Part shown: in pieces, positions 1 to 64,000 of the stretch | Layout of the letters: each line of letters opens with the position of its first letter | How positions within the stretch are numbered: the first letter of the stretch is position 1 | From: Lachnospiraceae bacterium | Lineage (GTDB): Bacteria > Bacillota > Clostridia > Lachnospirales > Lachnospiraceae | Assembly (NCBI GenBank): GCA_017503735.1 | Contig: JAFVSN010000031.1 | Coordinates: 180,882 to 244,881, forward strand | Direction of reading: 5' to 3' | DNA length: 64,000 nucleotides | Translations under genes and position numbers: made by a program | Notes under the pieces: model-generated | Database searches by the model: none | What the model was told of the DNA's origin: nothing | Seen by the model: only the letters and a program-made list of their open reading frames with translations

Positions 1-1620
1 CTGCGACATTCGGCGACGGCTGCGCTTTCCGAGCGTAGGGATGTGGTGATTGTGGCCAGTGTGTCCTGTATTTACGGTCTCGGCAGCCCCATTGACTACC
101 AGAACATGACGGTGAATCTTCGTCCGGGGATGCAAAAGGACCGGGACGATGTGTTGCGACGTTTGATTGATATTCAGTATACCAGAAACGACATGGACTT
201 TAAGCGAGGTACGTTCCGTGTGCGTGGTGATGTGGTGGAGATTTTTCCGGTTTCTTCCGCGGATACGGCGATTCGTGTAGAGTTTTTCGGGGATGAGGTA
301 GACCGGATTACGGAGATAGATGTGCTGACCGGCGAGATTAAGTGCTCTCTGGAGCATACGGTGATTTTCCCGGCGTCTCACTACGTGGTGGAGCAGGAAC
401 AGATGAACCGGGCACTGCTTGATATCGAAGCGGAAATGATTGACCGGGTGCAGTTTTTTAAGAGCGAAGAGAAGTTTATCGAAGCACAGCGTATCGGGGA
501 GCGTACCGCCTTTGATGTGGAAATGATGCGGGAACTGGGCTTTTGTTCCGGTATCGAGAACTATTCCAGACACCTGGCGGGACTTCCGGCGGGTGCGACA
601 CCCCACACGTTGATGGATTATTTTCCGGATGACTTTTTGATTATTGTGGACGAGTCCCATATTACGATTCCACAGATCCGGGGCATGCATGCAGGCGACC
701 GTTCGAGAAAGACTACACTTGTAGACTATGGATTCCGCCTGCCGTCGGCGTTAGACAACCGGCCGCTTAATTTCGGGGAGTTTGAAAGTAAGATTAACCA
801 GATGATGTTTGTGTCTGCGACGCCGTCGGAGTACGAGGAGACCCATGAGCTTCTCCGGACGGAACAGGTGATCCGCCCGACGGGGCTTTTGGACCCGGAG
901 GTATCGGTACGACCGACTGCGGGACAGATTGATGATTTGCTGGGTGAGATTCGTAAGGAATTGGATAAAAAGAGTAAGGTGCTGATTACTACCCTGACCA
1001 AACGCATGGCGGAGGATTTGACGGATTACCTCCGGGAGGTGGGCATCCGGGTAAAGTATTTACACTCCGATATTGATACCCTGGAACGTTCCGAGATTAT
1101 CCGCGATATGCGTATGGATGTGTTTGATGTATTGGTTGGCATTAACCTTTTGCGAGAAGGTTTGGATATTCCGGAAGTGAGTCTGGTGGCGATTCTGGAC
1201 GCGGACAAGGAGGGTTTCCTTCGTTCCGAAACGTCCCTCATTCAGACCATCGGCCGTGCGGCCCGTAATGCGGAAGGTCGCGTGATTATGTATGCGGATG
1301 TAATGACGGATTCCATGAAAAAAGCGATTTCCGAGACGAACCGTCGTCGCGGCATCCAGCAGGCATATAATGAAGAGCACGGTATCACGCCACAGACCAT
1401 TAAGAAGGCAGTTCGTGAGCTGATTACCATTTCGAAGAAAGCCGAGGAGATTACCCAGGGCATCGAAAAGGATATGGAATCCATGTCCAAGAAGGAACTG
1501 CAGGCACTGGAGAAGAAGTTGCAGAAGCAAATGAACACGGCAGCTGCGGAGTTGAACTTCGAGTTGGCGGCAAAGGTGCGTGACCAGTTGTTTGAACTGA
1601 AGAAAAAGATGTTGGAGTAA
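1..1620 (+). CDS. uvrB: Excinuclease ABC subunit B, 5' end outside the window
   Basis: UvrB is the damage-verifying helicase-like subunit of bacterial nucleotide excision repair; it is loaded by UvrA and recruits UvrC. The frame is open from base 1, and the first visible residues (LRHSATAAL, then [13 protein letters not shown]) are internal UvrB sequence, so roughly 120 N-terminal residues including Walker A are missing upstream. Visible: VDESH near visible residue 215, [11 protein letters not shown], the motif V/VI stretch [12 protein letters not shown] with QTIGRAARN, and a C-terminal UVR coiled-coil domain ([19 protein letters not shown]) that contacts UvrC. 539 residues are visible. uvrA follows 114 nt downstream on the same strand, the usual Firmicutes pairing. 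Identification is secure. Confidence 0.97.
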
Positions 1621-1734
1621 CTGAGAAAAGCAGCAAACGCCGGAGCAGAGCAACACAGGAAGAAGTACAGTGAGCGGATGCGCACCGGAAAACGGCACAT
1701 AATAGATAAGAGAACAGTAAAAGCGAGGCAGAAT

Positions 1735-4572
1735 ATGTCAGAAAAGAAGTTTATCAAAATACGGGGTGCGAAGGAGAATAACTTAAAAGGAATTAACGTG
1801 GATATCCCGCGGGATGAGTTTGTGGTGTTAACCGGGTTGTCCGGTTCCGGTAAGTCATCTCTTGCCTTTGATACCATTTACGCAGAGGGACAGCGTCGGT
1901 ATATGGAGTCTATCTCTTCCTATGCAAGACAATTTTTAGGACAGATGGAGAAGCCGAATGTGGAGAGCATCGAAGGTCTTTCTCCGGCTATTTCCATTGA
2001 CCAGAAGTCCACCAACCGCAATCCCCGTTCTACGGTAGGTACGGTGACGGAGATTTATGACTATTTTCGTTTGCTCTATGCCCGTATCGGGATTCCTCAT
2101 TGTCCGGAATGCGGGAAGGTAATTAAGAAGCAGACCGTAGATGAGATGTCGGATGAGATTATGCAGTTACCGGAACGGACGAAGATTCAGCTTCTGGCAC
2201 CGGTGGTGCGCGGCCGTAAGGGTGAACACGCAAAGGTTTTTGAACAGGCAAAGCGCAGCGGTTATGTTCGTGTGATTGTGGACGGACAGCAATACGAGCT
2301 TTCCGAAGAGATTAAGCTTGAGAAGAATATTAAGCATAACATTGAGATTGTTGTGGACCGTCTGGTGATAAAGGAAGGCATCGAACAACGGTTACGGGAT
2401 TCCATCGACAGCGTACTTCGTTTGAGCGAAGGACTGTTGATTGTGGATGTGATTGACGGAGAACCGATTCGATTTTCCGAAAGTTTTTCCTGCCCGGATT
2501 GCGGTGTCAGCATCGACGAAATCGAACCGCGTGTGTTTTCCTTTAACAATCCCTTCGGTGCCTGCCCGGAGTGTCACGGTATCGGTGTAAAGATGGAGTT
2601 TGATGAGGATTTATTGATTCCGGATAAGTCCATGAGCATTGCCGAAGGAGCCATTGCGGTGCTTGGCTGGCAGTCGGCCACGGACCCGTCCAGTTACACC
2701 GGAAGTACGCTCGCTGCACTGGCAAAGGAGTATAAGTTTGACTTAAAGACTCCTTTTGAAAAGCTTCCGAAAGACATTCAGGATATGATTTATTACGGTA
2801 CCGGCGGTCGTGTGGTGAAGGTACATTATCAAAGCCAACGGGGACAGGGCGTGTATGATGTTGCTTTTGAGGGATTGATTAAGAATGTGGAACGCAGATA
2901 CCGGGAGACTGCTTCGGATTCGACGAAGCAGGAGTACGAAACCTTTATGCGGACCACGCCGTGTAAAATGTGTAAGGGAAAGCGTTTGAAAAAAGAGTCT
3001 CTGGCGGTGACGGTAGGCGGTTGGAATATTGCGGAAGTTACCGAATGTTCCGTGCGGGATTTGTATACCTTCATGCAGGAACTGGAGCTTACGGAGCGTC
3101 AACAGCAGATCGGTGAACTGGTATTAAAGGAGATTCGTGCCCGCGTAGGATTCCTGATGGATGTGGGATTGGATTACCTGACCTTGGCAAGAGCCACTGC
3201 GTCTTTGTCCGGCGGCGAGGCGCAGCGTATCCGTCTGGCAACCCAGATCGGTTCCGGTTTGGTGGGGGTTGCTTATATTTTGGACGAGCCGAGTATCGGT
3301 TTGCATCAAAGAGATAATGACAAGCTTCTTAAGACTTTGAAACATTTGAAGGACTTGGGAAATACCTTGATTGTGGTAGAGCATGACGAGGATACCATGT
3401 ATGCGGCGGACCACATTATCGATATCGGCCCGGGGGCGGGAGACCATGGCGGAGAGGTTGTTGCAGAGGGAACCGCCGAGGAGATTATGAAGAATCCGGC
3501 GTCGATTACGGGAGCCTATTTGTCCGGAAAAATGCAGATCCCGCTTCCGAAGACCCGCAGAAAACCGACAGGCTTTTTGAAGGTGAAAGGTGCAAGGGAG
3601 AATAACTTAAAAAACATCGATGTAGATATTCCACTTGGGGTATTTACCTGTGTGACCGGTGTGTCCGGTTCCGGTAAGAGTTCCCTTGTGAATGAGATTT
3701 TATATAAACATTTGGCGAAGAGTCTGAATCGTGCCCGGATTTTAGCGGGAGATCACGACGGAATCGAAGGGATTGAACAGCTTGACAAGGTCATCAATAT
3801 CGACCAGTCCCCAATCGGACGTACCCCGCGTTCCAATCCGGCCACCTATACCGGTGTGTTTGATCAGATTCGTGACCTGTTTGCAAGCACCCCGGATGCA
3901 AAAGTACGAGGATACAGCAAGGGCCGTTTTAGCTTCAACGTGAAGGGCGGTCGTTGTGAAGCTTGTAGCGGCGACGGTATTTTAAAGATTGAAATGAACT
4001 TCCTGCCGGATATTTTTGTGCCGTGTGAAGTGTGCGGCGGGAAACGGTATAACCGGGAGACCTTGGAAGTGAAATATAAGGGCAAAACGATTTACGATGT
4101 GCTGGAAATGCGTGTGGAGGAAGCGGTAAAGTTTTTTGAGAATGTACCGTCTATCCGCAAGAAAATCGAGACCTTAAATGATGTCGGACTTTCGTATCTG
4201 AAGCTGGGGCATCCGTCCACTTTGTTATCCGGTGGTGAGGCACAGCGGATTAAGCTGGCAACGGAGCTTTCCCGTCGCAGTACCGGTAAGACCATCTACA
4301 TTCTGGATGAGCCGACTACGGGTCTGCATTTTGCGGATGTACACAAGCTCATTGAGATTTTGCAACGTCTTACCGAGGGCGGTAATACGGTGCTTGTCAT
4401 CGAACACAATCTGGATGTGATAAAGACGGCGGACTACCTCATTGATATCGGTCCGGAGGGTGGCGACAAGGGCGGAACCGTTGTAGCACAAGGCACGCCG
4501 GAGGAAGTTGCGAAACATCCGTCGTCCTATACCGGACAGTATGTGAAGAGGTATCTTACGGAAAAGAAGTAA
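1735..4572 (+). CDS. uvrA: Excinuclease ABC subunit A
   Basis: UvrA is the ABC-type ATPase dimer that finds DNA damage and loads UvrB. From this start the protein is 945 residues, the normal length. Walker A motifs lie at residues 34-41 (GLSGSGKS) and about 642-649 (GVSGSGKS), with ABC signatures [14 protein letters not shown] near 491 and [14 protein letters not shown] near the C-terminus. Zinc-module cysteines are visible as CPDCG/CPECHG and [14 protein letters not shown]. The frame is open 19 codons further upstream, but conserved UvrA sequence begins at [18 protein letters not shown], so the ATG at 1735 is chosen. Follows uvrB and ends before a strong hairpin terminator. Confidence 0.97.
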
Positions 4573-4677
4573 CCGGGAAAAGAAACTGCAGGAGATTAGG
4601 ATAGAAACAGTGTATAAATGCATAGACAGAGATTTGGTATTCTCATAAGAAAATGCATGTAATATAAAGAAATTAGC

Positions 4678-4712
4678 AAAAGTGACTCTTTTGAAAAAAG
4701 AGTCACTTTTTG
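4678..4712 (+). terminator. Rho-independent terminator after uvrA
   Basis: Near-perfect hairpin: arm AAAGTGACTCTTTT, short loop, arm AAAAGAGTCACTTT, ending in a T run. It closes the uvrBA transcript. Confidence 0.9.
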
Positions 4713-4743
4713 GCTTTAAATCACATGCCTGTGCAGAAAAACA

Positions 4744-4772
4744 TTGCAAATAAGGACGAATTGTGATATAGT
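4744..4772 (+). promoter_or_regulatory. Sigma-A type promoter for the alcohol dehydrogenase gene
   Basis: -35 TTGCAA (4744-4749), 17-bp spacer, -10 TATAGT (4767-4772), 28 bp before the start codon. This also argues against a start inside the upstream open frame at 4744. Confidence 0.75.
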
Positions 4773-4800
4773 GAAAGGAAGAAAACAAGGAGGGAATCAT

Positions 4801-5985
4801 ATGAATAATTTCACTTTTTACAGCCCGACCTATTTTGCGTTCGGAAAGGGTCAGGAAGCAGAGACCGGCAGATTAGTAAAGCGTTTCGGCGGAAGCAAGG
4901 TATTGCTTCATTACGGCGGCGGTTCCGTAGTTCGTTCCGGACTTTTGGACAGAGTAAAAGCTGCCCTTGATGAGGAAAAGATTCCTTATGTGGAGCTTGG
5001 CGGCGTACAGCCGAATCCGAGAGACGGTTTGGTATATGAAGGCATCGATCTTTGTCGTAAGGAAGGTGTTGATTTTATAGTTGCGGTAGGCGGCGGTAGT
5101 TCCATTGACTCTGCGAAAGCAATTGCTATGGGTGTTCCGTACGAAGGAGATTTCTGGGATTTCTATTCCGGCAGTCGTCCGCAGACCGCGCTTCCGGTCG
5201 GTACGGTTCTGACCATTGCGGCAGCGGGCAGCGAAGGTTCTCCGGATACGGTTATCACAAAGGAGTCTACGTTGCAGAAGTGCGGTGCCAGCGGTGATTG
5301 CCTCCGTCCGAAGTTCTCTGTGCTCAATCCGGCTTTGACCGAGACTTTGCCGGCATATCAGTCCGCATGCGGTGCAACGGATATTATGGCGCATGTATTT
5401 GAACGTTATTTCTCCAATACCCCGGAGGTTGAAGTGACCGACCGTTTATGTGAGGCAGTGCTTCTTACCATGGTAAAGGAAACTCCGCGTGTCATTGCGG
5501 ACCCGCATAACTACGAAGCTCGTGCCAATATTATGTGGGCCGGCATGGTGGCGCACAACAATATCGTTGGTGTGGGCAGAGCACAGGATTGGAACAGCCA
5601 CGGCATTGAGCATCAGCTTTCTGCATTGTATGACTGTGCACACGGTGCAGGTCTGGCGGTAATTATGCCGGCTTGGATGACCTATGTGGCAGACCACCAT
5701 GACCCGATGCGTATGGCGCAGATGGCGGTGCGTGTATTCGGCTGCCAGATGAATTTCGCAAATCCGAAGGAAACTGCCCTTGAAGGTGTCAAGGCATTCC
5801 GCCGTTTCCTTGCATCCATCGGTATGCCGATTAACTTCGAACAGCTTGGAGCAAAGAAAGAGGATATTCCGCGTCTCGTGGAATTGTTCGGTATCGGCGA
5901 CGGTATCCGTGGCGGTTATGTAGAGCTTGATAAGGCTGCGGTGACCGAGATTTACGAAAGAGCGGCGGTAGCGACGTTAGAATAA
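4801..5985 (+). CDS. Iron-containing alcohol dehydrogenase (butanol dehydrogenase-like)
   Basis: NAD(P)H-dependent group III alcohol dehydrogenase, which interconverts aldehydes or ketones and alcohols in fermentative redox balance. 394 residues. Visible: the nucleotide-binding glycine motif AVGGGSSIDSAKAIA (about residues 93-107) and metal-ligand regions ATDIMAHVFERYF and WNSHGIEHQLSALYDCAHGAGL with the expected Asp and His residues. The ATG at 4801 is preceded by AGGAGGG at ideal spacing and by its own promoter. It is monocistronic, lying between two terminators. It resembles the BdhA/YqdH branch; the exact substrate cannot be read from sequence. Confidence 0.92.
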   Translation: MNNFTFYSPTYFAFGKGQEAETGRLVKRFGGSKVLLHYGGGSVVRSGLLDRVKAALDEEKIPYVELGGVQPNPRDGLVYEGIDLCRKEGVDFIVAVGGGSSIDSAKAIAMGVPYEGDFWDFYSGSRPQTALPVGTVLTIAAAGSEGSPDTVITKESTLQKCGASGDCLRPKFSVLNPALTETLPAYQSACGATDIMAHVFERYFSNTPEVEVTDRLCEAVLLTMVKETPRVIADPHNYEARANIMWAGMVAHNNIVGVGRAQDWNSHGIEHQLSALYDCAHGAGLAVIMPAWMTYVADHHDPMRMAQMAVRVFGCQMNFANPKETALEGVKAFRRFLASIGMPINFEQLGAKKEDIPRLVELFGIGDGIRGGYVELDKAAVTEIYERAAVATLE

Positions 5986-5995
5986 GAAATGTAGC

Positions 5996-6018
5996 AAAAG
6001 CCCCGTTTGGGGCTTTTT
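5996..6018 (+). terminator. Rho-independent terminator after the alcohol dehydrogenase gene
   Basis: AAAAGCCCC, loop GTTT, GGGGCTTTTT: compact GC-rich hairpin with a T tail, 10 nt after the stop codon. Confidence 0.92.
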
Positions 6019-6038
6019 GTGAAAGTGACAGAAAATTG

Positions 6039-6068
6039 TTGCGATGGGGTTAAACTCTATGATATAAT
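6039..6068 (+). promoter_or_regulatory. Promoter for the hydrogenase-like sensor gene
   Basis: -10 TATAAT (6063-6068) and -35 TTGCGA (6039-6044) with an 18-bp spacer, about 60 bp before the start codon. Confidence 0.65.
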
Positions 6069-6130
6069 GTACGCATATATACTCATTATGAATTCGAAAT
6101 TGTTTGCACACGAAAGAAAGGGGATTTTTT

Positions 6131-8065
6131 ATGGCGTTGTTACCATCGTTAGTACGTACAAATGATATGTGTGTGGGGTGCAATCGCTGTATTTCTGTTT
6201 GCCCGGTTCTAAATGCAAATGTTACCGTGATGACGGAAAACGGACCGAGAATCGAAGTAAACCGGGATGCTTGTATTAATTGCGGTTCCTGTTTTGATGC
6301 CTGTGACCATCATGCAAGAACTTATGATGACGATACGGAACGTTTTTTTGCGGATTTGAAAGCAGGGAAAAAGATTTCCATTATCCTTGCGCCGGCTTTT
6401 CTTGCGAATTATCCGAAAGAATACGGAAGTGTATTGGGCGGCTTAAAGAATGCGGGCGTCAATCGTATGGTAAGCGTCAGCTACGGTGCGGATATAACGA
6501 CTTGGGCATATATTAAGTATTTGACCACCAATCCTTTGGAAGGTGCCATTTCCCAACCGTGTCCGGCTGTGGTAAACTATATTGAAAAATATGTACCGGA
6601 GTTACTTCCGAAGCTGGTTCCGGTACACAGTCCGATGATGTGTACCGCCATTTACTTAAAGAAATATGAGAATCTTACCGATGATTTGGCGTTTATCAGT
6701 CCGTGTATTGCAAAAAAGTTAGAAATCGACGATCCGAATACCAAAGGCTATGTAACGTACAATGTTACCTTTGACAATTTGATGAACTATGTGCGTGAGC
6801 ACAACATGTTGAAGGAATGGCAGAACGACGAAATCGAATACGGTTTGGGTGCGGTTTATCCGACGCCGGGCGGATTGAAAGAAAATGTATTTTGGTTCTG
6901 CGGCGAAGATGTGGTAATCCGTCAGATTGAAGGTGAGAAACGGGTATACCGCTATTTGGATGAATACAGTAAGCGGGTACAGGATGGAAAAGAGCTTCCG
7001 TTTTTAGTAGATGCATTAAACTGTGGGGAAGGATGTTTGTACGGTACCGCAGTGGAAGAATCAAAGTTAGCAAGCGAAGATGCGTTCTACGAGATGGCAC
7101 GGATTCGTGCGAGAGTGCGGGATTTCTATAATAAGAAAACCACAGGAAAGAAAGAGAAGAAGTTAGGGAATGTATCCACAAAGGAAGAACGTTTGGCAGA
7201 ATTGAATTCCGCATTTGCGAAACTGGATGTGAAGGACTTTATGCGGAAATATTCCAATCATTCCGCGGATGTAAAGATTCTTTGTCCAAATGAACAGGAG
7301 AAAGAAGAAATCTTTTGTTCCCTTCACAAGTATACACCGGAGTCCCGTCGTGTGGATTGTGCTTCCTGCGGATATAATACCTGTGAGGAAATGGTAAAAG
7401 CAATTTACAATAAGTGCAATCACAAGTCCAACTGTGTACAGTATGAGAAGAGCAAGATTCTGGAGGACAAGCAGAAACTGGAACAGATGCGGGAGGCTGC
7501 AATTGAGAAGAATGAGCAGATCGCAAAGTTTATCGAACAGGATTTTGAACAGCTGGAGCTTTCAGTAAACGAAGTTGCGGCAGGAAATCAGCAGACTGCG
7601 GGCGAGAGTGAAGTGATTCAGGCTACCATGGTGACAATCTCTAATTTCTGTGATGAACTGAAAGAGTCTCTTCGTGAAATCGAAGGCATGTTGGAGCGCC
7701 TGGAACAGGATAATCAAAACATCACCGCTATAACGAGAAAGACCAATCTTTTAGCGTTAAATGCATCTGTAGAGGCGGCAAGAGCAGGAGAAGCAGGAAA
7801 AGGCTTTTCCGTAGTTGCTTCGGAAATCAAAGTACTGTCGGAATCCAGTGCCGTGGCTACAAAGAGCAGTACGGAAAATAAACTGCAGATATCCGGAGCA
7901 ATCAATGAGATATCCCAGCGCGCGGAACAACTGCAGGCATCAATCAAGGGTGCAAACGAACAGGTTCTTGAACTTTCGGCAAGGGCACAGGAAATTTCGG
8001 CGGCAACGGAGACTTTACAGAGTATTTCGGAAAGTGTAAAGGAAAAGATGAAAGAGCTGGAATAA
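6131..8065 (+). CDS. FeFe-hydrogenase-like iron-sulfur sensor fused to a methyl-accepting domain
   Basis: A 644-residue probable redox- or hydrogen-responsive sensor. Order: two 4Fe-4S clusters (Cys14/17/20/24 and Cys48/51/54/58); a Fe-hydrogenase large-subunit C-terminal domain; an extra cysteine motif ([11 protein letters not shown]) near residue 420; then a coiled-coil chemoreceptor-type signalling domain with the hairpin sequence [21 protein letters not shown]-cluster motifs are present in altered form: [10 protein letters not shown] for the first, SPCIAKKLE for the second and [10 protein letters not shown] for the third, unlike the TSCCP, MPC and GGC forms of catalytic enzymes. No membrane segment is visible, so it is probably cytoplasmic. 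Start ATG 6131 follows AAAGGGG. Family knowledge places such fusions with sensory (HydS-like) hydrogenases; ligand and partner are unknown. Confidence 0.85.
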
Positions 8066-8097
8066 AACGATACGTAGAATTTAATAAGAGAAAATAC

Positions 8098-8130
8098 AAA
8101 AACGCTTCACCCGCAAAGGTGAAGCGTTTT
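8098..8130. terminator. Bidirectional terminator between convergent genes
   Basis: AAAAACGCTTCACC, loop CGCAAA, GGTGAAGCGTTTT. A-rich on the left and T-rich on the right, so it can serve the sensor gene on plus and the ferredoxin gene on minus. Confidence 0.85.
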
Positions 8131-8147
8131 GATTATTTGCTCGTGAA

Positions 8148-8315
8148 TTACTGAGAAATAGACTCAGTCGGGCAGGTAGCTGCGCAAGCGCCGCAATCTA
8201 AGCAAGCGTCTGCATCGATCTCGTACTGGGAAGCTCCCTCGCTGATTGCTCCTACCGGGCACTCTGCTGCACAAGCGCCGCAGCTGATGCACTGATCAGA
8301 AATCTTATATGCCAT
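8148..8315 (-). CDS. 2[4Fe-4S] ferredoxin
   Basis: Small soluble electron carrier of clostridial type, 55 residues. The translation begins MAYKISDQCISCGAC and contains two full CxxCxxCxxxCP motifs: Cys9/12/15/19 and Cys38/41/44/48. Ribosome site AAGGAGG (complement of 8323-8329) sits 7 nt before the ATG. It is convergent with the hydrogenase-like gene, a plausible functional neighbour, though a direct electron-transfer link is only inference. Confidence 0.95.
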   Translation of the reverse strand: MAYKISDQCISCGACAAECPVGAISEGASQYEIDADACLDCGACAATCPTESISQ

Positions 8316-8525
8316 TGTGATATCCTCCTTTTATTAATCTATCCCTATTGTAATATAAACTTTCGAATAATACAAGTACCTTTTTTATTCAAATCTTCCA
8401 ACGGTTGTCCCCTTGACGAACAAGGATTGGTTGTGTATACTTGAATTCATGAAGAAAGGATTGGTACGATTTCGGCTTTTTTGTCGTATTGTATCGAATT
8501 GTGCAGAAGTGAAAGGAGAACGAAC

Positions 8526-8726
8526 ATGCAGGTAAATAAAGAAATGATTATCGCGCAGTTGATTCAGGTAGATCCGGGCATCGTGGAGATTTTGTTTGCG
8601 GCAGGAATGCATTGCATCGGTTGCCCGTCCGCGCAGGGAGAGAGCCTTGAGATGGCTTGTATGGTACACGGCATCGACGCAGACGAGTTGGTAAACCAGA
8701 TTAACGAGTATTTGGCTTCCAAATAA
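8526..8726 (+). CDS. DUF1858 domain protein (small CxxC redox-type protein)
   Basis: 66-residue protein of the DUF1858 / hybrid-cluster-protein-associated disulfide family. Visible: the conserved helical start with LIQVDPGIVEILFAAGM, then HCIGCPSAQGESLEMA, which carries the CxxC typical of the family, and a C-terminal helix. The upstream frame is open to 8481, but AAAGGAGAA directly precedes ATG 8526. Exact function is not established for the family; a role in iron-sulfur or redox chemistry is inference. It ends just before a small weak hairpin (8733-8748). Confidence 0.85.
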   Translation: MQVNKEMIIAQLIQVDPGIVEILFAAGMHCIGCPSAQGESLEMACMVHGIDADELVNQINEYLASK

Positions 8727-8742
8727 AAGTCAGCGAAGTGTC

Positions 8743-8978
8743 GCTTTTGCGATGGATGAATTTTATAAGAAATAGTTGAGGATAGATAACCTATTTTTCG
8801 AAGCGCAACGCTCCGTCAAACTTCCTCTAAGAACGACTAGGACGCTCGGGAGCGACCTCGCGCCCAGTCTTTTCTACGAGGTGATTTCGACTTCGCTAAG
8901 AACGCGCCCCTTCGGGAAAGAAAAATAAATTATCTATCCTCAACTATTTTGTCTTTAACCTTGTTTTATCGCAAAAGC
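8743..8978. repeat. Nested inverted-repeat element in the 8727-9047 intergenic region
   Basis: Outer perfect 11-bp inverted repeat (GCTTTTGCGAT, 8743-8753; complement at 8968-8978) encloses a perfect 20-bp inverted repeat (8770-8789, AAATAGTTGAGGATAGATAA; complement 8930-8949). The 140-nt interior is GC-richer and has two copies of CTAAGAACG. No open frame of note. It could be a MITE-like element or a structured RNA; no target-site duplication is obvious. This fills most of the gene-free stretch before the tRNA promoter. Confidence 0.6.
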
Positions 8979-9047
8979 TCTATTGCACACTTGCAACAGA
9001 GGTGGGAAGAGCTTTCAGACGAAGGTAATTCTTTTTTCAGAAACTAC

Positions 9048-9076
9048 TTGACATTTCTGAGAAAACAGTGTAAGAT
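9048..9076 (+). promoter_or_regulatory. Promoter of the tRNA-Trp gene
   Basis: Consensus -35 TTGACA (9048-9053), 17-bp spacer, -10 TAAGAT (9071-9076), 25 bp before the tRNA. Confidence 0.85.
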
Positions 9077-9101
9077 AGGAGGGCAGTCAAAAATTGCATA
9101 T

Positions 9102-9174
9102 AGGGGTATAGTTCAGCTGGTAGAATAACGGTCTCCAAAACCGCAGGTCGTGGGTTCGAATCCTACTGCCCCTG
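9102..9174 (+). tRNA. tRNA-Trp (CCA)
   Basis: 73-nt cloverleaf. Acceptor arm AGGGGTA pairs with TGCCCCT, discriminator G; D arm with AGCTGGTA; anticodon loop CTCCAAA gives anticodon CCA (Trp); T arm GTGGG TTCGAAT CCTAC. No CCA is encoded at the 3' end. It has its own promoter and terminator. Confidence 0.95.
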
Positions 9175-9176
9175 TT

Positions 9177-9206
9177 AAAAACCGAAAGAGTTCTCTTTCG
9201 GTTTTT
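9177..9206 (+). terminator. Terminator after tRNA-Trp
   Basis: AAAACCGAAAGAG, loop TT, CTCTTTCGGTTTTT directly after the tRNA. Confidence 0.9.
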
Positions 9207-9207
9207 C

Positions 9208-9383
9208 ATTTATGTCCGTAGGACATAATCTCGTTTGCGTGCATCGCACGCAATATCATTTGACCGTAGGTCGACATCATAAGAAAATCCCGGACATAAA
9301 TGAATGAAGATGCACTTTGTGCAAAAGAGGTGCTTCGCAATGATGTTACGGCTCCGCCGTAAATGATGTTGTGCTTCGCACAA
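9208..9383. repeat. Run of short perfect hairpins with three-base loops
   Basis: Seven back-to-back palindromes: 9210-9228 (loop GTA), 9235-9253 (ATC), 9262-9272 (GTA), 9311-9323 (TTT), 9331-9339 (TTC), 9346-9362 (TCC) and 9369-9383 (TTC). A 12-bp long-range pairing (CATTTATGTCCG at 9208-9219, complement at 9291-9302) encloses the first three. Linkers repeat ATGATGTT. Arms differ in sequence but each is self-complementary, so structure rather than sequence appears conserved. Confidence 0.65.
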
Positions 9384-9445
9384 ATAAGATTGAGCATTGT
9401 GTTTTTGAATGTGATGTGGTGTAATAGATATAAGGAGAATACCAA

Positions 9446-9544
9446 ATGAACTACCAACAGATAATGAACGAAAATGATGCAGATATCCTTTATCTGGTTT
9501 CGATTTTCAAACTACCGCAAATATCCCGCTATATGATAAGATGA
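9446..9544 (+). pseudogene. Truncated GNAT acetyltransferase N-terminal fragment
   Basis: A 32-codon frame starting MNYQQIMNENDADILYLVS and ending in TGA, with a ribosome site (TAAGGAG) upstream. The sequence resembles the extreme N-terminus of GNAT-family acetyltransferases; nothing after the stop continues the fold in any frame I could follow. It is a remnant or chance similarity; low certainty. Confidence 0.35.
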
Positions 9545-9610
9545 GATTGTGACTATATTGATTTTGCTATGTCTAAATTGTTCATTTTATGCTACGCTTC
9601 CCGAAAAGGG

Positions 9611-9639
9611 TTGCTTTTTGGGGAAAAGTATGATATAAG
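9611..9639 (+). promoter_or_regulatory. Promoter for the DUF3737 gene
   Basis: -35 TTGCTT (9611-9616), 17-bp spacer, -10 TATAAG (9634-9639). The remaining gene-free stretch 9545-9824 shows only this promoter and a possible 50-codon leader frame. Confidence 0.6.
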
Positions 9640-9824
9640 TGAAAAAGAAGAAAAACAAGGACAAGAGAGAAAAAGATGCGTCGAGTTGCCAGATGGGACG
9701 TTTGTTCATATTTTGTAATAAATGTGAACTGCTGTGTGGATGGTTGTGCAGAAGTACCGTTTTATAGAGGAATTTTTTGCGTGAATAGTGCTCCCGGCAG
9801 ACGACGTGTTGAAAGGATGAAGTT

Positions 9825-10658
9825 ATGATGCGAGTGGAAAATCAAACCTTTGATAAAGAGCGCGAGTTTTACGGCAGTTCCGATGTGACTGTGGTAAATT
9901 GTAAGTTTGAAGGTCCGGCGGACGGCGAGAGTGCCTTTAAGGAGAGCCGGAATGTAACGGTGGACGGATGTTTGTGGAATTTGCGGTATCCGTTCTGGCA
10001 TGATACCGGGGTGACGATGAAGAATACGGAGCTGACGGAGCTTTGCCGTGCGGCGTTCTGGTATTCCGAAAAGATTGCGATTACGGATTCCAAGCTTCAC
10101 GGTGTGAAGGCCATGCGTGAGTGTGCGGATATTGCGATTAAGAAGAGTGATATTGTGTCTCCTGAGTTTGGCTGGTCGGTGAGAAATATCCGTGTGGAGG
10201 ACAGCACCGCAGCGGGCGAGTACTTTATGATGCGTTCTTCCAATCTCATTTTTAAAAACGTGGAGTTTACCGGAAAGTATTCCTTCCAGTATGTGGAGAA
10301 TGCGGTGATTGAGGATTGTGTGTTACATACGAAGGATGCCTTTTGGCATGCGAAAAATGTGGTGATAAAGAATTGCGTGGTGGAGGGTGAGTATCTGGCG
10401 TGGTACGCGGAGAATATTACCTTTGAGAATTGTAAGATTTCCGGCACCCAGCCGTTCTGCTACTGCAAGAACTTGAAGCTTATCAATTGCGAGATGATTG
10501 ATGCGGATTTGAGCTTTGAAAAGTCCGAGGTAGAGGCAGAGCTTGTCGCTCCGATTATCAGCATCAAAAATCCGAAGTCCGGCTATATCAAAGTGCCGGC
10601 AGTAGGTGAATTGATTATGGACGATTCGGAAGCGAAGTGCGAAGTTATAGTTCAATAG
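9825..10658 (+). CDS. DUF3737 family right-handed beta-helix protein
   Basis: 277-residue protein recognised as DUF3737. It begins MMRVENQTFDKEREFYGSS, with VVNCKFEGPADGESAF and ELCRAAFWYS typical of the family, and has regular short strands ending in asparagine-containing turns, consistent with a pectate-lyase-like beta-helix. No signal peptide is visible, so it is probably cytoplasmic. No catalytic function is established for the family. ATG codons lie at 9825 and 9828; either may start. Its 3' end overlaps the convergent hydrolase gene by 14 bp. Confidence 0.85.
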   Translation: MMRVENQTFDKEREFYGSSDVTVVNCKFEGPADGESAFKESRNVTVDGCLWNLRYPFWHDTGVTMKNTELTELCRAAFWYSEKIAITDSKLHGVKAMRECADIAIKKSDIVSPEFGWSVRNIRVEDSTAAGEYFMMRSSNLIFKNVEFTGKYSFQYVENAVIEDCVLHTKDAFWHAKNVVIKNCVVEGEYLAWYAENITFENCKISGTQPFCYCKNLKLINCEMIDADLSFEKSEVEAELVAPIISIKNPKSGYIKVPAVGELIMDDSEAKCEVIVQ

Positions 10659-11433
10659 TCTTTCCGCAAGAAAGATACTCCAACCGTTCCATCCGTTTCT
10701 TTAAGTAGGCAAACTGTTCCTCGCCGGTGCAGTGACCCGTAAAGTAACGGGTGGAATATTTGTTTAAGTCTTTGGCGGCGACATCTAAAGTGTCGCCCGG
10801 CTCCAGTTTCATGAAATGAAATCCGCCCACCAAAATATCCGGAGCAAACCATTCCATAATATTTTGAATGCCTTTGTGGGAACATCCGCTTATCAGGACT
10901 TTTTTGTTATTTTCTTCAATCAAAAGATATTGTTCATGCCGAAAGTCATCCGGCACGTGATTATTCCCATCCAAAACCGTCAAACCGAAACTTCCCAAAT
11001 CGCAAGAGCGGGTACGTCCGTTACAGGAAAAAAGAGTCAGACCCGGTGCAAGAGAGCAGGTTTCGTCGGTAAAATGCAATCTATTTTGTTCTACAAGAGT
11101 AGTCTTTAGTTCCGTATCCAGTCCGATGTACTTGTCCATTGCATTAAAATGTGGCTCAAAGGCAAACCGGTTGATATAGACCGGGGCCTTTTTATTCAGA
11201 GACAAAAAAGTTTGCAAGCCACCGCCATGATCGTAGTGACCATGGGAGAGAACCGCCATATCTACTGCGGACAGGTCAATTCCGAGAACTTCCGCATTTC
11301 TTGCAAACAAATCGCTTTGTCCCATGTCAAATAAAATTTTATGTAGATCGGTTTCGATATACAGACTGAGTCCGTGCTCGGTCTGCATGTCCTCCCGCTC
11401 TGTTGTATTTTCCAGTAAGGCTGTGATTTTCAT
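10645..11433 (-). CDS. Metallo-beta-lactamase-fold hydrolase
   Basis: 262-residue MBL-fold metalloenzyme with the zinc motif SHGHYDHGGG (His64, His66, Asp68, His69), a second histidine region LISGCSHKGIQN and a later FTGHCTGEEQF. This arrangement, with a long central insertion and the GCSH motif, matches the branch often annotated as 7,8-dihydropterin-6-yl-methyl-beta-ribofuranosylaminobenzene phosphate synthase-like. The actual substrate is unknown. A near-consensus promoter on the minus strand lies about 100 bp upstream. Convergent with, and overlapping, the DUF3737 gene. Confidence 0.88.
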   Translation of the reverse strand: MKITALLENTTEREDMQTEHGLSLYIETDLHKILFDMGQSDLFARNAEVLGIDLSAVDMAVLSHGHYDHGGGLQTFLSLNKKAPVYINRFAFEPHFNAMDKYIGLDTELKTTLVEQNRLHFTDETCSLAPGLTLFSCNGRTRSCDLGSFGLTVLDGNNHVPDDFRHEQYLLIEENNKKVLISGCSHKGIQNIMEWFAPDILVGGFHFMKLEPGDTLDVAAKDLNKYSTRYFTGHCTGEEQFAYLKKRMERLEYLSCGKTIEL

Positions 11434-11529
11434 GATGCGTTATCTTTCCCTTCCGAATGTGTATGTTGCAGTGATGCCGGCCGTGAAGGCATGGTACGAA
11501 GATGCAAAAACGCTTTTTCTTCTGTTTGC

Positions 11530-11558
11530 AGTGTAACACGGTTTGAAACGACTGTCAA
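11530..11558 (-). promoter_or_regulatory. Minus-strand promoter for the MBL-fold hydrolase gene
   Basis: Read on minus: TTGACA (11558-11553), 17-bp spacer, TACACT (11535-11530). Confidence 0.75.
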
Positions 11559-11592
11559 TGCAGAGCGATTGTGAAAAAATCTGCGTGTTCGA

Positions 11593-11621
11593 TTGACAGC
11601 CCACGGGGATTATTGCATAAT
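11593..11621 (+). promoter_or_regulatory. Promoter for the HD-domain nucleotidase gene
   Basis: TTGACA (11593-11598), 17-bp spacer, CATAAT (11616-11621). It is divergent from the minus-strand promoter about 35 bp away. Confidence 0.8.
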
Positions 11622-11698
11622 AGAAGAGGAAGAAAACGGTGTTTTTCGAAACGAACGGGAAAACAAGCGTTGAGATAAAACGGAAAGAGGAAGAAACC

Positions 11699-12295
11699 AT
11701 GAGTAAAGACGAAAGTAATTTTTGCGCCATGATGTCCCGCATGAAGTATATTGACCGTTGGGCGTTGATGCGCAATTCCTGTACGGAAAATATATGCGAG
11801 CATTCTCTTGAGGTGGCAATGATTGCCCATATGCTGTGTGTGATCGGCAATAAGCGGTTCGGGAAACATCTGGACGGAAGTCGCGCGGCGTTAATCGGGA
11901 TGTATCACGACACCACGGAGATTATTACCGGCGATATGCCGACTCCGGTGAAGTATTATAACGAGACTATACAGGATGTGTTTCATAAGATTGAGGATGC
12001 GGCGGCGGAGAACCTGATTGCCATGCTTCCGGAGGATTTGCGGGAGGAGTTTCACGGCCTGTATTTTAAGCAGGAAGAGGATGCTTATCTGTGGCGTCTG
12101 GTGAAGGCGGCGGATAAGTTTTCCGCGCTGATTAAATGTATGGAAGAGAAAAAGGCGGGCAATAAGGAGTTTGACAGTGCGTTCAAATCCACGAAAGCGT
12201 CCATTATTGCCATGGAACTTCCGGAGGCGGATTGTTTTATGGAAGAGTTCATTCCGGCCTATAACAAGAATCTGGATGAACTTCAAAAAAGATAG
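11699..12295 (+). CDS. HD-domain 5'-deoxynucleotidase, YfbR-like
   Basis: 198-residue HD-superfamily metal phosphohydrolase. Visible metal ligands are His35 (ICEHSLEVA) and His70-Asp71 (MYHDTTEIITGDM), spaced as in E. coli YfbR, a dNMP 5'-nucleotidase of nucleotide salvage; the downstream WRLVKAADKFSALIKC also fits. Start ATG 11699 follows AAAGAGGAAG and leaves a normal family N-terminus, whereas the open frame from 11639 adds a non-conserved lysine-rich stretch. Own promoter upstream. Confidence 0.88.
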   Translation: MSKDESNFCAMMSRMKYIDRWALMRNSCTENICEHSLEVAMIAHMLCVIGNKRFGKHLDGSRAALIGMYHDTTEIITGDMPTPVKYYNETIQDVFHKIEDAAAENLIAMLPEDLREEFHGLYFKQEEDAYLWRLVKAADKFSALIKCMEEKKAGNKEFDSAFKSTKASIIAMELPEADCFMEEFIPAYNKNLDELQKR

Positions 12296-12396
12296 AGTCC
12301 GGCGTGTCTGACCGGAAGTGAGGGTTGACATCGAAAGGTAGTTGTGCACAAACTGTAGCTGTGTTGGGGAACAAACTACAGAAGGGAGCATAAAGC

Positions 12397-13089
12397 ATGA
12401 AAGCAGTAATCTTTGACATGTTTGAAACACTGGTAACGTTGCACAGTGTACCGCGGTATTTCGGACGGAACGTTGCCGCGGATTTGGGGGCGGATATTGA
12501 GGAGTTTTATCCGCTGTGGCATGAGACGGAAGAGGCCCGCAGTAAGGGAAAAATGGATTTCGAAGAGTCCCTTTATTGGATTGGGGAACGTACCCATTAT
12601 GCCTATCCGGAGCGGATTCCGATGGCGGTGGAAAAACGCTTTGCCTTTAAGTCGGAAAGTCTGCAGAAGGTGGAATACCGGATTGTGTCCCTGCTTCGTG
12701 AGTTAAAAGAACGGGGTTATAAAGTAGGTCTGATCAGTAACTGCTTTTTGGAAGAAGCGGAGGCCATTCGGGCAAGTGTGCTGGCACCTTTCTTTGATGT
12801 GATGTTGCTTTCCTGTGAAGTGGGTATGCAGAAACCGGAACGGGGAATTTTTGAAAAGTGTCTGGCGGAGCTTGCCGTGGCACCGGAGGATTGCTTATAT
12901 GTAGGCGACGGAGGGAGTTTGGAACTGGAAACCGCTCGTTCCTTCGGAATGGAGACGTTGCAGGCGGGCTGGTTTGTGAAAAATGATCAGGAAAACTGGG
13001 AAAAAGAAGGGTTTGCAGCGGCTACGAATCCGGGAGAGGTACTGGGACGGTTAGGATGCTTAACAGGAAAAAGCAGAGAGGGGAAATAA
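12397..13089 (+). CDS. HAD-superfamily hydrolase (HAD-IA type)
   Basis: 230-residue phosphatase-like protein. Motif I FDMFETL supplies nucleophile Asp7; the second position is Phe instead of the usual Asp, as in dehalogenase-like members. Motif II is LISNC, the conserved Lys lies in GMQKPERGIFEKCL, and motif III is YVGDGGSLELETARSFGM. Helical cap inserted after motif I. Substrate unknown. A ribosome site AAGGGAG precedes the ATG. The lipoprotein gene follows 2 nt downstream, suggesting co-transcription. Confidence 0.88.
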   Translation: MKAVIFDMFETLVTLHSVPRYFGRNVAADLGADIEEFYPLWHETEEARSKGKMDFEESLYWIGERTHYAYPERIPMAVEKRFAFKSESLQKVEYRIVSLLRELKERGYKVGLISNCFLEEAEAIRASVLAPFFDVMLLSCEVGMQKPERGIFEKCLAELAVAPEDCLYVGDGGSLELETARSFGMETLQAGWFVKNDQENWEKEGFAAATNPGEVLGRLGCLTGKSREGK

Positions 13090-13091
13090 AG

Positions 13092-13610
13092 ATGTATAAA
13101 ACGTTGCGGAAGAAAAAAAGAAGTATTCCGGTCATTGTATTGATAAGTGTGTTGGGATTATGCGCATGCGGTGGTAAAGAGAAGGATTTACAGCCTCACG
13201 AGTGGCGAATGGATGGAAAAGTGTTGTCCTATTACGGCGGTACGAAAGAACTTGATAAGGAGACATGTCCGATATATGATGATTATATAAGCGGGGCTAT
13301 GTCTGACAGTATGAATTGGATAGTGTCAAAGGATGAGGACGAGATTCGTAGCTTTTGTACAAGGGACAACTCGGTAGTGACATATAAAGGGATTAGCGTA
13401 GGAGATAAGGTAAGTGTGGTAGAAGATGCTTTCTCCTATGAGCAAGGAATCGGTGAAAGCTATAACGTATATTTTGACGGAACTATGGAAGTGGATATAG
13501 AAGAACACGGCTATGAAGATGAACTTATTGTTCTGTATTACTATGTGGAAGATGGCGTAATTGAAGAAATCTATGTTATGGATGGTTTGTTCGGAATGAC
13601 AATGGAATAG
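13092..13610 (+). CDS. Putative lipoprotein of unknown function
   Basis: 172 residues. N-terminus MYKTLRKKKRSIPVIVLIS is a positively charged signal peptide, and LCAC at residues 23-26 is a plausible lipobox with Cys26 as the lipidated residue, so membrane anchoring outside the cell is expected. The mature part is acidic, with no motif I recognise. The start at 13092 follows GAGGGG that lies inside the end of the HAD gene; the open frame from 13056 would put the signal peptide internally. Confidence 0.75.
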   Translation: MYKTLRKKKRSIPVIVLISVLGLCACGGKEKDLQPHEWRMDGKVLSYYGGTKELDKETCPIYDDYISGAMSDSMNWIVSKDEDEIRSFCTRDNSVVTYKGISVGDKVSVVEDAFSYEQGIGESYNVYFDGTMEVDIEEHGYEDELIVLYYYVEDGVIEEIYVMDGLFGMTME

Positions 13611-13655
13611 AGAACAAGGGAGACCGGCAACCGGGCGGAAAGGAATACAGATTTG

Positions 13656-14723
13656 ATGAACGAAAACAACAACGTGCAAGGAAACGATACCCCTCACAAG
13701 CGGCGGGTCCGGTATAAAGGAACCCACCCGAGGGCATTCCACGAAAAATATAAGGAAGCCAATCCGGAAAAATACGCGGATACTATAGAAAAGGTCATCC
13801 GCAAGGGAAGTACTCCGGCAGGGATGCACATTTCTATTATGGTGGAGGAAATATTGGATGTGTTAAAGATTCAGCCGGGGGAGCAGGGATTGGATGCCAC
13901 GTTAGGCTACGGCGGACATACGAGCGCCATGTTGGCGAAGCTTGCGGGACAAGGTCATATGTATGCTCTGGACGTGGACCCCATAGAGATTGTGAAAACG
14001 AAGAAGCGTTTAGAGGAGAAAGGATACGGAGAAGACATCCTAACCATCTGCCAGACCAACTTTGCCAATATTGATGAGGTGGCAGAGAAGGCCGGGAAGT
14101 TTGATTTTGTACTGGCGGATTTGGGTGTATCTTCCATGCAGATTGACAACCCGGAACGGGGCTTTTCCTACAAGGTAGAAGGACCGCTTGATTTGCGACT
14201 GGACCCGGAACACGGACAGTCCGCGTCCGAGCGTTTGCGCAGTATTACGAAGGAAGAGTTTATCGGCATGATGGTGGAAAACTCCGACGAGCCCTATGCG
14301 GAGCAGATTGCAAAGGTAGTCTTTCAGAAACTGAAACGGGGAGCAAAGTTTGAGACTACGACGGAGCTTCGGGAGGCTATCGAAGAGGCACTTAGTAAGA
14401 TTCCACCTGCGGAGTACAAGGAAGTTGTGAAAAAGTCCTGTGCAAGAGTATTTCAGGCACTTCGCATTGATGTAAACAGTGAGTTTGAAGTGCTGTATGC
14501 GTTTTTAGAGAAACTGCCGGGGATTTTAAAACCGGGGGCACGGGTGGCGATTCTGACCTTCCATTCCGGCGAGGACCAGTTGGTAAAGAAATCCTTTAAG
14601 CAGCTGAAAAAAGAAGGAATTTACAGCGATGCCTCGGAGGATGTGATTCGTCCGTCCGCGGCGGAATGTCAGCGGAATCCGCGGGCAAAGTCCACGAAAC
14701 TACGGTGGGCGGTAAAAGCATAA
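13656..14723 (+). CDS. rsmH: 16S rRNA (cytosine1402-N4)-methyltransferase, long form
   Basis: RsmH uses S-adenosylmethionine to methylate N4 of C1402 in 16S rRNA. 355 residues, with an extra N-terminal segment of about 50 charged residues before the usual start region (PAGMHISIMVEEILDVL). Visible: SAM-binding DATLGYGGHTSAML, DFVLADLGVSSMQIDNPERGFSY and the C-terminal NPRAKSTKLRWAVKA. It sits outside any mraZ/ftsL division cluster, so it is likely the second, longer RsmH paralogue seen in some Lachnospiraceae; that is inference. ATG 13656 follows AAAGGAA. Confidence 0.92.
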   Translation: MNENNNVQGNDTPHKRRVRYKGTHPRAFHEKYKEANPEKYADTIEKVIRKGSTPAGMHISIMVEEILDVLKIQPGEQGLDATLGYGGHTSAMLAKLAGQGHMYALDVDPIEIVKTKKRLEEKGYGEDILTICQTNFANIDEVAEKAGKFDFVLADLGVSSMQIDNPERGFSYKVEGPLDLRLDPEHGQSASERLRSITKEEFIGMMVENSDEPYAEQIAKVVFQKLKRGAKFETTTELREAIEEALSKIPPAEYKEVVKKSCARVFQALRIDVNSEFEVLYAFLEKLPGILKPGARVAILTFHSGEDQLVKKSFKQLKKEGIYSDASEDVIRPSAAECQRNPRAKSTKLRWAVKA

Positions 14724-14848
14724 AGATGTTTGCAGAAAAGGAAGACATAGACAAGGTGTAGGTGGGTTGCCGGAACGGAGGCTGACAAAGGGATAGCCGG
14801 GAGAGGCAACAAAACGTATAGAGAAAATGATAGAAAAGGAGAAGGGAA

Positions 14849-15958
14849 ATGGCAGAAAACAGGTTACAGGAATGGCTGGCACCGATTTGGAAGGGCGGAC
14901 TGATTTGGGAAGAATCCGTATGCTTTTATGAGGACGGAGCAAAGGAAGAACAGGGCGGAAATCTGCTCTATACCCCGAAGAAGATTGTGAAAATGACGAA
15001 TCATGACGGTACGGTGGAGTACGAAGAGGGCAAGGATTACACGGTAACGGAACGCGGTATTGTACGTACTCCGGACAGTCGGATTCCGGTGCTGAAAAGA
15101 GAAGAATACATCAGACCGTACAATGATGAACCGTGGGCAGGCTGGCTTTGTCTTGAGGGAAAGAAAGAATTTACCATGATTCTTCCGTTTGTATATAAGT
15201 ATCAGATCCTGGTGACTTATGAGGCAGGGGAAACCTGGACCGGCCTTGTACCGGAGCGTATGGGAGCCCGTCTTACAAAGACCTATGAAAAATTAGAGGG
15301 CGGAAAGCCGCTCCATATTGTATATTTCGGCGACAGCATTACGGCAGGCTGGGAAGCCAGCGGTGCCGATGAACCGGCAGTGGACATGGGCTCCTTAAAT
15401 CCGATGAAGGTGCAGTCCGACCGTTATCCGTACATGCCGGTATGGGCGGAGTTAGTAACGAGAAAGCTTCGGGAAAGCTACCCGCAGGCAGAGATTACGA
15501 AGGACAACTTATCCTCCGGCGGTTCCACCGCAAAGTGGGGCGTAGACCATGTAAACGAGTTGTTTGACCGTGTGGACGTACCGGACCTTGTATTTATCGG
15601 TTTCGGTATGAACTGTATGTGGGACCCGGTGGAGACATTCATGGGCTATATTGACGAGATTGTTACGGAACTTAAGAAGCGGAATCCGGCGTGTGAGTTT
15701 GTATTCTATCCGGCCATGACCGCCAACACAGAGATTCCGACCTATCAGAACGATGGATTGCTTGTGTACGAAAAGGCACTGACGGAGTACGCAACATCCC
15801 ATGAGGGTATGGCGGCGGCACCGGTACATAGTATGTTTCAGGAAATGGAGAATCGAGGCAAGAAGTACTTTAACTATACCGGTAACTGTGTGAACCATCC
15901 GAATGATTTCGCCATCCGGTTGTACGGGCAGACGATATTTGAGGTGATCAGTAAGTAG
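14849..15958 (+). CDS. SGNH/GDSL-family hydrolase
   Basis: 369-residue esterase-type enzyme. Block I FGDSITAGW holds nucleophile Ser163; block II glycine lies in SSGGSTAKWGVDHV; block III is FIGFGMNCMWD; block V is VNHPNDFAIRLYGQ with the catalytic Asp/His region. The first about 150 residues form a beta-rich accessory domain, as in two-domain carbohydrate esterases. No signal peptide, so it probably acts on intracellular oligosaccharides. Deacetylation is a reasonable guess but unproven. Strong ribosome site AAGGAGAAGGGA before the ATG; closed by a palindromic terminator. Confidence 0.87.
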   Translation: MAENRLQEWLAPIWKGGLIWEESVCFYEDGAKEEQGGNLLYTPKKIVKMTNHDGTVEYEEGKDYTVTERGIVRTPDSRIPVLKREEYIRPYNDEPWAGWLCLEGKKEFTMILPFVYKYQILVTYEAGETWTGLVPERMGARLTKTYEKLEGGKPLHIVYFGDSITAGWEASGADEPAVDMGSLNPMKVQSDRYPYMPVWAELVTRKLRESYPQAEITKDNLSSGGSTAKWGVDHVNELFDRVDVPDLVFIGFGMNCMWDPVETFMGYIDEIVTELKKRNPACEFVFYPAMTANTEIPTYQNDGLLVYEKALTEYATSHEGMAAAPVHSMFQEMENRGKKYFNYTGNCVNHPNDFAIRLYGQTIFEVISK

Positions 15959-15965
15959 GAGAGCG

Positions 15966-15994
15966 GCAAGTGACAAATTTGTCACTTGCTTTTT
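15966..15994 (+). terminator. Terminator after the SGNH hydrolase gene
   Basis: Perfect 24-nt palindrome GCAAGTGACAAA/TTTGTCACTTGC (15966-15989) followed by TTTTT. Confidence 0.88.
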
Positions 15995-16053
15995 CACTTT
16001 GGTGTCATTTTCCTTGCTTATGATAAAGGTATCAAGTTTGGGAGGAAACGAAA

Positions 16054-16758
16054 ATGGAAATTTTAAGATGTGAACATGTTTCAAAAGTATACGGAGAAGG
16101 GAATACCTGTATCAAGGCATTGGATGATGTATCTTTCAGCGTGGAAAAGGGTGAGTTTGTATCGATTGTGGGCCCGTCCGGCAGTGGAAAGTCTACCCTT
16201 TTACATATTTTGGGCGGCGTGGATAAGCCCACAAGCGGAAAGGTATTTGTGGAAGATACCGATATGCACGGGTTGGATGAGGATAAGTTGGCAATTTTCC
16301 GCCGCAGACAAATCGGTCTTGTGTATCAGTTCTACAACCTGCTTCCGGTATTAAATGTAGATGAAAATATTTTACTGCCCCATTTACTGGATGGCAGAGC
16401 TATGGACAAAGAACGTCTGGACCGGATTGTGGAGTATCTGGGACTGACGGACCGCAGAAATAATTTACCGAACGAGCTTTCCGGCGGACAGCAGCAGAGA
16501 GTGTCCATCGGCCGCGCCCTGTTTAATCATCCGGCGATTTTGCTGGCGGATGAGCCGACGGGAAACTTAGACCGTAAAAACGGCGAAGAAATTATCCGTT
16601 TGCTTCGTGAGTCCAACCGCAAGCAGAAGCAGACCTTGATTTTGATTACCCATGACGAGAGCATTGCCTTGCAGGCAGACCGCATGATTTGCATCGAGGA
16701 CGGCAAGATTACGAAGGATGAGCGAATCCGTGTGCTGGGGGGTGGCCTCGGTGAGTAA
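16054..16758 (+). CDS. ABC transporter ATP-binding protein (MacB/BceA-like)
   Basis: 234-residue ATPase subunit. Walker A GPSGSGKST at residues 40-48, Q-loop VYQFYNLLPVLNV, signature LSGGQQQR from residue 142, Walker B LLADEPTGNLD, and a His switch in LITHDESIA. It belongs to the LolD/MacB/BceA group that pairs with FtsX-type permeases. Start ATG 16054 follows GGGAGGAAACG. The permease start overlaps the 3' end. With the downstream response regulator and histidine kinase it forms a typical antimicrobial-peptide sensing and efflux cassette; the actual substrate is not known. Confidence 0.93.
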   Translation: MEILRCEHVSKVYGEGNTCIKALDDVSFSVEKGEFVSIVGPSGSGKSTLLHILGGVDKPTSGKVFVEDTDMHGLDEDKLAIFRRRQIGLVYQFYNLLPVLNVDENILLPHLLDGRAMDKERLDRIVEYLGLTDRRNNLPNELSGGQQQRVSIGRALFNHPAILLADEPTGNLDRKNGEEIIRLLRESNRKQKQTLILITHDESIALQADRMICIEDGKITKDERIRVLGGGLGE

Positions 16759-19546
16759 GCGAAACATTGTGCATCATGTGACAAGACAGTACATGAAGAA
16801 AAATAAAAGAAGAACCTTCACCACCTTTTTGGGTATCGTATTTATGGTCATGCTCATGACCTGCGTATTTGTGGGAAAGGATACGGGAGTGGCGTATTTG
16901 GGCGATATAGCGGCGGCCAACGACGGAAAGTGGCATGCCATCGTATATCAGGCGGACAAGGGCGCATATGAGGAAATTAAAGACATCAGGCAGGTAAAGG
17001 AAACCTCGGTTTCTGCGGATTACGGTTGTACGGATTTTACGCAGTCCGCTAATCCGGACCGCCCGTATTTACAGGTAAAGGCTTACGGCACAAAGAACTT
17101 CGACTGGATGAACATTGAATTGACGGAAGGTCGTTTGCCGGAGAAGCCGGGAGAAATTATTTTGAATAAAGACGTTCTGACGGACGGCGGGAAGGTTGCC
17201 ATCGGGGACACGATTTCCGCAAGCTATTTTAAACGTATGATACAGCGTTATGATACGGAAGGAACTACCTTATTTCCTTTTGACCGATTTACGTTGGAAG
17301 GAAACGAGGCAAAGGAAGCACCTCAGGGATTTCCGTATTACGGGGAGAATGACACCTTTTTTGAGACCAAAGTAGCGACGGGAGAAACAGCTACTTATAC
17401 TGTGGTGGGCTTTATGGAATGCCCGGATTTTGAAAAGAGTGGGGCGGGTGCCTATACCGCACTGACATTTCTGGACGAAAAAACGGCGTTACCGGAATGT
17501 TTTAATGTGTCGGTGGTGTTGAATGTGAGACATGCCGGAAGCGCACTGGACCGGTTGGAGGATATCGCAGGGGACTGGACAAAACTGGAAAGCAACAACA
17601 GTGTATTGGCGTTGTCGGGAAATTCCTCCGATAATACCATCAATATAGCAGTGACCGCGTTGTCCGTGTTTTTCATTGTACTGATTATGGCGGCTTCGGT
17701 GGTACTGGTGTATAATGTGTTCAATATGTCTTTTGATGAAAGAAGTAAGTATCTCGGTATGCTTTCTTCGATCGGAGCTACCGGAAAGCAGAAGCGCAGC
17801 AGTGTGTATTACGAAGCGTATTCGTTGCTTCTTCCGGCACTTCCCACCGGGTTCTTTGTAGGACTTTTTGTGGTAAAGGCGGGAATGATGGCATTAAAGC
17901 CGCATATTGATCAAATGTTGAGCATGGAGTATATTGCACGACTTTCTACGGTAAGATTGGATGTTTCTGTGGGCGGTGTCATTGCTACGATTCTGTTGTG
18001 TGTGATTACGGTGGCGATTTCCGCATTCCTTCCGGCTCGGAAAATCAGTAAGGTGGGTCCGATTGAGTGTATTCGGGGCAATGTGGAACAGAAACGTAAA
18101 ACCTATCGTATGAACCGCTTTGCGATCAAACGGTTCGGTGCGGAAGGTATGCTTGCCGGAAATTTTGTGAAGCGGGAAAAGAAAAAGACCAGAGGCTTTA
18201 TCGGTGCCATAACGGTATTTATGGTGATTTTGATTGTGGTATCCTTCGGAACCGAGACGATTACCGAAATGGTGGATTCTTTATTGGAAGGAAATAACAC
18301 CATGGCTTATTGCGCTGATTTTGACTACGAAGTAGCCAGCGGATATTACGATGAGGACGGCGCGATTTACGAAACATTTTGGAGCGGAGTGGCAGAGCAG
18401 CCGGATGTGGAACGTGCGGTGGAATGGGGCTATTCCATGGGCGTAGGCACGATGTCCACGGAAGTGTACAGTCAGGAGTACTGGACGGCGTACCGGACGA
18501 TTTTAGATGAGTACGGCATCACGGATGCGGAATATGAGGAATTGCGCCGGGAAAGTGATCAAACCGTAGTGAGCATGCTTGCGGTGGACGAGGAAACCAT
18601 GGCAAAGCTTGTGAAACGTGCAAATGCAGAAGATACATATGATTTAAATGCAGAGTGTCCACCGGTGTTATTGGTGAAAGAAGGTGAATTGACTACCTAT
18701 AGGATTCGTCACGGGGATGGAGTCCGGGCGAATTATAAGATTTGTGAAGTACAGAACATGACGAACCTGCAAAAAGGCGAGGTAGAGAACTTAACCTTAT
18801 TTAGATGGGATGAGGAAGGAGAATATACCGGTATAGAGTATCCTGTTACCGTGGCGGGATTTGTGGATGAAGAAATGTTAAAGGATGTGGTAGAGTTTCA
18901 TTCGGAAAATCTGTGGCTCATTGTAGGACCGGAAACAGCGGAGAAAATGGGAGTTGCCGTAGAGGGAGAAGGTCGGAATCCTATGCTCCATTGGAGTGGT
19001 ATGATAAAGCTTCGCAGACCGGATGGGGAATTCGGTACCTATTTGTTGGAACAGAGCCGTAGAACGGAGCCAAGAGAGCTTTATGTATTTCGGAACGAAT
19101 CCGTTTCCATTGGAGATATGAAAAGTGCCATTAATGCCGCAATTCGCATTTTACTCATTTGTTTTGTGGTTCTGACTTCCGTGATTTGCATGCTGAACCT
19201 TTACAACTCTGTCCGTGGTCGCATCAGCGGAAAGAGAAAAGAGTTTGCGATTCTTCGTTCCGTGGGTATGACAGAACGCCAGATGTACAAGATGCTTTGC
19301 ATGGAAGCAGGCGGAATTTTATTCCGCAGTGTAGGGATTGCCGTGCTGGTTTCCACCCCGCTCATTCTCTTTGTGGACCGGATGATTTTAAGCTTGTGGG
19401 GCAAGGTGGGCGTAGGCTTCCCGTGGGGTGTATATGCCCTTGCCATTGTGCTGGCGGCAGCGGCAGTATTCGGAATGACGCTTTTTAGTTACCGTATGGA
19501 AAAAAAGGAAAATATACTTGTGGATATACGGTCGGAAAGTGTATAA
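16751..19546 (+). CDS. ABC transporter permease, FtsX family
   Basis: About 931 residues with two FtsX-type modules. TM1 lies near the N-terminus (FLGIVFMVMLMTCVF), followed by a large extracytoplasmic region. A three-helix block starts with LSVFFIVLIMAASVVLVYN; a second module starts with GFIGAITVFMVILIVVSFG, has another large external domain, and ends in a C-terminal three-helix block from ILLICFVVLTSVICML. The start is uncertain: GTG 16751 follows GGGGGGTGG and gives an 8-bp overlap with the ATPase gene; ATG 16718 in the same frame is the alternative. It partners the ATPase. Confidence 0.88.
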   Translation: MSKRNIVHHVTRQYMKKNKRRTFTTFLGIVFMVMLMTCVFVGKDTGVAYLGDIAAANDGKWHAIVYQADKGAYEEIKDIRQVKETSVSADYGCTDFTQSANPDRPYLQVKAYGTKNFDWMNIELTEGRLPEKPGEIILNKDVLTDGGKVAIGDTISASYFKRMIQRYDTEGTTLFPFDRFTLEGNEAKEAPQGFPYYGENDTFFETKVATGETATYTVVGFMECPDFEKSGAGAYTALTFLDEKTALPECFNVSVVLNVRHAGSALDRLEDIAGDWTKLESNNSVLALSGNSSDNTINIAVTALSVFFIVLIMAASVVLVYNVFNMSFDERSKYLGMLSSIGATGKQKRSSVYYEAYSLLLPALPTGFFVGLFVVKAGMMALKPHIDQMLSMEYIARLSTVRLDVSVGGVIATILLCVITVAISAFLPARKISKVGPIECIRGNVEQKRKTYRMNRFAIKRFGAEGMLAGNFVKREKKKTRGFIGAITVFMVILIVVSFGTETITEMVDSLLEGNNTMAYCADFDYEVASGYYDEDGAIYETFWSGVAEQPDVERAVEWGYSMGVGTMSTEVYSQEYWTAYRTILDEYGITDAEYEELRRESDQTVVSMLAVDEETMAKLVKRANAEDTYDLNAECPPVLLVKEGELTTYRIRHGDGVRANYKICEVQNMTNLQKGEVENLTLFRWDEEGEYTGIEYPVTVAGFVDEEMLKDVVEFHSENLWLIVGPETAEKMGVAVEGEGRNPMLHWSGMIKLRRPDGEFGTYLLEQSRRTEPRELYVFRNESVSIGDMKSAINAAIRILLICFVVLTSVICMLNLYNSVRGRISGKRKEFAILRSVGMTERQMYKMLCMEAGGILFRSVGIAVLVSTPLILFVDRMILSLWGKVGVGFPWGVYALAIVLAAAAVFGMTLFSYRMEKKENILVDIRSESV

Positions 19547-19579
19547 TAAAGGTAATAAAAAACGAAGGTGTGAACGGAA

Positions 19580-20275
19580 ATGACGGTTTTTGTCGTAGAA
19601 GATGATGACATTATTTCGGAAGGATTAAAAATATCGTTGGAACAGGAAGGCTATCGTGTTCTGACAGCGTCAACTCAGGCAGATGCAATGGAACTTCTCC
19701 GGAAAAAGGAGGAGTTCCACGTCTGCCTTTTAGACGTGATGCTGCCGGACGGAAACGGCTACGAAATCTGTAAGGAAATCCGGAAAACCAGTGATGTTCC
19801 GGTGCTGTTTCTGACTGCCTGCGACGACGAAGTACATACGGTACTGGCACTGGAGCAGGGCGCGGACGATTATATCGCAAAACCGTTCCGTATTAGAGAA
19901 CTGCTTGCCAGAATGAAGGCGGTGCTTCGCCGGTACGGAAAAGGAGACGGTTCCGATAACAGCGGTGTTGTCAGCACGGTTACGGTGGGTGAAAACCGGG
20001 TGGAGCTTCAGACAGCGAAGGTGTACCGGAACGGAGAGGAAATCATCCTCACCGCCATGGAATACAAGCTTCTGTTGATTTTTATACGAAACCGGGGACA
20101 AATCCTGACCCGTCAGCAGATTTTAAATAACATCTGGGATGAGGGTGGCGATTTTGTCAATGACAATACCCTAAGCGTTTATGTGAAACGGTTACGGAAG
20201 AAGATGGACGATTCGGAGGAGAACGGGTTGATTCGGACGGTGCGAGGCTTGGGTTACCGGATGGAGAAGGAGTAG
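19580..20275 (+). CDS. OmpR-family response regulator
   Basis: 231 residues: receiver domain with acidic pocket EDDD (residues 7-10), phosphorylated Asp52 in LLDVMLPDGNGYE, the conserved Thr near LFLTA and Lys101 in YIAKPF; then a winged-helix DNA-binding domain ending TVRGLGYRMEKE. It lies between the permease and kinase genes and likely activates the upstream ABC transporter genes in response to the drug or peptide being expelled. Confidence 0.93.
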   Translation: MTVFVVEDDDIISEGLKISLEQEGYRVLTASTQADAMELLRKKEEFHVCLLDVMLPDGNGYEICKEIRKTSDVPVLFLTACDDEVHTVLALEQGADDYIAKPFRIRELLARMKAVLRRYGKGDGSDNSGVVSTVTVGENRVELQTAKVYRNGEEIILTAMEYKLLLIFIRNRGQILTRQQILNNIWDEGGDFVNDNTLSVYVKRLRKKMDDSEENGLIRTVRGLGYRMEKE

Positions 20276-20279
20276 GCGT

Positions 20280-21200
20280 ATGACTTGGATTAGTTGGCTG
20301 TTGGCGGGTTTGCTGGCGGTAAGTGTTGCGGTAAGCCTATGGCAGTTTCATTTGTACCGGAAACGGGAGAAGGACACGACGGAACTGATATCGTATCTTA
20401 TGAAGGTGCAGGACCGGCTGGAATTGCCGGAATTGTCCCGGTATTCGGAAGGGCAGTTCGGGATTTTACAAAGCGAGATTTATAAGTTGGTGGCACTGCT
20501 TCGGGAACAATATGCGGGTGAAAAGAAGCAAAAAAAATATCTGGCAGACATGCTGTCGGATATTTCCCATCAAATAAAAACACCTATGACTGCCATCACG
20601 ATTATGAATGATTTGCTGAAGACACCGGAGCTTTCCGAGGAGCAGCGTCTTGCTTATGCGGATAAAATCGACAGCCAGACGGAACGGATTCGGTGGCTCA
20701 TTCGAAACCTCCTTACCATGTCACGTTTGGAGGCGGACATGCTGGAACTGAAATCCGAGGAGATATCCGCGGAAGAACTGTTGGTGGATGTGTTAAATCC
20801 GCTGTATGTGCTGGCAGAGGCAAATGGTGTGAACCTGCGGGTGGAAACCGCACCGGAAATCCGGCTTAGCTGTGACCGGAAGTGGACGGCAGAGGCGTTA
20901 TCCAATATTGTGAAAAATTGTATTGAACACACAAATCGGGACGGAGAAGTATCGGTGACGGTAAAACAGACGAATTTCTCCACCGACCTTACCGTGCGGG
21001 ATACGGGAGAGGGAATTGCAAAAGAGCATCTTCCCTACATATTTCAGCGGTTTTACCGGGCTCCGGGAGCAGCTTCGGATAGTGTGGGAATCGGGTTGTC
21101 CATGTCCAAACAGTTGATTTTGAGGCAGAACGGTACCATAGATGTAAAAAGTGAACTTGGGGTAGGAACGGAGTTTTCGGTCCGGTTGTACCGGAAGTAG
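20280..21200 (+). CDS. Sensor histidine kinase
   Basis: 306 residues. One hydrophobic N-terminal segment (WISWLLAGLLAVSVAVSLW) anchors it with little extracellular sequence, so it may sense through the ABC permease as BceS-type kinases do. Dimerisation box DISHQIKTPM with His97; ATP-binding motifs are NIVKNCIEHT (N box), VRDTGEGI (G1), FQRFYR (F box) and GIGLSMSKQL (G2). It starts 4 nt after the response regulator stop, as expected for a cognate pair. Confidence 0.92.
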   Translation: MTWISWLLAGLLAVSVAVSLWQFHLYRKREKDTTELISYLMKVQDRLELPELSRYSEGQFGILQSEIYKLVALLREQYAGEKKQKKYLADMLSDISHQIKTPMTAITIMNDLLKTPELSEEQRLAYADKIDSQTERIRWLIRNLLTMSRLEADMLELKSEEISAEELLVDVLNPLYVLAEANGVNLRVETAPEIRLSCDRKWTAEALSNIVKNCIEHTNRDGEVSVTVKQTNFSTDLTVRDTGEGIAKEHLPYIFQRFYRAPGAASDSVGIGLSMSKQLILRQNGTIDVKSELGVGTEFSVRLYRK

Positions 21201-21218
21201 TGTGAAAGGAGAAGGCTT

Positions 21219-23531
21219 ATGAAATTCAGTAACGGATGTTGGCTACAAAAGGAAGGGGTGCAGTTGTTTGCCCCGGCGGAAGCGTATTTTATCACGAAAA
21301 CGGACACCGAGGTGACCATCTGTGCACCGACGAGCCGTGTGTACAATAAAGGATGTACCCTGGGCGGCATTAACCTGACGGTAAAGGTAAGTTCTCCGCG
21401 GAAGGACGTATTGCGGGTGCAGACCTACCACCACTTGGGAGCGGTGGTTAAGGAGCCGGCGTTTGAGCTTACCATGCAGGAATGTCCTCTTACTGTGACG
21501 GAGGATGAAGGGAAAATCGTGGTGGAAAGCGGCAGCCTTTCTCTCGTGATTACGAAGGAACCGTGGTCCATGACTTATCTAAGAAACGGTAAGGTGTTGA
21601 CCAAGAGCACCGGTAAGGACCTGGCGCTGGTGAAGACCGACTGGAAGGGCGATTATTACGATAAGGGCGACAATGTGGATACGTACATTCGTCAGCAACT
21701 TTCCCTTGGAGTAGGGGAGCTTTTGTACGGTACCGGCGAGCATTTTACTCCTTTTGTAAAGAACGGTCAGAGTATCGATATTTGGAACGAGGACGGCGGC
21801 ACCAGCACGGAACAGGCCTACAAAAACATTCCGTTCTATGTGTCCAATAAGAATTATGGTGTATTGGTAAATCACCCGGAAAAGGTGTCCTTTGAGCTGG
21901 GTACCGAGATGGTGACAAGAGCAGAATTCTCCGTAGAGGGCGGCTATCTGGACTACTTCCTGTTTGCGGGAGATTCCATGAAGGATGTACTGGTGGCCTA
22001 TACGGATTTGACGGGCAAACCGTCCCTGCCGGCACCGTGGACCTTCGGTTTGTGGCTGTCTACTTCTTTTACCACCAGCTACGACGAAGCAACGGTTATG
22101 AGCTTTATCGACGGCATGTTAGAACGGGGCATCCCGCTTCGGACCTTCCATTTTGACTGCTGTTGGATGAAGGAATTCCATTGGTCGGATTTTGTGTGGG
22201 ATGAGCGGGTATTTCCGGACCCGGAGGGGATGTTAAAAAGAATTAAGGAGAAGGGCTTAAATATTTGCGTTTGGATTAATTCCTACATCGGTCAGGAATC
22301 CAAACTCTTTGCGGAGGGCATGGAGAAGGGCTGCTTTATCAAACGTCCCAACGGTCAGGTGTACCAGTGGGATATGTGGCAGCCGGGCATGGCCATCGTG
22401 GACTTTACCAATCCGGCGGCATACGCATGGTTTCAGGAGAAACTGGAAGTACTCCTTGATATGGGCGTGGACTGCTTTAAGACGGACTTCGGTGAGCGTA
22501 TCCCGACAGAGGCGGTGTACTTTGACGGCTCCGACCCGAAGAAAATGCACAACTACTATACCCATTTATATAACAAATGCGTTTACGAGCTGTTGGAACG
22601 GAAGCGCGGAACAGGCGAAGCGGTGCTGTTTGCCCGTTCCGCAACCGTGGGCGGACAGCGGTTCCCGGTACACTGGGGCGGCGACTGCTGGTCGGACTAC
22701 GAATCCATGGAAGAAAGCCTGCGAGGCGGTTTGTCGTTACTCATGAGCGGCTTCGGTTTCTGGGCTCACGACATCGGCGGATTCGAGCATACCTCCACCC
22801 CGGATGTGTACAAGCGTTGGGTGGCTTTCGGCCTCCTTTCCTCCCACAGCCGTTTGCACGGCAGTACTTCTTACCGGGTACCGTGGGTGTACGATGAGGA
22901 AGCGGTGGATGTGTGCCGGTTCTTCACCCGCCTGAAAGCAAAACTGATGCCGTACCTGTACGAGACGGCCATTTATACCAGCAACACCGGCATCCCGACC
23001 ATGCGCAGCATGGTACTGGAATTCCCGGAGGACCGCAACTGTAGTTACTTAGACAAGCAGTACATGTTGGGTGACAGCCTTTTGGTAGCTCCGATTTTCC
23101 GTGAGGACGGCATCGCCGAATACTACCTGCCGGACGGCACCTGGACCAACTTCTTCACCGGCAAGGAATACGAGGGCGGCAAGTGGTACAGCGAGTACCA
23201 TGATTACTGCAGTATCCCGTTGATGGTAAAAGAGGGCTCCATTATCGCTCTCGGCGCAAAGGATGACGGCCCGGATTATGACTATGCCGACGGCGTGGAA
23301 TTAAGAGTGTACGGTTTGAAGGATGGAATGACTCTGAAAAAGAGTGTGTACAGCATGACGAAGGAAGAAGACATTGTGCTTACCGTAAGTCAGAAGGACG
23401 GCAAGGTGGAGTTTGACGTAGAGGCTGAGGAAGGAAAAGCATTTACGGTAAGACTTATGAACCGGAAAGTGGAAGCTGTTGAGGGGGCGAAGGTAACGGT
23501 AGATGGGGAAGATACGGTGGTGGAGTTTTAA
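21219..23531 (+). CDS. yicI: GH31 alpha-xylosidase
   Basis: 770-residue glycoside hydrolase family 31 enzyme, closely patterned on E. coli YicI, which releases alpha-linked xylose from xyloglucan oligosaccharides. Catalytic nucleophile Asp423 in FKTDFGERIPTEAVYFDGS and acid/base Asp489 in HWGGDCWSDYESM are 66 residues apart, the same spacing as in YicI. Also LLSSHSRLHGSTSYRVPW and QYMLGDSLLVAPIF. No signal peptide, so it acts on imported oligosaccharides. ATG 21219 follows GAAAGGAGAAGG. It starts 19 nt after the kinase gene but ends in its own terminator. Confidence 0.95.
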   Translation: MKFSNGCWLQKEGVQLFAPAEAYFITKTDTEVTICAPTSRVYNKGCTLGGINLTVKVSSPRKDVLRVQTYHHLGAVVKEPAFELTMQECPLTVTEDEGKIVVESGSLSLVITKEPWSMTYLRNGKVLTKSTGKDLALVKTDWKGDYYDKGDNVDTYIRQQLSLGVGELLYGTGEHFTPFVKNGQSIDIWNEDGGTSTEQAYKNIPFYVSNKNYGVLVNHPEKVSFELGTEMVTRAEFSVEGGYLDYFLFAGDSMKDVLVAYTDLTGKPSLPAPWTFGLWLSTSFTTSYDEATVMSFIDGMLERGIPLRTFHFDCCWMKEFHWSDFVWDERVFPDPEGMLKRIKEKGLNICVWINSYIGQESKLFAEGMEKGCFIKRPNGQVYQWDMWQPGMAIVDFTNPAAYAWFQEKLEVLLDMGVDCFKTDFGERIPTEAVYFDGSDPKKMHNYYTHLYNKCVYELLERKRGTGEAVLFARSATVGGQRFPVHWGGDCWSDYESMEESLRGGLSLLMSGFGFWAHDIGGFEHTSTPDVYKRWVAFGLLSSHSRLHGSTSYRVPWVYDEEAVDVCRFFTRLKAKLMPYLYETAIYTSNTGIPTMRSMVLEFPEDRNCSYLDKQYMLGDSLLVAPIFREDGIAEYYLPDGTWTNFFTGKEYEGGKWYSEYHDYCSIPLMVKEGSIIALGAKDDGPDYDYADGVELRVYGLKDGMTLKKSVYSMTKEEDIVLTVSQKDGKVEFDVEAEEGKAFTVRLMNRKVEAVEGAKVTVDGEDTVVEF

Positions 23532-23574
23532 GAGTTTATGGTTTGAATGATTTTGGGGAGATATAGGAATAGAG

Positions 23575-23605
23575 GACCTGTCGCAGAGATGTGACAGGTC
23601 TTTTT
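23575..23605 (+). terminator. Terminator after the alpha-xylosidase gene
   Basis: GACCTGTC, loop of about 10 nt, GACAGGTC, then TTTTT. Confidence 0.88.
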
Positions 23606-23609
23606 GCAC

Positions 23610-23733
23610 AAAAAAGAAACGAGCAACCTTTTCCGGCCCGAAGGCTTTACTCAGTAACAAAACCCGTTTCTGAAAGGGAAGCGAGCTACCCGTTTGGACC
23701 GTAAGGCCGTACACGACACAAAACCCGCTTCTT
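23610..23733 (-). ncRNA. Candidate minus-strand small RNA with a tandem structured motif
   Basis: Two about 55-nt units (23616-23670 and 23678-23731) share conserved blocks. On the minus strand each starts GAARCGGGTTTTGT and ends GCTCGYTTC, and the closing stems co-vary (GAAACG/CGTTTC versus GAAGCG/CGCTTC). Each has a small inner hairpin (GCC TTCG GGC; GGCC TTAC GGTC). The second unit runs into six T residues, forming an intrinsic terminator, and a consensus promoter lies just upstream. No minus-strand gene follows, so it appears to be a free-standing RNA of about 124 nt. Family not recognised. Confidence 0.65.
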
Positions 23734-23739
23734 GAATTT

Positions 23740-23768
23740 ATGATATGCGGTGGGGGAGGAAAAGTCAA
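23740..23768 (-). promoter_or_regulatory. Promoter of the tandem-motif small RNA
   Basis: Read on minus: TTGACT (23768-23763), 17-bp spacer, TATCAT (23745-23740). Confidence 0.75.
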
Positions 23769-23779
23769 GAGGGAAATGG

Positions 23780-23807
23780 GATAACGTTCAATATATTGAA
23801 CGTTATC
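23780..23807. promoter_or_regulatory. 28-nt perfect palindrome, possible operator
   Basis: GATAACGTTCAATA joined directly to its own complement, with no loop and no T tail, 11 bp upstream of the minus-strand -35 box. This looks more like a dimeric repressor site than a terminator. The rest of the gene-free stretch 23808-24111 holds only the plus promoter and leader of the repeat-protein gene. Confidence 0.45.
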
Positions 23808-23922
23808 GAAAAAATCAGTATGGGCAAAATTTGCACGAACTGGTGAAAATGTGGGGTGAATAATTTTTTTTACGGTCAGAGATGAGATGTAGGTAGTATA
23901 TGGGCGAGATGGTCGAAAAGTA

Positions 23923-23951
23923 TTCACATTTGTAGGGATGTGTGATATAAT
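23923..23951 (+). promoter_or_regulatory. Promoter for the YTGPGGG-repeat protein gene
   Basis: -35 TTCACA (23923-23928), 17-bp spacer, -10 TATAAT (23946-23951). It implies a leader of roughly 150 nt. Confidence 0.7.
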
Positions 23952-24111
23952 AAGATTGTCGTCATGTATATGGGAAATTTGTATGGTGTGAAAAATTGTG
24001 TATATGACACGGTAAGAAGTTGCTTTTTGAAAGAAAGTTCGGAAAATAAAGGGTTGTGGGAGCTTGAGAGAGGGTTTTTATAAAATATTAAACAGGAGGT
24101 TAGAAAAAGAT

Positions 24112-24543
24112 ATGGCAAAATATTGGATTAGAAATATGTATACAGGTCCGGGAGGCGGAGCGTATACGGGTCCAGGAGGTGGATTATATACAGGTCCGGG
24201 AGGAGGGGCATATACGGGTCCAGGAGGCGGAATGTATACGGGTCCAGGAGGAGGAGCATATACAGGCCCAGGAGGCGGACTATACACGGGTCCAGGAGGA
24301 GGGGCATATACAGGTCCGGGAGGAGGATTGTATACAGGTCCAGGAGGAGGCCTATATACAGGTCCGGGAGGAGGCCTATATACAGGTCCGGGAGGAGGGA
24401 TGTATACTGGTCCGGATGCAGAACCATATATGGCTATACATCCACCCTTTCCACTATTTGCTAAAGAATTACATAAGATGGGTATGCATCGAGAAGCAAA
24501 TATGATAGAAGATGCTTTGAAAAGCATAGGATGGCGATTTTAA
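24112..24543 (+). CDS. YTGPGGG octapeptide-repeat protein
   Basis: 143 residues. After a 9-residue lead (MAKYWIRNM) come eleven exact copies of YTGPGGGx, where x is Ala, Leu or Met, then a degenerate twelfth (YTGPDAEP). A C-terminal tail of about 45 residues, PFPLFAKELHKMG with a helical REANMIEDALKSIGW, may be a helical hairpin. The 24-nt DNA repeats vary at third positions, so the peptide is under selection. ATG 24112 follows AGGAGG. Glycine/proline-rich repeats suggest an extended or polymerising structure. I know no assigned function. It is the first AT-rich gene and marks the edge of the defence island. Confidence 0.8.
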   Translation: MAKYWIRNMYTGPGGGAYTGPGGGLYTGPGGGAYTGPGGGMYTGPGGGAYTGPGGGLYTGPGGGAYTGPGGGLYTGPGGGLYTGPGGGLYTGPGGGMYTGPDAEPYMAIHPPFPLFAKELHKMGMHREANMIEDALKSIGWRF

Positions 24544-24702
24544 AGGAATTTTCAGTTTGACTGTGGTATCAACTTTAATATACCTCCCATGCATTAGTGT
24601 ATGGGATAGTAATATATTAAATAATACCGATTTTTATATATTGAAATAAAAAGAATTGAAAAAGATTCTGGATTTTGAGCTGTGGCATGGTTGAGAAGAG
24701 AG

Positions 24703-24750
24703 AATAGCATTTCGGCAGTAAATAACGTTTGCTGCCGGAATGCTATTTTG
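24703..24750. terminator. Terminator-like hairpin between the repeat protein and HEPN genes
   Basis: 16-bp stem, AATAGCATTTCGGCAG (24703-24718) with CTGCCGGAATGCTATT (24732-24747) and one G-T wobble, followed by TTTT. Confidence 0.65.
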
Positions 24751-24830
24751 GAATGAGTCAATTGTCGATGTATGCTTTGTATAATAATCATTCTTTGATA
24801 TAATTAGATTAAAGATAAAAGGAGATATTT

Positions 24831-26000
24831 ATGAACGAAGAAAAAAGGTTTTATGTTCATCTATGTAGCAAAGAATATGAAGTTAGTACGAGAATTTCAT
24901 TTAGAGATTTGAGAAAAATTCAAGAAGCTAAGGAAGATAGTGCAATAGATTTTCAAAAAACTTTTGCTGATTTAGTTTATGAAAAAATCGAGGAAGAAAG
25001 TAAGCCAGTAGTGGATGATATATATTCGGATGAAAAATTAAAATTATGTGCAGAGAAGTTTGTTTCGATAGATAGCAAAGTAGAAGAATTTTATAAGGTT
25101 AATCAAGAAAGAATGGGACTTTATGAGGCGGTACTCACTTCAATCTATGAGAAATACGATGAAGAGTTTAAAGAATTGGTAAAAGGACTTCCGAAGATAA
25201 ACAATGAAGCATTAGCAGGGATTTCTGCTACACTAAATGCTTTTAGACAATCTATCGTTAAAATAGTGACATCCCCCATGATGGAAAATATTGCGAAAAT
25301 AGCAGCACAAGTATCAGAGACACTAGGCAGTATTGCAGTAAATATAGGGGAAATGATGCAAAATATAAAAATTCCTACTATTTCTGAAGAGAGAAAAGAG
25401 GAATTGAGGGTGGCTTATAGGGCGTGGGGAAGTTATGGATGGACGGTCATGCCTGATTTACCGTTGTCTGTTTTTTTAGACTGTCCTGTGGATATAAAAG
25501 AAGCAAATAAGTTAGCCTTAAGTTATTGTACAAATAAGGACATGGAAAAATTGTTTGATATTCTTCGTGATATGAAAGATGTAAAAATGTCGGATTTAGG
25601 GGAAGCAATATTTGATTTTAAGCATAAACAGTATAAGTCATGTGCATTGATCTTGTTTGGGCTTATTGATGCAAAATTAATTAGACTACAACAAAAAGAT
25701 AAAAATCCAAATGGTAAGTGGCGTGCGGTGGGACAAAGCGCGGCTAATAAAGTTCTGGATAATATAAAAAGAGAACAGGATTTAGAGAAGAAATTTTTCT
25801 TGTTACTGGATTATGAAAACATCCTTGCATGCTTAAATATTGTTTTTGCGAATGCCAGGGATTTTAGAAAGCAACCTATTGTGATTAATAGAAATTTTAT
25901 AGACCATGGAATGATGACCAAGAAGGTAATTAGAAAAGATTGTGTTCAATTGTTTCTATTATTTTACAACTTGTTGATGTTTATAGATTTTGCATCGTAA
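24831..26000 (+). CDS. Unknown protein with a C-terminal HEPN-like RNase motif
   Basis: 389 residues, AT-rich codons. The N-terminal half is helical and charged with an amphipathic stretch (ENIAKIAAQVSETLGSIAV); there is a conserved-looking YGWTVMPDLPLSVF near residue 205; the C-terminal third is all-helical and contains R354-NFID-H359-G, matching the R-x4-H signature of HEPN ribonucleases such as those of Abi and ApeA-type phage defence. No membrane segment of convincing length. ATG 24831 follows AAAGGAGAT and a TATAAT at 24799-24804. A second HEPN-like gene follows at 16 nt, then Gabija. The HEPN assignment rests on motif and helical context only. Confidence 0.6.
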   Translation: MNEEKRFYVHLCSKEYEVSTRISFRDLRKIQEAKEDSAIDFQKTFADLVYEKIEEESKPVVDDIYSDEKLKLCAEKFVSIDSKVEEFYKVNQERMGLYEAVLTSIYEKYDEEFKELVKGLPKINNEALAGISATLNAFRQSIVKIVTSPMMENIAKIAAQVSETLGSIAVNIGEMMQNIKIPTISEERKEELRVAYRAWGSYGWTVMPDLPLSVFLDCPVDIKEANKLALSYCTNKDMEKLFDILRDMKDVKMSDLGEAIFDFKHKQYKSCALILFGLIDAKLIRLQQKDKNPNGKWRAVGQSAANKVLDNIKREQDLEKKFFLLLDYENILACLNIVFANARDFRKQPIVINRNFIDHGMMTKKVIRKDCVQLFLLFYNLLMFIDFAS

Positions 26001-26015
26001 AGTGAGGAGGATATC

Positions 26016-26537
26016 TTGTTAATAAGTACTATTGATATTATTGAACAAGCAGATAAGTTTTTGGATGTAGCATTATATAGTATCGGTCCAGAGTACAATG
26101 ATGGATTTTATGTTGGCGATAAGATTTTGGATGATGAATTAATGAAATATCTGTTTCCTAAAGAAGTAGTGACAGCAACAGTTAATTGTGCATTTAGTTG
26201 TGAATTATACATAAAATCAATGTTAAATGAAGGAAATGTTGTAAGGGGACATAAGCTAGAAGATTTGTTTAATCAACTCGATGATAAATGGAAAGGCGTG
26301 ATTATTCGATTAATGGAATATGAGGAAATAGTTTTTTGCCATTTTTTGAAACAATCATCAAATGCTTTTGAAAAATGGAGATATATTTATGAGAGAGAGG
26401 AAGATGAGAGAAGAATATATTTTGTGTTTTTAAAAAAGTTTGCAGTGACATTACAAAAAGTAGCTTATGGAAAATATCATTATGCTGAAGATTTCATAGA
26501 GAAAATAGATAAAGCATTATTAGAAGAATCAATGTAA
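26016..26537 (+). CDS. Small HEPN-like protein
   Basis: 173 residues, all-helical. Patterns such as CAFSCELYIKSML, RGHKLEDLFNQL and FEKWRYIYE resemble small HEPN-domain proteins, though a clear R-x4-6-H pair is not visible, so it may be non-catalytic. Start is TTG 26016 with GAGGAGG 5 nt upstream, the only start with a good ribosome site. It is probably co-transcribed with the preceding gene, and the two could form one module. Function unassigned. Confidence 0.55.
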   Translation: MLISTIDIIEQADKFLDVALYSIGPEYNDGFYVGDKILDDELMKYLFPKEVVTATVNCAFSCELYIKSMLNEGNVVRGHKLEDLFNQLDDKWKGVIIRLMEYEEIVFCHFLKQSSNAFEKWRYIYEREEDERRIYFVFLKKFAVTLQKVAYGKYHYAEDFIEKIDKALLEESM

Positions 26538-26634
26538 CAAGATGAGTAAATAGTGTTATAAAGTATCACTAGGGGTATGTACAGGAACTAATCACGATTT
26601 CGCGTCGGCTTTTTATAGTTAGAGTAAAAGTGCG

Positions 26635-26663
26635 TTGACTTATGCTGTAAAATCTAACATGAT
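26635..26663 (+). promoter_or_regulatory. Possible promoter of the Gabija pair
   Basis: TTGACT (26635-26640), 17-bp spacer, CATGAT (26658-26663) in the 26538-26804 gap. Confidence 0.4.
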
Positions 26664-26804
26664 TAAATGAAAAAGGTATTATGGAATTGGAACTTGTGAG
26701 ATAGAGGAATGAGTACGGTTTGCTTATATATTGATGACTTGTATATGGGTATTTTGGCAGAGAATAATTAGAAGATGAATCTAGTAAAAAGGAGGTATAC
26801 GACT

Positions 26805-28490
26805 ATGAGATTTGAATCTATAACAATAAAAAACTTTAGAAACTTTGAAGATATATCAATATGCCTAACTAATAAAAATATTCTATTTGGAATGAATGAT
26901 GTGGGTAAGACAAATTTCTTATATGCTCTAAGATTTGTTTTCGATAAGGATATTAGAAAGCAGAATTTTAATGATACAGATTATTATAAAAGAAAAGTGG
27001 ATGAACCAATAGAAATCATTATAGCAATTGATATTAGTGATACAGAAGATGAGAATAGTCAAAAATTGCGTGCAAAATTAAAAGGTGCGTTACTATCTGA
27101 ACAAGATACAGTGTATATTAAGGTAAAAGCTATTTATGATGAAAAAGAGATGATGGGTATTCCTATCTTATATTGGGGTGGAGATTTAGAAGAACTAGAA
27201 GAAATGAAGGTTCATGGGACATACTTTGAAATTGACTATGTTTTTAATGTGATTTACATTGACGCATATGTTGATATGTATGCGTTGTTCAAAAGGAATG
27301 CGAATGCCTTGCTTGTGAATGATAAAGAACAAGATAAGGATATTTTAGAAAACATTCATAAAACATGTAAAGATTTAAATGCACAAATATCTGGATTATC
27401 CGGAATAAAGGCTTTTGAAGAAAAAATTGCACCTGAGTACAAGAAGTATAGGCATGAGGAAGTGTCTGTGTCAGTAAAATCAGAGATAGCGGTAAAGGGA
27501 CTGTATTCAAATATTGTACCTTATATCAAACACGATGCGGAGGAATTTTTATATCCTACATCAGGAGAAGGACGAAAGAAATTGCTGGTATATGCTATTT
27601 TTGACCTGCTTTCAAAAGAAGAGGAAGAAAAGAAAATAAACTTGTTCTTGATTGAGGAACCAGAAAATCATTTGCATAGATCGATGCAAATCGCATTATC
27701 GCATATACTCTTTAATGATGATAAATACCAATATTTGTTTATGACCACACATTCACCATATGTGTTAACAGAGATGGATCAGGTAAATTTAATTCGCATT
27801 TATAATGCGGATAAAATTTCAAGTAAAAGTGTTCTTTATACTGTGCCAGATAAATTTAAAAGTCAAAGAAAAATGTTGAATAGAGGGTTAGTGGAGGCTA
27901 TTTTTGCAGATAAAGTTTTACTTGTTGAGGGCCCTTCTGAAAATGTTTTGTTTGGAAAAGTGTTGTCTGAAATAAATCCTTTTTACGAAGCGGATGGTAT
28001 TTATATATTACCCGTAGGAGGATTTGGATTTAGACCATATTTTGAAATACTAGATGCTTTACAGATAGCTAATGTAATTAAGACAGACAATGACTTAAGG
28101 AAGATAAAAGGAGAAGAGAAATATAGTGTATTGGGTTTTTTACGAATAAATAATTATATCGGACAAGCAATTCTGCCAGATAGTCCTGTTGATGAAGCTG
28201 GTGTGGAAGCAAAGCGTAATCTATATGATACAAATCGAGATAAATTAGATCAAATTCGCGAAAAACATTCTTTGTATTTGTCAAGATGTAGTCTGGAAGA
28301 GGATTTGGATGAGGCAATCCATGAGCAATTGATTGAATATCTTCCAAATGCAGAAGGAGACCCTATTGGATATTTGCAAGATGCAAAAAACAATCATATG
28401 GTTGAATTGGTGGAAAAACTTACGACAGAAGATTGTAAAAATATTTATGAACATTATAACTTTGTATGTTTAAAGGAGGTTATGAGCTAA
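26805..28490 (+). CDS. gajA: OLD-family ATP-dependent endonuclease, Gabija GajA-like
   Basis: 561 residues: N-terminal ABC-type ATPase with Walker A GMNDVGKTN (Lys35), Walker B LIEEPENHLH (Glu284/285) and TTHSPYVL; then a TOPRIM nuclease domain with Glu375 in LLVEGPSENVLF, KTDND (Asp428/Asp430) and a later acidic SLEEDLDEA. In Gabija, GajA is a nucleotide-gated DNA-nicking nuclease that complexes with GajB against phage. The length and the directly overlapping helicase gene support Gabija rather than a lone OLD protein. ATG 26805 follows AAGGAGG; the frame is open 10 codons further up. AT-rich compared with flanking chromosome. Confidence 0.88.
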   Translation: MRFESITIKNFRNFEDISICLTNKNILFGMNDVGKTNFLYALRFVFDKDIRKQNFNDTDYYKRKVDEPIEIIIAIDISDTEDENSQKLRAKLKGALLSEQDTVYIKVKAIYDEKEMMGIPILYWGGDLEELEEMKVHGTYFEIDYVFNVIYIDAYVDMYALFKRNANALLVNDKEQDKDILENIHKTCKDLNAQISGLSGIKAFEEKIAPEYKKYRHEEVSVSVKSEIAVKGLYSNIVPYIKHDAEEFLYPTSGEGRKKLLVYAIFDLLSKEEEEKKINLFLIEEPENHLHRSMQIALSHILFNDDKYQYLFMTTHSPYVLTEMDQVNLIRIYNADKISSKSVLYTVPDKFKSQRKMLNRGLVEAIFADKVLLVEGPSENVLFGKVLSEINPFYEADGIYILPVGGFGFRPYFEILDALQIANVIKTDNDLRKIKGEEKYSVLGFLRINNYIGQAILPDSPVDEAGVEAKRNLYDTNRDKLDQIREKHSLYLSRCSLEEDLDEAIHEQLIEYLPNAEGDPIGYLQDAKNNHMVELVEKLTTEDCKNIYEHYNFVCLKEVMS

Positions 28491-30025
28491 TGTTATCTCC
28501 TATACAAAAACAAATAGTAGAGCAACCTGGGAACTTGATTGTTCGTGCAAGCGCGGGAACAGGCAAGACGCACACTATGGTGTCAAAAATTGTATATGAT
28601 ATAGAAAATCAGCATTCACATAAAGTGGTCGCGGCAATTACTTTTACAATTAAAGCGGCAAATGAAATAAAAGAGAGGATGACAATTGATACAGCAAATC
28701 ATTTTATTGGGACGAATAATAGTTTTGCTATAGAAGAGGTTATTAAGCCGTTCATGAAAGATGTGTTTGGCAAGGAATATAAAGTAGATATGAGTACCGA
28801 TTATTCGGCAAAAGTAAACTCTTTTGCCGAAGGGGTCGCAAAGATAAAAGACGAACAGATTTTATGTTCCTATTTTGATAGTAAGGAAAATTTTATTTTT
28901 CAACTTGCCTTGAATATCTTAAAAAAATCAAAAGCATGCCAATTGTATTTACAAGCAAAATATTTCAAAATCTATGTCGATGAATATCAAGACTGTGATA
29001 AAGATATGCATGACTTTTTTATGTATATTAGTGAAATATTGAAAATTGATACTTTTGTTGTGGGTGATGAGAAGCAATCCATTTATATGTGGCGTGGTGC
29101 ATATCCTCAAGCATTCATGGATATTTGGGAACGGCAAGAGTTTTCAAAGATGTTTATGAGAGATAATTTTCGTTCTTGTCAGCAAGTACAAAACTATTCA
29201 AATCTACTATGCAATGAAACAAGAGATTTGTATAGTCCTGTAGAGGATTTATCTGCTGTGTTAATGATATGTGCGTCAGGAACTAATTGGGTACCTTCGG
29301 TTATTCCGCATTTGGATCCAGATAAGAAATGCGCATTGTTAAGGTATAGTAATGCGAATGCAGAAATTGGAGCAAAAGAGCTGTCGGTCGGGGGGGTGGA
29401 ATTTACATATGTTCCACAAACGCCAATAGCGGATATAACAACTGAAGCGGCGTGGATTTATAACGCTGTGGCAAAGTACTTTGTCTTGCCTAAATATTCA
29501 GTTTATGACTTTAGAGATGAAATACCGAACGAAGTAGTAGGAAATAAAAGAGTCGTGAATTATATAAAAAAAGTGCTGAGCGTTTTAGACGAATGTATAA
29601 AAGCAGAAGATGTAGATGGATTTTCAAAACAAGTCGCAGAAATGGCTGAATACTTGGGGTATGAGACAAAAGATGACCATTGTGAAAGTTTATACAAAAC
29701 GATAAGTGATAAAAGATTTCATCCGGCATTTAATGTAGATGGGTTGCAGAGAATTGCTATTACTTTTCATTCTTCAAAAGGTTTGGAGTTTGACCAGGTG
29801 ATTTTATTTGTTTCAGATTATAGATTATCAAGTGTACAGGATATTTATAATTACTATGTGGCTACCACTAGAGCAAAAACTAAGTTGATTATGGTGTATA
29901 TCAATAATGATTGGAATGCAACTCAGTTTGCGAAAAATATTAATAATATCTTGGACAAATCGGATCTAAAAATGAGTGATGTGGCAACCGTTGTGGACTG
30001 TATACATAAGAAGGTTGTATGTTGA
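28490..30025 (+). CDS. gajB: UvrD/PcrA-like helicase, Gabija GajB-like
   Basis: 511 residues, a short SF1 helicase of GajB size. Motifs: Walker A ASAGTGKTHT (Lys26), motif II VDEYQD (Asp164-Asp168), motif III VGDEKQSIYMWRGA, motif V ITFHSSKGLEFD and motif VI YVATTRAK. It lacks the large accessory domains of UvrD/Rep. The start overlaps the GajA stop by one base (TAATG), with AAAGGAGG upstream, so the two are translationally coupled. In known Gabija systems GajB senses DNA ends and activates GajA. Confidence 0.88.
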   Translation: MLSPIQKQIVEQPGNLIVRASAGTGKTHTMVSKIVYDIENQHSHKVVAAITFTIKAANEIKERMTIDTANHFIGTNNSFAIEEVIKPFMKDVFGKEYKVDMSTDYSAKVNSFAEGVAKIKDEQILCSYFDSKENFIFQLALNILKKSKACQLYLQAKYFKIYVDEYQDCDKDMHDFFMYISEILKIDTFVVGDEKQSIYMWRGAYPQAFMDIWERQEFSKMFMRDNFRSCQQVQNYSNLLCNETRDLYSPVEDLSAVLMICASGTNWVPSVIPHLDPDKKCALLRYSNANAEIGAKELSVGGVEFTYVPQTPIADITTEAAWIYNAVAKYFVLPKYSVYDFRDEIPNEVVGNKRVVNYIKKVLSVLDECIKAEDVDGFSKQVAEMAEYLGYETKDDHCESLYKTISDKRFHPAFNVDGLQRIAITFHSSKGLEFDQVILFVSDYRLSSVQDIYNYYVATTRAKTKLIMVYINNDWNATQFAKNINNILDKSDLKMSDVATVVDCIHKKVVC

Positions 30026-30142
30026 TGCAATAAGGGGTGTTTATTGGACTGTAGATACTATACAATGAGACAGGAAGTTTTACGGCGGGTAGTTTATATT
30101 TAAATAAATGTCAACAAATAATAGTAAACAGCAGTAAATATC

Positions 30143-30171
30143 TTGAAAATGGAAAGGTTTAGTGATATGAT
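30143..30171 (+). promoter_or_regulatory. Promoter of the restriction-modification operon
   Basis: TTGAAA (30143-30148), 17-bp spacer, TATGAT (30166-30171), 45 bp before the HTH gene. Confidence 0.65.
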
Positions 30172-30216
30172 TAAAATGGAACATGGTGTTAGAAATTTTA
30201 AGGTTTAGGTGATGAT

Positions 30217-30408
30217 ATGATAGATAATACAAGTGAAAAATGGGTAAGCCTTGATACGGCAGCGGAATATCTGGGAGTAAAACCTGTTACTATAAGGGAT
30301 TGGATTAGAAAGGGAAAAGATATGCCAGCTCATAAGATAGGGAAGCAGTGGAAATTCAAATTTTCAGAATTGGATGAGTGGGTAAAAAGCGGTCAGAGTG
30401 CAGAATAA
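30217..30408 (+). CDS. Excisionase/MerR-like helix-turn-helix protein
   Basis: 63 residues of the HTH_17 type: VSLDTAAEYLGVKPVTIRDW, a wing with HKIGKQWKFK and ending ELDEWVKSG. First gene of the restriction operon, 25 nt before the first methyltransferase. It probably controls the operon rather than excision, since no integrase is present; that role is inferred from position. Confidence 0.82.
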   Translation: MIDNTSEKWVSLDTAAEYLGVKPVTIRDWIRKGKDMPAHKIGKQWKFKFSELDEWVKSGQSAE

Positions 30409-30433
30409 AAAGCAAAGAATTGAGGATTGAAAT

Positions 30434-31519
30434 ATGGCTTACAATGTTTTAGATCTGTTTTCCGGTGCAGGGGGACTTTCAAGAGGATTTATGGATGCGG
30501 GATATAATGTTGTATTAGGTGTGGATTTTGATGATGCAGCACTTAAAACGTTTAAAGAAAATCATGGTAAATCAGAGGCAATGAAACTAGATTTGTTTGA
30601 TCACGATAATATTTCTAGAATAACAGATTACCTTGACAGTAATGGTTTTGGGATAGATGTATTGGTTGGCGGCCCTCCGTGTCAGGGCTTTTCGGTTGCG
30701 GGTCCGAGAGATTTGAATGATAAGAGAAATTCACTATATCTTGCAATGGTTAAACTTGCAAAGATTCTAAAACCACAGGCTGTCGTTTTAGAAAATGTTC
30801 CGGGTATGATACAAATAAATGATGGTATTGGCGCGAAAAGGATAATTGAAGATTTTGCAGAGATTGGTTATAAGATGGTGCCAAAGCTGTTATATGCGCC
30901 TGACTATGGTGTTCCGCAAATTAGAAAAAGAGTGTTTTTTGTAGGGTTAAGAGAAGCTAATGTGGAATTCAGTTTTCCGGAAGCATTTGTAGATAAGGAA
31001 CATTATATTACTTGTGAGGATGCAATTGGCGATTTGCCTTCTTTACAGACAGTTGCCGGAGAAATTATATATGGAGAAGTGGAGCAAGATTATTCTACAG
31101 AAGCGTCTAATGATTATCAGAAAGAAATGAGAAAAAGAAGCGCGAAGATACATAATCATATAGGTAGTATTCCTATCGAAAAAACAAAGACCATGATTTC
31201 AATGGTTCCAGAAGGAAAGAACTATAAATCGCTTCCTGAAGAGTATAGTCGGTTATATAAATATCATGAGGCTTTGACGAGATATCATAGTAAAAAACCT
31301 TCGCTTACTATTAACACGGGACACAGATCTCATTTTCACTATAAGTGGAATAGAATTCCTACAGTGCGGGAGAGTGCAAGACTACAGAGTTTTCCGGATG
31401 ATTTTATTTTCTATGGAAATAAATCCGAGCAGTATAGACAAGTAGGGAATGCGGTTCCGCCATTGCTAGGGAAAGTGGTTGCAAAGGAATTGTTAAAGTA
31501 TCTTAAGGAGAATAATTGA
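30434..31519 (+). CDS. DNA (cytosine-5)-methyltransferase 1
   Basis: 361 residues with the canonical m5C order: SAM-binding LDLFSGAGGLSRGF, catalytic Cys83 in GGPPCQGFS, ENVPGM, motif VIII-like QIRKRVFFVG, and C-terminal RLQSFPDDF with QVGNAVPP. It protects host DNA from the linked nuclease. In LlaJI/BsuMI-type systems two different m5C enzymes each modify one strand of an asymmetric site; this is the first. The recognition sequence cannot be read from the protein. Confidence 0.93.
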   Translation: MAYNVLDLFSGAGGLSRGFMDAGYNVVLGVDFDDAALKTFKENHGKSEAMKLDLFDHDNISRITDYLDSNGFGIDVLVGGPPCQGFSVAGPRDLNDKRNSLYLAMVKLAKILKPQAVVLENVPGMIQINDGIGAKRIIEDFAEIGYKMVPKLLYAPDYGVPQIRKRVFFVGLREANVEFSFPEAFVDKEHYITCEDAIGDLPSLQTVAGEIIYGEVEQDYSTEASNDYQKEMRKRSAKIHNHIGSIPIEKTKTMISMVPEGKNYKSLPEEYSRLYKYHEALTRYHSKKPSLTINTGHRSHFHYKWNRIPTVRESARLQSFPDDFIFYGNKSEQYRQVGNAVPPLLGKVVAKELLKYLKENN

Positions 31520-32742
31520 TGAAACAGTATAAATTTATAGATTTATTTGCAGGATGTGGAGGACTTGAAGATGGTTTTTTGCAATCCGGTAGATATAAAG
31601 ATGTGGCTGCGGTAGAATGGCTTAAACCGCAGGTTGATACATTGCGCCAGAGATTGAAGACAAGCTGGGGAGTGAAAGATGCGGATGAGAGAGTTATGCA
31701 TTTTGATATTCAAAGAGAAGAGGAACTTTTTGGAGGGTGGAAAGATCCTGAATTTGGCGAAAGTGTTGGACTTGACGATTTTGTGAATAAAGAAAATGGA
31801 ATAGATGTTATTATTGGAGGACCGCCCTGTCAGGCATATTCGGTTGCAGGTAGGGTTCGTGATGAAAACGGGATGAGGGATGATTACCGTAATTACTTAT
31901 TTGAACATTATCTAAATGTGGTTGATAGATATAAACCAGTGCTGTTTGTTTTTGAAAATGTCCCAGGTATATTGAGCGCTACCCCTACTGGAGTTCCGAT
32001 TACTGATTTGATTCGGCAAGGGTTTGAAAGAGTTGGTTATGAGATTATAGAAGATTTAAGGAATGCAAAGGTGAATGCCGCAGATTATGGCGTTCCTCAG
32101 AACAGAGAAAGAGTAATAATTGTAGGAATAAAGAGAGGTGCATGTGAAGATATCCAATCAAAACTGCATTATTTTTATGAAGAACTTTTGCCGCAATATA
32201 GGAGCGAAAAGAAGGTTACTGTAAAGGAAGCAATAGGGGATTTGCCAGCATGTGTTCCGCTTTGGGATGAAGAAAACCAGAAGAAGAGGAAGTCGCATTC
32301 AGTTCCGAAATGTAATTATACATGGCATAAGCCAAGATTCCATAACTTGAGAGATATGGATACATTTAAAATTTTAGCAGAGGATATTGAATCTGGAAAG
32401 AGAGAGTACGATAGTCGGAAGATAAGTGAGTTATATGAGGAAAAGGTTGGTTCGAAATCGCCAATACATCGATACCACGTATTGGATGCAGATTTACCAA
32501 GTACTACGATTATTGCACATTTATATAAAGATGGAAATCGTTTTATTCACTATGATTCAAAGCAGAGTAGGTCAATTACCGTAAGAGAAGCGGCGAGATT
32601 ACAGTCCTTTGCAGATGATTTTGATTTTGTTGGAAGCCAGGGAAATGCATATCAAATGATTGGCAATGCAGTTCCACCACGATTGGCAAAATGTATTGCA
32701 CTTGCACTTGGTTGTCTTTTAGATGAGATTGTTAAAGAATAG
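31519..32742 (+). CDS. DNA (cytosine-5)-methyltransferase 2
   Basis: 407 residues, a second distinct m5C methyltransferase: FIDLFAGCGGLEDGF, catalytic Cys104 in GGPPCQAYS, ENVPGILS, QNRERVIIVG, and RLQSFADDF with MIGNAVPPRL. The ATG at 31519 overlaps the previous stop (TGATG) and is preceded by AAGGAG, so it is coupled to methyltransferase 1. The target-recognition regions of the two clearly differ, consistent with two half-sites or two strands. Confidence 0.93.
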   Translation: MKQYKFIDLFAGCGGLEDGFLQSGRYKDVAAVEWLKPQVDTLRQRLKTSWGVKDADERVMHFDIQREEELFGGWKDPEFGESVGLDDFVNKENGIDVIIGGPPCQAYSVAGRVRDENGMRDDYRNYLFEHYLNVVDRYKPVLFVFENVPGILSATPTGVPITDLIRQGFERVGYEIIEDLRNAKVNAADYGVPQNRERVIIVGIKRGACEDIQSKLHYFYEELLPQYRSEKKVTVKEAIGDLPACVPLWDEENQKKRKSHSVPKCNYTWHKPRFHNLRDMDTFKILAEDIESGKREYDSRKISELYEEKVGSKSPIHRYHVLDADLPSTTIIAHLYKDGNRFIHYDSKQSRSITVREAARLQSFADDFDFVGSQGNAYQMIGNAVPPRLAKCIALALGCLLDEIVKE

Positions 32743-32753
32743 GTGATGGATTG

Positions 32754-35396
32754 ATGACAGAAAAAACAGAAAAGCTTATACTGGAATTAACAGGGGCTTT
32801 GTTTGAAAAGAAAGCTATTTTACTTATGGGAAACAGTGGGGTGGGAAAAACATTTTTGGCAAAGGAAATAGCAAAACTTTTAAAAGAAAAACAGTATAGT
32901 GTATATCCGGCGAGTGATGTGCAGGATGTGGAGGTTGAGGTATTATCATGTCATAATAGTGTTACATATGAAGATGTTGTTGGTGGAATATCTACGAATA
33001 CAGGTCACGGGAATATGTCCTTTGAGTACAAGGATAAAATACTGATTGAAACACTGTATAAAGCCGCTGATGCATTCGAAAATGGGTTGGGGAAAAAATA
33101 TGTTTTGATATTTGATGATATTCAGAGAAGTGAGATGTCTTGTCTGTTGGGAGATGCAATACAAGCGATAGGTTTAGAAGGAGAAAAGCATAAGTTTTAT
33201 TTGAATTCAGGTGTCATGGTTGATGTAACGCCAAATTTTTACGTTATTGCAACTTATAATTCGACCGAGACAGGATCTGTAAATATTTGCAATGAATTGC
33301 TAGGAAGATTTTATGCGAGAGAGATCCTGTCTGATGCTGCTTATATTACGGAAGAATCTGACTCGGAAAATGCAGCAATGTATAACCGGGTTAGAAGCAC
33401 GATTTTGACCTATCTTGACATACAATACAAGACAAGTTCGTATGAGCAAAACAGATATCTTTTGGGGCATGGATATTTTTACGGAAATAATTTGACGCTC
33501 AAAATGAAACACCAACTCATTCCGATTTTAAAACAGTATATAGCAGAGGGGATTTTGGATAAAAGTGCTGAAACAGCGATAAAGCTCCTGGAAGATATGT
33601 GTAATGAAAAAATGAAGAATACAGGGGTGGAGGAAGAAGAAAATTGTTTTTGTGGTTATTCGCATAATGTCTCTTCTCACAGGTTTTTGACAGAAGAAGC
33701 CACGTCTGTTCCTCTTGAGAATATTATTGGAAGAATTATTGATCAACGTTTATTGTCTAATAGTGATGTGAAGTCCAGATTGCTTTTTAATACACAAGTA
33801 TGTTTTAGAGAAAAAGAAGTGTATGGTGTTACATATCAGGCACAGTTGTTGGCGAATGGCACTCAGTATGACAAAATACGGCGTGGTGGTAGTGATGGAC
33901 GGAAATTGTATAATGGTGGTACTCTTGAGGTAGATGGTATAGAATATCATTTTACAGGGGGAATGCAACCACGTGAATATACGGTGAGAAATCCAAAGAG
34001 GAAAATGGAAATCTGGAACATTTTGGATGGATATGAGATTGGAGAATCGACCTCTCCAAATGTAATACTATTCAGAATAACATGGCAGTATTACATGACG
34101 CTTATAAGCAATTACGAGACGTATCTTTTGTCAAATCCAAATGATGTTGGAAAAAGGAAACTGTTAGAATATATAAAACATGAGTGGGAAGATTTCTTAA
34201 GTGCATTTAAGAAAATAAAACCAATAGCAGATTCAGATGCAAATAGAAAAGCAGAAAACAATAAAAATGCTAATTTTGAAGTTCGAAAGCTCATTAGCGA
34301 GTTATCTGTATTGTGGAGTGATTTAGGCACAAGATTAAGAATGAAAGATGGTACAGAGGTTGTACTGGAAGGAGTGGAAAAAGATATGAATGAAAGTATT
34401 TATAAAGAATACAGTGAAGCGATGGATACACTTGGGATTCGGCAAATGATTTTGCAAGGACCGCCGGGAACATCAAAAACATATTCGGCAAAGGAATTTT
34501 TGAAATACATGGCACATAATTGTTCTGATACGGAACTGGAAGAGGTTCTGATTGCAGATTATAGTAAGGCAGATAGATACTGTACAAAATTAGTTATGGG
34601 TAAAGGCGAGCCCGAAATAGCATGGGATATTGTCCAGTTTCATCCGTCTTATGGATATGAGGATTTTATTCGAGGAATTAAGGTTTCGACAAAAGTGGGT
34701 TCTGATACCATTGTTTACGAAACAGTAAATAAGGTTTTAGGTAATATTGCAGAACTTGCAAAAAAACATAAAGAGACAAAGTTTTATTTGATTATTGATG
34801 AGATAAATAGAGCAAATCTTGCAACTGTATTTGGAGAGCTTATATATGGTCTTGAGTATCGGGCAGAAGCAGTGGCCACACCATATGCGGTTAATGATAA
34901 TAACAGAATATCTTTGCCTGAAAATCTTTATATTATTGGGACGATGAATACGGCAGATAAATCGATTGGTGGAATAGACTATGCAATACGAAGGAGGTTT
35001 TTGTTCTTTGAACAGCTTCCGGATGAAAACGTTATAAAGGAGTATAAGGCGAGTGAGGGTGAGACACAGAGAGCGTTAAATGAACAGGCAATAAGATTGT
35101 TTTCTCATGTAGGGAAAATCTTCGGAACAGATTACTTGAGCCCGGAGTATAGACGTGAAGATGTTCAAATTGGTCATACATATTTTCTGGTGGATAGTAA
35201 AGAAAAATTGTTGAGACGCTTTGAGTATCAGATAATTCCGATTTTGAAGGAATACTATAAGGATGGAATTATTAGTTTTGTGTCTGATGATGGTGAAAGT
35301 GGATTTTCAGGATTTCTTAATTGTATATCGGGTAAAATAAATATTTCTGCACAGAAAGAATTGGTTGAGAGAATATTTGAGGAACTTATTATGTGA
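32754..35396 (+). CDS. McrB-like AAA+ restriction subunit with two AAA modules (LlaJI R1-like)
   Basis: 880 residues. First AAA module: Walker A MGNSGVGKTF (Lys32), LIFDDIQRSEM and IATYNSTETGS with ELLGRF. A middle region of about 300 residues contains a GGTLEVDGIEYHF-type beta segment, perhaps DNA-contacting. Second module is typical McrB: Walker A QGPPGTSKTYS (Lys575), IIDEINRANLATVFGEL (from 680) and GTMNTADKSIGGIDYA (from 729). It is expected to be the NTP-driven translocase partner of the McrC/LlaJI-like protein that follows. ATG 32754 follows AGGTGAT. Confidence 0.87.
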   Translation: MTEKTEKLILELTGALFEKKAILLMGNSGVGKTFLAKEIAKLLKEKQYSVYPASDVQDVEVEVLSCHNSVTYEDVVGGISTNTGHGNMSFEYKDKILIETLYKAADAFENGLGKKYVLIFDDIQRSEMSCLLGDAIQAIGLEGEKHKFYLNSGVMVDVTPNFYVIATYNSTETGSVNICNELLGRFYAREILSDAAYITEESDSENAAMYNRVRSTILTYLDIQYKTSSYEQNRYLLGHGYFYGNNLTLKMKHQLIPILKQYIAEGILDKSAETAIKLLEDMCNEKMKNTGVEEEENCFCGYSHNVSSHRFLTEEATSVPLENIIGRIIDQRLLSNSDVKSRLLFNTQVCFREKEVYGVTYQAQLLANGTQYDKIRRGGSDGRKLYNGGTLEVDGIEYHFTGGMQPREYTVRNPKRKMEIWNILDGYEIGESTSPNVILFRITWQYYMTLISNYETYLLSNPNDVGKRKLLEYIKHEWEDFLSAFKKIKPIADSDANRKAENNKNANFEVRKLISELSVLWSDLGTRLRMKDGTEVVLEGVEKDMNESIYKEYSEAMDTLGIRQMILQGPPGTSKTYSAKEFLKYMAHNCSDTELEEVLIADYSKADRYCTKLVMGKGEPEIAWDIVQFHPSYGYEDFIRGIKVSTKVGSDTIVYETVNKVLGNIAELAKKHKETKFYLIIDEINRANLATVFGELIYGLEYRAEAVATPYAVNDNNRISLPENLYIIGTMNTADKSIGGIDYAIRRRFLFFEQLPDENVIKEYKASEGETQRALNEQAIRLFSHVGKIFGTDYLSPEYRREDVQIGHTYFLVDSKEKLLRRFEYQIIPILKEYYKDGIISFVSDDGESGFSGFLNCISGKINISAQKELVERIFEELIM

Positions 35397-36877
35397 AGCG
35401 GAGTGATTATATGAATGGATGGCAAGAACCGAAAGACGGGAAGCGAATATATGTTGTATCTGATAATTCCCCATTGCTGGATTTTGGGGAGTTTATAAAA
35501 TATAAAGATATGGAGCGGTTACATATATCCTATAGTGAGTCCAGAATAAATCTTGGAATACATTATTATCATAGTCAGCTATATTCCTCAAATTTGGTAG
35601 GAATATGTAGATTAAAGACCTCTGATGGCGACAATTTGTATGATGAAGAAGGAAATGAGCTATTGTTGAAAGTTGTCCCACGTTTTAATGTTACAGTGGT
35701 AGAACTGCTTAATTATATTCGTGATGATGATGAATTTGATCGTTATCTTGCACCACAAACTAGAAGTAATAGGCACCAGGAAAAAGAGATAGAGGCAATA
35801 GATAAAAATGAAATATTCTATTTCTTTGAAAATGAGAAACCGCTTAAAGTGGATGATGGTATATCTGCTGAGAATAGTATTATTACTGTCACTGTGTTCC
35901 TTGCCTTGTTGAAATCCTTGTGTAAGCGCCCACTTATGGGGAAAATGTTAAGGCAAGAAGAGAATCTTACAGGAAAAGTAAAAGGGAAAGTTGTAATTGA
36001 AAAAAATATGCGAACAAACACCATGCATGGAAGAAATGATAGGTTTTTTTGCCGCTATTTACAGTTCACGGATGATATACCGGAAAATCAAATTTTGAAA
36101 GCGGCATTAAAAAAAGCAAAAAGATATATCCTGGACTATTTCGGTGAGCATGGTAGGGATAGTAACAATTACTCTAGTATGATTTCATATTGTTCAAATG
36201 CGCTAAGACATATAAGTGATGTTCGTTTTTGCGGAAATGACTGTAAAGGATACCGATTTACGGGCTGTTATGCGTATTATAAACCTGTTATGATTATGGC
36301 ACAAATGGTATTAAATGATATTTCCATAGAATCAAACGGAAAAGCAAATACGACGGGTTATATTATTCCGTATGCAATTTCAATGGAAAAATTGTTTGAA
36401 GTGTATGTACGTGCCTATTTAAAGAAAAATGGTTTCAAATCGTATAAAGATAAAAGTAGTACCGGAGTGCGGCTGGAAAAGTTTGATGAGAAAACAGATG
36501 TTTTTGTTGAAGAAGACGGGCTGGAAAATCCGGGAAAATATATAGCAGGTCCGATTAAGCCAGATATTATCCTGACGGAGGTAGAAACTGGAGAAACAGT
36601 TGTTATGGATGTCAAATATAAGGATTACTCAAAAGGGGATTCGCGTAATGACAGATTGCAGTTACTTGCTTACAGCATGATGATGAATGCAAATAACGTA
36701 GGTATTATTTTGCCTACCCAGACAGAAATTGAAATTTTTTCACCGAGACGAATTAATTCTATGGAGTCCAGAACAATTAGATATCATCAGATGCTTTTAG
36801 GAATATCTACGGATAATACAGATGTGGCTGATTATATAAAGAACAATACATTCGCAAAAAAGGATACACCACAATAG
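35393..36877 (+). CDS. LlaJI/McrC-like restriction endonuclease subunit (R2-like)
   Basis: 494 residues from GTG 35393, which overlaps the previous stop by 4 nt (GTGA); ATG 35411 is the alternative. The C-terminal part has a PD-(D/E)xK-type nuclease core: KPDIIL (Asp391) and VMDVKYKDY (Asp406, Lys408). Overall length and the downstream QLLAYSMMMNA and GIILPTQ fit McrC/LlaJI-family nucleases. It acts with the McrB-like ATPase to cut unmodified sites, if the LlaJI model holds. Confidence 0.85.
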   Translation: MKRSDYMNGWQEPKDGKRIYVVSDNSPLLDFGEFIKYKDMERLHISYSESRINLGIHYYHSQLYSSNLVGICRLKTSDGDNLYDEEGNELLLKVVPRFNVTVVELLNYIRDDDEFDRYLAPQTRSNRHQEKEIEAIDKNEIFYFFENEKPLKVDDGISAENSIITVTVFLALLKSLCKRPLMGKMLRQEENLTGKVKGKVVIEKNMRTNTMHGRNDRFFCRYLQFTDDIPENQILKAALKKAKRYILDYFGEHGRDSNNYSSMISYCSNALRHISDVRFCGNDCKGYRFTGCYAYYKPVMIMAQMVLNDISIESNGKANTTGYIIPYAISMEKLFEVYVRAYLKKNGFKSYKDKSSTGVRLEKFDEKTDVFVEEDGLENPGKYIAGPIKPDIILTEVETGETVVMDVKYKDYSKGDSRNDRLQLLAYSMMMNANNVGIILPTQTEIEIFSPRRINSMESRTIRYHQMLLGISTDNTDVADYIKNNTFAKKDTPQ

Positions 36878-36888
36878 GAGATTAGAGC

Positions 36889-37335
36889 ATGGCTGATGTA
36901 CTCACACCGGAACAGCGTCACAAGAATATGCAGAATATTAAGGCGAATAATACTAAAATTGAGGTGTTATTAAGAAGGGCATTGTGGGCAGAAGGATATA
37001 GGTATAGGAAAAATTATAAAGAATTGCCAGGTAAACCAGATATTGTTTTGACAAAATATAAGATTGCTATCTTTTGCGATGGAGAATTCTTTCATGGAAA
37101 GGATTGGGAGGTACTTAAGCCCAGATTAGAAAAAGGAGATAATAGTGAATTTTGGATTACGAAGATATCCAGGAATAGAGAACGAGATGATGAAATAAAT
37201 AAGAAATTGTTATTCATGGGATGGACGGTAATTCGTTTTTGGGGAGATGATATTAGGAAACATACGGAGGAGTGTATAAGAGTTATTCAAGAGACTATTT
37301 TTGATATGAAGATAGGGGAAGATATACTTGAATGA
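36889..37335 (+). CDS. vsr: Very short patch repair endonuclease (Vsr)
   Basis: 148 residues. Vsr nicks next to T:G mismatches that arise when 5-methylcytosine deaminates, so it belongs with the two m5C methyltransferases. Visible: TPEQRHKNMQNIKANNTKIE, catalytic Asp51 in LPGKPDIVL and His69 in FFHG, the same numbering as the E. coli catalytic residues, then WTVIRFWGDDI. A ribosome site AGGAG precedes the ATG. It is the last AT-rich gene; composition changes immediately afterwards, so it marks the right edge of the island. Confidence 0.93.
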   Translation: MADVLTPEQRHKNMQNIKANNTKIEVLLRRALWAEGYRYRKNYKELPGKPDIVLTKYKIAIFCDGEFFHGKDWEVLKPRLEKGDNSEFWITKISRNRERDDEINKKLLFMGWTVIRFWGDDIRKHTEECIRVIQETIFDMKIGEDILE

Positions 37336-37358
37336 ATGTGGCATACAGGGGTTCTCCA

Positions 37359-37745
37359 ATGAAAAACATCAAAGTAGTAGCCGCTATCATTCTCCACGAC
37401 AACCTCATTTTTGCTACACAGCGCGGATACGGCGATTTTAAAGATGGCTGGGAGTTCCCTGGCGGCAAGGTGGAGCCGGGCGAGAGCCCGCAGGAGGCGC
37501 TTCGGTGGGAGATTCGCGAGGAGCTTGCCATGGAGATTGAGGTGGGTGAGTTGTTTGAAACGGTGGAGTATGATTATCCGACGTTTCACTTATCTATGGA
37601 TTGTTTCTTGTGTAAGATAAAGTCCGGGACACCGGTGTTACTTGGGCATGCGGCAGCGAAATGGCTGACAAAGGAAGAACTGAATTCGGTGGCGTGGTTG
37701 CCGGCGGATTTAGGGCTTATTAGAGAGTTGTACGCGAGATTATGA
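37359..37745 (+). CDS. NUDIX hydrolase, MutT-like
   Basis: 128 residues. NUDIX box at 36-58: GGKVEPGESPQEAL followed by WEIREELAM, with Trp in place of the usual Arg and Ala in place of Gly near the end, while the metal-binding REx2EE core glutamates (Glu51, 54, 55) are kept. Small size and WEFPGGK fit MutT/8-oxo-dGTP diphosphatase-like enzymes. The frame is open from 37332, overlapping the vsr stop, but conserved sequence begins at MKNIKVVAAI. GC-rich: chromosomal composition resumes here. Confidence 0.87.
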   Translation: MKNIKVVAAIILHDNLIFATQRGYGDFKDGWEFPGGKVEPGESPQEALRWEIREELAMEIEVGELFETVEYDYPTFHLSMDCFLCKIKSGTPVLLGHAAAKWLTKEELNSVAWLPADLGLIRELYARL

Positions 37746-37788
37746 AATATAGGCAAGGAGGCCGAGATATCAAAAGAGGAGATATGTT

Positions 37789-38019
37789 ATGGCAAAAATC
37801 AAAAGCTTTGTAAAGGGAACTGGAAGCGTTAGTACAAGAATGTCAGAAGTAGAGTGCGTTTATAATGTTGGCGATGTAAATGGTGAGAAGTATATTGCTT
37901 TGTCTACATATGGTTCGTCGGGAAGACAGAATGGTGGTGTGGCATCCCAAGTTATCCATATGAATAGAGAAAAGGCAAGAGAATTAGTTGAAATATTAAA
38001 TAGAGAATTTGGGTTGTAA
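37789..38019 (+). CDS. Small conserved-looking hypothetical protein
   Basis: 76 residues, beginning MAKIKSFVKGTGSVSTRMSE and containing IALSTYGSSGRQNGG. Alternating strands and a C-terminal helix (REKARELVEILNREFGL). A GAGGAG ribosome site lies before the ATG. Codon use is AT-rich like the island, in contrast to both neighbours. I do not recognise a characterised family; length and strong ribosome site argue that it is real. Confidence 0.7.
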   Translation: MAKIKSFVKGTGSVSTRMSEVECVYNVGDVNGEKYIALSTYGSSGRQNGGVASQVIHMNREKARELVEILNREFGL

Positions 38020-38041
38020 TTCGGTTTGAAAGGCAAATGTT

Positions 38042-38719
38042 ATGCACTACAACAAAACAATCCGCGCTACCTTCCATTCCCGTCCCAACCGCTTCATCGC
38101 CCACGTTTACGTAGACGGTGTGTTGGAGACGGTGCATGTGAAGAATACCGGGCGGTGCAAGGAACTTTTGGTGCCGGGAGCGACGGTGATTTTGGAGGTG
38201 TCGGATAATCCGGCACGGAAGACGAAGTATGATTTGATTGCGGTGTACAAGGAGGGCCTAGGGCTGGTGAATATGGACAGTCAGGCACCCAATAAGGCAG
38301 TGGGCGAGTGGCTGCGGGAGGCCGGGTATTTCCCGGAGCTGACTTTAGTAAAGCCGGAGTACACCTACGGGGCGTCCCGTGTGGATTTTTATTTTGAATA
38401 TGCTGGGAAGCGGGCTCTCATGGAAGTGAAGGGCTGTACCCTGGAACGTGAGGGCATCGGGTATTTTCCGGATGCGCCCACGGAGCGGGGCGTGAAGCAT
38501 CTAAACGAACTAGCGGCTGCGGTTAGTGCCGGGTACGAGGCATACCTTGCCTTTGTGATTCAGATGCCGGGAGTGGAGGTAGTGCTTCCGAATATCGAGA
38601 CCCACAAGGAGTTCGGTGAGGCTCTTGACCGGGCGGTGCAGGCCGGTGTGAAGGTGCTGTATTTGCAGTGTGAGATGGGGGAGAATTCGCTTCGGATTGT
38701 AGGGTGTAAGGAAAAGTAA
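38042..38719 (+). CDS. sfsA: SfsA family protein (sugar fermentation stimulation homologue)
   Basis: 225 residues, standard SfsA length. Landmarks: FIAHVYVDG, HVKNTGRCKELLVPG, SRVDFYFE with LMEVKGCTLE, FPDAPTERGVKHLNEL and a C-terminal region near LPNIETHKEFGEAL. The core DF...EVKGCT resembles a nuclease-type PD-(D/E)xK fold, and a DNA-binding or nuclease role has been suggested for the family; physiological function remains unclear. Its stop codon overlaps the T-run of the minus-strand RNA that follows. Confidence 0.92.
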   Translation: MHYNKTIRATFHSRPNRFIAHVYVDGVLETVHVKNTGRCKELLVPGATVILEVSDNPARKTKYDLIAVYKEGLGLVNMDSQAPNKAVGEWLREAGYFPELTLVKPEYTYGASRVDFYFEYAGKRALMEVKGCTLEREGIGYFPDAPTERGVKHLNELAAAVSAGYEAYLAFVIQMPGVEVVLPNIETHKEFGEALDRAVQAGVKVLYLQCEMGENSLRIVGCKEK

Positions 38720-38811
38720 AAAAATAGTCAACCCCAGGAGCAAAGGATTCTAAGCACCGAGGTGCCTACTCCCATTCGGGAACCCAGCTTTTATCCGTCA
38801 CAAGTTGACTA
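38718..38811 (-). ncRNA. Candidate minus-strand small RNA, about 94 nt
   Basis: The 5' end (TAGTCAAC, read on minus from 38811) pairs with its 3' end (GTTGACTA) and is followed by seven T residues, so the whole RNA is closed by a terminal stem that doubles as terminator. Inside: GGAT pairs with ATCC enclosing two hairpins (TCCC GAAT GGGA; GCACCTCGGTGC). It has its own consensus promoter. No downstream minus-strand gene is in range. Not matched to a family by me. Confidence 0.7.
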
Positions 38812-38816
38812 CCTTT

Positions 38817-38844
38817 ACTATAGCATATTTTATGTAATTGTCAA
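38817..38844 (-). promoter_or_regulatory. Promoter of the 38.7-kb minus-strand small RNA
   Basis: Read on minus: TTGACA (38844-38839), 16-bp spacer, TATAGT (38822-38817), placing the start at the first base of the closing stem. Confidence 0.8.
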
Positions 38845-38878
38845 GAATTTGAGGTTCAATGAAAATAGCACTTTCTCC

Positions 38879-38907
38879 TTGTTTTTACCTTTGTTATGTG
38901 CTAGAAT
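38879..38907 (+). promoter_or_regulatory. Promoter of a divergent plus-strand small RNA
   Basis: TTGTTT (38879-38884), 17-bp spacer, extended -10 TGCTAGAAT (TAGAAT at 38902-38907). Confidence 0.55.
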
Positions 38908-38913
38908 ACTTCT

Positions 38914-38978
38914 AGAGATTTCGGTTCTCTTTAAATTCCTTCTCTCGGGAAGGGTCGAGTAAACCGGAATCTTTTTTT
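38914..38978 (+). ncRNA. Candidate plus-strand small RNA, about 65 nt
   Basis: GATTTCGGTT (38917-38926) pairs with AACCGGAATC (38962-38971), followed by seven T residues; inner hairpin CCTTC/GAAGG. Promoter immediately upstream and no open frame. It is divergent from the minus-strand RNA about 100 nt away. Confidence 0.55.
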
Positions 38979-38994
38979 GTGTCTTTACAAGTGG

Positions 38995-39195
38995 TTACGA
39001 AGGATATGTATATCGATTTTCACTTCTCAGTATGGTTTTCCAGTCGCGTTCTTCTCTTAGGATTCTTAAAATGTGGAGTTCGTGTTCTGTTAAGATATAA
39101 AAGATGATGGCCGGTGGAAACGGCTTCTGATGAATCGGATAATTTCGATAATAGAACTGTGTTTTTCTAAAGATAACATTTGCATTGTCAAGTGA
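38995..39195 (-). pseudogene. Remnant of a RelE/ParE-type toxin
   Basis: On minus, a frame without a credible start reads through FYYRNYPIHQKPF, AIIFYILTEHELHILRILR and EERDWKTIL before a stop at 38997-38995. That is the C-terminal half of a RelE/ParE-family mRNA interferase or gyrase poison; the N-terminal half (about 45 residues) is absent. It follows 9 nt after an intact antitoxin-like gene, so this is a decayed toxin-antitoxin locus. Confidence 0.65.
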
Positions 39196-39203
39196 AAAGG
39201 ACG

Positions 39204-39374
39204 TTACGCTTTTGCATTTCTACGTTGTTCTCTCAATTCGGTTATTTTTCGGAAGGCTTCTTCTAAAGGCAGTTCGCGTCCGGCTTCCATGTCATCAATT
39301 CCTTTGTCCAGTTCGCGGAATAAGTTAAGCTCTTTTTCTGTGCTGTTCCGATCATTGCTTATTACATAATCCAT
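39204..39374 (-). CDS. Antitoxin-like small protein
   Basis: 56 residues beginning MDYVISNDRNSTEKELNLF, rich in Glu/Lys/Arg and helical (EEAFRKITELREQRRNAK), typical of RelB/ParD-type antitoxins or their C-terminal toxin-binding helices. The start is chosen at 39374 because AAGGAG lies upstream; the open frame to 39437 has no ribosome site. Its toxin partner downstream is truncated. It has its own promoter. Confidence 0.7.
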   Translation of the reverse strand: MDYVISNDRNSTEKELNLFRELDKGIDDMEAGRELPLEEAFRKITELREQRRNAKA

Positions 39375-39408
39375 AGATATCAACTCCTTGTTTTTGCTTG
39401 TCGTAATA

Positions 39409-39437
39409 AGTATAGCATATATTTTACAAAGATTCAA
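39409..39437 (-). promoter_or_regulatory. Minus-strand promoter of the antitoxin gene
   Basis: Read on minus: TTGAAT (39437-39432), 17-bp spacer, TATACT (39414-39409). I see nothing else definite in 39438-39690. Confidence 0.65.
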
Positions 39438-39691
39438 TCACTACAGAGTAGATGCATTCCGCTTTTGTGCACCAAATTTCTAACCTGTTTTTTCACAAAC
39501 CCGCTAAAATAAAGACTTCTCATTTTTCGAGATACACAAAAACACGCAAAATCCTTGTGCAGTATTACCAAAGAGCATAGGCAAAGTTTGTGAAATTTGA
39601 CAGTCAGATGCCTACATGATTTCCAACCGGAAAACATAATTGAAAATCACATAAGAAAACCGAATATTTATATCAAAATGTCATGGAGCTA

Positions 39692-39720
39692 TTTCCAAAA
39701 AGACGAGTTTCTGTTATAAT
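39692..39720 (+). promoter_or_regulatory. Promoter for the DUF1349/GH120 cluster
   Basis: TTTCCA (39692-39697), 17-bp spacer, TATAAT (39715-39720). Transcription would start near 39727, which rules out the in-frame ATG at 39724 as start. Confidence 0.65.
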
Positions 39721-39762
39721 AATATGAACAGTAAATTTGTACGAAAGGACGGGATTAGTACC

Positions 39763-40359
39763 ATGACATTTGATAATTTTAAGTGGATCAATGAAAGCGA
39801 AGCGGAGTATAAGGATGGCGTGTTAAAGGTATATGCGCCGGGTCATACCGACTATTTTAACAGTCCGGTGAAGGAAAACGGCGCGTTTCCGGAGCTGGTG
39901 GCGAATGCTCCTCTTTATTATACCGAGGTGACCGGTGATTTCGTATTCCGGGCGAAGGGTGAGCTGGAGTTTGTCAGCACCTACGATGCGGCGGCACTTT
40001 TGGTATATGAGAATGAAAATGTGTGGGCGAAGCTGGCACTGGAGAATTCCGATATGCCGTGCAAGAAGCCGGCGGTGGTGTCTGTGGTGACGAACCGTAT
40101 TTCCGATGATTGTAACGGTCCGGTACGGGATGCCAATAATGTGTGGTTCCAGATTTCCCGTGTAGATGATTGTTTTGCCTTCCATTATTCCACCGACGGC
40201 GTGGTGTACAACATGGTGCGCGTGTTTACCCTGCCGGTGGGCAAGACTGTGAAGGTTGGTTTTGAGGCCCAGTCCCCGATGGGCGAGGGCGGCTACCGCT
40301 ATTACAGCGAGATTTCCCTTGAGAATAAGAGAGTGGAAAACGTTCGGGAAGGAAAGTAA
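39763..40359 (+). CDS. DUF1349 domain protein (concanavalin-like beta-sandwich)
   Basis: 198 residues beginning MTFDNFKWINESEAEYKDG, with DYFNSPV, YDAAALLVYENENVWAKLALE and VWFQISRVDDCFAFHYSTDG, all typical of DUF1349/YesU-like proteins of the concanavalin A-like fold, which accompany carbohydrate-use genes. No signal peptide. It opens a run with an FMN oxidoreductase, a GH120 xylosidase and a TIM-barrel protein, so a role in xylan-oligosaccharide metabolism is plausible but not shown. Confidence 0.85.
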   Translation: MTFDNFKWINESEAEYKDGVLKVYAPGHTDYFNSPVKENGAFPELVANAPLYYTEVTGDFVFRAKGELEFVSTYDAAALLVYENENVWAKLALENSDMPCKKPAVVSVVTNRISDDCNGPVRDANNVWFQISRVDDCFAFHYSTDGVVYNMVRVFTLPVGKTVKVGFEAQSPMGEGGYRYYSEISLENKRVENVREGK

Positions 40360-40370
40360 GGAGGACACCC

Positions 40371-41270
40371 ATGCAAAATTTACAAAACCCTGCCAACTCC
40401 AAAGAGATTACCAGGGCGTATTTTGACAGTTTATTATTGGAGCAACGGCTCATGGACAGCGTGGTGCCGGACACCGGCTTCGGATTGTACGGACAGTGGT
40501 TTGATACGCCGATTATGACGGCGGCTCTGTCCCACATCGGCACCTTTCATCCGGACATGCCCAACGGCATGGTGCAGTACGCTCAGGCAGCGGCAAAGAT
40601 GAATGCGGTGCACTGGATCGGAATGGGCAGCAACGAGGAGTTTTCCGCGGTGATGGCCACCGGGGCAAAGACCATTCGTATCGTAAAACCTTATGCCGAT
40701 GAGGACAAGATTCAAAATATGCTGACCTATGCCGAGGAGCTGGGGGCTCTGGCAGTGGGGATGGATATTGACCATATGTTTGACGGCAAGGGCAACCCGG
40801 ATGTGTGTCTCGGGGAGCAGATGTCGGTGAAGTCGTCAAAGGAATTGGAACGGTACATTGCCATGACCAATCTGCCTTTCGTGGTAAAGGGCGTACTTAG
40901 TGTACGGGATGCGGCAAAGTGTGCGGAGATTGATGCCAACGGGATCGTGGTGTCCCATCACAACGGACGTATGAATTACGCTATGCCGCCTCTTGCGGTA
41001 CTTCCGGAGATTGTGAAGGAAGTAGGCGATGTGATGCCGATTTTCGTGGATTGTGGCGTATGTTCCGGTATGGATGCGTATAAGGCGTTGGCATTGGGGG
41101 CAACGGCGGTGAGTGTCGGTACCCACTTGATCCCGTTTATCCGTCAGGGAGGTGCGGATGGCGTGGCAACCCGTATGAGAGAGATGAACGATGAGCTTCG
41201 GGGAACTATGGCAAGCACGGGAGTGAGGGATACGAGTTCCTTTGACCCGACGATCATCCATCGGCTGTAA
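40371..41270 (+). CDS. FMN-dependent alpha-hydroxy-acid oxidoreductase family protein
   Basis: 299 residues, TIM-barrel of the lactate oxidase / glycolate oxidase family. Visible: LPFVVKGVLSVRDAAKCAEIDANGIVVSHH with NGRMNYA, the FMN-phosphate region MPIFVDCGVCSGMDAYKALALGA, and AVSVGTHLI. The usual HGGR appears as HNGR, so the active-site neighbourhood is altered. It is shorter than classical members (about 350-380). Start ATG 40371 follows AAGGAGG, 11 nt after the DUF1349 gene. Substrate unknown. Confidence 0.82.
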   Translation: MQNLQNPANSKEITRAYFDSLLLEQRLMDSVVPDTGFGLYGQWFDTPIMTAALSHIGTFHPDMPNGMVQYAQAAAKMNAVHWIGMGSNEEFSAVMATGAKTIRIVKPYADEDKIQNMLTYAEELGALAVGMDIDHMFDGKGNPDVCLGEQMSVKSSKELERYIAMTNLPFVVKGVLSVRDAAKCAEIDANGIVVSHHNGRMNYAMPPLAVLPEIVKEVGDVMPIFVDCGVCSGMDAYKALALGATAVSVGTHLIPFIRQGGADGVATRMREMNDELRGTMASTGVRDTSSFDPTIIHRL

Positions 41271-41322
41271 GGAGCGCAAACATGACCTTCGAGAATAGAG
41301 AAAGGAACAGGAGGATTTTCAT

Positions 41323-43359
41323 ATGCAGATTTTCGTAGATGCAAAAGCAACCAGAAGCGGAAACGGTACGAAGGAGTATCCGTTTCAGAGAATTTCCGAA
41401 GCGGCAAAGGTAGCCCTTCCGGGAGATGAGGTGTTGGTATATCCGGGTGTGTACCGTGAGTACGTGGACCCGGCAAATGCAGGTACCCCGGAGGCGCAGA
41501 TTACTTACCGCTCCGTGGAACCGCTTGCGGCAGTGATTACCGGTGCGGAGGAAGTAAAGACCTGGGCACCGTATGCGGAAAATGTTTGGATGACCAGAAT
41601 CCCGAATGGCATTTTCGGTAGTTATAACCCGTATACCACGAAGGTGTTCGGGGACTGGTTCAATGCCCTTTACGTTGCCCATACCGGCGATGTATTTTTA
41701 AACGGCAAGTCTATGTACGAAGTGTTAGAGATTGACCTCGTACTGAATCCGAAGGTACACATGAAGTCCTGGGATCGTGACTTTACCGTGTACACCTGGT
41801 ACACCGAGCAGGATACGGAGACGGATGAGACCGTTCTTTATGCCAACTTCCAAGGTCTTGACCCGAATGCGGAGAACGTGGAGATTACGGTGCGCAGAAA
41901 TTGTTTCTATCCGTCCAAGGAGGGTGTGGGGTACATCACGCTGTCCGGGTTTACGGTAACAAAGGCAGCCACCCAGTGGGCACCGCCGACTGCTTATCAG
42001 GAAGGTATGGTAGGCCCGCACTGGAGTAAAGGCTGGATTATCGAAGATTGTGATATTTCCGAGTCCAAGTGCTCCGGTATTTCCCTCGGAAAGTACTGTC
42101 AGCCGAATAACGACAACAAGTGGTCCAAGTGGAAGTTTAAGGACGGCACCCAGACGGAGCGTGACAACATTTGTCAGGCACAGGCAGAGGGTTGGAGCAA
42201 GGAAACCATCGGTTCCCATATTGTGCGTCGTTGTAATATCCATCACTGCGGACAGACCGGTATCGTAGGTCATTTGGGCGGTGTGTTCTCTATTATCGAG
42301 GACAACCACATTCATCATATTAATAACAAGCAGAATCTGGCGGGAGCGGAAATCGGCGGGATTAAGATGCATGCGGCAATCGATGTCATTATCCGCAGAA
42401 ATCATTTCCATCATTGCACCAGAGGTCTCTGGCTGGACTGGCAGGCACAGGGTACCCGTGTGAGCCAGAATTTGTTCCATGACAATACGGTTCCGTATGA
42501 AGCGGACAAGTATCCGGTGGAGGATGATATGCTGGCGGTTGGTGAGGATATTTTTATCGAGGTATCCCACGGACCGACTTTGGTGGACAACAATATTATG
42601 CTGTCCGACCATGCCATGAAGTTGCCGACTCAGGGTGTTGCGGTGGTACACAACTTTATCGCAGGCGGCTTTACAGCGGTAGGCAGAGGTGTGGATAACG
42701 GAACTCCGACCAAGCCTTCTCCACGGTATACGCCGTATCACATGCACCATCGCACGGAAGTTGCGGGCTTTATGACGATTTTACACGGGGACTGCCGGTT
42801 CTATAACAACATTTTCGTACAGCAGAAGATGCGCAAAGGTCTGGTGGCTTTGCAGGAGCAGTGGAAGAACGACGAGTGGTCCGACGGCAATCTGGTGGTA
42901 GGCACGATTCCTTATGAGGCGTATCCGACCTATGAGGAATATGCGAAGCAGTTTGAGGGCTATTGCGGTATGGGCTCCAAGAAGACGGACCGTTACTACA
43001 ATCCACTTCCGGTTTGGGCGGCGGGCAACGCTTTCTTTAACGGCGCAAAGGCCATGACGAAGGAAACGGATGCTTTTGTGGACAACGACCACGAAGTAAC
43101 CATAGAGCTTACGGAACAAGACGGCGAGTACACCTTTAAGACCAACGTATATGAGTTCTTGCACAATGCACCGGCGCAGATGATTTCCACGGAGGTGTTG
43201 GGGATGGCATTCGAGCCGGAGCAGATGTTTGAGAATCCGGACGGCAGCCCGATTGTATTCAACGAGGATTTCTTCGGTGCACACCGCGCAGTGAACCCGC
43301 AGGCGGGACCGTTTGAAGTCGGTGCGGGAGCAATCGTGGTAGCAAAGAACGACAAGTAA
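41323..43359 (+). CDS. GH120 beta-xylosidase (parallel beta-helix)
   Basis: 678 residues, matching the GH120 family typified by Thermoanaerobacterium saccharolyticum XylC. Matches in order: GDEVLVYPGVYREYV, FGSYNPY with VFGDWF, QGLDPNAE with VRRNCFYP, PHWSKGWIIEDCDI, GQTGIVGHLGGVFSIIEDN and IKMHAAIDVIIRRNHFHHC. Predicted nucleophile Asp372 in GLWLDWQAQGTRV and acid/base Glu413 in IFIEVSHGP, by analogy with XylC. No signal peptide: it probably cleaves imported xylo-oligosaccharides to xylose. Confidence 0.92.
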   Translation: MQIFVDAKATRSGNGTKEYPFQRISEAAKVALPGDEVLVYPGVYREYVDPANAGTPEAQITYRSVEPLAAVITGAEEVKTWAPYAENVWMTRIPNGIFGSYNPYTTKVFGDWFNALYVAHTGDVFLNGKSMYEVLEIDLVLNPKVHMKSWDRDFTVYTWYTEQDTETDETVLYANFQGLDPNAENVEITVRRNCFYPSKEGVGYITLSGFTVTKAATQWAPPTAYQEGMVGPHWSKGWIIEDCDISESKCSGISLGKYCQPNNDNKWSKWKFKDGTQTERDNICQAQAEGWSKETIGSHIVRRCNIHHCGQTGIVGHLGGVFSIIEDNHIHHINNKQNLAGAEIGGIKMHAAIDVIIRRNHFHHCTRGLWLDWQAQGTRVSQNLFHDNTVPYEADKYPVEDDMLAVGEDIFIEVSHGPTLVDNNIMLSDHAMKLPTQGVAVVHNFIAGGFTAVGRGVDNGTPTKPSPRYTPYHMHHRTEVAGFMTILHGDCRFYNNIFVQQKMRKGLVALQEQWKNDEWSDGNLVVGTIPYEAYPTYEEYAKQFEGYCGMGSKKTDRYYNPLPVWAAGNAFFNGAKAMTKETDAFVDNDHEVTIELTEQDGEYTFKTNVYEFLHNAPAQMISTEVLGMAFEPEQMFENPDGSPIVFNEDFFGAHRAVNPQAGPFEVGAGAIVVAKNDK

Positions 43360-43442
43360 GAATAGAACGTGAAAGGATACACCGGTTGTGATGAAGTTGC
43401 AACCGGTGTAATCTGTACATGGAAATATGATAGGAGGTTTTT

Positions 43443-44306
43443 ATGCGGTTAGGCGGTTATGTGTTTGTAAAAGGAAATGACCCAGAGGAGTATGCCCTTG
43501 CCCATGTGAAAAAAGGCTTTGGGGCGGCACTTTGCCCGGACTGGGTGAGCCTTTCCCGTCCGGCGGAACTTCGGGCGTTTCGGGATGCCATGAAAAAGCA
43601 CGATGTCCGTATTGCGGAGGTGGGAGCGTGGTGCAATCCGCTCCATCCGAACAAGGCGGAGGCGGAAAGTAAAATAGAGTATATTATCGGCAGACTGCGT
43701 CTGGCAGAGGAGCTGGGGGCGGCCACCTGTGTGAATATTCTCGGAACGAAACAGACCGAGACCTGGTTCGGACCGCATCTCTCCGGTTATACGGAGGAGT
43801 TTTTTAAGGAGTCCGTGGAGGTATATCAGCGGATTATCGATGCGGTAAATCCGAAGACCGCAAAGCTTTCCTTTGAGATGATGCCGTACTATTTCCTGGA
43901 TTCCCCGGAGGGATATTTGCGTTTCCTTATGGCTGTTGACCGGAAGGCGGCAGCGGTACATCTGGACATTTGTAATACCATGAACCACCCGAAACGGTTC
44001 TTTGAGAACGGTGCCTTTATAAAAGAGACCTTTGACAAGCTGCGGGATAAGATTGTGACGTTGCATTTAAAGGATATTGCCATGGAGACGGATTCTCTGA
44101 CGGTGGCATTCCGGGAGGTTCTTCTCGGTACCGGCGGCATCGACTATCCGGTGCTGATGGAGGAAATCGCAAAGCTTCCTACGGATACGCCGGCTATGTT
44201 GGAGCATCTGAACGGAGAAGCGGAGTACGATGCGGCGACAGCGGCAGTAGTAAAGTGTATGGAAAACATCGGCATGCACCGGGAGGGTATGTGCTGGGTA
44301 AAGTGA
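43443..44306 (+). CDS. Sugar phosphate isomerase/epimerase family TIM-barrel protein
   Basis: 287 residues of the AP-endonuclease-2-like xylose isomerase TIM-barrel family. Visible metal-ligand neighbourhoods: LSFEMMPYYFLDSPEG (Glu), AAVHLDICNTMN (Asp), KIVTLHLKDIAM (His/Asp) and ultimately PAMLEHLNGEAEYD (Glu). AGGAGG before the ATG. As the last gene of the xylan-type run it may interconvert a released sugar; the exact substrate is undetermined. Confidence 0.85.
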   Translation: MRLGGYVFVKGNDPEEYALAHVKKGFGAALCPDWVSLSRPAELRAFRDAMKKHDVRIAEVGAWCNPLHPNKAEAESKIEYIIGRLRLAEELGAATCVNILGTKQTETWFGPHLSGYTEEFFKESVEVYQRIIDAVNPKTAKLSFEMMPYYFLDSPEGYLRFLMAVDRKAAAVHLDICNTMNHPKRFFENGAFIKETFDKLRDKIVTLHLKDIAMETDSLTVAFREVLLGTGGIDYPVLMEEIAKLPTDTPAMLEHLNGEAEYDAATAAVVKCMENIGMHREGMCWVK

Positions 44307-44370
44307 TAGGTCCGACCGGTTTACCGGCGAAAGGGAACTTGAGAAAAGAGTATGTGAGAAGAACCTAAGA

Positions 44371-44444
44371 AAAGCCGCCCCGGTGTTTGATATGCAGTTT
44401 GTCATGCAGATAAGAAGCATATCATTTGCCGGGGTGGCTTTCTT
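44371..44444. terminator. Long two-step hairpin terminator between convergent genes
   Basis: AAAGCCGCCCCGG pairs with CCGGGGTGGCTT, with an inner TGATATGC/GCATATCA stem, followed by T-rich sequence. It closes the GH120 cluster and faces the minus-strand anti-sigma gene. Confidence 0.8.
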
Positions 44445-44499
44445 ATGTGGTATAGTATTCGTTGATTATGGGCAATTATAAAAATTTATTTCGGAAAAC

Positions 44500-45015
44500 T
44501 TACTCCGATTTATTGGTGTCTATAGACAAAGTCAGTTCATCGTCTGTGATTTCCACAGAGTGGTTGCAGTCGTTTTCGTGTTCACCCGTAATAACAAGGG
44601 TAACGACAGTATCTTCCAATTCGTCTACCTCTTCTGCGTTAGCACCGTTCGGCTCTACTTCGATATAGGCATATACTTCATCATTCTTTCCGGTTTCCTC
44701 GTCCACAGAATCAAGCTTCATTTTGAAAGAACCGCCTATGTGTCCGTCTTCTTCCTTCCATGTGATATCCGGTGTAAATTCATTGCCGTTAATGTTAACC
44801 TTAATCTTACTGATCCAGGTCTGGCCGGTAGCGGCATAGCAAATGCCGTTGGATGCCACAAATGTAAGTACCAGTGCAGCCATAGCTGCGATTGCGAATT
44901 TTACACCATTTCTGAATTTAAATGAGTCTTTTTTCATTTCCATTACCTTTCCAAGCAACGCCTCCGGTGCATGGATCTGGTCATATACTTTTTTTACGTC
45001 TTCTGCGTTGTTCAT
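44500..45015 (-). CDS. Membrane protein, probable anti-sigma factor
   Basis: 171 residues: a cytoplasmic N-terminal segment of about 36 residues (VKKVYDQIHAPEALLGKVMEM), one membrane helix (FAIAAMAALVLTFVASNGIC), then an acidic extracytoplasmic domain. This topology and the gene's position 1 nt after an ECF sigma gene are those of DUF4179-like/RsiV-like anti-sigma proteins. A ribosome site AAGGAGG lies within the end of the sigma gene. Signal sensed is unknown. Confidence 0.75.
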   Translation of the reverse strand: MNNAEDVKKVYDQIHAPEALLGKVMEMKKDSFKFRNGVKFAIAAMAALVLTFVASNGICYAATGQTWISKIKVNINGNEFTPDITWKEEDGHIGGSFKMKLDSVDEETGKNDEVYAYIEVEPNGANAEEVDELEDTVVTLVITGEHENDCNHSVEITDDELTLSIDTNKSE

Positions 45016-45016
45016 G

Positions 45017-45490
45017 TTACCACGCCTCCTTAAGCTGTTCCTTTAACAATTTTCTTGCGCGGACAAGTCTGGTCCGGACCGTTGCTTCCTTCATGCGCAG
45101 GATTTCCGCAATTTCCTTTGTGGAGTATCCTTCATAATAAAACAGGTAGATGACACTGCGACATTTTGTGGGTAATTGTTTAATGGTCTCGTAAAGCTCC
45201 GTATCCTTTGGTTCGGAAAATACCGGTTCTGTTTCGAGGGCATCGAAAGAATCCATGTTTTTTCTCCAAAAGGAGGAAAAGAAGCTGTTGCACTCATTGA
45301 TACATACACGAATCAGCCACCGCTTTTCATGCTCCCGGTCCGTGAAAGCTGTCTTTTTCGTCAGCAGTTTTACGAAGGTCTGCTGTACAATGTCGTCGGC
45401 GTCAGACGGGACTTTGGTGTAACTGACGGCGATTCTGTATATGGTATCCATATGCGTTTGTACAATACGCGCATAGTCTTCTCTGTCCAA
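45017..45490 (-). CDS. ECF-type RNA polymerase sigma factor
   Basis: 157 residues. Sigma region 2: YRIAVSYTKVPSDADDIVQQTFVKL, followed by KRWLIRVCINECNSFF. Region 4: LPTKCRSVIYLFYYEGYSTKEIAEIL with EATVRTRLVRARKLLKEQL as the -35 recognition helix. It is coupled to the downstream membrane anti-sigma candidate, suggesting stress-inducible autoregulation. Confidence 0.92.
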   Translation of the reverse strand: MDREDYARIVQTHMDTIYRIAVSYTKVPSDADDIVQQTFVKLLTKKTAFTDREHEKRWLIRVCINECNSFFSSFWRKNMDSFDALETEPVFSEPKDTELYETIKQLPTKCRSVIYLFYYEGYSTKEIAEILRMKEATVRTRLVRARKLLKEQLKEAW

Positions 45491-45700
45491 ACCAATCTCT
45501 CCTTTGTCCGTTTTGTTTCTTGTAAAAGGCCTTTCACTTTATAAACCTTTGAAGGCGGAAAAATGTGCGAAAAAATTTTTCTATTTTTATTTTACATTAA
45601 AATCTGAAATTTGGCGAGCCTTAAAAAGGACTTGGACGGAAATGGGGGTGTGCAGACCGGGACGGTCTGGAGGTCGGAGGAGGAGTAGCGGATTTCGCTC

Positions 45701-45805
45701 TTGACAAATCTCAATACGCATGTTAAGTTAAATATTGATAGTAGACCTTAGGTCTGATCCACGCTTGTTAGGGAAAAGTTTTCCTTGGCAAGCGTTTTCT
45801 TTTTT
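45701..45805 (+). promoter_or_regulatory. Promoter plus attenuator-like leader before the NUDIX gene
   Basis: TTGACA (45701-45706) with a weak -10 (TAAGTT, 45724-45729), then a small hairpin AGACC TTA GGTCT (45743-45755) and a terminator, ACGCTTG (45761-45767) with CAAGCGT (45789-45795) plus inner GGAAAA/TTTTCC, ending in an 11-nt T-rich tail. The NUDIX start lies only 36 nt further on. Either a conditional attenuator or a roughly 70-nt free RNA. Nothing else clear in 45491-45700. Confidence 0.55.
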
Positions 45806-45840
45806 CGTGCACGGAAGTAATCATGGAAAGGAGAATGCAA

Positions 45841-46326
45841 ATGATAGTAAAAGACAGCGCAGGAAACGAACTTTTAGCGGTAATCGATGTACCGGAGGAA
45901 CTGGCAGAGCAGCAGTACAGCCCGGTAAATCATGCTTTGCTTGTAGTAAAAATCGGCGAAGAATATTTGTTGGGTTGGAACCGTTGGCGACAGGACTGGG
46001 AAATCTTCGGCGGATGCAAAGAAGAGGGGGAAACACTTAGACAGTGTATTGAACGTGAAGCGGAGGAAGAATTGGGACTTTCCGGTGTGGAATACACTTA
46101 TCTTGGTTTGATGCACGATAAAATGGCACCGGGATATTTTAATCCGGAATGGCATGAGGAGTACGGCGGGCTTTACGGAGTGACGTTGTCACAAGAGATG
46201 TTAAAAGAAATCGAGGCGAACCGGGCAGACAAGGAAGAAATCGAGAAGTTGACCTTTTACAATGAGGTAAAGGGGAAGGAAAAGGTTGCGGAGATTGATG
46301 AGACGTTATTACGGTATTGGAAGTAA
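45841..46326 (+). CDS. NUDIX hydrolase
   Basis: 161 residues with a complete NUDIX box at 58-80: GCKEEGE then REAEEELGL, all catalytic positions conserved. It hydrolyses a nucleoside diphosphate linked to some other moiety; the substrate cannot be told. The ATG at 45841 is selected because AAAGGAG ends 7 nt before it; the in-frame ATGs at 45823 and 45835 fall before or on the ribosome site. Possibly controlled by the attenuator-like leader upstream. Confidence 0.88.
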   Translation: MIVKDSAGNELLAVIDVPEELAEQQYSPVNHALLVVKIGEEYLLGWNRWRQDWEIFGGCKEEGETLRQCIEREAEEELGLSGVEYTYLGLMHDKMAPGYFNPEWHEEYGGLYGVTLSQEMLKEIEANRADKEEIEKLTFYNEVKGKEKVAEIDETLLRYWK

Positions 46327-46420
46327 TCGCACGGGGAGAACGGAATCCGTAAGAAATTCAAACAAAGGAGCAAAGTTACTGAACCCTTGAGAAAGACAAT
46401 CAGAAAGAGAGGATAAGCGA

Positions 46421-46804
46421 ATGAATTTTAAGTATGTAAGAATCCAGGGCCGGGAGTTGTCCTATGTAACCAAATATCCGAAGGGCATCTTTGCCATGTG
46501 TTGGCGGAAGATTTATGACGGTGTGATGGAAGAAGCGGATGCAGAACTGTTCAAAGAAATCAATGCTTGGTTTGAGGAGAACCTGCCGATACCGGATGTA
46601 TGCGAAAGCGGAAAAGAACCGGTGATTACTTATTTTAAGGTGGCAACCACGGCACATATGCTGGAGAAGATTACGCCGGCCATGGAGCTGCTTGACAAGT
46701 ACAATCATCCGTATGATGTGGTGTACACGAATTTTGTCGGGGACATTGTATACGAGGACGAATATCAAGTGGCGGTGAGAGTGGATTCTGTAAGTGTCGG
46801 TTGA
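46421..46804 (+). CDS. Hypothetical protein
   Basis: 127 residues, beginning MNFKYVRIQGRELSYVTKY and with EPVITYFKVATTAHMLEKI. Mixed alpha/beta, no signal peptide or membrane segment, no recognised motif. A GAGAGGA ribosome site precedes the ATG and base use matches neighbours, so I take it as a real gene of unknown role. It lies 94 nt after the NUDIX gene. Confidence 0.65.
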   Translation: MNFKYVRIQGRELSYVTKYPKGIFAMCWRKIYDGVMEEADAELFKEINAWFEENLPIPDVCESGKEPVITYFKVATTAHMLEKITPAMELLDKYNHPYDVVYTNFVGDIVYEDEYQVAVRVDSVSVG

Positions 46805-46872
46805 TGGAATGACTACGGATTCTCCGGAGGCTTGCCCGGTTTTGGGACTGCGGAAGTTTGCCAATTTGTGAC

Positions 46873-46901
46873 TTGCCTTTTCAAAACCGCTGTGTTATAC
46901 T
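46873..46901 (+). promoter_or_regulatory. Promoter for a GNAT gene
   Basis: TTGCCT (46873-46878), 17-bp spacer, TATACT (46896-46901). Confidence 0.6.
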
Positions 46902-46934
46902 GTTCGAAATATTCAAAAACAGGAGGGATTGCTT

Positions 46935-47420
46935 ATGATAAGGTTGATGAGAGAAGAAGAGATTCCGGCATGTGTGGCTTTGATTCGGAGAAGCTTTGGA
47001 ACCGTAGCGGAGGAGTTCGGTTTTACGGTCGAAAATGCGCCTCGTTTTACCGCATTTGCAACCACGGAGGAGAGACTTAATTGGCACTTGCACGGAGAGA
47101 AGAGACCGATGTATGTGTTTGAGAACGAGAACGGCGAGATTGTAGGTTATTACTCCCTTTTGTTTCAGGAAAATAATGAGTGTGAGTTGAACAATCTTTG
47201 TGTAGCACCGGAGAGTCGCCACGGGAAAGTAGGCGAGGCACTTTTGCTTCATTCCTATGAAATTGCAAAGGAAGCCGGTTGTGTAAAGATGAATATCGGC
47301 ATAGTGGAAGAGAATGTGCAGCTTCGGAAGTGGTACGAGAAGTACGGTGTGGTGCATGTGGGGATGAAGAAGCATGACTTCTTTCCGTTTACCTGCGGGT
47401 ATATGGAGAAGAAGTTATAG
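46935..47420 (+). CDS. GNAT-family N-acetyltransferase
   Basis: 161 residues. Acetyl-CoA-binding motif A is LNNLCVAPESRHGKVGEALL, with a downstream motif B region CVKMNIGIVEENVQLRKWYEKYG. Substrate unknown. The start is set at ATG 46935, 7 nt after AGGAGGG; the frame opens slightly earlier at a TTG. Monocistronic with its own promoter. Confidence 0.87.
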   Translation: MIRLMREEEIPACVALIRRSFGTVAEEFGFTVENAPRFTAFATTEERLNWHLHGEKRPMYVFENENGEIVGYYSLLFQENNECELNNLCVAPESRHGKVGEALLLHSYEIAKEAGCVKMNIGIVEENVQLRKWYEKYGVVHVGMKKHDFFPFTCGYMEKKL

Positions 47421-47520
47421 TGTTGAAAAAACATTAAATTTGGTTGAAAAAATAAGGAGAATAGGTTAATATAAGGGTGAGAGAACAGGTCATGTATTTC
47501 ATTTGTGAAAGGATGATTCG

Positions 47521-47694
47521 ATGGAAGCAACGATTGAGAACAGAAATATTGCAGAAACAGAAGAACAACAAGATGCAGTACGGAATCTCGTTGTGGCAGG
47601 GTTGGAACAAATAAAAACGGGGAAAACAAAGGATTTCAATGCTGTATGCGATAGGTTGGAGAAACGTTATACGAGTGAAGCAATATCGTATTGA
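47521..47694 (+). CDS. Antitoxin of a RelE/ParE-type pair
   Basis: 57 residues, starting MEATIENRNIAETEEQQDAV; helical, acidic, with FNAVCDRLEKRYTSEA at the C-terminus. AAAGGATG lies before the ATG. Its 3' end overlaps the toxin gene by 20 nt, the common arrangement that couples antitoxin and toxin translation. It presumably neutralises the toxin and represses the operon, as for RelB/ParD families. Confidence 0.75.
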   Translation: MEATIENRNIAETEEQQDAVRNLVVAGLEQIKTGKTKDFNAVCDRLEKRYTSEAISY

Positions 47695-48016
47695 GATAAC
47701 CGAACTGGCTGAGAAGGATTTGACAGATGCGGGAGATTATATCGCGTTTGAACTTTTGAATCCAAAAGCTGCGCTAGATACGGTGCAAGGAATTCGCGCA
47801 CAGATTAATAAGTTAGAATATTTCCCCGAACGGAACGAATTGGATGAGGATCCGATTTTAGCTACGTTCGGTGTGCGAATGGATTATTATCGAAATTATA
47901 AGATATACTATGTTGCGGATAATGAAAAAAACATTGTATATATCATTCGCATCTTACATATGCTGGTAGACAGCCGGACGTGGTTGTATAGGACGTTCCG
48001 AGTAATAGAAGAGTAG
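47675..48016 (+). CDS. RelE/ParE-family toxin
   Basis: About 113 residues from GTG 47675 (VKQYRIEITELAEKDLTDAG). Family pattern: IAFELLNPKAALDTVQGIRAQINKLE, FGVRMDYYRNYKIYYVAD and IIRILHMLVDSRTW. These are typical of RelE/ParE plasmid-stabilisation toxins, which cleave mRNA at the ribosome or poison gyrase. The frame is open from 47639, inside the antitoxin gene; the precise start is uncertain. The C-terminal region resembles the truncated toxin at 39.0 kb only at family level. Confidence 0.8.
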   Translation: MKQYRIEITELAEKDLTDAGDYIAFELLNPKAALDTVQGIRAQINKLEYFPERNELDEDPILATFGVRMDYYRNYKIYYVADNEKNIVYIIRILHMLVDSRTWLYRTFRVIEE

Positions 48017-48030
48017 TTCTGTAAAAGATT

Positions 48031-48089
48031 AGAACCACCTGCACAGGGAAATTACATCAGTAATTCTTTTGCGTAGGTGGTTCTTTTTT
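48031..48089 (+). terminator. Terminator after the toxin gene
   Basis: AGAACCACCT (48031-48040) pairs with AGGTGGTTCT (48075-48084), with an inner AATTAC/GTAATT stem and a T tail. Confidence 0.85.
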
Positions 48090-48173
48090 GTCAAAAAGGT
48101 CTAAATCTGCCTGCTATGTTACCCCACTCCCTTGTACTTCATGAATAAATTTACGTTCCGCGAAAAAAAACTC

Positions 48174-48202
48174 TTGTCAGCACGAAAAAATGGATGTATA
48201 AT
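48174..48202 (+). promoter_or_regulatory. Promoter of the F420-ligase-like/guaA operon
   Basis: TTGTCA (48174-48179), 17-bp spacer, TATAAT (48197-48202). The leader to 48277 holds a short hairpin ATTGTAT/GTATACAAT. Confidence 0.8.
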
Positions 48203-48277
48203 AAGTCGTAATGTTTGTCAGGGGTATTGTATTTTTGTATACAATCTTTAATTTAGACAGAAAGCAGAGGTATTCAG

Positions 48278-49468
48278 ATGGAAAGACGAGTAGGTACTGT
48301 TTCAAGAGGTGTGCGTTGTCCGATTATCCGTGAGGGAGACGATCTTGCGAAAATCGTAGTGGATAGCGTGCTTGGCGCGGCTGAGTCCGAGGGCTTTGAG
48401 ATGAGAGATAAGGACGTTATCTCCATTACCGAGTCCATCGTAGCAAGAGCGCAGGGAAATTATGCATCTGTAGAAGATATTGCGGCAGATGTTAAGGCAA
48501 AGCTTGGTGGCGAGACCATCGGCGTTATCTTCCCGATTTTGTCCCGTAATCGTTTTGCTATCTGCTTAAAGGGTATTGCCATGGGTGCAAAGAAGGTAGT
48601 TTTGATGTTAAGCTACCCGAGCGACGAGGTTGGTAATGCATTGTTGACCTATGACCAGTTGGACGAGAAGGGAATCAATCCGTACAGTGATGTACTTTCC
48701 CTTGCAAAGTATCGTGAGTTGTTCGGCGAGAACAAGCATGAGTTCACCGGCGTAGATTATGTAGAGTATTATTCCAATATTATTAAGGAAGCGGGCGCAG
48801 AGGTTGAGGTTATCTTCGCAAATCAGGCAAAGGCAATTTTAGACTATACCGACTGCATCCTCACTTGTGATATTCACACCAGAGTTCGTACGAAGCGTAT
48901 CTTAAAGGCTGCAGGCGCAAAGGTTGTTTGCGGTTTGGATGATATTATGACGGCTTCCGTAAACGGTAGCGGTTTCAATGCAAAGTACGGCTTGCTCGGT
49001 TCCAATAAGGCAACCGAGGACAAGATTAAGTTGTTCCCGCAGGAGTGTCAGGGCTTGGTAGAAGACATTCAGAAACAGGTAATGGACAAGACCGGTAAGC
49101 ACGTAGAGGTTATGGTTTACGGCGACGGTGCGTTCAAGGACCCGCAGGGTAAGATTTGGGAGCTGGCTGACCCGGTTGTTTCTCCGGCTTTTACCTCCGG
49201 TCTCATCGGTACTCCGAACGAGTTAAAGTTAAAGTATTTGGCTGACAATGATTTCAAGAACTTAAGCGGTGCAGAGTTAAAGGCTGCAATTGAAGATAGT
49301 ATTAAGGCAAAGAATGGTAGCCTCGTTGGTAACATGGCTTCTCAGGGAACCACTCCGAGACAGCTTACCGACCTCATCGGTTCTCTGTGTGACTTAACCA
49401 GCGGTTCCGGTGACAAGGGTACTCCGGTGGTACTTGTACAGGGCTATTTCGATAACTATACCGACTAA
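48278..49468 (+). CDS. Coenzyme F420-0:L-glutamate ligase-like protein
   Basis: 396 residues of the F420-ligase (CofE-like) fold found widely in Firmicutes. Visible: MRDKDVISITESIVARAQGN, FPILSRNRFAICLKGIA, VMVYGDGAFKDPQGKIWELADPVVSPAF and GNMASQGTTPRQLTDLIGSLCDL. In archaea CofE adds glutamates to F420; most Firmicutes with this gene are not known to make F420, so the physiological role here is open. It is 23 nt upstream of the guaA variant, suggesting an operon. Confidence 0.85.
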   Translation: MERRVGTVSRGVRCPIIREGDDLAKIVVDSVLGAAESEGFEMRDKDVISITESIVARAQGNYASVEDIAADVKAKLGGETIGVIFPILSRNRFAICLKGIAMGAKKVVLMLSYPSDEVGNALLTYDQLDEKGINPYSDVLSLAKYRELFGENKHEFTGVDYVEYYSNIIKEAGAEVEVIFANQAKAILDYTDCILTCDIHTRVRTKRILKAAGAKVVCGLDDIMTASVNGSGFNAKYGLLGSNKATEDKIKLFPQECQGLVEDIQKQVMDKTGKHVEVMVYGDGAFKDPQGKIWELADPVVSPAFTSGLIGTPNELKLKYLADNDFKNLSGAELKAAIEDSIKAKNGSLVGNMASQGTTPRQLTDLIGSLCDLTSGSGDKGTPVVLVQGYFDNYTD

Positions 49469-49491
49469 TCTTGAATAAAGGAGCAACGTTT

Positions 49492-50784
49492 ATGAAGCAG
49501 GATATGATTGTTATTTTGGACCTCGGCAGCACCGAAAATACCGTGCTTGCCCGTCAGATTCGTGACCTTGGCGTATACAGTGAAATTCATCCGCATGATA
49601 TTACTGCAGAGGGCTTAAAGGCGCTGAACAACGTAAAAGGTATTGTGTTAAACGGCGGTGAGAACCGTGTGGTAGACGGCGTGGAAGTTGTGGTAAACGA
49701 CGAGATTTACAGCCTTGGCATCCCGATGATTTCCGTAGATTGTCCGTCCGCAAAGTGCGATGTGAAGTATGACACCCTTCCGGGGGAGGATGTATTAAAG
49801 ACATTCTTATTCGATACCTGTAAGGCAGAAGCAAACTGGAACATGAAGAACTTCGTGGCTGACCAGATTGAAATCGTTCGTAAGCAGGTTGGAGACAAGA
49901 AGGTGCTTCTTGCTCTGTCCGGCGGTGTAGACTCTTCCGTAGTTGCTGCATTGCTTCTTAAGGCAATCGGCAACCAGTTGACCTGTGTACACGTAAACCA
50001 CGGTCTCATGAGAAAGAACGAGTCCGAGAACGTCGTAGAAGTATTCAAGAATCAGTTAAATGCAAACTTAGTATATGTAGATGCAACGGACCGTTTCCTG
50101 GACAAGCTGGCAGGTGTGGCTGATCCGGAGCAGAAGAGAAAGATTATCGGCGGTGAGTTCATCCGTGTCTTCGAAGAAGAGGCTCGTAAGTTAGACGGCA
50201 TCGACTTCCTCGGACAGGGAACCATTTACCCGGACATCATCGAATCCGGTACCAAGACCGCAAAGGCTGTAAAGTCCCACCACAACGTAGGCGGTTTGCC
50301 GGAGGATTTACAGTTCGAGCTTGTTGAGCCGCTTGCGCAGCTCTTCAAGGACGAGGTTCGTGCTTGTGGTATCGAGCTTGGCCTTCCGGCTGAGATGGTA
50401 TACCGTCAGCCGTTCCCAGGCCCGGGTCTCGGCGTAAGATGCTTAGGTGCCATCACCCGTGAGCGTCTTGCAGCACTCCGTGAGTCCGATGCCATCCTTC
50501 GCGATGAATTCGCAAAGGCCGGCCTTGACAAGACCGTATGGCAGTACTTCACCGTAGTGCCGGACTTCAAGGCAGTCGGTGTGCGTGACAACGCCCGCAG
50601 CATGGGTTACATGTGTGTGATCCGTGCCGTGAATACCATTGACGCAATGACCGCTACCATCGAGAGAGTAGATTACGATTTACTTGAGAAGATTGCGGAC
50701 AGAATTACCAGCGAAGTAACGAGTATCAACAGAGTTGTATATGAAGTTACCAAGAAGCCGGTAGCGACGATAGAGTATGAGTAA
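49492..50784 (+). CDS. guaA: GMP synthase with degenerate, shortened glutaminase domain
   Basis: 430 residues instead of the usual about 510-525. The ATP-pyrophosphatase domain is intact: PP-loop ALSGGVDSSVV (Ser143-Ser149), HVNHGLMRK, FLGQGTIYPDIIESG, and the dimerisation domain with FPGPGLGVRCLGA, DARSM-like DNARSMGYMCV and TIDAMTA. The N-terminal glutamine amidotransferase region is only about 125 residues: it keeps the opening ILDLGSTENTVLARQIRDLGV, VLNGGENRV and GIPMISVDCP, but GICYG with its nucleophile Cys and the later catalytic His and Glu are absent. It therefore should not hydrolyse glutamine itself; direct ammonia use or a separate glutaminase is inferred. ATG 49492 follows AAAGGAG. 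Confidence 0.9.
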   Translation: MKQDMIVILDLGSTENTVLARQIRDLGVYSEIHPHDITAEGLKALNNVKGIVLNGGENRVVDGVEVVVNDEIYSLGIPMISVDCPSAKCDVKYDTLPGEDVLKTFLFDTCKAEANWNMKNFVADQIEIVRKQVGDKKVLLALSGGVDSSVVAALLLKAIGNQLTCVHVNHGLMRKNESENVVEVFKNQLNANLVYVDATDRFLDKLAGVADPEQKRKIIGGEFIRVFEEEARKLDGIDFLGQGTIYPDIIESGTKTAKAVKSHHNVGGLPEDLQFELVEPLAQLFKDEVRACGIELGLPAEMVYRQPFPGPGLGVRCLGAITRERLAALRESDAILRDEFAKAGLDKTVWQYFTVVPDFKAVGVRDNARSMGYMCVIRAVNTIDAMTATIERVDYDLLEKIADRITSEVTSINRVVYEVTKKPVATIEYE

Positions 50785-50811
50785 GCTACAAGCCCTACGG
50801 GGATAAAAAGG

Positions 50812-50850
50812 AAAAGAGTTGCGAGAATTTATTCTCGGCAACTCTTTTAT
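50812..50850 (+). terminator. Terminator after guaA
   Basis: AAAAGAGTTGC pairs with GCAACTCTTTT, plus inner GAGAAT/ATTCTC; it is also the first element of the downstream repeat unit. Confidence 0.85.
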
Positions 50851-51276
50851 CTTTTTGTCTATGTGGGGCGCCAGCCCCACATGAGGAAGGAGCGAAGCGG
50901 ATTCCGAATGAGTAGGGCGTAGTAGTGGTGCAACGCCGTGCAAATTTATTTGTAACGGCGTTTTTTGATTGCACTTTTGTGAACGGCGCCAGCCGTTCAT
51001 GAGGAAGGAGTCCGCAGGACGGATTCCGAATGAGCACAGCGTAGCCTTGATAGAGTATAGCGAGAATTTATTCTCGGCAACTCTTTTATCTTTTTGTCCA
51101 TGTGGGGCGCCAGCCCCACATGAGGAAGGAGCGAAGCGGATTCCGAATGAGTAGGGCGTAGTAGTGGTGCATCGCCGTGCGAATGTATTCGTAACGGCGT
51201 TTTTTGATTGCACTTTTGTGAACGGCGCCAGCCCCACATGAGGAAGGAGCGAAGCGGATTCCGAATGAGCACAGCG
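50821..51276. repeat. Tandem duplication of a structured intergenic unit
   Basis: Two copies (50821-51042 and 51060-51276, offset 239 nt). Each contains a GCGAGAAT hairpin, a GTGGGGC-GCCA-GCCCCAC or GAACGGC-GCCA-GCC hairpin, the block GAGGAAGGAG...CGGATTCCGAATGAG (four times in total), and a terminator-like AACGGCGTTTTTT hairpin. Stems co-vary between copies: GCAAATTTATTTGT versus GCGAATGTATTCGT. GATAGAGTAT from the guaA 3' end recurs at 51049-51058, showing the duplication once reached into guaA. This fills the whole gap 50785-51279. Confidence 0.85.
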
Positions 51277-51279
51277 TTG

Positions 51280-53451
51280 TCAACCCGAATATCCCTCCAG
51301 TCCCTCAATTAACTTCTCCAACTGGAAAAGTAGAAATTTTCTTGTTCCGTATATCGGAATATACTCGCGTTCAAGACCTGTTCTTGGATAGATTACGATA
51401 TCCAGCGGAATGTCCTCATCAACCGTAAGTTCGGTATCGCAATTGGTTGCCAAAGAGAGAGTCGAAAACTGTATCCAAAAACCTTCCCGGTCGTATTTTT
51501 CACCGGTGGCGGAAGATAATAGATCGACCACGTGATTTTCGGAATCCGTCAGAAAATCGTATATTTCTTTTATGGCACTTTTAAATTCTTCAAAGTGGCT
51601 TTTTTTAATTGCTGAAAAATGTTTTGTGTTTTCATTGATTGCGGTGTATTTGCTATCCCACCAGTGGAAACAAACGTGGTCGGCAGTATCGCTGATTTGG
51701 ACTTTGCGTAGGATCTGTTTATCATAGGAGTATTCCATAATGTTCTTTGGCAAATTGCTTCCGTCAGACAGATCGAAATATGCCTTTACTTTGCTTTGAT
51801 GTTTTTTTAGTTTCAACGTAATGGTTCCGAAGTATTTATTGTCGGAAACCGGAGTAATCTCAAAAAACAGTTCATCATCTTCAAATCCGGTTGCTTCGCT
51901 GTGATCGGTGGAACGCCACCACCAGGAGGAATACATCTGGATTTTAAACAGTTTTTCCTTTGAAAGCACATAATAGTTTACTTCATCACTGTTTTCAAAT
52001 TGCCATGAAATATAGTGAACGGTGTCCTGACCGGCATAATCATAGGAGCTTTGCCATAATATCCGGTCAAAGTACTTCTCAATGAAATGTTCCGGATTTT
52101 CTTCGTAAAGGTTTCTAACCAACCAATACAGCTTATTATATTCATGAAGAAAATCATCAAAAAAGCTTATATATTGAATGGAATTATGGATAAACTTTAT
52201 TTTCTTGTTCTTTAAGAAAAACCTCCATTTGGTGTCATTTGTATAATCGGTAGGGATATAAAACTCGTAGTTATTGTGCTCCCGGTAAGAATAATCTTCC
52301 TTTTTGTAACAAGAGATTAGGCAAAAACGTATATATTCCAAAGAATCCAGAAATGCAGGAACATCATGTTTTGCGACCAGAAACAGCTCTGCATACTCTT
52401 CTTTGGGCTCGCGGGTGTGTTCGGAATACCATTTCAGTACTAAGCAGTCGTCCTCAATAAAGCCGTGGAGTTTACGTAAATATTGGGTATGGATTCGTTG
52501 GGCCTCCGTAGAACTGCAAAGATCATAAAATACCATACAGTTTTCTTCTGCTTTAAACGGAACCTCAAAATAATCCTCCGATTGCTTGATGTATAGTTTG
52601 GCAAGCATATGGTTTTCGTGTTGCGGATGTGTGGTAATCTCAAGCTTTAAAGTAGAATTTTCCTGCTCGTAAGGAGCGGTTTTTATATCACGTATCCACC
52701 GGGTCATATACTTTTTAATCATTGCCATTGACTTGATGTCACAGACAATCGTTTTCCGGTAATCGAGTTCTCCGTTCAAAAAGGAAAGGGCCGTGACCTC
52801 GTAATGGGTATCATCCACCTGCTTTTTTATCCAGTTAAAGTACGGCTCTGTTTTTCTTGCCGGATTCTCTTTGATGGCGGAATGATAGCGTTCTTCCATC
52901 AGCTGTGCCTCGGTTTTCGCTTTAGCAATGGGCTCAAGAATTTCTTCTTTGTCCTTTCTTGGAACATACTTTGCAAGCTCAGCTAAAATAGGTTCTACGT
53001 CTCTTGCGTAGCCATCTATGCCAAAACCGTGAGAAATGTCAATGGAGTTTCGTTTGGAGGCAAGGACTTCTTCCGTATAAATTGTTATCTCCAATTTGGG
53101 ACCTGATTTTTCGTAAAGCTTGTTTGAAAATGTGATAGTCGTTCCGATTTTTTGTGGACCGTCGCCGGGTTCTAGGATAATGCGACGGTCCCATTCGTCA
53201 CCGTAGTTGATACCTCCCGCAAGCTCCTGTTTCGGAACACCACGGATGGTATTGATGACCGGAAGAATCCACTCGTACTTCAGATAGAGTCTGCCTGCGT
53301 CGATTGCTTCGCTAATTGCCTCGTCTTTATAAGACTTTTCCCAAACCTGAAGTGTGATTCTGTCAGCCTGCTTTTCTATTCCGTATGCAACATATTCACT
53401 GTAAAAAAAGCTGTGTTCAATGGCATGGGACCAAGGAAGATTGTTTGACAT
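51280..53451 (-). CDS. Large protein of unknown function
   Basis: 723 residues, no signal peptide or membrane helix. Rich in aromatic residues with many Trp and Tyr (for example MYSSWWWRSTDH and FHWWDSKY), mixed alpha/beta, with a charged helical middle (RKDKEEILEPIAKAKTEAQ). No recognised domain. The start is at 53451 because GGAGGAA lies just upstream; the open frame adds 8 codons. The GC content is lower than its left neighbours. The 3' end abuts the structured repeat. It could be a transferred gene, but that is only suggested by composition. Confidence 0.7.
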   Translation of the reverse strand: MSNNLPWSHAIEHSFFYSEYVAYGIEKQADRITLQVWEKSYKDEAISEAIDAGRLYLKYEWILPVINTIRGVPKQELAGGINYGDEWDRRIILEPGDGPQKIGTTITFSNKLYEKSGPKLEITIYTEEVLASKRNSIDISHGFGIDGYARDVEPILAELAKYVPRKDKEEILEPIAKAKTEAQLMEERYHSAIKENPARKTEPYFNWIKKQVDDTHYEVTALSFLNGELDYRKTIVCDIKSMAMIKKYMTRWIRDIKTAPYEQENSTLKLEITTHPQHENHMLAKLYIKQSEDYFEVPFKAEENCMVFYDLCSSTEAQRIHTQYLRKLHGFIEDDCLVLKWYSEHTREPKEEYAELFLVAKHDVPAFLDSLEYIRFCLISCYKKEDYSYREHNNYEFYIPTDYTNDTKWRFFLKNKKIKFIHNSIQYISFFDDFLHEYNKLYWLVRNLYEENPEHFIEKYFDRILWQSSYDYAGQDTVHYISWQFENSDEVNYYVLSKEKLFKIQMYSSWWWRSTDHSEATGFEDDELFFEITPVSDNKYFGTITLKLKKHQSKVKAYFDLSDGSNLPKNIMEYSYDKQILRKVQISDTADHVCFHWWDSKYTAINENTKHFSAIKKSHFEEFKSAIKEIYDFLTDSENHVVDLLSSATGEKYDREGFWIQFSTLSLATNCDTELTVDEDIPLDIVIYPRTGLEREYIPIYGTRKFLLFQLEKLIEGLEGYSG

Positions 53452-53529
53452 AATGTTTCCTCCGGTTGTTTTCATATGTCAATAGTATCATTGGGGGAAG
53501 ATTTTGTAAAGAGAAACAGATGGGTGGGA

Positions 53530-53559
53530 ATGACAGGGGATGGTGTGTTGTGTTATAAT
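53530..53559 (+). promoter_or_regulatory. Promoter for the APH-family kinase gene
   Basis: ATGACA (53530-53535), 18-bp spacer, TATAAT (53554-53559). Confidence 0.6.
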
Positions 53560-53594
53560 ATATTTGACTTTTTCTAAGAGAAAGGAGGCCCCCT

Positions 53595-54629
53595 ATGTCC
53601 CTTGAAAAATCAGTTTTAACAGAACCAATTATCTCAAACTTACTCTCAACCCATTACGGCATCTTCCCTTTATCCGTAAACAAACTAAAGCTGGGCACCG
53701 CCAACTGCTTTCAGGTGTATGACGGCAATAAATACTATTTCCTGAAAGAATTTCAAAGCGACATTTTGGAAGAAGAGGTGGTACGGGAAGCAAAGCTGTT
53801 AGACTATCTTTCAGACGCAGAGTTCCCTGTAACACGTTTTTATAAGACTTTACATAACGAGTTTGTGATAAGGTATCGGGACCACATCCTTTGTCTGGAG
53901 AAATACATCGAAGGACACACCTACGGCTATAACGATTTGCCCCTTGATTTACTTCCGAAAGTCGGCAGAATGCTTGGAAAACTGCATCAAGCGCTCAAAG
54001 ACTACCCATTACCTATCGGAATGGCTGAACAGTGGCTGGATTCCATTTCTGCAGAAAGTGTAATCGCAAAATACGATGAGCTGATTCAAATCGCAGAAAG
54101 CAAAGCGGATGCGGACAAGCTTCCGCAGCTTATGGAGGATTTGCAGTACAAAAAGCAGTTGGCACTTCGCTGTGAAGAATATAAAAAGTATTATAACGGC
54201 ATTACCAATTGTTCCACCCACGGGGATTTTCAAGGGTGTCAGCTTATCTGGGAGCAGGAGGAAATCAAGGCAGTAATTGATTTTTCTGCCGCCGCTTGTC
54301 TGCCGGTTACTTGGGAACTTATGCGCTCCTTTGTGCAATCGTCCTCTCTTTGCAGAAACTCCGCAACCATAGATATTGCGGCACTTTGTGACTATGTGCG
54401 GGAGTATTTGAAGTTTTCTCCTCTTACGAAAAACGATATGCATGCCATGCCTTATGTGTATTTGTTCCAATTGGCCCAGAGCCGGTACGGTTATCCGCAG
54501 TATTTGTTGAACCCTGATTCCGAGGATAGAGAAGGCTTACTGCGATTTGCTTTTTGGCGCACGCAGATGTGTAGAGAAGTTGAGAAGAAGGCAGAGGCGA
54601 TTTCAAAGGAGTTGGTAAAACTTTTGTAG
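53595..54629 (+). CDS. APH/choline-kinase-family phosphotransferase
   Basis: 344 residues with a protein-kinase-like fold. Lys in YYFLKEF near residue 50, Brenner-type motif STHGDFQGCQLIW (His209, Asp211) with Gln at the usual Asn position, and metal-binding VIDFSAA. Members include homoserine kinase, CotS-like spore proteins and aminoglycoside kinases; the substrate here is unknown. AAAGGAGG before the ATG. Confidence 0.83.
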   Translation: MSLEKSVLTEPIISNLLSTHYGIFPLSVNKLKLGTANCFQVYDGNKYYFLKEFQSDILEEEVVREAKLLDYLSDAEFPVTRFYKTLHNEFVIRYRDHILCLEKYIEGHTYGYNDLPLDLLPKVGRMLGKLHQALKDYPLPIGMAEQWLDSISAESVIAKYDELIQIAESKADADKLPQLMEDLQYKKQLALRCEEYKKYYNGITNCSTHGDFQGCQLIWEQEEIKAVIDFSAAACLPVTWELMRSFVQSSSLCRNSATIDIAALCDYVREYLKFSPLTKNDMHAMPYVYLFQLAQSRYGYPQYLLNPDSEDREGLLRFAFWRTQMCREVEKKAEAISKELVKLL

Positions 54630-54637
54630 CACCCCCC

Positions 54638-54668
54638 TTGACTCTCCCCTTAACTGTAATGTTATAAC
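54638..54668 (+). promoter_or_regulatory. MerR-type promoter with a 19-bp spacer
   Basis: TTGACT (54638-54643), 19-bp spacer, TATAAC (54663-54668). The over-long spacer with partial dyad (CTCCCCTTAACTGTAATG) is the hallmark of promoters remodelled by MerR proteins; it precedes the MerR-family gene, so autoregulation is likely. A hairpin GGAAACACT/AGTGTTTCC lies further down near 54719-54743. Confidence 0.7.
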
Positions 54669-54765
54669 CAAGCTGTAATCAAGAAACGGCGCTGTTTCGC
54701 GAAACAAATTCGGCGAAGGGAAACACTTTCAGCAGTGTTTCCTTAAGCAAAGAAAGGTGGTCGCT

Positions 54766-55917
54766 ATGTACAAGATTGGTGAATTATCACGGCTTTGCCG
54801 CATCCCTGTCAAAACGCTTCGGTACTATGATAACGAAGGTCTGCTTGTCGCAGATGAGATTGACCGTTTTACGGGATACCGTTATTATTCTGCCGCAAGG
54901 ATTGCCGATTGCAATCGCATTATTTCCCTGAAGGAGCTGGGCTTTTCCTTAGAGGAAATAAAAAAGCATCTGCGGGCAAGCACAGATGAGGATATCCTTG
55001 CGTTGGTGGATGCCAAGTGCGCAGAGATTGAGGAAAAATCAAAGGAACTTTCGTTACAGTTGAAGAAATTAAGTCACATCAGGAAGTCATTATCGGAAGG
55101 GGAGAACGCTATGTTTCCTATGGCAATTCGAAATGGTGACACCATTCGTGTCGCTTATGAAAGAAAGGTGTACGCAACCAAATCCGAAGCAGAGGAGACG
55201 CTTGCGCAAATGAAAGAGGCCCTGCCGAAGCAGTTAATCGGGGAGCGTACCGTCGTTGTAAATTATGAAATGGAGTATCGTGAAAGCAATCTGGACCTTG
55301 CCGTTTGCGTGGAAATTACCGGCGGACTTGCAAAGTCTTTGGGATATGAGGAGAAGACGCTTACCTTTTCGGGAGAGCTGGCAACTTTGGTTTGCAAACG
55401 GGAGCAGCTTGACGACGGGTATCGTTCTATGCTGTCCCAACTTCACGAAATCGATTATCAAATCATCGGGGCATCCTATGAAATCTATTATGAGGACGGC
55501 ACGGTAGAGCTGAAAATCCCTGTATGCAAAAAAGTGAAATGCATGGACCCGGCCATAGAAAAAGAAGCCTTTGAAAATGATGAAGTTGCTGTCGGCAAGT
55601 GGGAAATTAGGGACATTGTTTTAAGCAAAGAACAATTTGTTTACGGGCATCCGAAATGTCCGGAAGTGGAAAATTCTGTATGGAAAGAGATATGTTTTCC
55701 TGAAGGCGGCAAGCCTTACTGGTTCCTTAAGGGCTGGACAAAGGGATTTTTATATCTGGAGGCAACCAGTCCGGAGCCGCATCTTGTGGCAATGCCTTAC
55801 TCTATTGAATCCTTAGACGGACGTACTGTTATGTTTCTGGAAATACCCCGCCGGTATGAAGACGGAAGCCGGGATGCGGTTCCACAGTTGTTGATATTTG
55901 AGAAGGTGTTGAATTAG
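54766..55917 (+). CDS. MerR-family transcriptional regulator with a large effector domain
   Basis: 383 residues: N-terminal MerR HTH (YKIGELSRLCRIPVKTLRYYD, then FTGYRYYSAARI), a dimerisation coiled coil (KCAEIEEKSKELSLQLKKL), then a C-terminal part of about 270 residues with GyrI/AraC-effector-like features (VYATKSEAEETL, YEIYYEDGTVELKIPV). Such proteins bind drug-like ligands and activate efflux or modifying enzymes. Start ATG 54766 follows AAAGGTGG. Confidence 0.88.
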   Translation: MYKIGELSRLCRIPVKTLRYYDNEGLLVADEIDRFTGYRYYSAARIADCNRIISLKELGFSLEEIKKHLRASTDEDILALVDAKCAEIEEKSKELSLQLKKLSHIRKSLSEGENAMFPMAIRNGDTIRVAYERKVYATKSEAEETLAQMKEALPKQLIGERTVVVNYEMEYRESNLDLAVCVEITGGLAKSLGYEEKTLTFSGELATLVCKREQLDDGYRSMLSQLHEIDYQIIGASYEIYYEDGTVELKIPVCKKVKCMDPAIEKEAFENDEVAVGKWEIRDIVLSKEQFVYGHPKCPEVENSVWKEICFPEGGKPYWFLKGWTKGFLYLEATSPEPHLVAMPYSIESLDGRTVMFLEIPRRYEDGSRDAVPQLLIFEKVLN

Positions 55918-55927
55918 AAATATTTTA

Positions 55928-55956
55928 TTGACTTTTTGCTTGAAGTCTGATACGAT
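55928..55956 (+). promoter_or_regulatory. Promoter of a leader or small RNA
   Basis: TTGACT (55928-55933), 17-bp spacer, TACGAT (55951-55956). Confidence 0.65.
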
Positions 55957-55962
55957 TAAATT

Positions 55963-56110
55963 GAACGAAGAAGATCGTGGTCGTTCGGCTCACGATTGGA
56001 GTTTCCAAAAGAGAGTTGGGTTCGCTCTCCCGAATAGGCTGCAAAGCTGAAAACCAAGGAACCTTACAAAAGAAAGTGTAATGCTCCTGAACCAAATCAG
56101 GAGCATTTTT
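55963..56110 (+). ncRNA. Candidate structured leader RNA or small RNA
   Basis: About 150 nt between a good promoter and a terminator (ATGCTCCTGA 56081-56090 with TCAGGAGCAT 56097-56106, then T tail). Possible alternative stems: ATCGTG with CACGAT, against TTCGG with CCGAA, plus TTGGA/TCCAA and GAGAG/CTCTC hairpins. Mutually exclusive pairings just before a terminator suggest a riboswitch or attenuator, but I do not recognise a family. The frameshifted PBECR4-like gene follows at 22 nt. Confidence 0.5.
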
Positions 56111-56132
56111 CGTGTATGGGGTGATATATAAT

Positions 56133-56716
56133 TTGGATGATTTGCTACAAAAGTATAAGGAGTACATACGTTTGAAAAATTGTAAAGAAGAGTATTTGCT
56201 TTCAAACGGAATAGAAATTGTAATCACGTATAAAGAAGATTATTTTATACATTTGTTAGGACTACACAAGCTGACGGATATTCAATTGATACAGTTGTTC
56301 AATGATAAAACAACAAAAAGGTTCAAACCAAGTACATAATCAGTCGTATCAAGAAAGGTATATTTACCGATGCGATGGTAAGAGCAAGCACATTCTATTC
56401 TGATATTGCGGATCGATATGAAAATTTTTCTTATGAAAGTCTGACAACGCTGACTTATACGGATGCGGTAATCAATTTTAATCCCAATCGAATTCATTCA
56501 AAACTAAGAAGTGATTACTTATTGTTTGAAGAAAAAGGAAACGGTGTGTATAATCATTTGGGTATTGCGCTTGATACATTTACAGGGGAACGATATATTG
56601 AGACCTTTTTTCGCGAACCCAGTGATATGTATATAGCAGGGCAGTGTGTCGTAAAGGTAGAGAGTTTTACGCTTTATGCTTCGGATGGTCAGGTTATTGT
56701 TAAGGATTATTTTTGA
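56133..56716 (+). pseudogene. PBECR4-type protein gene split by a frameshift
   Basis: First part (TTG start at 56133 after GGGGTGA) reads LDDLLQKYKEYIRL to HLLGLHKLTDIQLIQLFND. In the next frame the sequence continues KYIISRIKKGIFTD, FYSDIADRYENFSYESL, INFNPNRIHSKLRSDYLLFEEKG and YIETFFREPSDMYIAGQ to a stop at 56716. Joined, this resembles PBECR4-domain proteins, a phage/toxin-associated nuclease-like family. Adding one A to the five-A run at 56315-56319 would restore a single frame. Real decay or a sequencing error are both possible. Confidence 0.6.
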
Positions 56717-56757
56717 GAGGAGGAAATGTTTGAGAGCGAGATGAAAGTATAGAGAAC

Positions 56758-56786
56758 TTGACAAATCTATCCTTTGTATTTATAAT
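56758..56786 (+). promoter_or_regulatory. Promoter of the T-box transcript
   Basis: TTGACA (56758-56763), 17-bp spacer, TATAAT (56781-56786): full consensus. Confidence 0.9.
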
Positions 56787-56792
56787 ACCCTT

Positions 56793-57104
56793 AATTTCAT
56801 ATTCAAGTGATTTGATTAAGAAAAGCAATGATAAGAAGAAGTAGCACAGAGGGGAACATACAGAAAGTAGCCGGTTGATGAGAGGCGCATGGAAAGCTTT
56901 GTGTGAATACATCTTTGAGCTTCGCACCAAATTCCGCAGAACGTGCGGATAGTAGACTGCGACGGTGCCTGCACCCGTTAACGTGCTAGAGTATAAGCCG
57001 TATGGTCGTACTCGAAGAGGTAAACAGTGTAAGCTGTTTATAAACATTAGGTGGTATCGCGAGATGATTAGACTCTCGTCCTTTTGAAGGACGGGAGTTT
57101 TTTG
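56793..57104 (+). promoter_or_regulatory. T-box leader, probable tyrosine specifier
   Basis: About 310-nt leader. The T-box sequence AGGTGGTATCGCGAG lies at 57049-57063, followed by terminator ACTCTCGTCC/GGACGGGAGT with T run (57072-57103). Stem I carries the specifier region GTGAA-TAC-ATCTTTGAG, the position where B. subtilis tyrS has TAC, so the specifier (56908-56910) reads tyrosine. Uncharged tRNA-Tyr would favour the antiterminator and switch on the downstream gene. Inference about the amino acid rests on pattern matching. Confidence 0.85.
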
Positions 57105-57187
57105 TTCATTGGTTGTCTTAATCACGCCGGAATGGAAAGAAACAATAAATTTGTAAGAGGCAGAAGTCCTCGGAAAGGAAACGAAAA

Positions 57188-57685
57188 ATGACAACTAACA
57201 ACACAAACAAAGAACAAGTGAAGCTTCGGAGATTTCAGCCGGAGGATGCGGAAGAAACGGCGCGGTTGATTGCTAAAACGCTACGAATAAGTAATAGCAA
57301 GGATTATTCAACGGAGAATATTGAAGCTAATGTGGCATCCCACTCGGCTGAGATTTTAACAGAAAGAGCAAAACGGGGACATATGTATGTGGCGTGTGAA
57401 GGCCCTAAGATCATCGGGTGCGGTGGTATTGCACCATATTGGGGAAGTACCACAGAAAGCATTTTGTTGACGATTTTTGTTTTACCGGAGTACCAAGGAA
57501 AAGGAATCGGAAAACAAATTATCCAGACACTGGAACAAGATGAGTTCTTTTTAAGAGCAAATCGAATCGAGATTCCAGCGTCCATTACGGCAATCGAGTT
57601 TTACAAGAAAATGGGTTATGATTATAAAAACGGAATTGCTGAGGTAGATGAGGAACAGCTTTGTCGGATGGAAAAACATAGGTAG
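57188..57685 (+). CDS. GNAT-family N-acetyltransferase under T-box control
   Basis: 165 residues. Acetyl-CoA motif: LLTIFVLPEYQGKGIGKQII (Q-x-x-G-x-G/A present) and a later AIEFYKKMGYDYKNGI. N-terminus VKLRRFQPEDAEETARLI is typical. Substrate unknown; control by a tyrosine-type T-box hints at a link to tyrosine or aromatic amino acid supply. AAAGGAAACG precedes the ATG. Confidence 0.87.
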   Translation: MTTNNTNKEQVKLRRFQPEDAEETARLIAKTLRISNSKDYSTENIEANVASHSAEILTERAKRGHMYVACEGPKIIGCGGIAPYWGSTTESILLTIFVLPEYQGKGIGKQIIQTLEQDEFFLRANRIEIPASITAIEFYKKMGYDYKNGIAEVDEEQLCRMEKHR

Positions 57686-57794
57686 TGTGAGTTGCTTTTG
57701 AGAAAAAGAATATACATCCTCAAAAAAGTCAAGCATTTCCCATCGTATCGTGTATAATAGACTTACATCGCGATGAAAAGAAAGGAAGATGACT

Positions 57795-59297
57795 ATGAGT
57801 TATCCGTTACACACCCGTGCCATTATGGGCTACGTGGAGGCACATATCCAGGAAGGGAAAATCGATTATACCGAGCTGGAAGGTCGGATGGGCTTTTCTT
57901 ATGCCCATATCCGGGACTTTTTTAAGCGGCATACCGGTATTTCTCTAGGGAACTATGTGCGCACCAGACAGTTGCTTGCGTCGGCCTTTGAGTTGTTGCA
58001 CACGGACAAGTCGGTGATGGACTTAGCCCTTGCCTACGGGTTTTCCAACCACGAAAGCTATACCCGTGCCTTTACAAAGGCCATGGGGCGGACGCCCAGC
58101 GCGTTCCGGAAGGAACGGCCGCTTATGGGAACGTCGGAGCTGACGGAAGGGTTGTATGGGATCGGATTGCTCAGTCGGAAAGAGCGAAGGAGCGATGTTG
58201 AGATGAGACAGAAAGAAAAATATCAGAACAGTGACAGTACGATTTTATACGGTGTTCCGAAGGTGGAATGGGGAACCTACGGCGGTTCCACACCGTATCC
58301 GATTTGCTTAAAGGCATGTGCGGACTACTTGGGAGAGGACCTGGACTACGCGGAAATCTTGGTGGCTTGCGGCGGAGCCTTCCGCTTTACATGGAATGAA
58401 GAAATGTGGGATATGAGTAACGTAGATATCTACCATACCTTTACCGAAGGTGGCGAAGAGACGGTGTATTCCTATGCGGCAAAGGCATTAGGCAGAGAGT
58501 TCTCCATGCTTGGCAGAACGGAAAGTACTACGAAGGAAGAGTTTATCGACTTTATTAAGAAGCACATTGATGAGGGACATCCGTGTATTGCACAGGGTAT
58601 CATCGGACCGCCGGAGGCTTGTATCATTACCGGTTATCGTGACAACGGAAATACCTTGCTTGGTTGGAACTTTTTCCAGAATGACCCTGCATTTGGCGGG
58701 GTGGTAAGCTTTGATGAGTGCGGCTACTTTGTCTGTGACAACTGGTGGGAGAATACGGACACCCAGGCGGTGATGTGCCTCGGTCCGGTGGAAGAGGAAC
58801 CGATCGGAATGAAAGAGATTCTAAAAACCGCAGCGGAGGTTATGACCGGACGACAGGACGGACCTTACCGTAAGGGTGTGGCGGGTTATGACGCTTGGGC
58901 GAAGATGCTTTCTGAGGACAGTGCATTTTCCGGAGAAAACGAGTCTCTGTTGTTTGAAAAGATGCTTTGTCAGGACGATGCTACCACTTGTATCATTGAC
59001 GGTCGCGGCTGTGCGGCAGAGTATTTCAAACGACTTGCCGAGAGGGCTTCCGAAGGTGCCGATGCAGATGTCAATGAAAAGAATACCGAGAACTACAAGT
59101 TGTTGGCAGAACTGTTTGCAAAGGAAAAGAGCCTTGCGGAGCAGACCTGGTCATTACTGGGCGGTTGGGATGCCATGGAGCAGCGACCGGCAAAGCTTGC
59201 GGAGAAAGCGGTACGGGAACGGGCGCGTGAGTATATCAAACAGATTGAGGGACTGGAAGAAAAATGTCTTAAGGTGTTGAAAGAATTGTGTGAATAG
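57795..59297 (+). CDS. AraC-type HTH fused to a BtrH/DUF4872-like domain
   Basis: 500 residues. Residues about 5-115 are an AraC-family double HTH (FSYAHIRDFFKRHTGISLGNYVR, then MDLALAYGFSNHESYTRAFTKAMGRTPS). The remaining part resembles BtrH-like/cysteine-peptidase-fold proteins: GGSTPYPICLKACADYLGED, ILVACGGAFRFTW, GHPCIAQGIIGPPEACIITGY and a helical C-terminus. It may sense or process a small molecule and regulate genes; function unproven. ATG 57795 chosen over 57789 because AAAGGAAG would overlap the latter. A TATAAT at 57753-57758 lies upstream. Confidence 0.78.
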   Translation: MSYPLHTRAIMGYVEAHIQEGKIDYTELEGRMGFSYAHIRDFFKRHTGISLGNYVRTRQLLASAFELLHTDKSVMDLALAYGFSNHESYTRAFTKAMGRTPSAFRKERPLMGTSELTEGLYGIGLLSRKERRSDVEMRQKEKYQNSDSTILYGVPKVEWGTYGGSTPYPICLKACADYLGEDLDYAEILVACGGAFRFTWNEEMWDMSNVDIYHTFTEGGEETVYSYAAKALGREFSMLGRTESTTKEEFIDFIKKHIDEGHPCIAQGIIGPPEACIITGYRDNGNTLLGWNFFQNDPAFGGVVSFDECGYFVCDNWWENTDTQAVMCLGPVEEEPIGMKEILKTAAEVMTGRQDGPYRKGVAGYDAWAKMLSEDSAFSGENESLLFEKMLCQDDATTCIIDGRGCAAEYFKRLAERASEGADADVNEKNTENYKLLAELFAKEKSLAEQTWSLLGGWDAMEQRPAKLAEKAVRERAREYIKQIEGLEEKCLKVLKELCE

Positions 59298-59310
59298 TAT
59301 ATGGTAGAAA

Positions 59311-59344
59311 ATGCCGGGCAGACAGTGTGTTTGCCCGGTATTTT
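59311..59344 (+). terminator. Terminator after the AraC fusion gene
   Basis: ATGCCGGGCA (59311-59320) pairs with TGCCCGGTAT (59332-59341), then TTT. Confidence 0.82.
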
Positions 59345-59511
59345 GAAATTTATGTTTTTAACTTGTCCACAAAACCCAAAGTTTGATAAAATAACATTAA
59401 AATAATATATCGGAATCTATGTTAACATGACAAAATCGGAAATGTTTTTCCTTAAATTATCGTGTATGCTATAGGTGTAGCTACGACAAAGAGAAAGAAA
59501 GGAGTGTAAGC

Positions 59512-60807
59512 GTGTACAAAGAACTGATACAAGAAAGCATTGATTATATTGAAGATAATCTGAAGTGCGAGATTTCCGCGCAGGAATTAAGCGAAAAGGC
59601 CGGCTTTTCCTTGTTCCATTACTATCGCTTGTTTCAGACCGCGGTAGGGTTGCCGGTAATGCAGTATATTTTGCGCCGGAGATTATTAAACGCGATTTAT
59701 GAAATTAGTTGCGGGAGCAAAATGATTGATGTGGAATTACAGTACGGGTTTGAAACCCATGCGGGATTTTACAAGGCGTTTGTGCGTGAAATCGGATGTA
59801 CACCTGCACAGTATGTAAAACAGTATAAGGTGAAGAAGCCTTATCGGATTAACATTTTTAAGGAGGAACATATTATGGTCTCACATAAGAAAGTAACAGC
59901 GATTTTAAAGGCATGGGGATTGGAAAAAGAAACCGTCTCCGATATTTATTATGAAGGAACCGGCAACAAAAACGAATCCGCGGTTTACGTGGGAGAGGAC
60001 TATGTGCTGAAGTTTGCGGCAAATTTAGGTAAGCTCAAGAGCCATATCGCCATTTCCAAGGCATTGGAAAGCGTAGGTTTGTATGCAGCAACGCCGGTGG
60101 AAACTCCGGAAGGAGAAGAGTACATTGCGGATGGAGAACTATATTTCTGTTTGACAAAGCGTTTGGAAGGACAACAGATTCAAACAGGAGCCATGTACGA
60201 TGAGGGATTTTCGGAGAAAGCGCGTTTTATCGGGGAAGTCATCGGTCAGCTCAGCAAAGCATTGGAAAATGTGGAGGCTTTGGTGGAAGAAGCCGACATT
60301 TACGGAAGCGTAGTAAATTGGGCAATTCCGAAATTAAAAGGGAAGCTTACTGTTTCGGAGCAGGTGTTCCGGGACTATGAAGAAATCTTCGGTGCACTTT
60401 ATGAGAAGCTTCCGAAACAGGTCATTCACAGAGATCCGAATCCGGGCAATATTATTTTGGCGAAGGATAAATGGGGCTTCATCGACTTTGAACTGAGTGA
60501 GAAGAATGTCAGAATCTTTGATCCGTGCTATGCGGCAACCGCCATTTTATCCGAAAGCTTTGAGGCAGGGAATGAGGCGAAACTTGCAAAGTGGGTGCAG
60601 ATTTACAAGAACATTATCTACGGCTACGATACGGTTGTGAAGCTGTCCGAGGAGGAGAGAAAAGCGATTCCGTATGTGGTTTTATCCAATCAGTTGTTGG
60701 CTCTTGCATGGTTTGCGGGACAGGAAAAGTTCCGGGAGCTCTATGAAACCAACAAGAAGATGACCGAGTGGATGGTCAGCGTGTTTGAGGAGTTAAAGGT
60801 GGACTAA
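59512..60807 (+). CDS. AraC-type HTH fused to an APH-like kinase
   Basis: 431 residues from GTG 59512 (AAAGGAG upstream). N-terminal about 110 residues are an AraC HTH (FSLFHYYRLFQTAVGLPVMQ, then DVELQYGFETHAGFYKAFVR). The rest is an aminoglycoside phosphotransferase-like kinase: VLKFAANLG, catalytic VIHRDPNPGNIIL (His306, Asp308, Asn312) and metal-binding FIDFELSEKN. In the middle an ATG at 59875 with its own AAGGAGG (KEEHIMVSHKK) could yield a separate kinase protein from the same gene. Substrate unknown. Confidence 0.83.
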   Translation: MYKELIQESIDYIEDNLKCEISAQELSEKAGFSLFHYYRLFQTAVGLPVMQYILRRRLLNAIYEISCGSKMIDVELQYGFETHAGFYKAFVREIGCTPAQYVKQYKVKKPYRINIFKEEHIMVSHKKVTAILKAWGLEKETVSDIYYEGTGNKNESAVYVGEDYVLKFAANLGKLKSHIAISKALESVGLYAATPVETPEGEEYIADGELYFCLTKRLEGQQIQTGAMYDEGFSEKARFIGEVIGQLSKALENVEALVEEADIYGSVVNWAIPKLKGKLTVSEQVFRDYEEIFGALYEKLPKQVIHRDPNPGNIILAKDKWGFIDFELSEKNVRIFDPCYAATAILSESFEAGNEAKLAKWVQIYKNIIYGYDTVVKLSEEERKAIPYVVLSNQLLALAWFAGQEKFRELYETNKKMTEWMVSVFEELKVD

Positions 60808-60834
60808 GAATCCGGAACGGGGAAAGACGGAAAG

Positions 60835-60864
60835 ACACTTGCATGTTATGTGCAGGTGTTTTTC
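60835..60864 (+). terminator. Terminator after the AraC-kinase gene
   Basis: ACACTTGCA (60835-60843) pairs with TGCAGGTGT (60851-60859), then T run. Confidence 0.82.
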
Positions 60865-60884
60865 GTTTTTAGAAGACTTTTTTC

Positions 60885-60913
60885 TTGTACACATAGCTCT
60901 GATTTGATAAAAT
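60885..60913 (+). promoter_or_regulatory. Promoter of the ceramidase-like gene
   Basis: TTGTAC (60885-60890), 17-bp spacer, TAAAAT (60908-60913). Confidence 0.6.
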
Positions 60914-60960
60914 AATACTATGATTTGTATTGGGGAGCTACCACAAGGAGGGGAGAGTTC

Positions 60961-62223
60961 ATGTTAAAACTAGGTTATGCACAAGCGGATATTACGCCGG
61001 AAGAACCGTTGGAACTGGTAGGCTTTAACCGAGCGGATAATCTGTCCAAAGGCGTGGAAAGTTCCTTACTGGCGCAGGTATCGGTGTGGGAAGGTGAGGA
61101 GCGTTGCTGTCTGATTGCCGTGGACAGTCTCGGATTTATGAAGAACATGACGGATTTGTTGCGGGAGCGGGTATGTAAGGTGCTCGGCGTATCTAAGGAC
61201 AAGGTGATGGTGTGCTTTTCCCACACCCATGCGGCACCCAATGCCGATAGTGAGAAGCAGTACTTTGAGATGATATGTGACAAGGTGTCGGCAGCTGCCG
61301 TTCGAGCAATGGCTGATTTGAAAACGGTGAGCGTAGGATATGGAAACGCCGAAGTTGACATCGGTGTGAATCGGAGAGCCGGAGGGATAAAAGTGGACGA
61401 GCGGGCCGGATTTTTACTGGCGCAAGATGAAAAGACACAAAAGAACTGTTTGCTTCTGGTTCGCCTGACGGCACACGGGAATGTGTTAAAAGCCGATAAT
61501 TACCGGATCTCACCAGATTATTTTGGAGCGGTACGAGAGGTATTGCAAGAGCAATACGATTGTCCTGTCATGGTACTGCAAGGGGCTTCCGGAAATATTG
61601 CGCCGAAGTATTTTGACTCGGAGACGACTCCTGTTGATGCAAGGGGACCGGCCTTTATTCGGTCAAAAGATGCTTTACATAAAATGGCGGAGGAAGTTCG
61701 CGAAAAGCTTGCGGAGAGGATAGCGCGGATAACATTCACGGCAGATACAACCATGAGGATGTATTCCAAAGAAATGATGCTTTACGCCGAGGTTCCTTCT
61801 TCATCGGTTGCGGAAAAAATCGCATCGGAGGCAAAAGAATTGTGTGGAATTGGCGGCACGGAATGGCTGGCGGAAGTGAGCCGGTTGCGTGAATCGGGAG
61901 TTTGCAGACAAGAGGAAGGTGCGGAAGTACAGTATTTCTCCGTAGGGAACTGGTGCTTGTGCGGAGTACCGTATGAGCTGATGACAGAGTTTGCATTGGG
62001 CGGTGTAGAACGAACGGGAAATGAGTTCTTTTATATAAACGGTTATACCAACGGTTGCCTGTCTTATTTTCCGATGGAGGAAGAGTTTGATAAGGGCGGA
62101 TACGAGGTTTATTGGTCGATGCTGATTTATTACAAATATTTTCACCGGGTGTTCCCGTTTGAGCGGGAGTCGGGGGAAAAGTTACTTTATTTTATGGTTG
62201 AGAATGCTTTCAAAGACTGTTAA
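60961..62223 (+). CDS. Neutral/alkaline ceramidase N-terminal-like protein
   Basis: 420 residues. Family pattern: LGYAQADITPEEPLELVGF at the start, CLIAVDSLG, the metal region VMVCFSHTHAAPNA, and a later MVLQGASGNIAPKY. Bacterial homologues lack a signal peptide and often sit in carbohydrate loci, so true ceramidase activity is doubtful; an amidase or related hydrolase is as likely. Start at ATG 60961 after AAGGAGGGG; the frame is open 12 codons upstream. Confidence 0.8.
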   Translation: MLKLGYAQADITPEEPLELVGFNRADNLSKGVESSLLAQVSVWEGEERCCLIAVDSLGFMKNMTDLLRERVCKVLGVSKDKVMVCFSHTHAAPNADSEKQYFEMICDKVSAAAVRAMADLKTVSVGYGNAEVDIGVNRRAGGIKVDERAGFLLAQDEKTQKNCLLLVRLTAHGNVLKADNYRISPDYFGAVREVLQEQYDCPVMVLQGASGNIAPKYFDSETTPVDARGPAFIRSKDALHKMAEEVREKLAERIARITFTADTTMRMYSKEMMLYAEVPSSSVAEKIASEAKELCGIGGTEWLAEVSRLRESGVCRQEEGAEVQYFSVGNWCLCGVPYELMTEFALGGVERTGNEFFYINGYTNGCLSYFPMEEEFDKGGYEVYWSMLIYYKYFHRVFPFERESGEKLLYFMVENAFKDC

Positions 62224-62278
62224 AATAGAAATTGAGGGTTACGAAAAAAGAGAACGAATATCGAAAAGGAGAAGTTTT

Positions 62279-63064
62279 ATGGGCGTTATCAGGTACACAT
62301 TTTACTCGGAAGCTCTCAGAGAGCAGACCAACATTATGGCGATTGTGCCGTCTTTTGAACCATGGCGGCACAAAATGAGTGCAAAGGAGTTTTACGGAAT
62401 GTATCCGAAGCACAAGGTGCTCTACATATGTCACGGTGGTTCCGATGACAGTTCCTTATATCTTCGCAGAACGCGCATCGAGGAGTACGCAAACGAGCGG
62501 GATCTGATTGTGATTTTCCCGGAGGTACGGAACAGTTTTTACAGCAACATGGTGCGGGGAAAGAAGTATTTTACCTACCTGACGGAGGAGCTTCCGAAGG
62601 TAGTGGAAACTCTGTTTCCGGTATCGAATAAAAGAGAGGACCGGTATGTGCTGGGCAATTCCATGGGTTCCCACGGTGCCTTTAAGTGGGCGTTAAATTG
62701 TCCGGAGTATTTTGCGGCGGCAACGGGCATGTCCGGTGCGGGAGATTTGGAGGAGCTGGGCTTCTACGACAGAATGCCGGATCGTATCATCAATTCTTTC
62801 GGTACCCTTGAGGAGTACAGAGGAAGCTACAATGATTTTAAGTTCCTTTACAAGAAACATTTGGAAGAGGGTGTTTCCCTGCCGCGGCTTTATGCATGTT
62901 GCGGTACCGAGGACGGCTTCTATCCGGGGGCAAAGAAATTTGCGGTGGACGGGAAAGAAGCGGGCTTGCCGATTTTGTTTGAGGAAGGTCCGGGCGGACA
63001 TGACTGGGCGTTCTGGGACAAATGGCTTCCGGTTATGTTAGACCATATGTTAAAGGAGGATTAA
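62279..63064 (+). CDS. Alpha/beta-hydrolase esterase (EstA/esterase D type), copy 1
   Basis: 261 residues. KVLYICHGGSDDSSLYLR forms the oxyanion region, the nucleophile elbow is LGNSMGSHGAFKWAL (Ser128), an Asp lies near CCGTEDGFYP and the catalytic His in GGHDWAFWDKWL. Typical of acetyl-xylan or feruloyl esterase-like intracellular esterases. ATG 62279 follows AAAAGGAGAAG. Next to a close paralogue, 3 nt downstream. Confidence 0.88.
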   Translation: MGVIRYTFYSEALREQTNIMAIVPSFEPWRHKMSAKEFYGMYPKHKVLYICHGGSDDSSLYLRRTRIEEYANERDLIVIFPEVRNSFYSNMVRGKKYFTYLTEELPKVVETLFPVSNKREDRYVLGNSMGSHGAFKWALNCPEYFAAATGMSGAGDLEELGFYDRMPDRIINSFGTLEEYRGSYNDFKFLYKKHLEEGVSLPRLYACCGTEDGFYPGAKKFAVDGKEAGLPILFEEGPGGHDWAFWDKWLPVMLDHMLKED

Positions 63065-63067
63065 GTC

Positions 63068-63841
63068 ATGGGAATGCTTCATTTTGATTATTTGTCCCAG
63101 ACTTTGGGATATCATACCAATATTTATTTCATTCTGCCGGCGTGTACCCATGAGGGCAAGGCTCCGGCGGCAACCTTGTATTTGTTACATGGTGGTGGCG
63201 GGAACGGCATGGACTGGATTCGTTATACCTCCATTGAGCGGTATGCGGATAAGTACAACATTGCGGTGGTAATGCCGGAGGTGGATGGCAGTTGCTTTTA
63301 TGCGGACATGAAGCACGGCTACAACTATTTCACCTACCTGACGGAAGAAGTGGTGGCGGTGGCAGAGGGGCTTTTGCCGGTGAATAAGGAGCCGGAAAAG
63401 CGTTTGGTGGCCGGCCTTTCCATGGGTGGCTACGGTGCCTTTAAGTGGGCGTTTAATCGTCCGGATTTCTTTGCGGCAGCGGCAAACTTATCGGGAATTT
63501 CCTTTATCATGGATATTTTCGGCGGAAACGGTTTCGCGGCAAAGGATGCGGAAGATAAGTGCGGTCCGGTGGCTCTGAACTGGGGTAGCCTTGCAGAACT
63601 TCGCGGCAGTATGAGTGACTCCAAGGAATGGGTAGACAAAGCGGTTCGGGAAGGCACGAAGCTTCCGAAACTTTTTGCGGCCATCGGTACGGAAGATTAC
63701 AGCTACAAGCTTTCCTGCGACTATTTGCAGTATTGCAAGGAGCAGGGCATTGAAGTACACTACGAAGAAATGCCGGGACAGCATGAGTGGAGCGTTTGGG
63801 ATACCATGATTGAACGGTTTATGGCGTGGGTGTTGCAATAA
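63068..63841 (+). CDS. Alpha/beta-hydrolase esterase, copy 2
   Basis: 257 residues, clearly related to the preceding gene: LYLLHGGGGNGMDWIRYTS, nucleophile elbow AGLSMGGYGAFKWAF (Ser118), IGTEDYSY (Asp) and GQHEWSVWDTMI (His). It starts 3 nt after copy 1, so the pair is co-translated, likely from an old duplication with diverged substrate preference. Probably acts on acyl groups of sugars; specificity unknown. Confidence 0.88.
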   Translation: MGMLHFDYLSQTLGYHTNIYFILPACTHEGKAPAATLYLLHGGGGNGMDWIRYTSIERYADKYNIAVVMPEVDGSCFYADMKHGYNYFTYLTEEVVAVAEGLLPVNKEPEKRLVAGLSMGGYGAFKWAFNRPDFFAAAANLSGISFIMDIFGGNGFAAKDAEDKCGPVALNWGSLAELRGSMSDSKEWVDKAVREGTKLPKLFAAIGTEDYSYKLSCDYLQYCKEQGIEVHYEEMPGQHEWSVWDTMIERFMAWVLQ

Positions 63842-63960
63842 CAAAAGAGTGAACGGGAAAGAAAGAGCGGGGGATGCTACGGAGGATAGGTCCCTTGCTT
63901 TTGTTTGGTAGGGGAAATATATAAAGTTTAAAAAAAGTAGATGCAATAATAAAAGAGGTG

Positions 63961-63969
63961 TGGTATAAT
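63961..63969 (+). promoter_or_regulatory. Extended -10 promoter for a gene beyond the window
   Basis: TGGTATAAT (63961-63969), with ATGCAA as a weak -35 at 63941. A modest hairpin AGCGGGGGA/TCCCTTGCT (63866-63899) with a short T run precedes it and may end the esterase transcript. Confidence 0.45.
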
Positions 63970-64000
63970 GGGTAAAGGATAATAAAAGATTATCCGTCAC

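Follow-up and report, generated by a model that had tools for sequence, protein, structure and literature searches.

The 64,000-nucleotide stretch of Lachnospiraceae DNA analyzed here (the window) encodes, at 23610–23733 on the minus strand, two tandem hairpins that can be read directly from the sequence and that share one sigma-70-like promoter and one terminal U-run. They belong to an RNA family, a ~62-nt hairpin with its own promoter and U-run, that lacks an Rfam match, is paired with a protein domain lacking a Pfam match, and occurs in 86 of the 299 sampled genomes of the same bacterial family. The window RNA is probably an RNA antidote that was retained, or left behind, without its toxin. 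As judged from sequence comparisons, the reading we favor, with moderate confidence, is that the family would comprise RNA antitoxins of a type III-like, protein-binding kind, with the window an orphan array of two of them.

The window array and its conservation as RNA

The sequence-only reading had described two minus-strand units with compensatory closing stems, six Ts ending the second unit and TTGACT-17-TATCAT at the opposite end, and all of these elements were recovered by direct reading (Table 1), the Ts at 23615–23610 and the promoter at 23768–23740. On the minus strand, unit 1 consists of P1 (GAAGCG...CGCTTC), P2 (TCG/CGG) and P3 (GGCC/GGTC), and unit 2 is closed by GAAACG...CGTTTC, then six T. 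The linker arrangement without a U-run recurs in a three-unit array (L180, 5129–5314), and the terminator stem would be supplied by unit 2 through its closing stem. Loop classes are patterns defined in this work.

Table 1. Features of the window RNA and its surroundings (window coordinates).
Feature	Position	Strand	Evidence
-35 element TTGACT	23763..23768	(-)	Sequence; similar promoters across the RNA family
-10 element TATCAT, spacer 17 nt from -35	23740..23745	(-)	Sequence; family -10 position
RNA unit 1 (5'), loop class C	23678..23731	(-)	P1 GAAGCGGG/CTCGCTTC
Linker CCTTTCA, without U-run, joining units 1 and 2	23671..23677	(-)	Sequence reading
RNA unit 2 (3'), loop class A	23616..23670	(-)	P1 GAAACGGG/CTCGTTTC
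Terminal U-run, six T	23610..23615	(-)	T-run common across the family
Separate hairpin and T-run 3' of the GH31 gene; RNA boundary only	23575..23605	(+)	Inverted repeat I2
Gabija GajA and GajB	26775-30025		PADLOC/Pfam search

Three promoter-like sites were found in the region versus 1.7 ± 1.1 in shuffled sequence, so the window promoter match alone is not significant. Across the family, a promoter with at most two mismatches accompanies 71 of 82 units with an intact protein and 21 of 38 units without protein (internal array units being counted among the 38), versus 8 of 931 control stretches; 4 of 162 units were excluded from this table because of short flanks or length. The family −10 element ends a median of 9 nt ahead of the unit, the 5' end of the window RNA is predicted near 23733, and we infer that the RNA runs from its closing stem to its U-run. 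A T-run of at least five is present in 82/82 units with an intact protein, and a simple terminator scan of the region, covering loops of 3–8 nt only, found no terminator. The GH31 hairpin is present without the array in the same-genus genome G003, where BLASTN matches were limited to this terminator stretch and a short stretch elsewhere. Upstream, 11 nt from the −35 element of the RNA promoter, lies a perfect 28-bp palindrome (23780–23807, GATAACGTTCAATATATTGAACGTTATC), possibly an operator, the 22-bp core of which is unique in the genome with up to two mismatches allowed.

Both closing stems form in the predicted fold of the window transcript. Its folding energy was no better than that of shuffles (z −0.87), as was that of unit 2 alone (z −0.58), and the unit pair including the promoter was no better than chance (z −0.16); unit 1 alone was better than shuffles (z −2.54). 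As the transcript energy does not exceed that of shuffles, the window by itself would not prove a structured RNA, and the beyond-chance signal is conservation in other genomes, not window folding energy. No Rfam family matched the window RNA at the gathering threshold, and at E ≤ 10 the best hit over the RNA was IMPDH RNA, whose 16.4 bits fall below the 95.4-bit cut-off; the sequence-only reading, too, could not place the RNA in a known family.

The covariance-model search for homologues with co-varying stems, proposed with the sequence-only reading, was carried out with a model (R1) built from eight units and gave a positive result. Both window units, scoring 71 and 69 bits, are among these seeds. 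R1 matched 134 places in the 86 genomes at E ≤ 0.01; these places, like the 162 pooled units considered below, include weak ones (e.g. L171, L175 and L178) that may be false or degenerate. A second model, R2, matched 6 of 245 genomes of the class, five of them from the same bacterial family; the sixth match, in G421 (E 7.8e-4), falls within an ORF of 674 aa and was set aside as probably due to chance. Fifteen of the 36 loci found via the protein are labeled Lachnospiraceae; the remainder include Blautia, Dorea, Roseburia and other members of that family. By BLASTN, 5 of 61 genomes, the source genome included, matched at E ≤ 0.01, and the RNA had no match in phages and a single, chance-level match in plasmids. 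In the open-license PMC literature (preprints excluded), searched by title and abstract opening, no paper among the results listed describes the RNA or the protein, and the RNA motif may be included among the candidates of one microbiome RNA screen (PMC8040213).

Set A3 comprised 110 matches at E ≤ 0.001, drawn from 100 chosen sources. In 110 model-aligned units (106 distinct), the three helices P1 (8 bp), P2 (3 bp) and P3 (4 bp) are paired in 94.6% of cells, and 156 two-sided changes were counted, versus 40.2 ± 8.8 in shuffled and 14–48 in slid alignments. A model-free MAFFT alignment of 138 units, from which identical units and those outside 54–66 nt were excluded, gave 185 two-sided changes versus 57.5 shuffled (maximum 74 among 200 shuffles) and 31–96 slid. 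P2 is the weakest helix (81–87% paired); sliding it by −2 yields 38 two-sided cells against the 44 observed, but pairing then falls to just 38%. All covarying helices are nested, and the positions proposed for a pseudoknot, which was sought by eye, turned out to be those of nested P2. G-U pairs are frequent at two P1 pairs (U-G in 62/106 cells and G-U in 74/101), and because these would be A-C on the opposite strand, the folded molecule is the minus-strand RNA. The strand-specific G-U pairs and the promoter led us to set aside a bidirectional terminator. Together with the conserved promoter and the fixed register described below, the same pairs also speak against a mobile repeat or recombination site that acts as DNA at the ends of genes and has no RNA function; such an element would account for the imperfect inverted repeat of ~55 bp found where cassette-like genes end, but we regard it as very improbable.

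The overlapping protein gene

At most RNA places, a plus-strand ORF terminates inside the RNA gene, such that the 3' half of the RNA runs antisense to the final ~11 codons (...YLYDIxxIKKETSxPxxS) of a ~175-aa protein and the 5' half of the RNA lies outside the ORF. The motif LYD..KKE is present at 114 of 153 examined places and absent at 39, and in 104 of the 114 the LYD motif lies exactly at −20 from the RNA 3' edge. The earlier proposal of a stand-alone RNA fits the orphan copy in the window; elsewhere, the RNA is usually antisense over the 3' end of a protein gene. Within the overlap, Thr is encoded by ACG in 64/69 cases versus 74/384 in the remainder of the same genes, and Ser by AGC in 56/66 versus 61/508 (74 of 82 genes were usable; the sequences are related and p-values are not taken at face value). 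At the level of codon statistics, these biases show that the RNA restricts codon choice within the overlap.

The conserved domain spans ~175 aa, and the open frame extends at least 60 residues further upstream in 20 of the 82 copies that are intact; an XRE-type HTH was found in the extensions of the two copies tested. Beyond this HTH, the protein had no match above the curated cut-offs in Pfam or NCBIfam, none in PADLOC, only weak matches in PHROG and only chance-level matches among PDB sequences (best E 0.026, a ribosomal protein); against plasmids there were none at 1e-3 and one at E 10. As no curated family names the domain, the label "toxin" is taken from the pattern alone. Besides the protein (93 loci), no neighbor family within about 1.6 kb recurs in more than nine loci, so no protein antidote is apparent.

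To quantify co-occurrence, a protein profile (A2, 17 proteins) was run on the 299 family genomes and matched 103 places in 73 genomes. Matches starting at profile position 15 or earlier and ending at 155 or later were classed as near-full-length (n = 64, eight with an internal stop), and for 61 of them the RNA lies no more than 120 nt away on the opposite strand; in G070 the RNA was detected with R2, bringing the total to 62/64. In G318 the protein ends ...YLFDILSDGTLWEVHTAL without the KKETS tail and the RNA is absent too, and in G216 the protein abuts a contig end. In these searches, every near-full-length protein whose C-terminus was complete and whose flank was readable had the RNA. In a separate genome collection searched by protein only, the RNA was present at 30 of 36 loci. 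The loci without a full RNA match are L069, L073 and L076–L079, where the protein match stops short of the C-terminus; L077 retains a partial RNA match (E 0.018), and L069 diverges directly past KK, tail and RNA being lost together. The RNA was also present at 7/7 stand-alone protein copies on viral or phage records.

The converse relationship is looser. At E ≤ 1e-5, 85 of the 134 RNA places touch a protein C-terminus and 49 do not, and a near-full-length protein is missing from 38 of the 86 genomes that carry the RNA. When the RNA-first and protein-first searches are pooled into 162 unique units, contig-end cases included, the protein is intact in 82, broken in 20, a remnant in 19 and absent in 41. 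On these counts, the RNA outlives the protein gene. That near-full-length proteins are almost always accompanied by the RNA would also be expected of a cofactor or guide of an effector ribonucleoprotein, needed by the protein rather than silencing it. A cofactor should, however, vanish with its enzyme, and the 49 RNA places without a protein C-terminus, as well as the protein-free read-through arrays of the window and of G064, make this explanation quite improbable.

Orphan RNAs and the possible role of the window array

Twenty-nine orphan units were compared with their nearest protein-linked units. Base pairing was kept at 54 changed pairs and broken at 7, and 21 of the 54 had changed on both sides and still pair. 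Kept pairing speaks for continuing function, although the orphan set came from a structure-scoring model that favors orphans with kept structure. At one orphan (unit u56, L102), the frame of a small HTH-type protein enters the RNA gene and ends ...KKETSKSCQ..., as would be expected had the toxin been deleted and the gene upstream of it become joined to the tail.

RNA class also follows the protein. In 62 of 82 cases, the nearest protein of less than 90% identity shares the RNA class, and this holds with the overlap masked; either specific recognition or plain co-inheritance would give such tracking. These data bear on the main and serious rival to the protein-binding reading, an antisense, type I-like action in which the RNA structure would provide stability and pairing and orphans would act in trans on related toxin mRNAs. 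The convergent 3' overlap resembles that of txpA/ratA and bsrG/SR4 (PMC4147584), complementarity is perfect wherever RNA and protein gene overlap, and the KKETS codons are near-invariant; as the 3' arm of the RNA is complementary to these conserved codons, antisense action in trans is possible. Against this, the protein is ~175 aa long and no small peptide, the 21 two-sided orphan changes keep the structure and lower complementarity to toxin mRNAs, and the match of RNA class to protein clade persists when the overlap is masked, although plain co-inheritance would also produce it. On balance we hold the antisense mechanism to be unlikely, if a genuine contender.

The source genome (94.6% complete) contains one detected protein copy (G000:C11:131919-132437), which has its own RNA; no protein copy was found at the window array. 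This toxin-like copy (L179, 9072–9941, G000:C11) is a 289-aa ORF with an HTH-like N-terminus, and its neighbors resemble a xylanase and ilvD, in both cases as judged by eye. The protein-linked units closest to window unit 1 (class C) are L014 and L110, and that closest to unit 2 (class A) is L024. A second read-through array, C+A+A with a single promoter and a single final U-run, is present in another genus (G064). Among nine other genomes of the window's genus, a single unit was found in four and a tandem pair in none.

That last result, together with the many loci at which the protein gene next to the RNA is broken or a remnant, would fit a window array that is a non-functional remnant from which two toxin genes have been lost. 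The promoter, both closing stems and the U-run of the window array are nevertheless intact, and the C+A+A array shows the arrangement in another genus; we consider a non-functional remnant doubtful, and the array may be a slowly decaying one.

Under the favored protein-binding reading, the ~175-aa protein would be a toxin (effector), as suggested by the pattern, and the RNA would bind and neutralize it in a type III-like manner, its loop class fitting the cognate protein clade. From one promoter, the window array would then produce a ~125-nt precursor carrying two specificities, C and A, that could neutralize two kinds of incoming toxin; alternatively, it may guard against losing an element that introduced them. 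A wider proposal, which we put forward tentatively and consider rather unlikely, is that toxin-free, mixed-class arrays beside defense genes are RNA immunity loci in which each unit counters one class of effector delivered by mobile elements, possibly including the domain carried in giant phage polyvalent proteins. With orphan arrays of this mixed kind, immunity to incoming toxins that is based on RNA could be put to a direct test.

The placement of the RNA at the edge of a defense island was upheld, the island comprising Gabija GajA and GajB and two type II cytosine methyltransferases. Two proteins ahead of Gabija (24831–26000 and 26016–26537) had no Pfam or PADLOC match, and 30434–35396 encodes both 5-cytosine methyltransferases and, after them, an AAA_5 protein of 881 aa that weakly matches type II restriction proteins. 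A small protein at 24112–24543, with 11 YTGPGGG repeats and a non-repetitive C-terminus, had no Pfam or PADLOC match and was found only in its own genome among the 61 searched. A T-box leader lies at 56819–57086.

Relation to known systems

Phage polyvalent effectors (PBECR, ART and LPD) offer a likeness on the protein side. On six viral contigs (L213–L218), a domain 37–41% identical to that of the stand-alone protein lies inside giant ORFs (minimum lengths 1390 to 2810 aa) whose reading frames are still open where the analyzed stretch stops, and profile comparison aligned the whole domain with a probability of 100%. Four of these ORFs were scanned over 4 kb: PBECR5 and ART-PolyVal were found in one, LPD1 in another, a sub-threshold ART match in the third and nothing in the last. 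PBECR, ART and LPD domains are described in PMC5512222 as parts of phage polyvalent proteins, and by this homology the stand-alone protein is related to a domain found in proteins presumably delivered by phages. It differs in that neither the domain nor its giant-ORF counterpart has a Pfam match above cut-off and in that the six giant-ORF loci have no RNA match below E 0.4. The conserved residues of the protein, KH and KKE(T/A)S, would fit the domain description in PMC5512222. A BECR fold gained no support from profile comparison, in which the domain resembled neither the nine PBECR3 domains nor the single PBECR5 domain; a PBECR5 search matched 0/80 genomes and likewise 0/14 controls, and so carries no information.

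AbiF, as described in PMC12373285, is a phage-encoded toxic protein bound by an RNA antitoxin with two motif copies, and the pairing of a two-copy motif RNA with a protein is the likeness to the abiF RNA (RCd22 of C. difficile; RF03085). RCd22 differs in lying upstream of its gene and being co-transcribed with it, and RF03085 was absent from the Rfam matches of the window RNA, both at gathering threshold and at E ≤ 10.

The Gram-positive type I systems TxpA/RatA and BsrG/SR4 share with the present RNA a convergent transcript over the 3' end of the toxin gene, and this overlap was found here. TxpA is a 59-aa peptide (PMC4147584); here, in contrast, the partner is a ~175-aa domain and no small peptide toxin, the overlap lies within the coding region, and orphan RNAs appear to keep their fold.

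With the type III systems ToxIN, CptIN and TenpIN, the pair described here shares a small structured RNA, sometimes in tandem, beside a small protein that the RNA, here presumably, neutralizes. In those systems the repeats precede the toxin gene in its operon and are separated from it by a terminator (PMC5086642), a layout that CptIN shares (PMC4627078). The present RNA has no such operon arrangement; it is convergent and antisense, covers the last codons of the protein gene and carries a promoter of its own, and its covarying helices are nested. No kinship to ToxN, CptN or TenpN was found above cut-off in Pfam, NCBIfam or PADLOC, and PDB matches were at chance level, assuming that the ToxN and CptN chains are included there. 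As operon layout and toxin relationship were both tested and neither agreed, we do not class the RNA–protein pair as type III. Should binding of the RNA to the protein prove right, the antitoxin layout, antisense over the last codons of its toxin, would be unlike that of the described type III families, and one DNA stretch would have to serve both the protein tail and the RNA fold.
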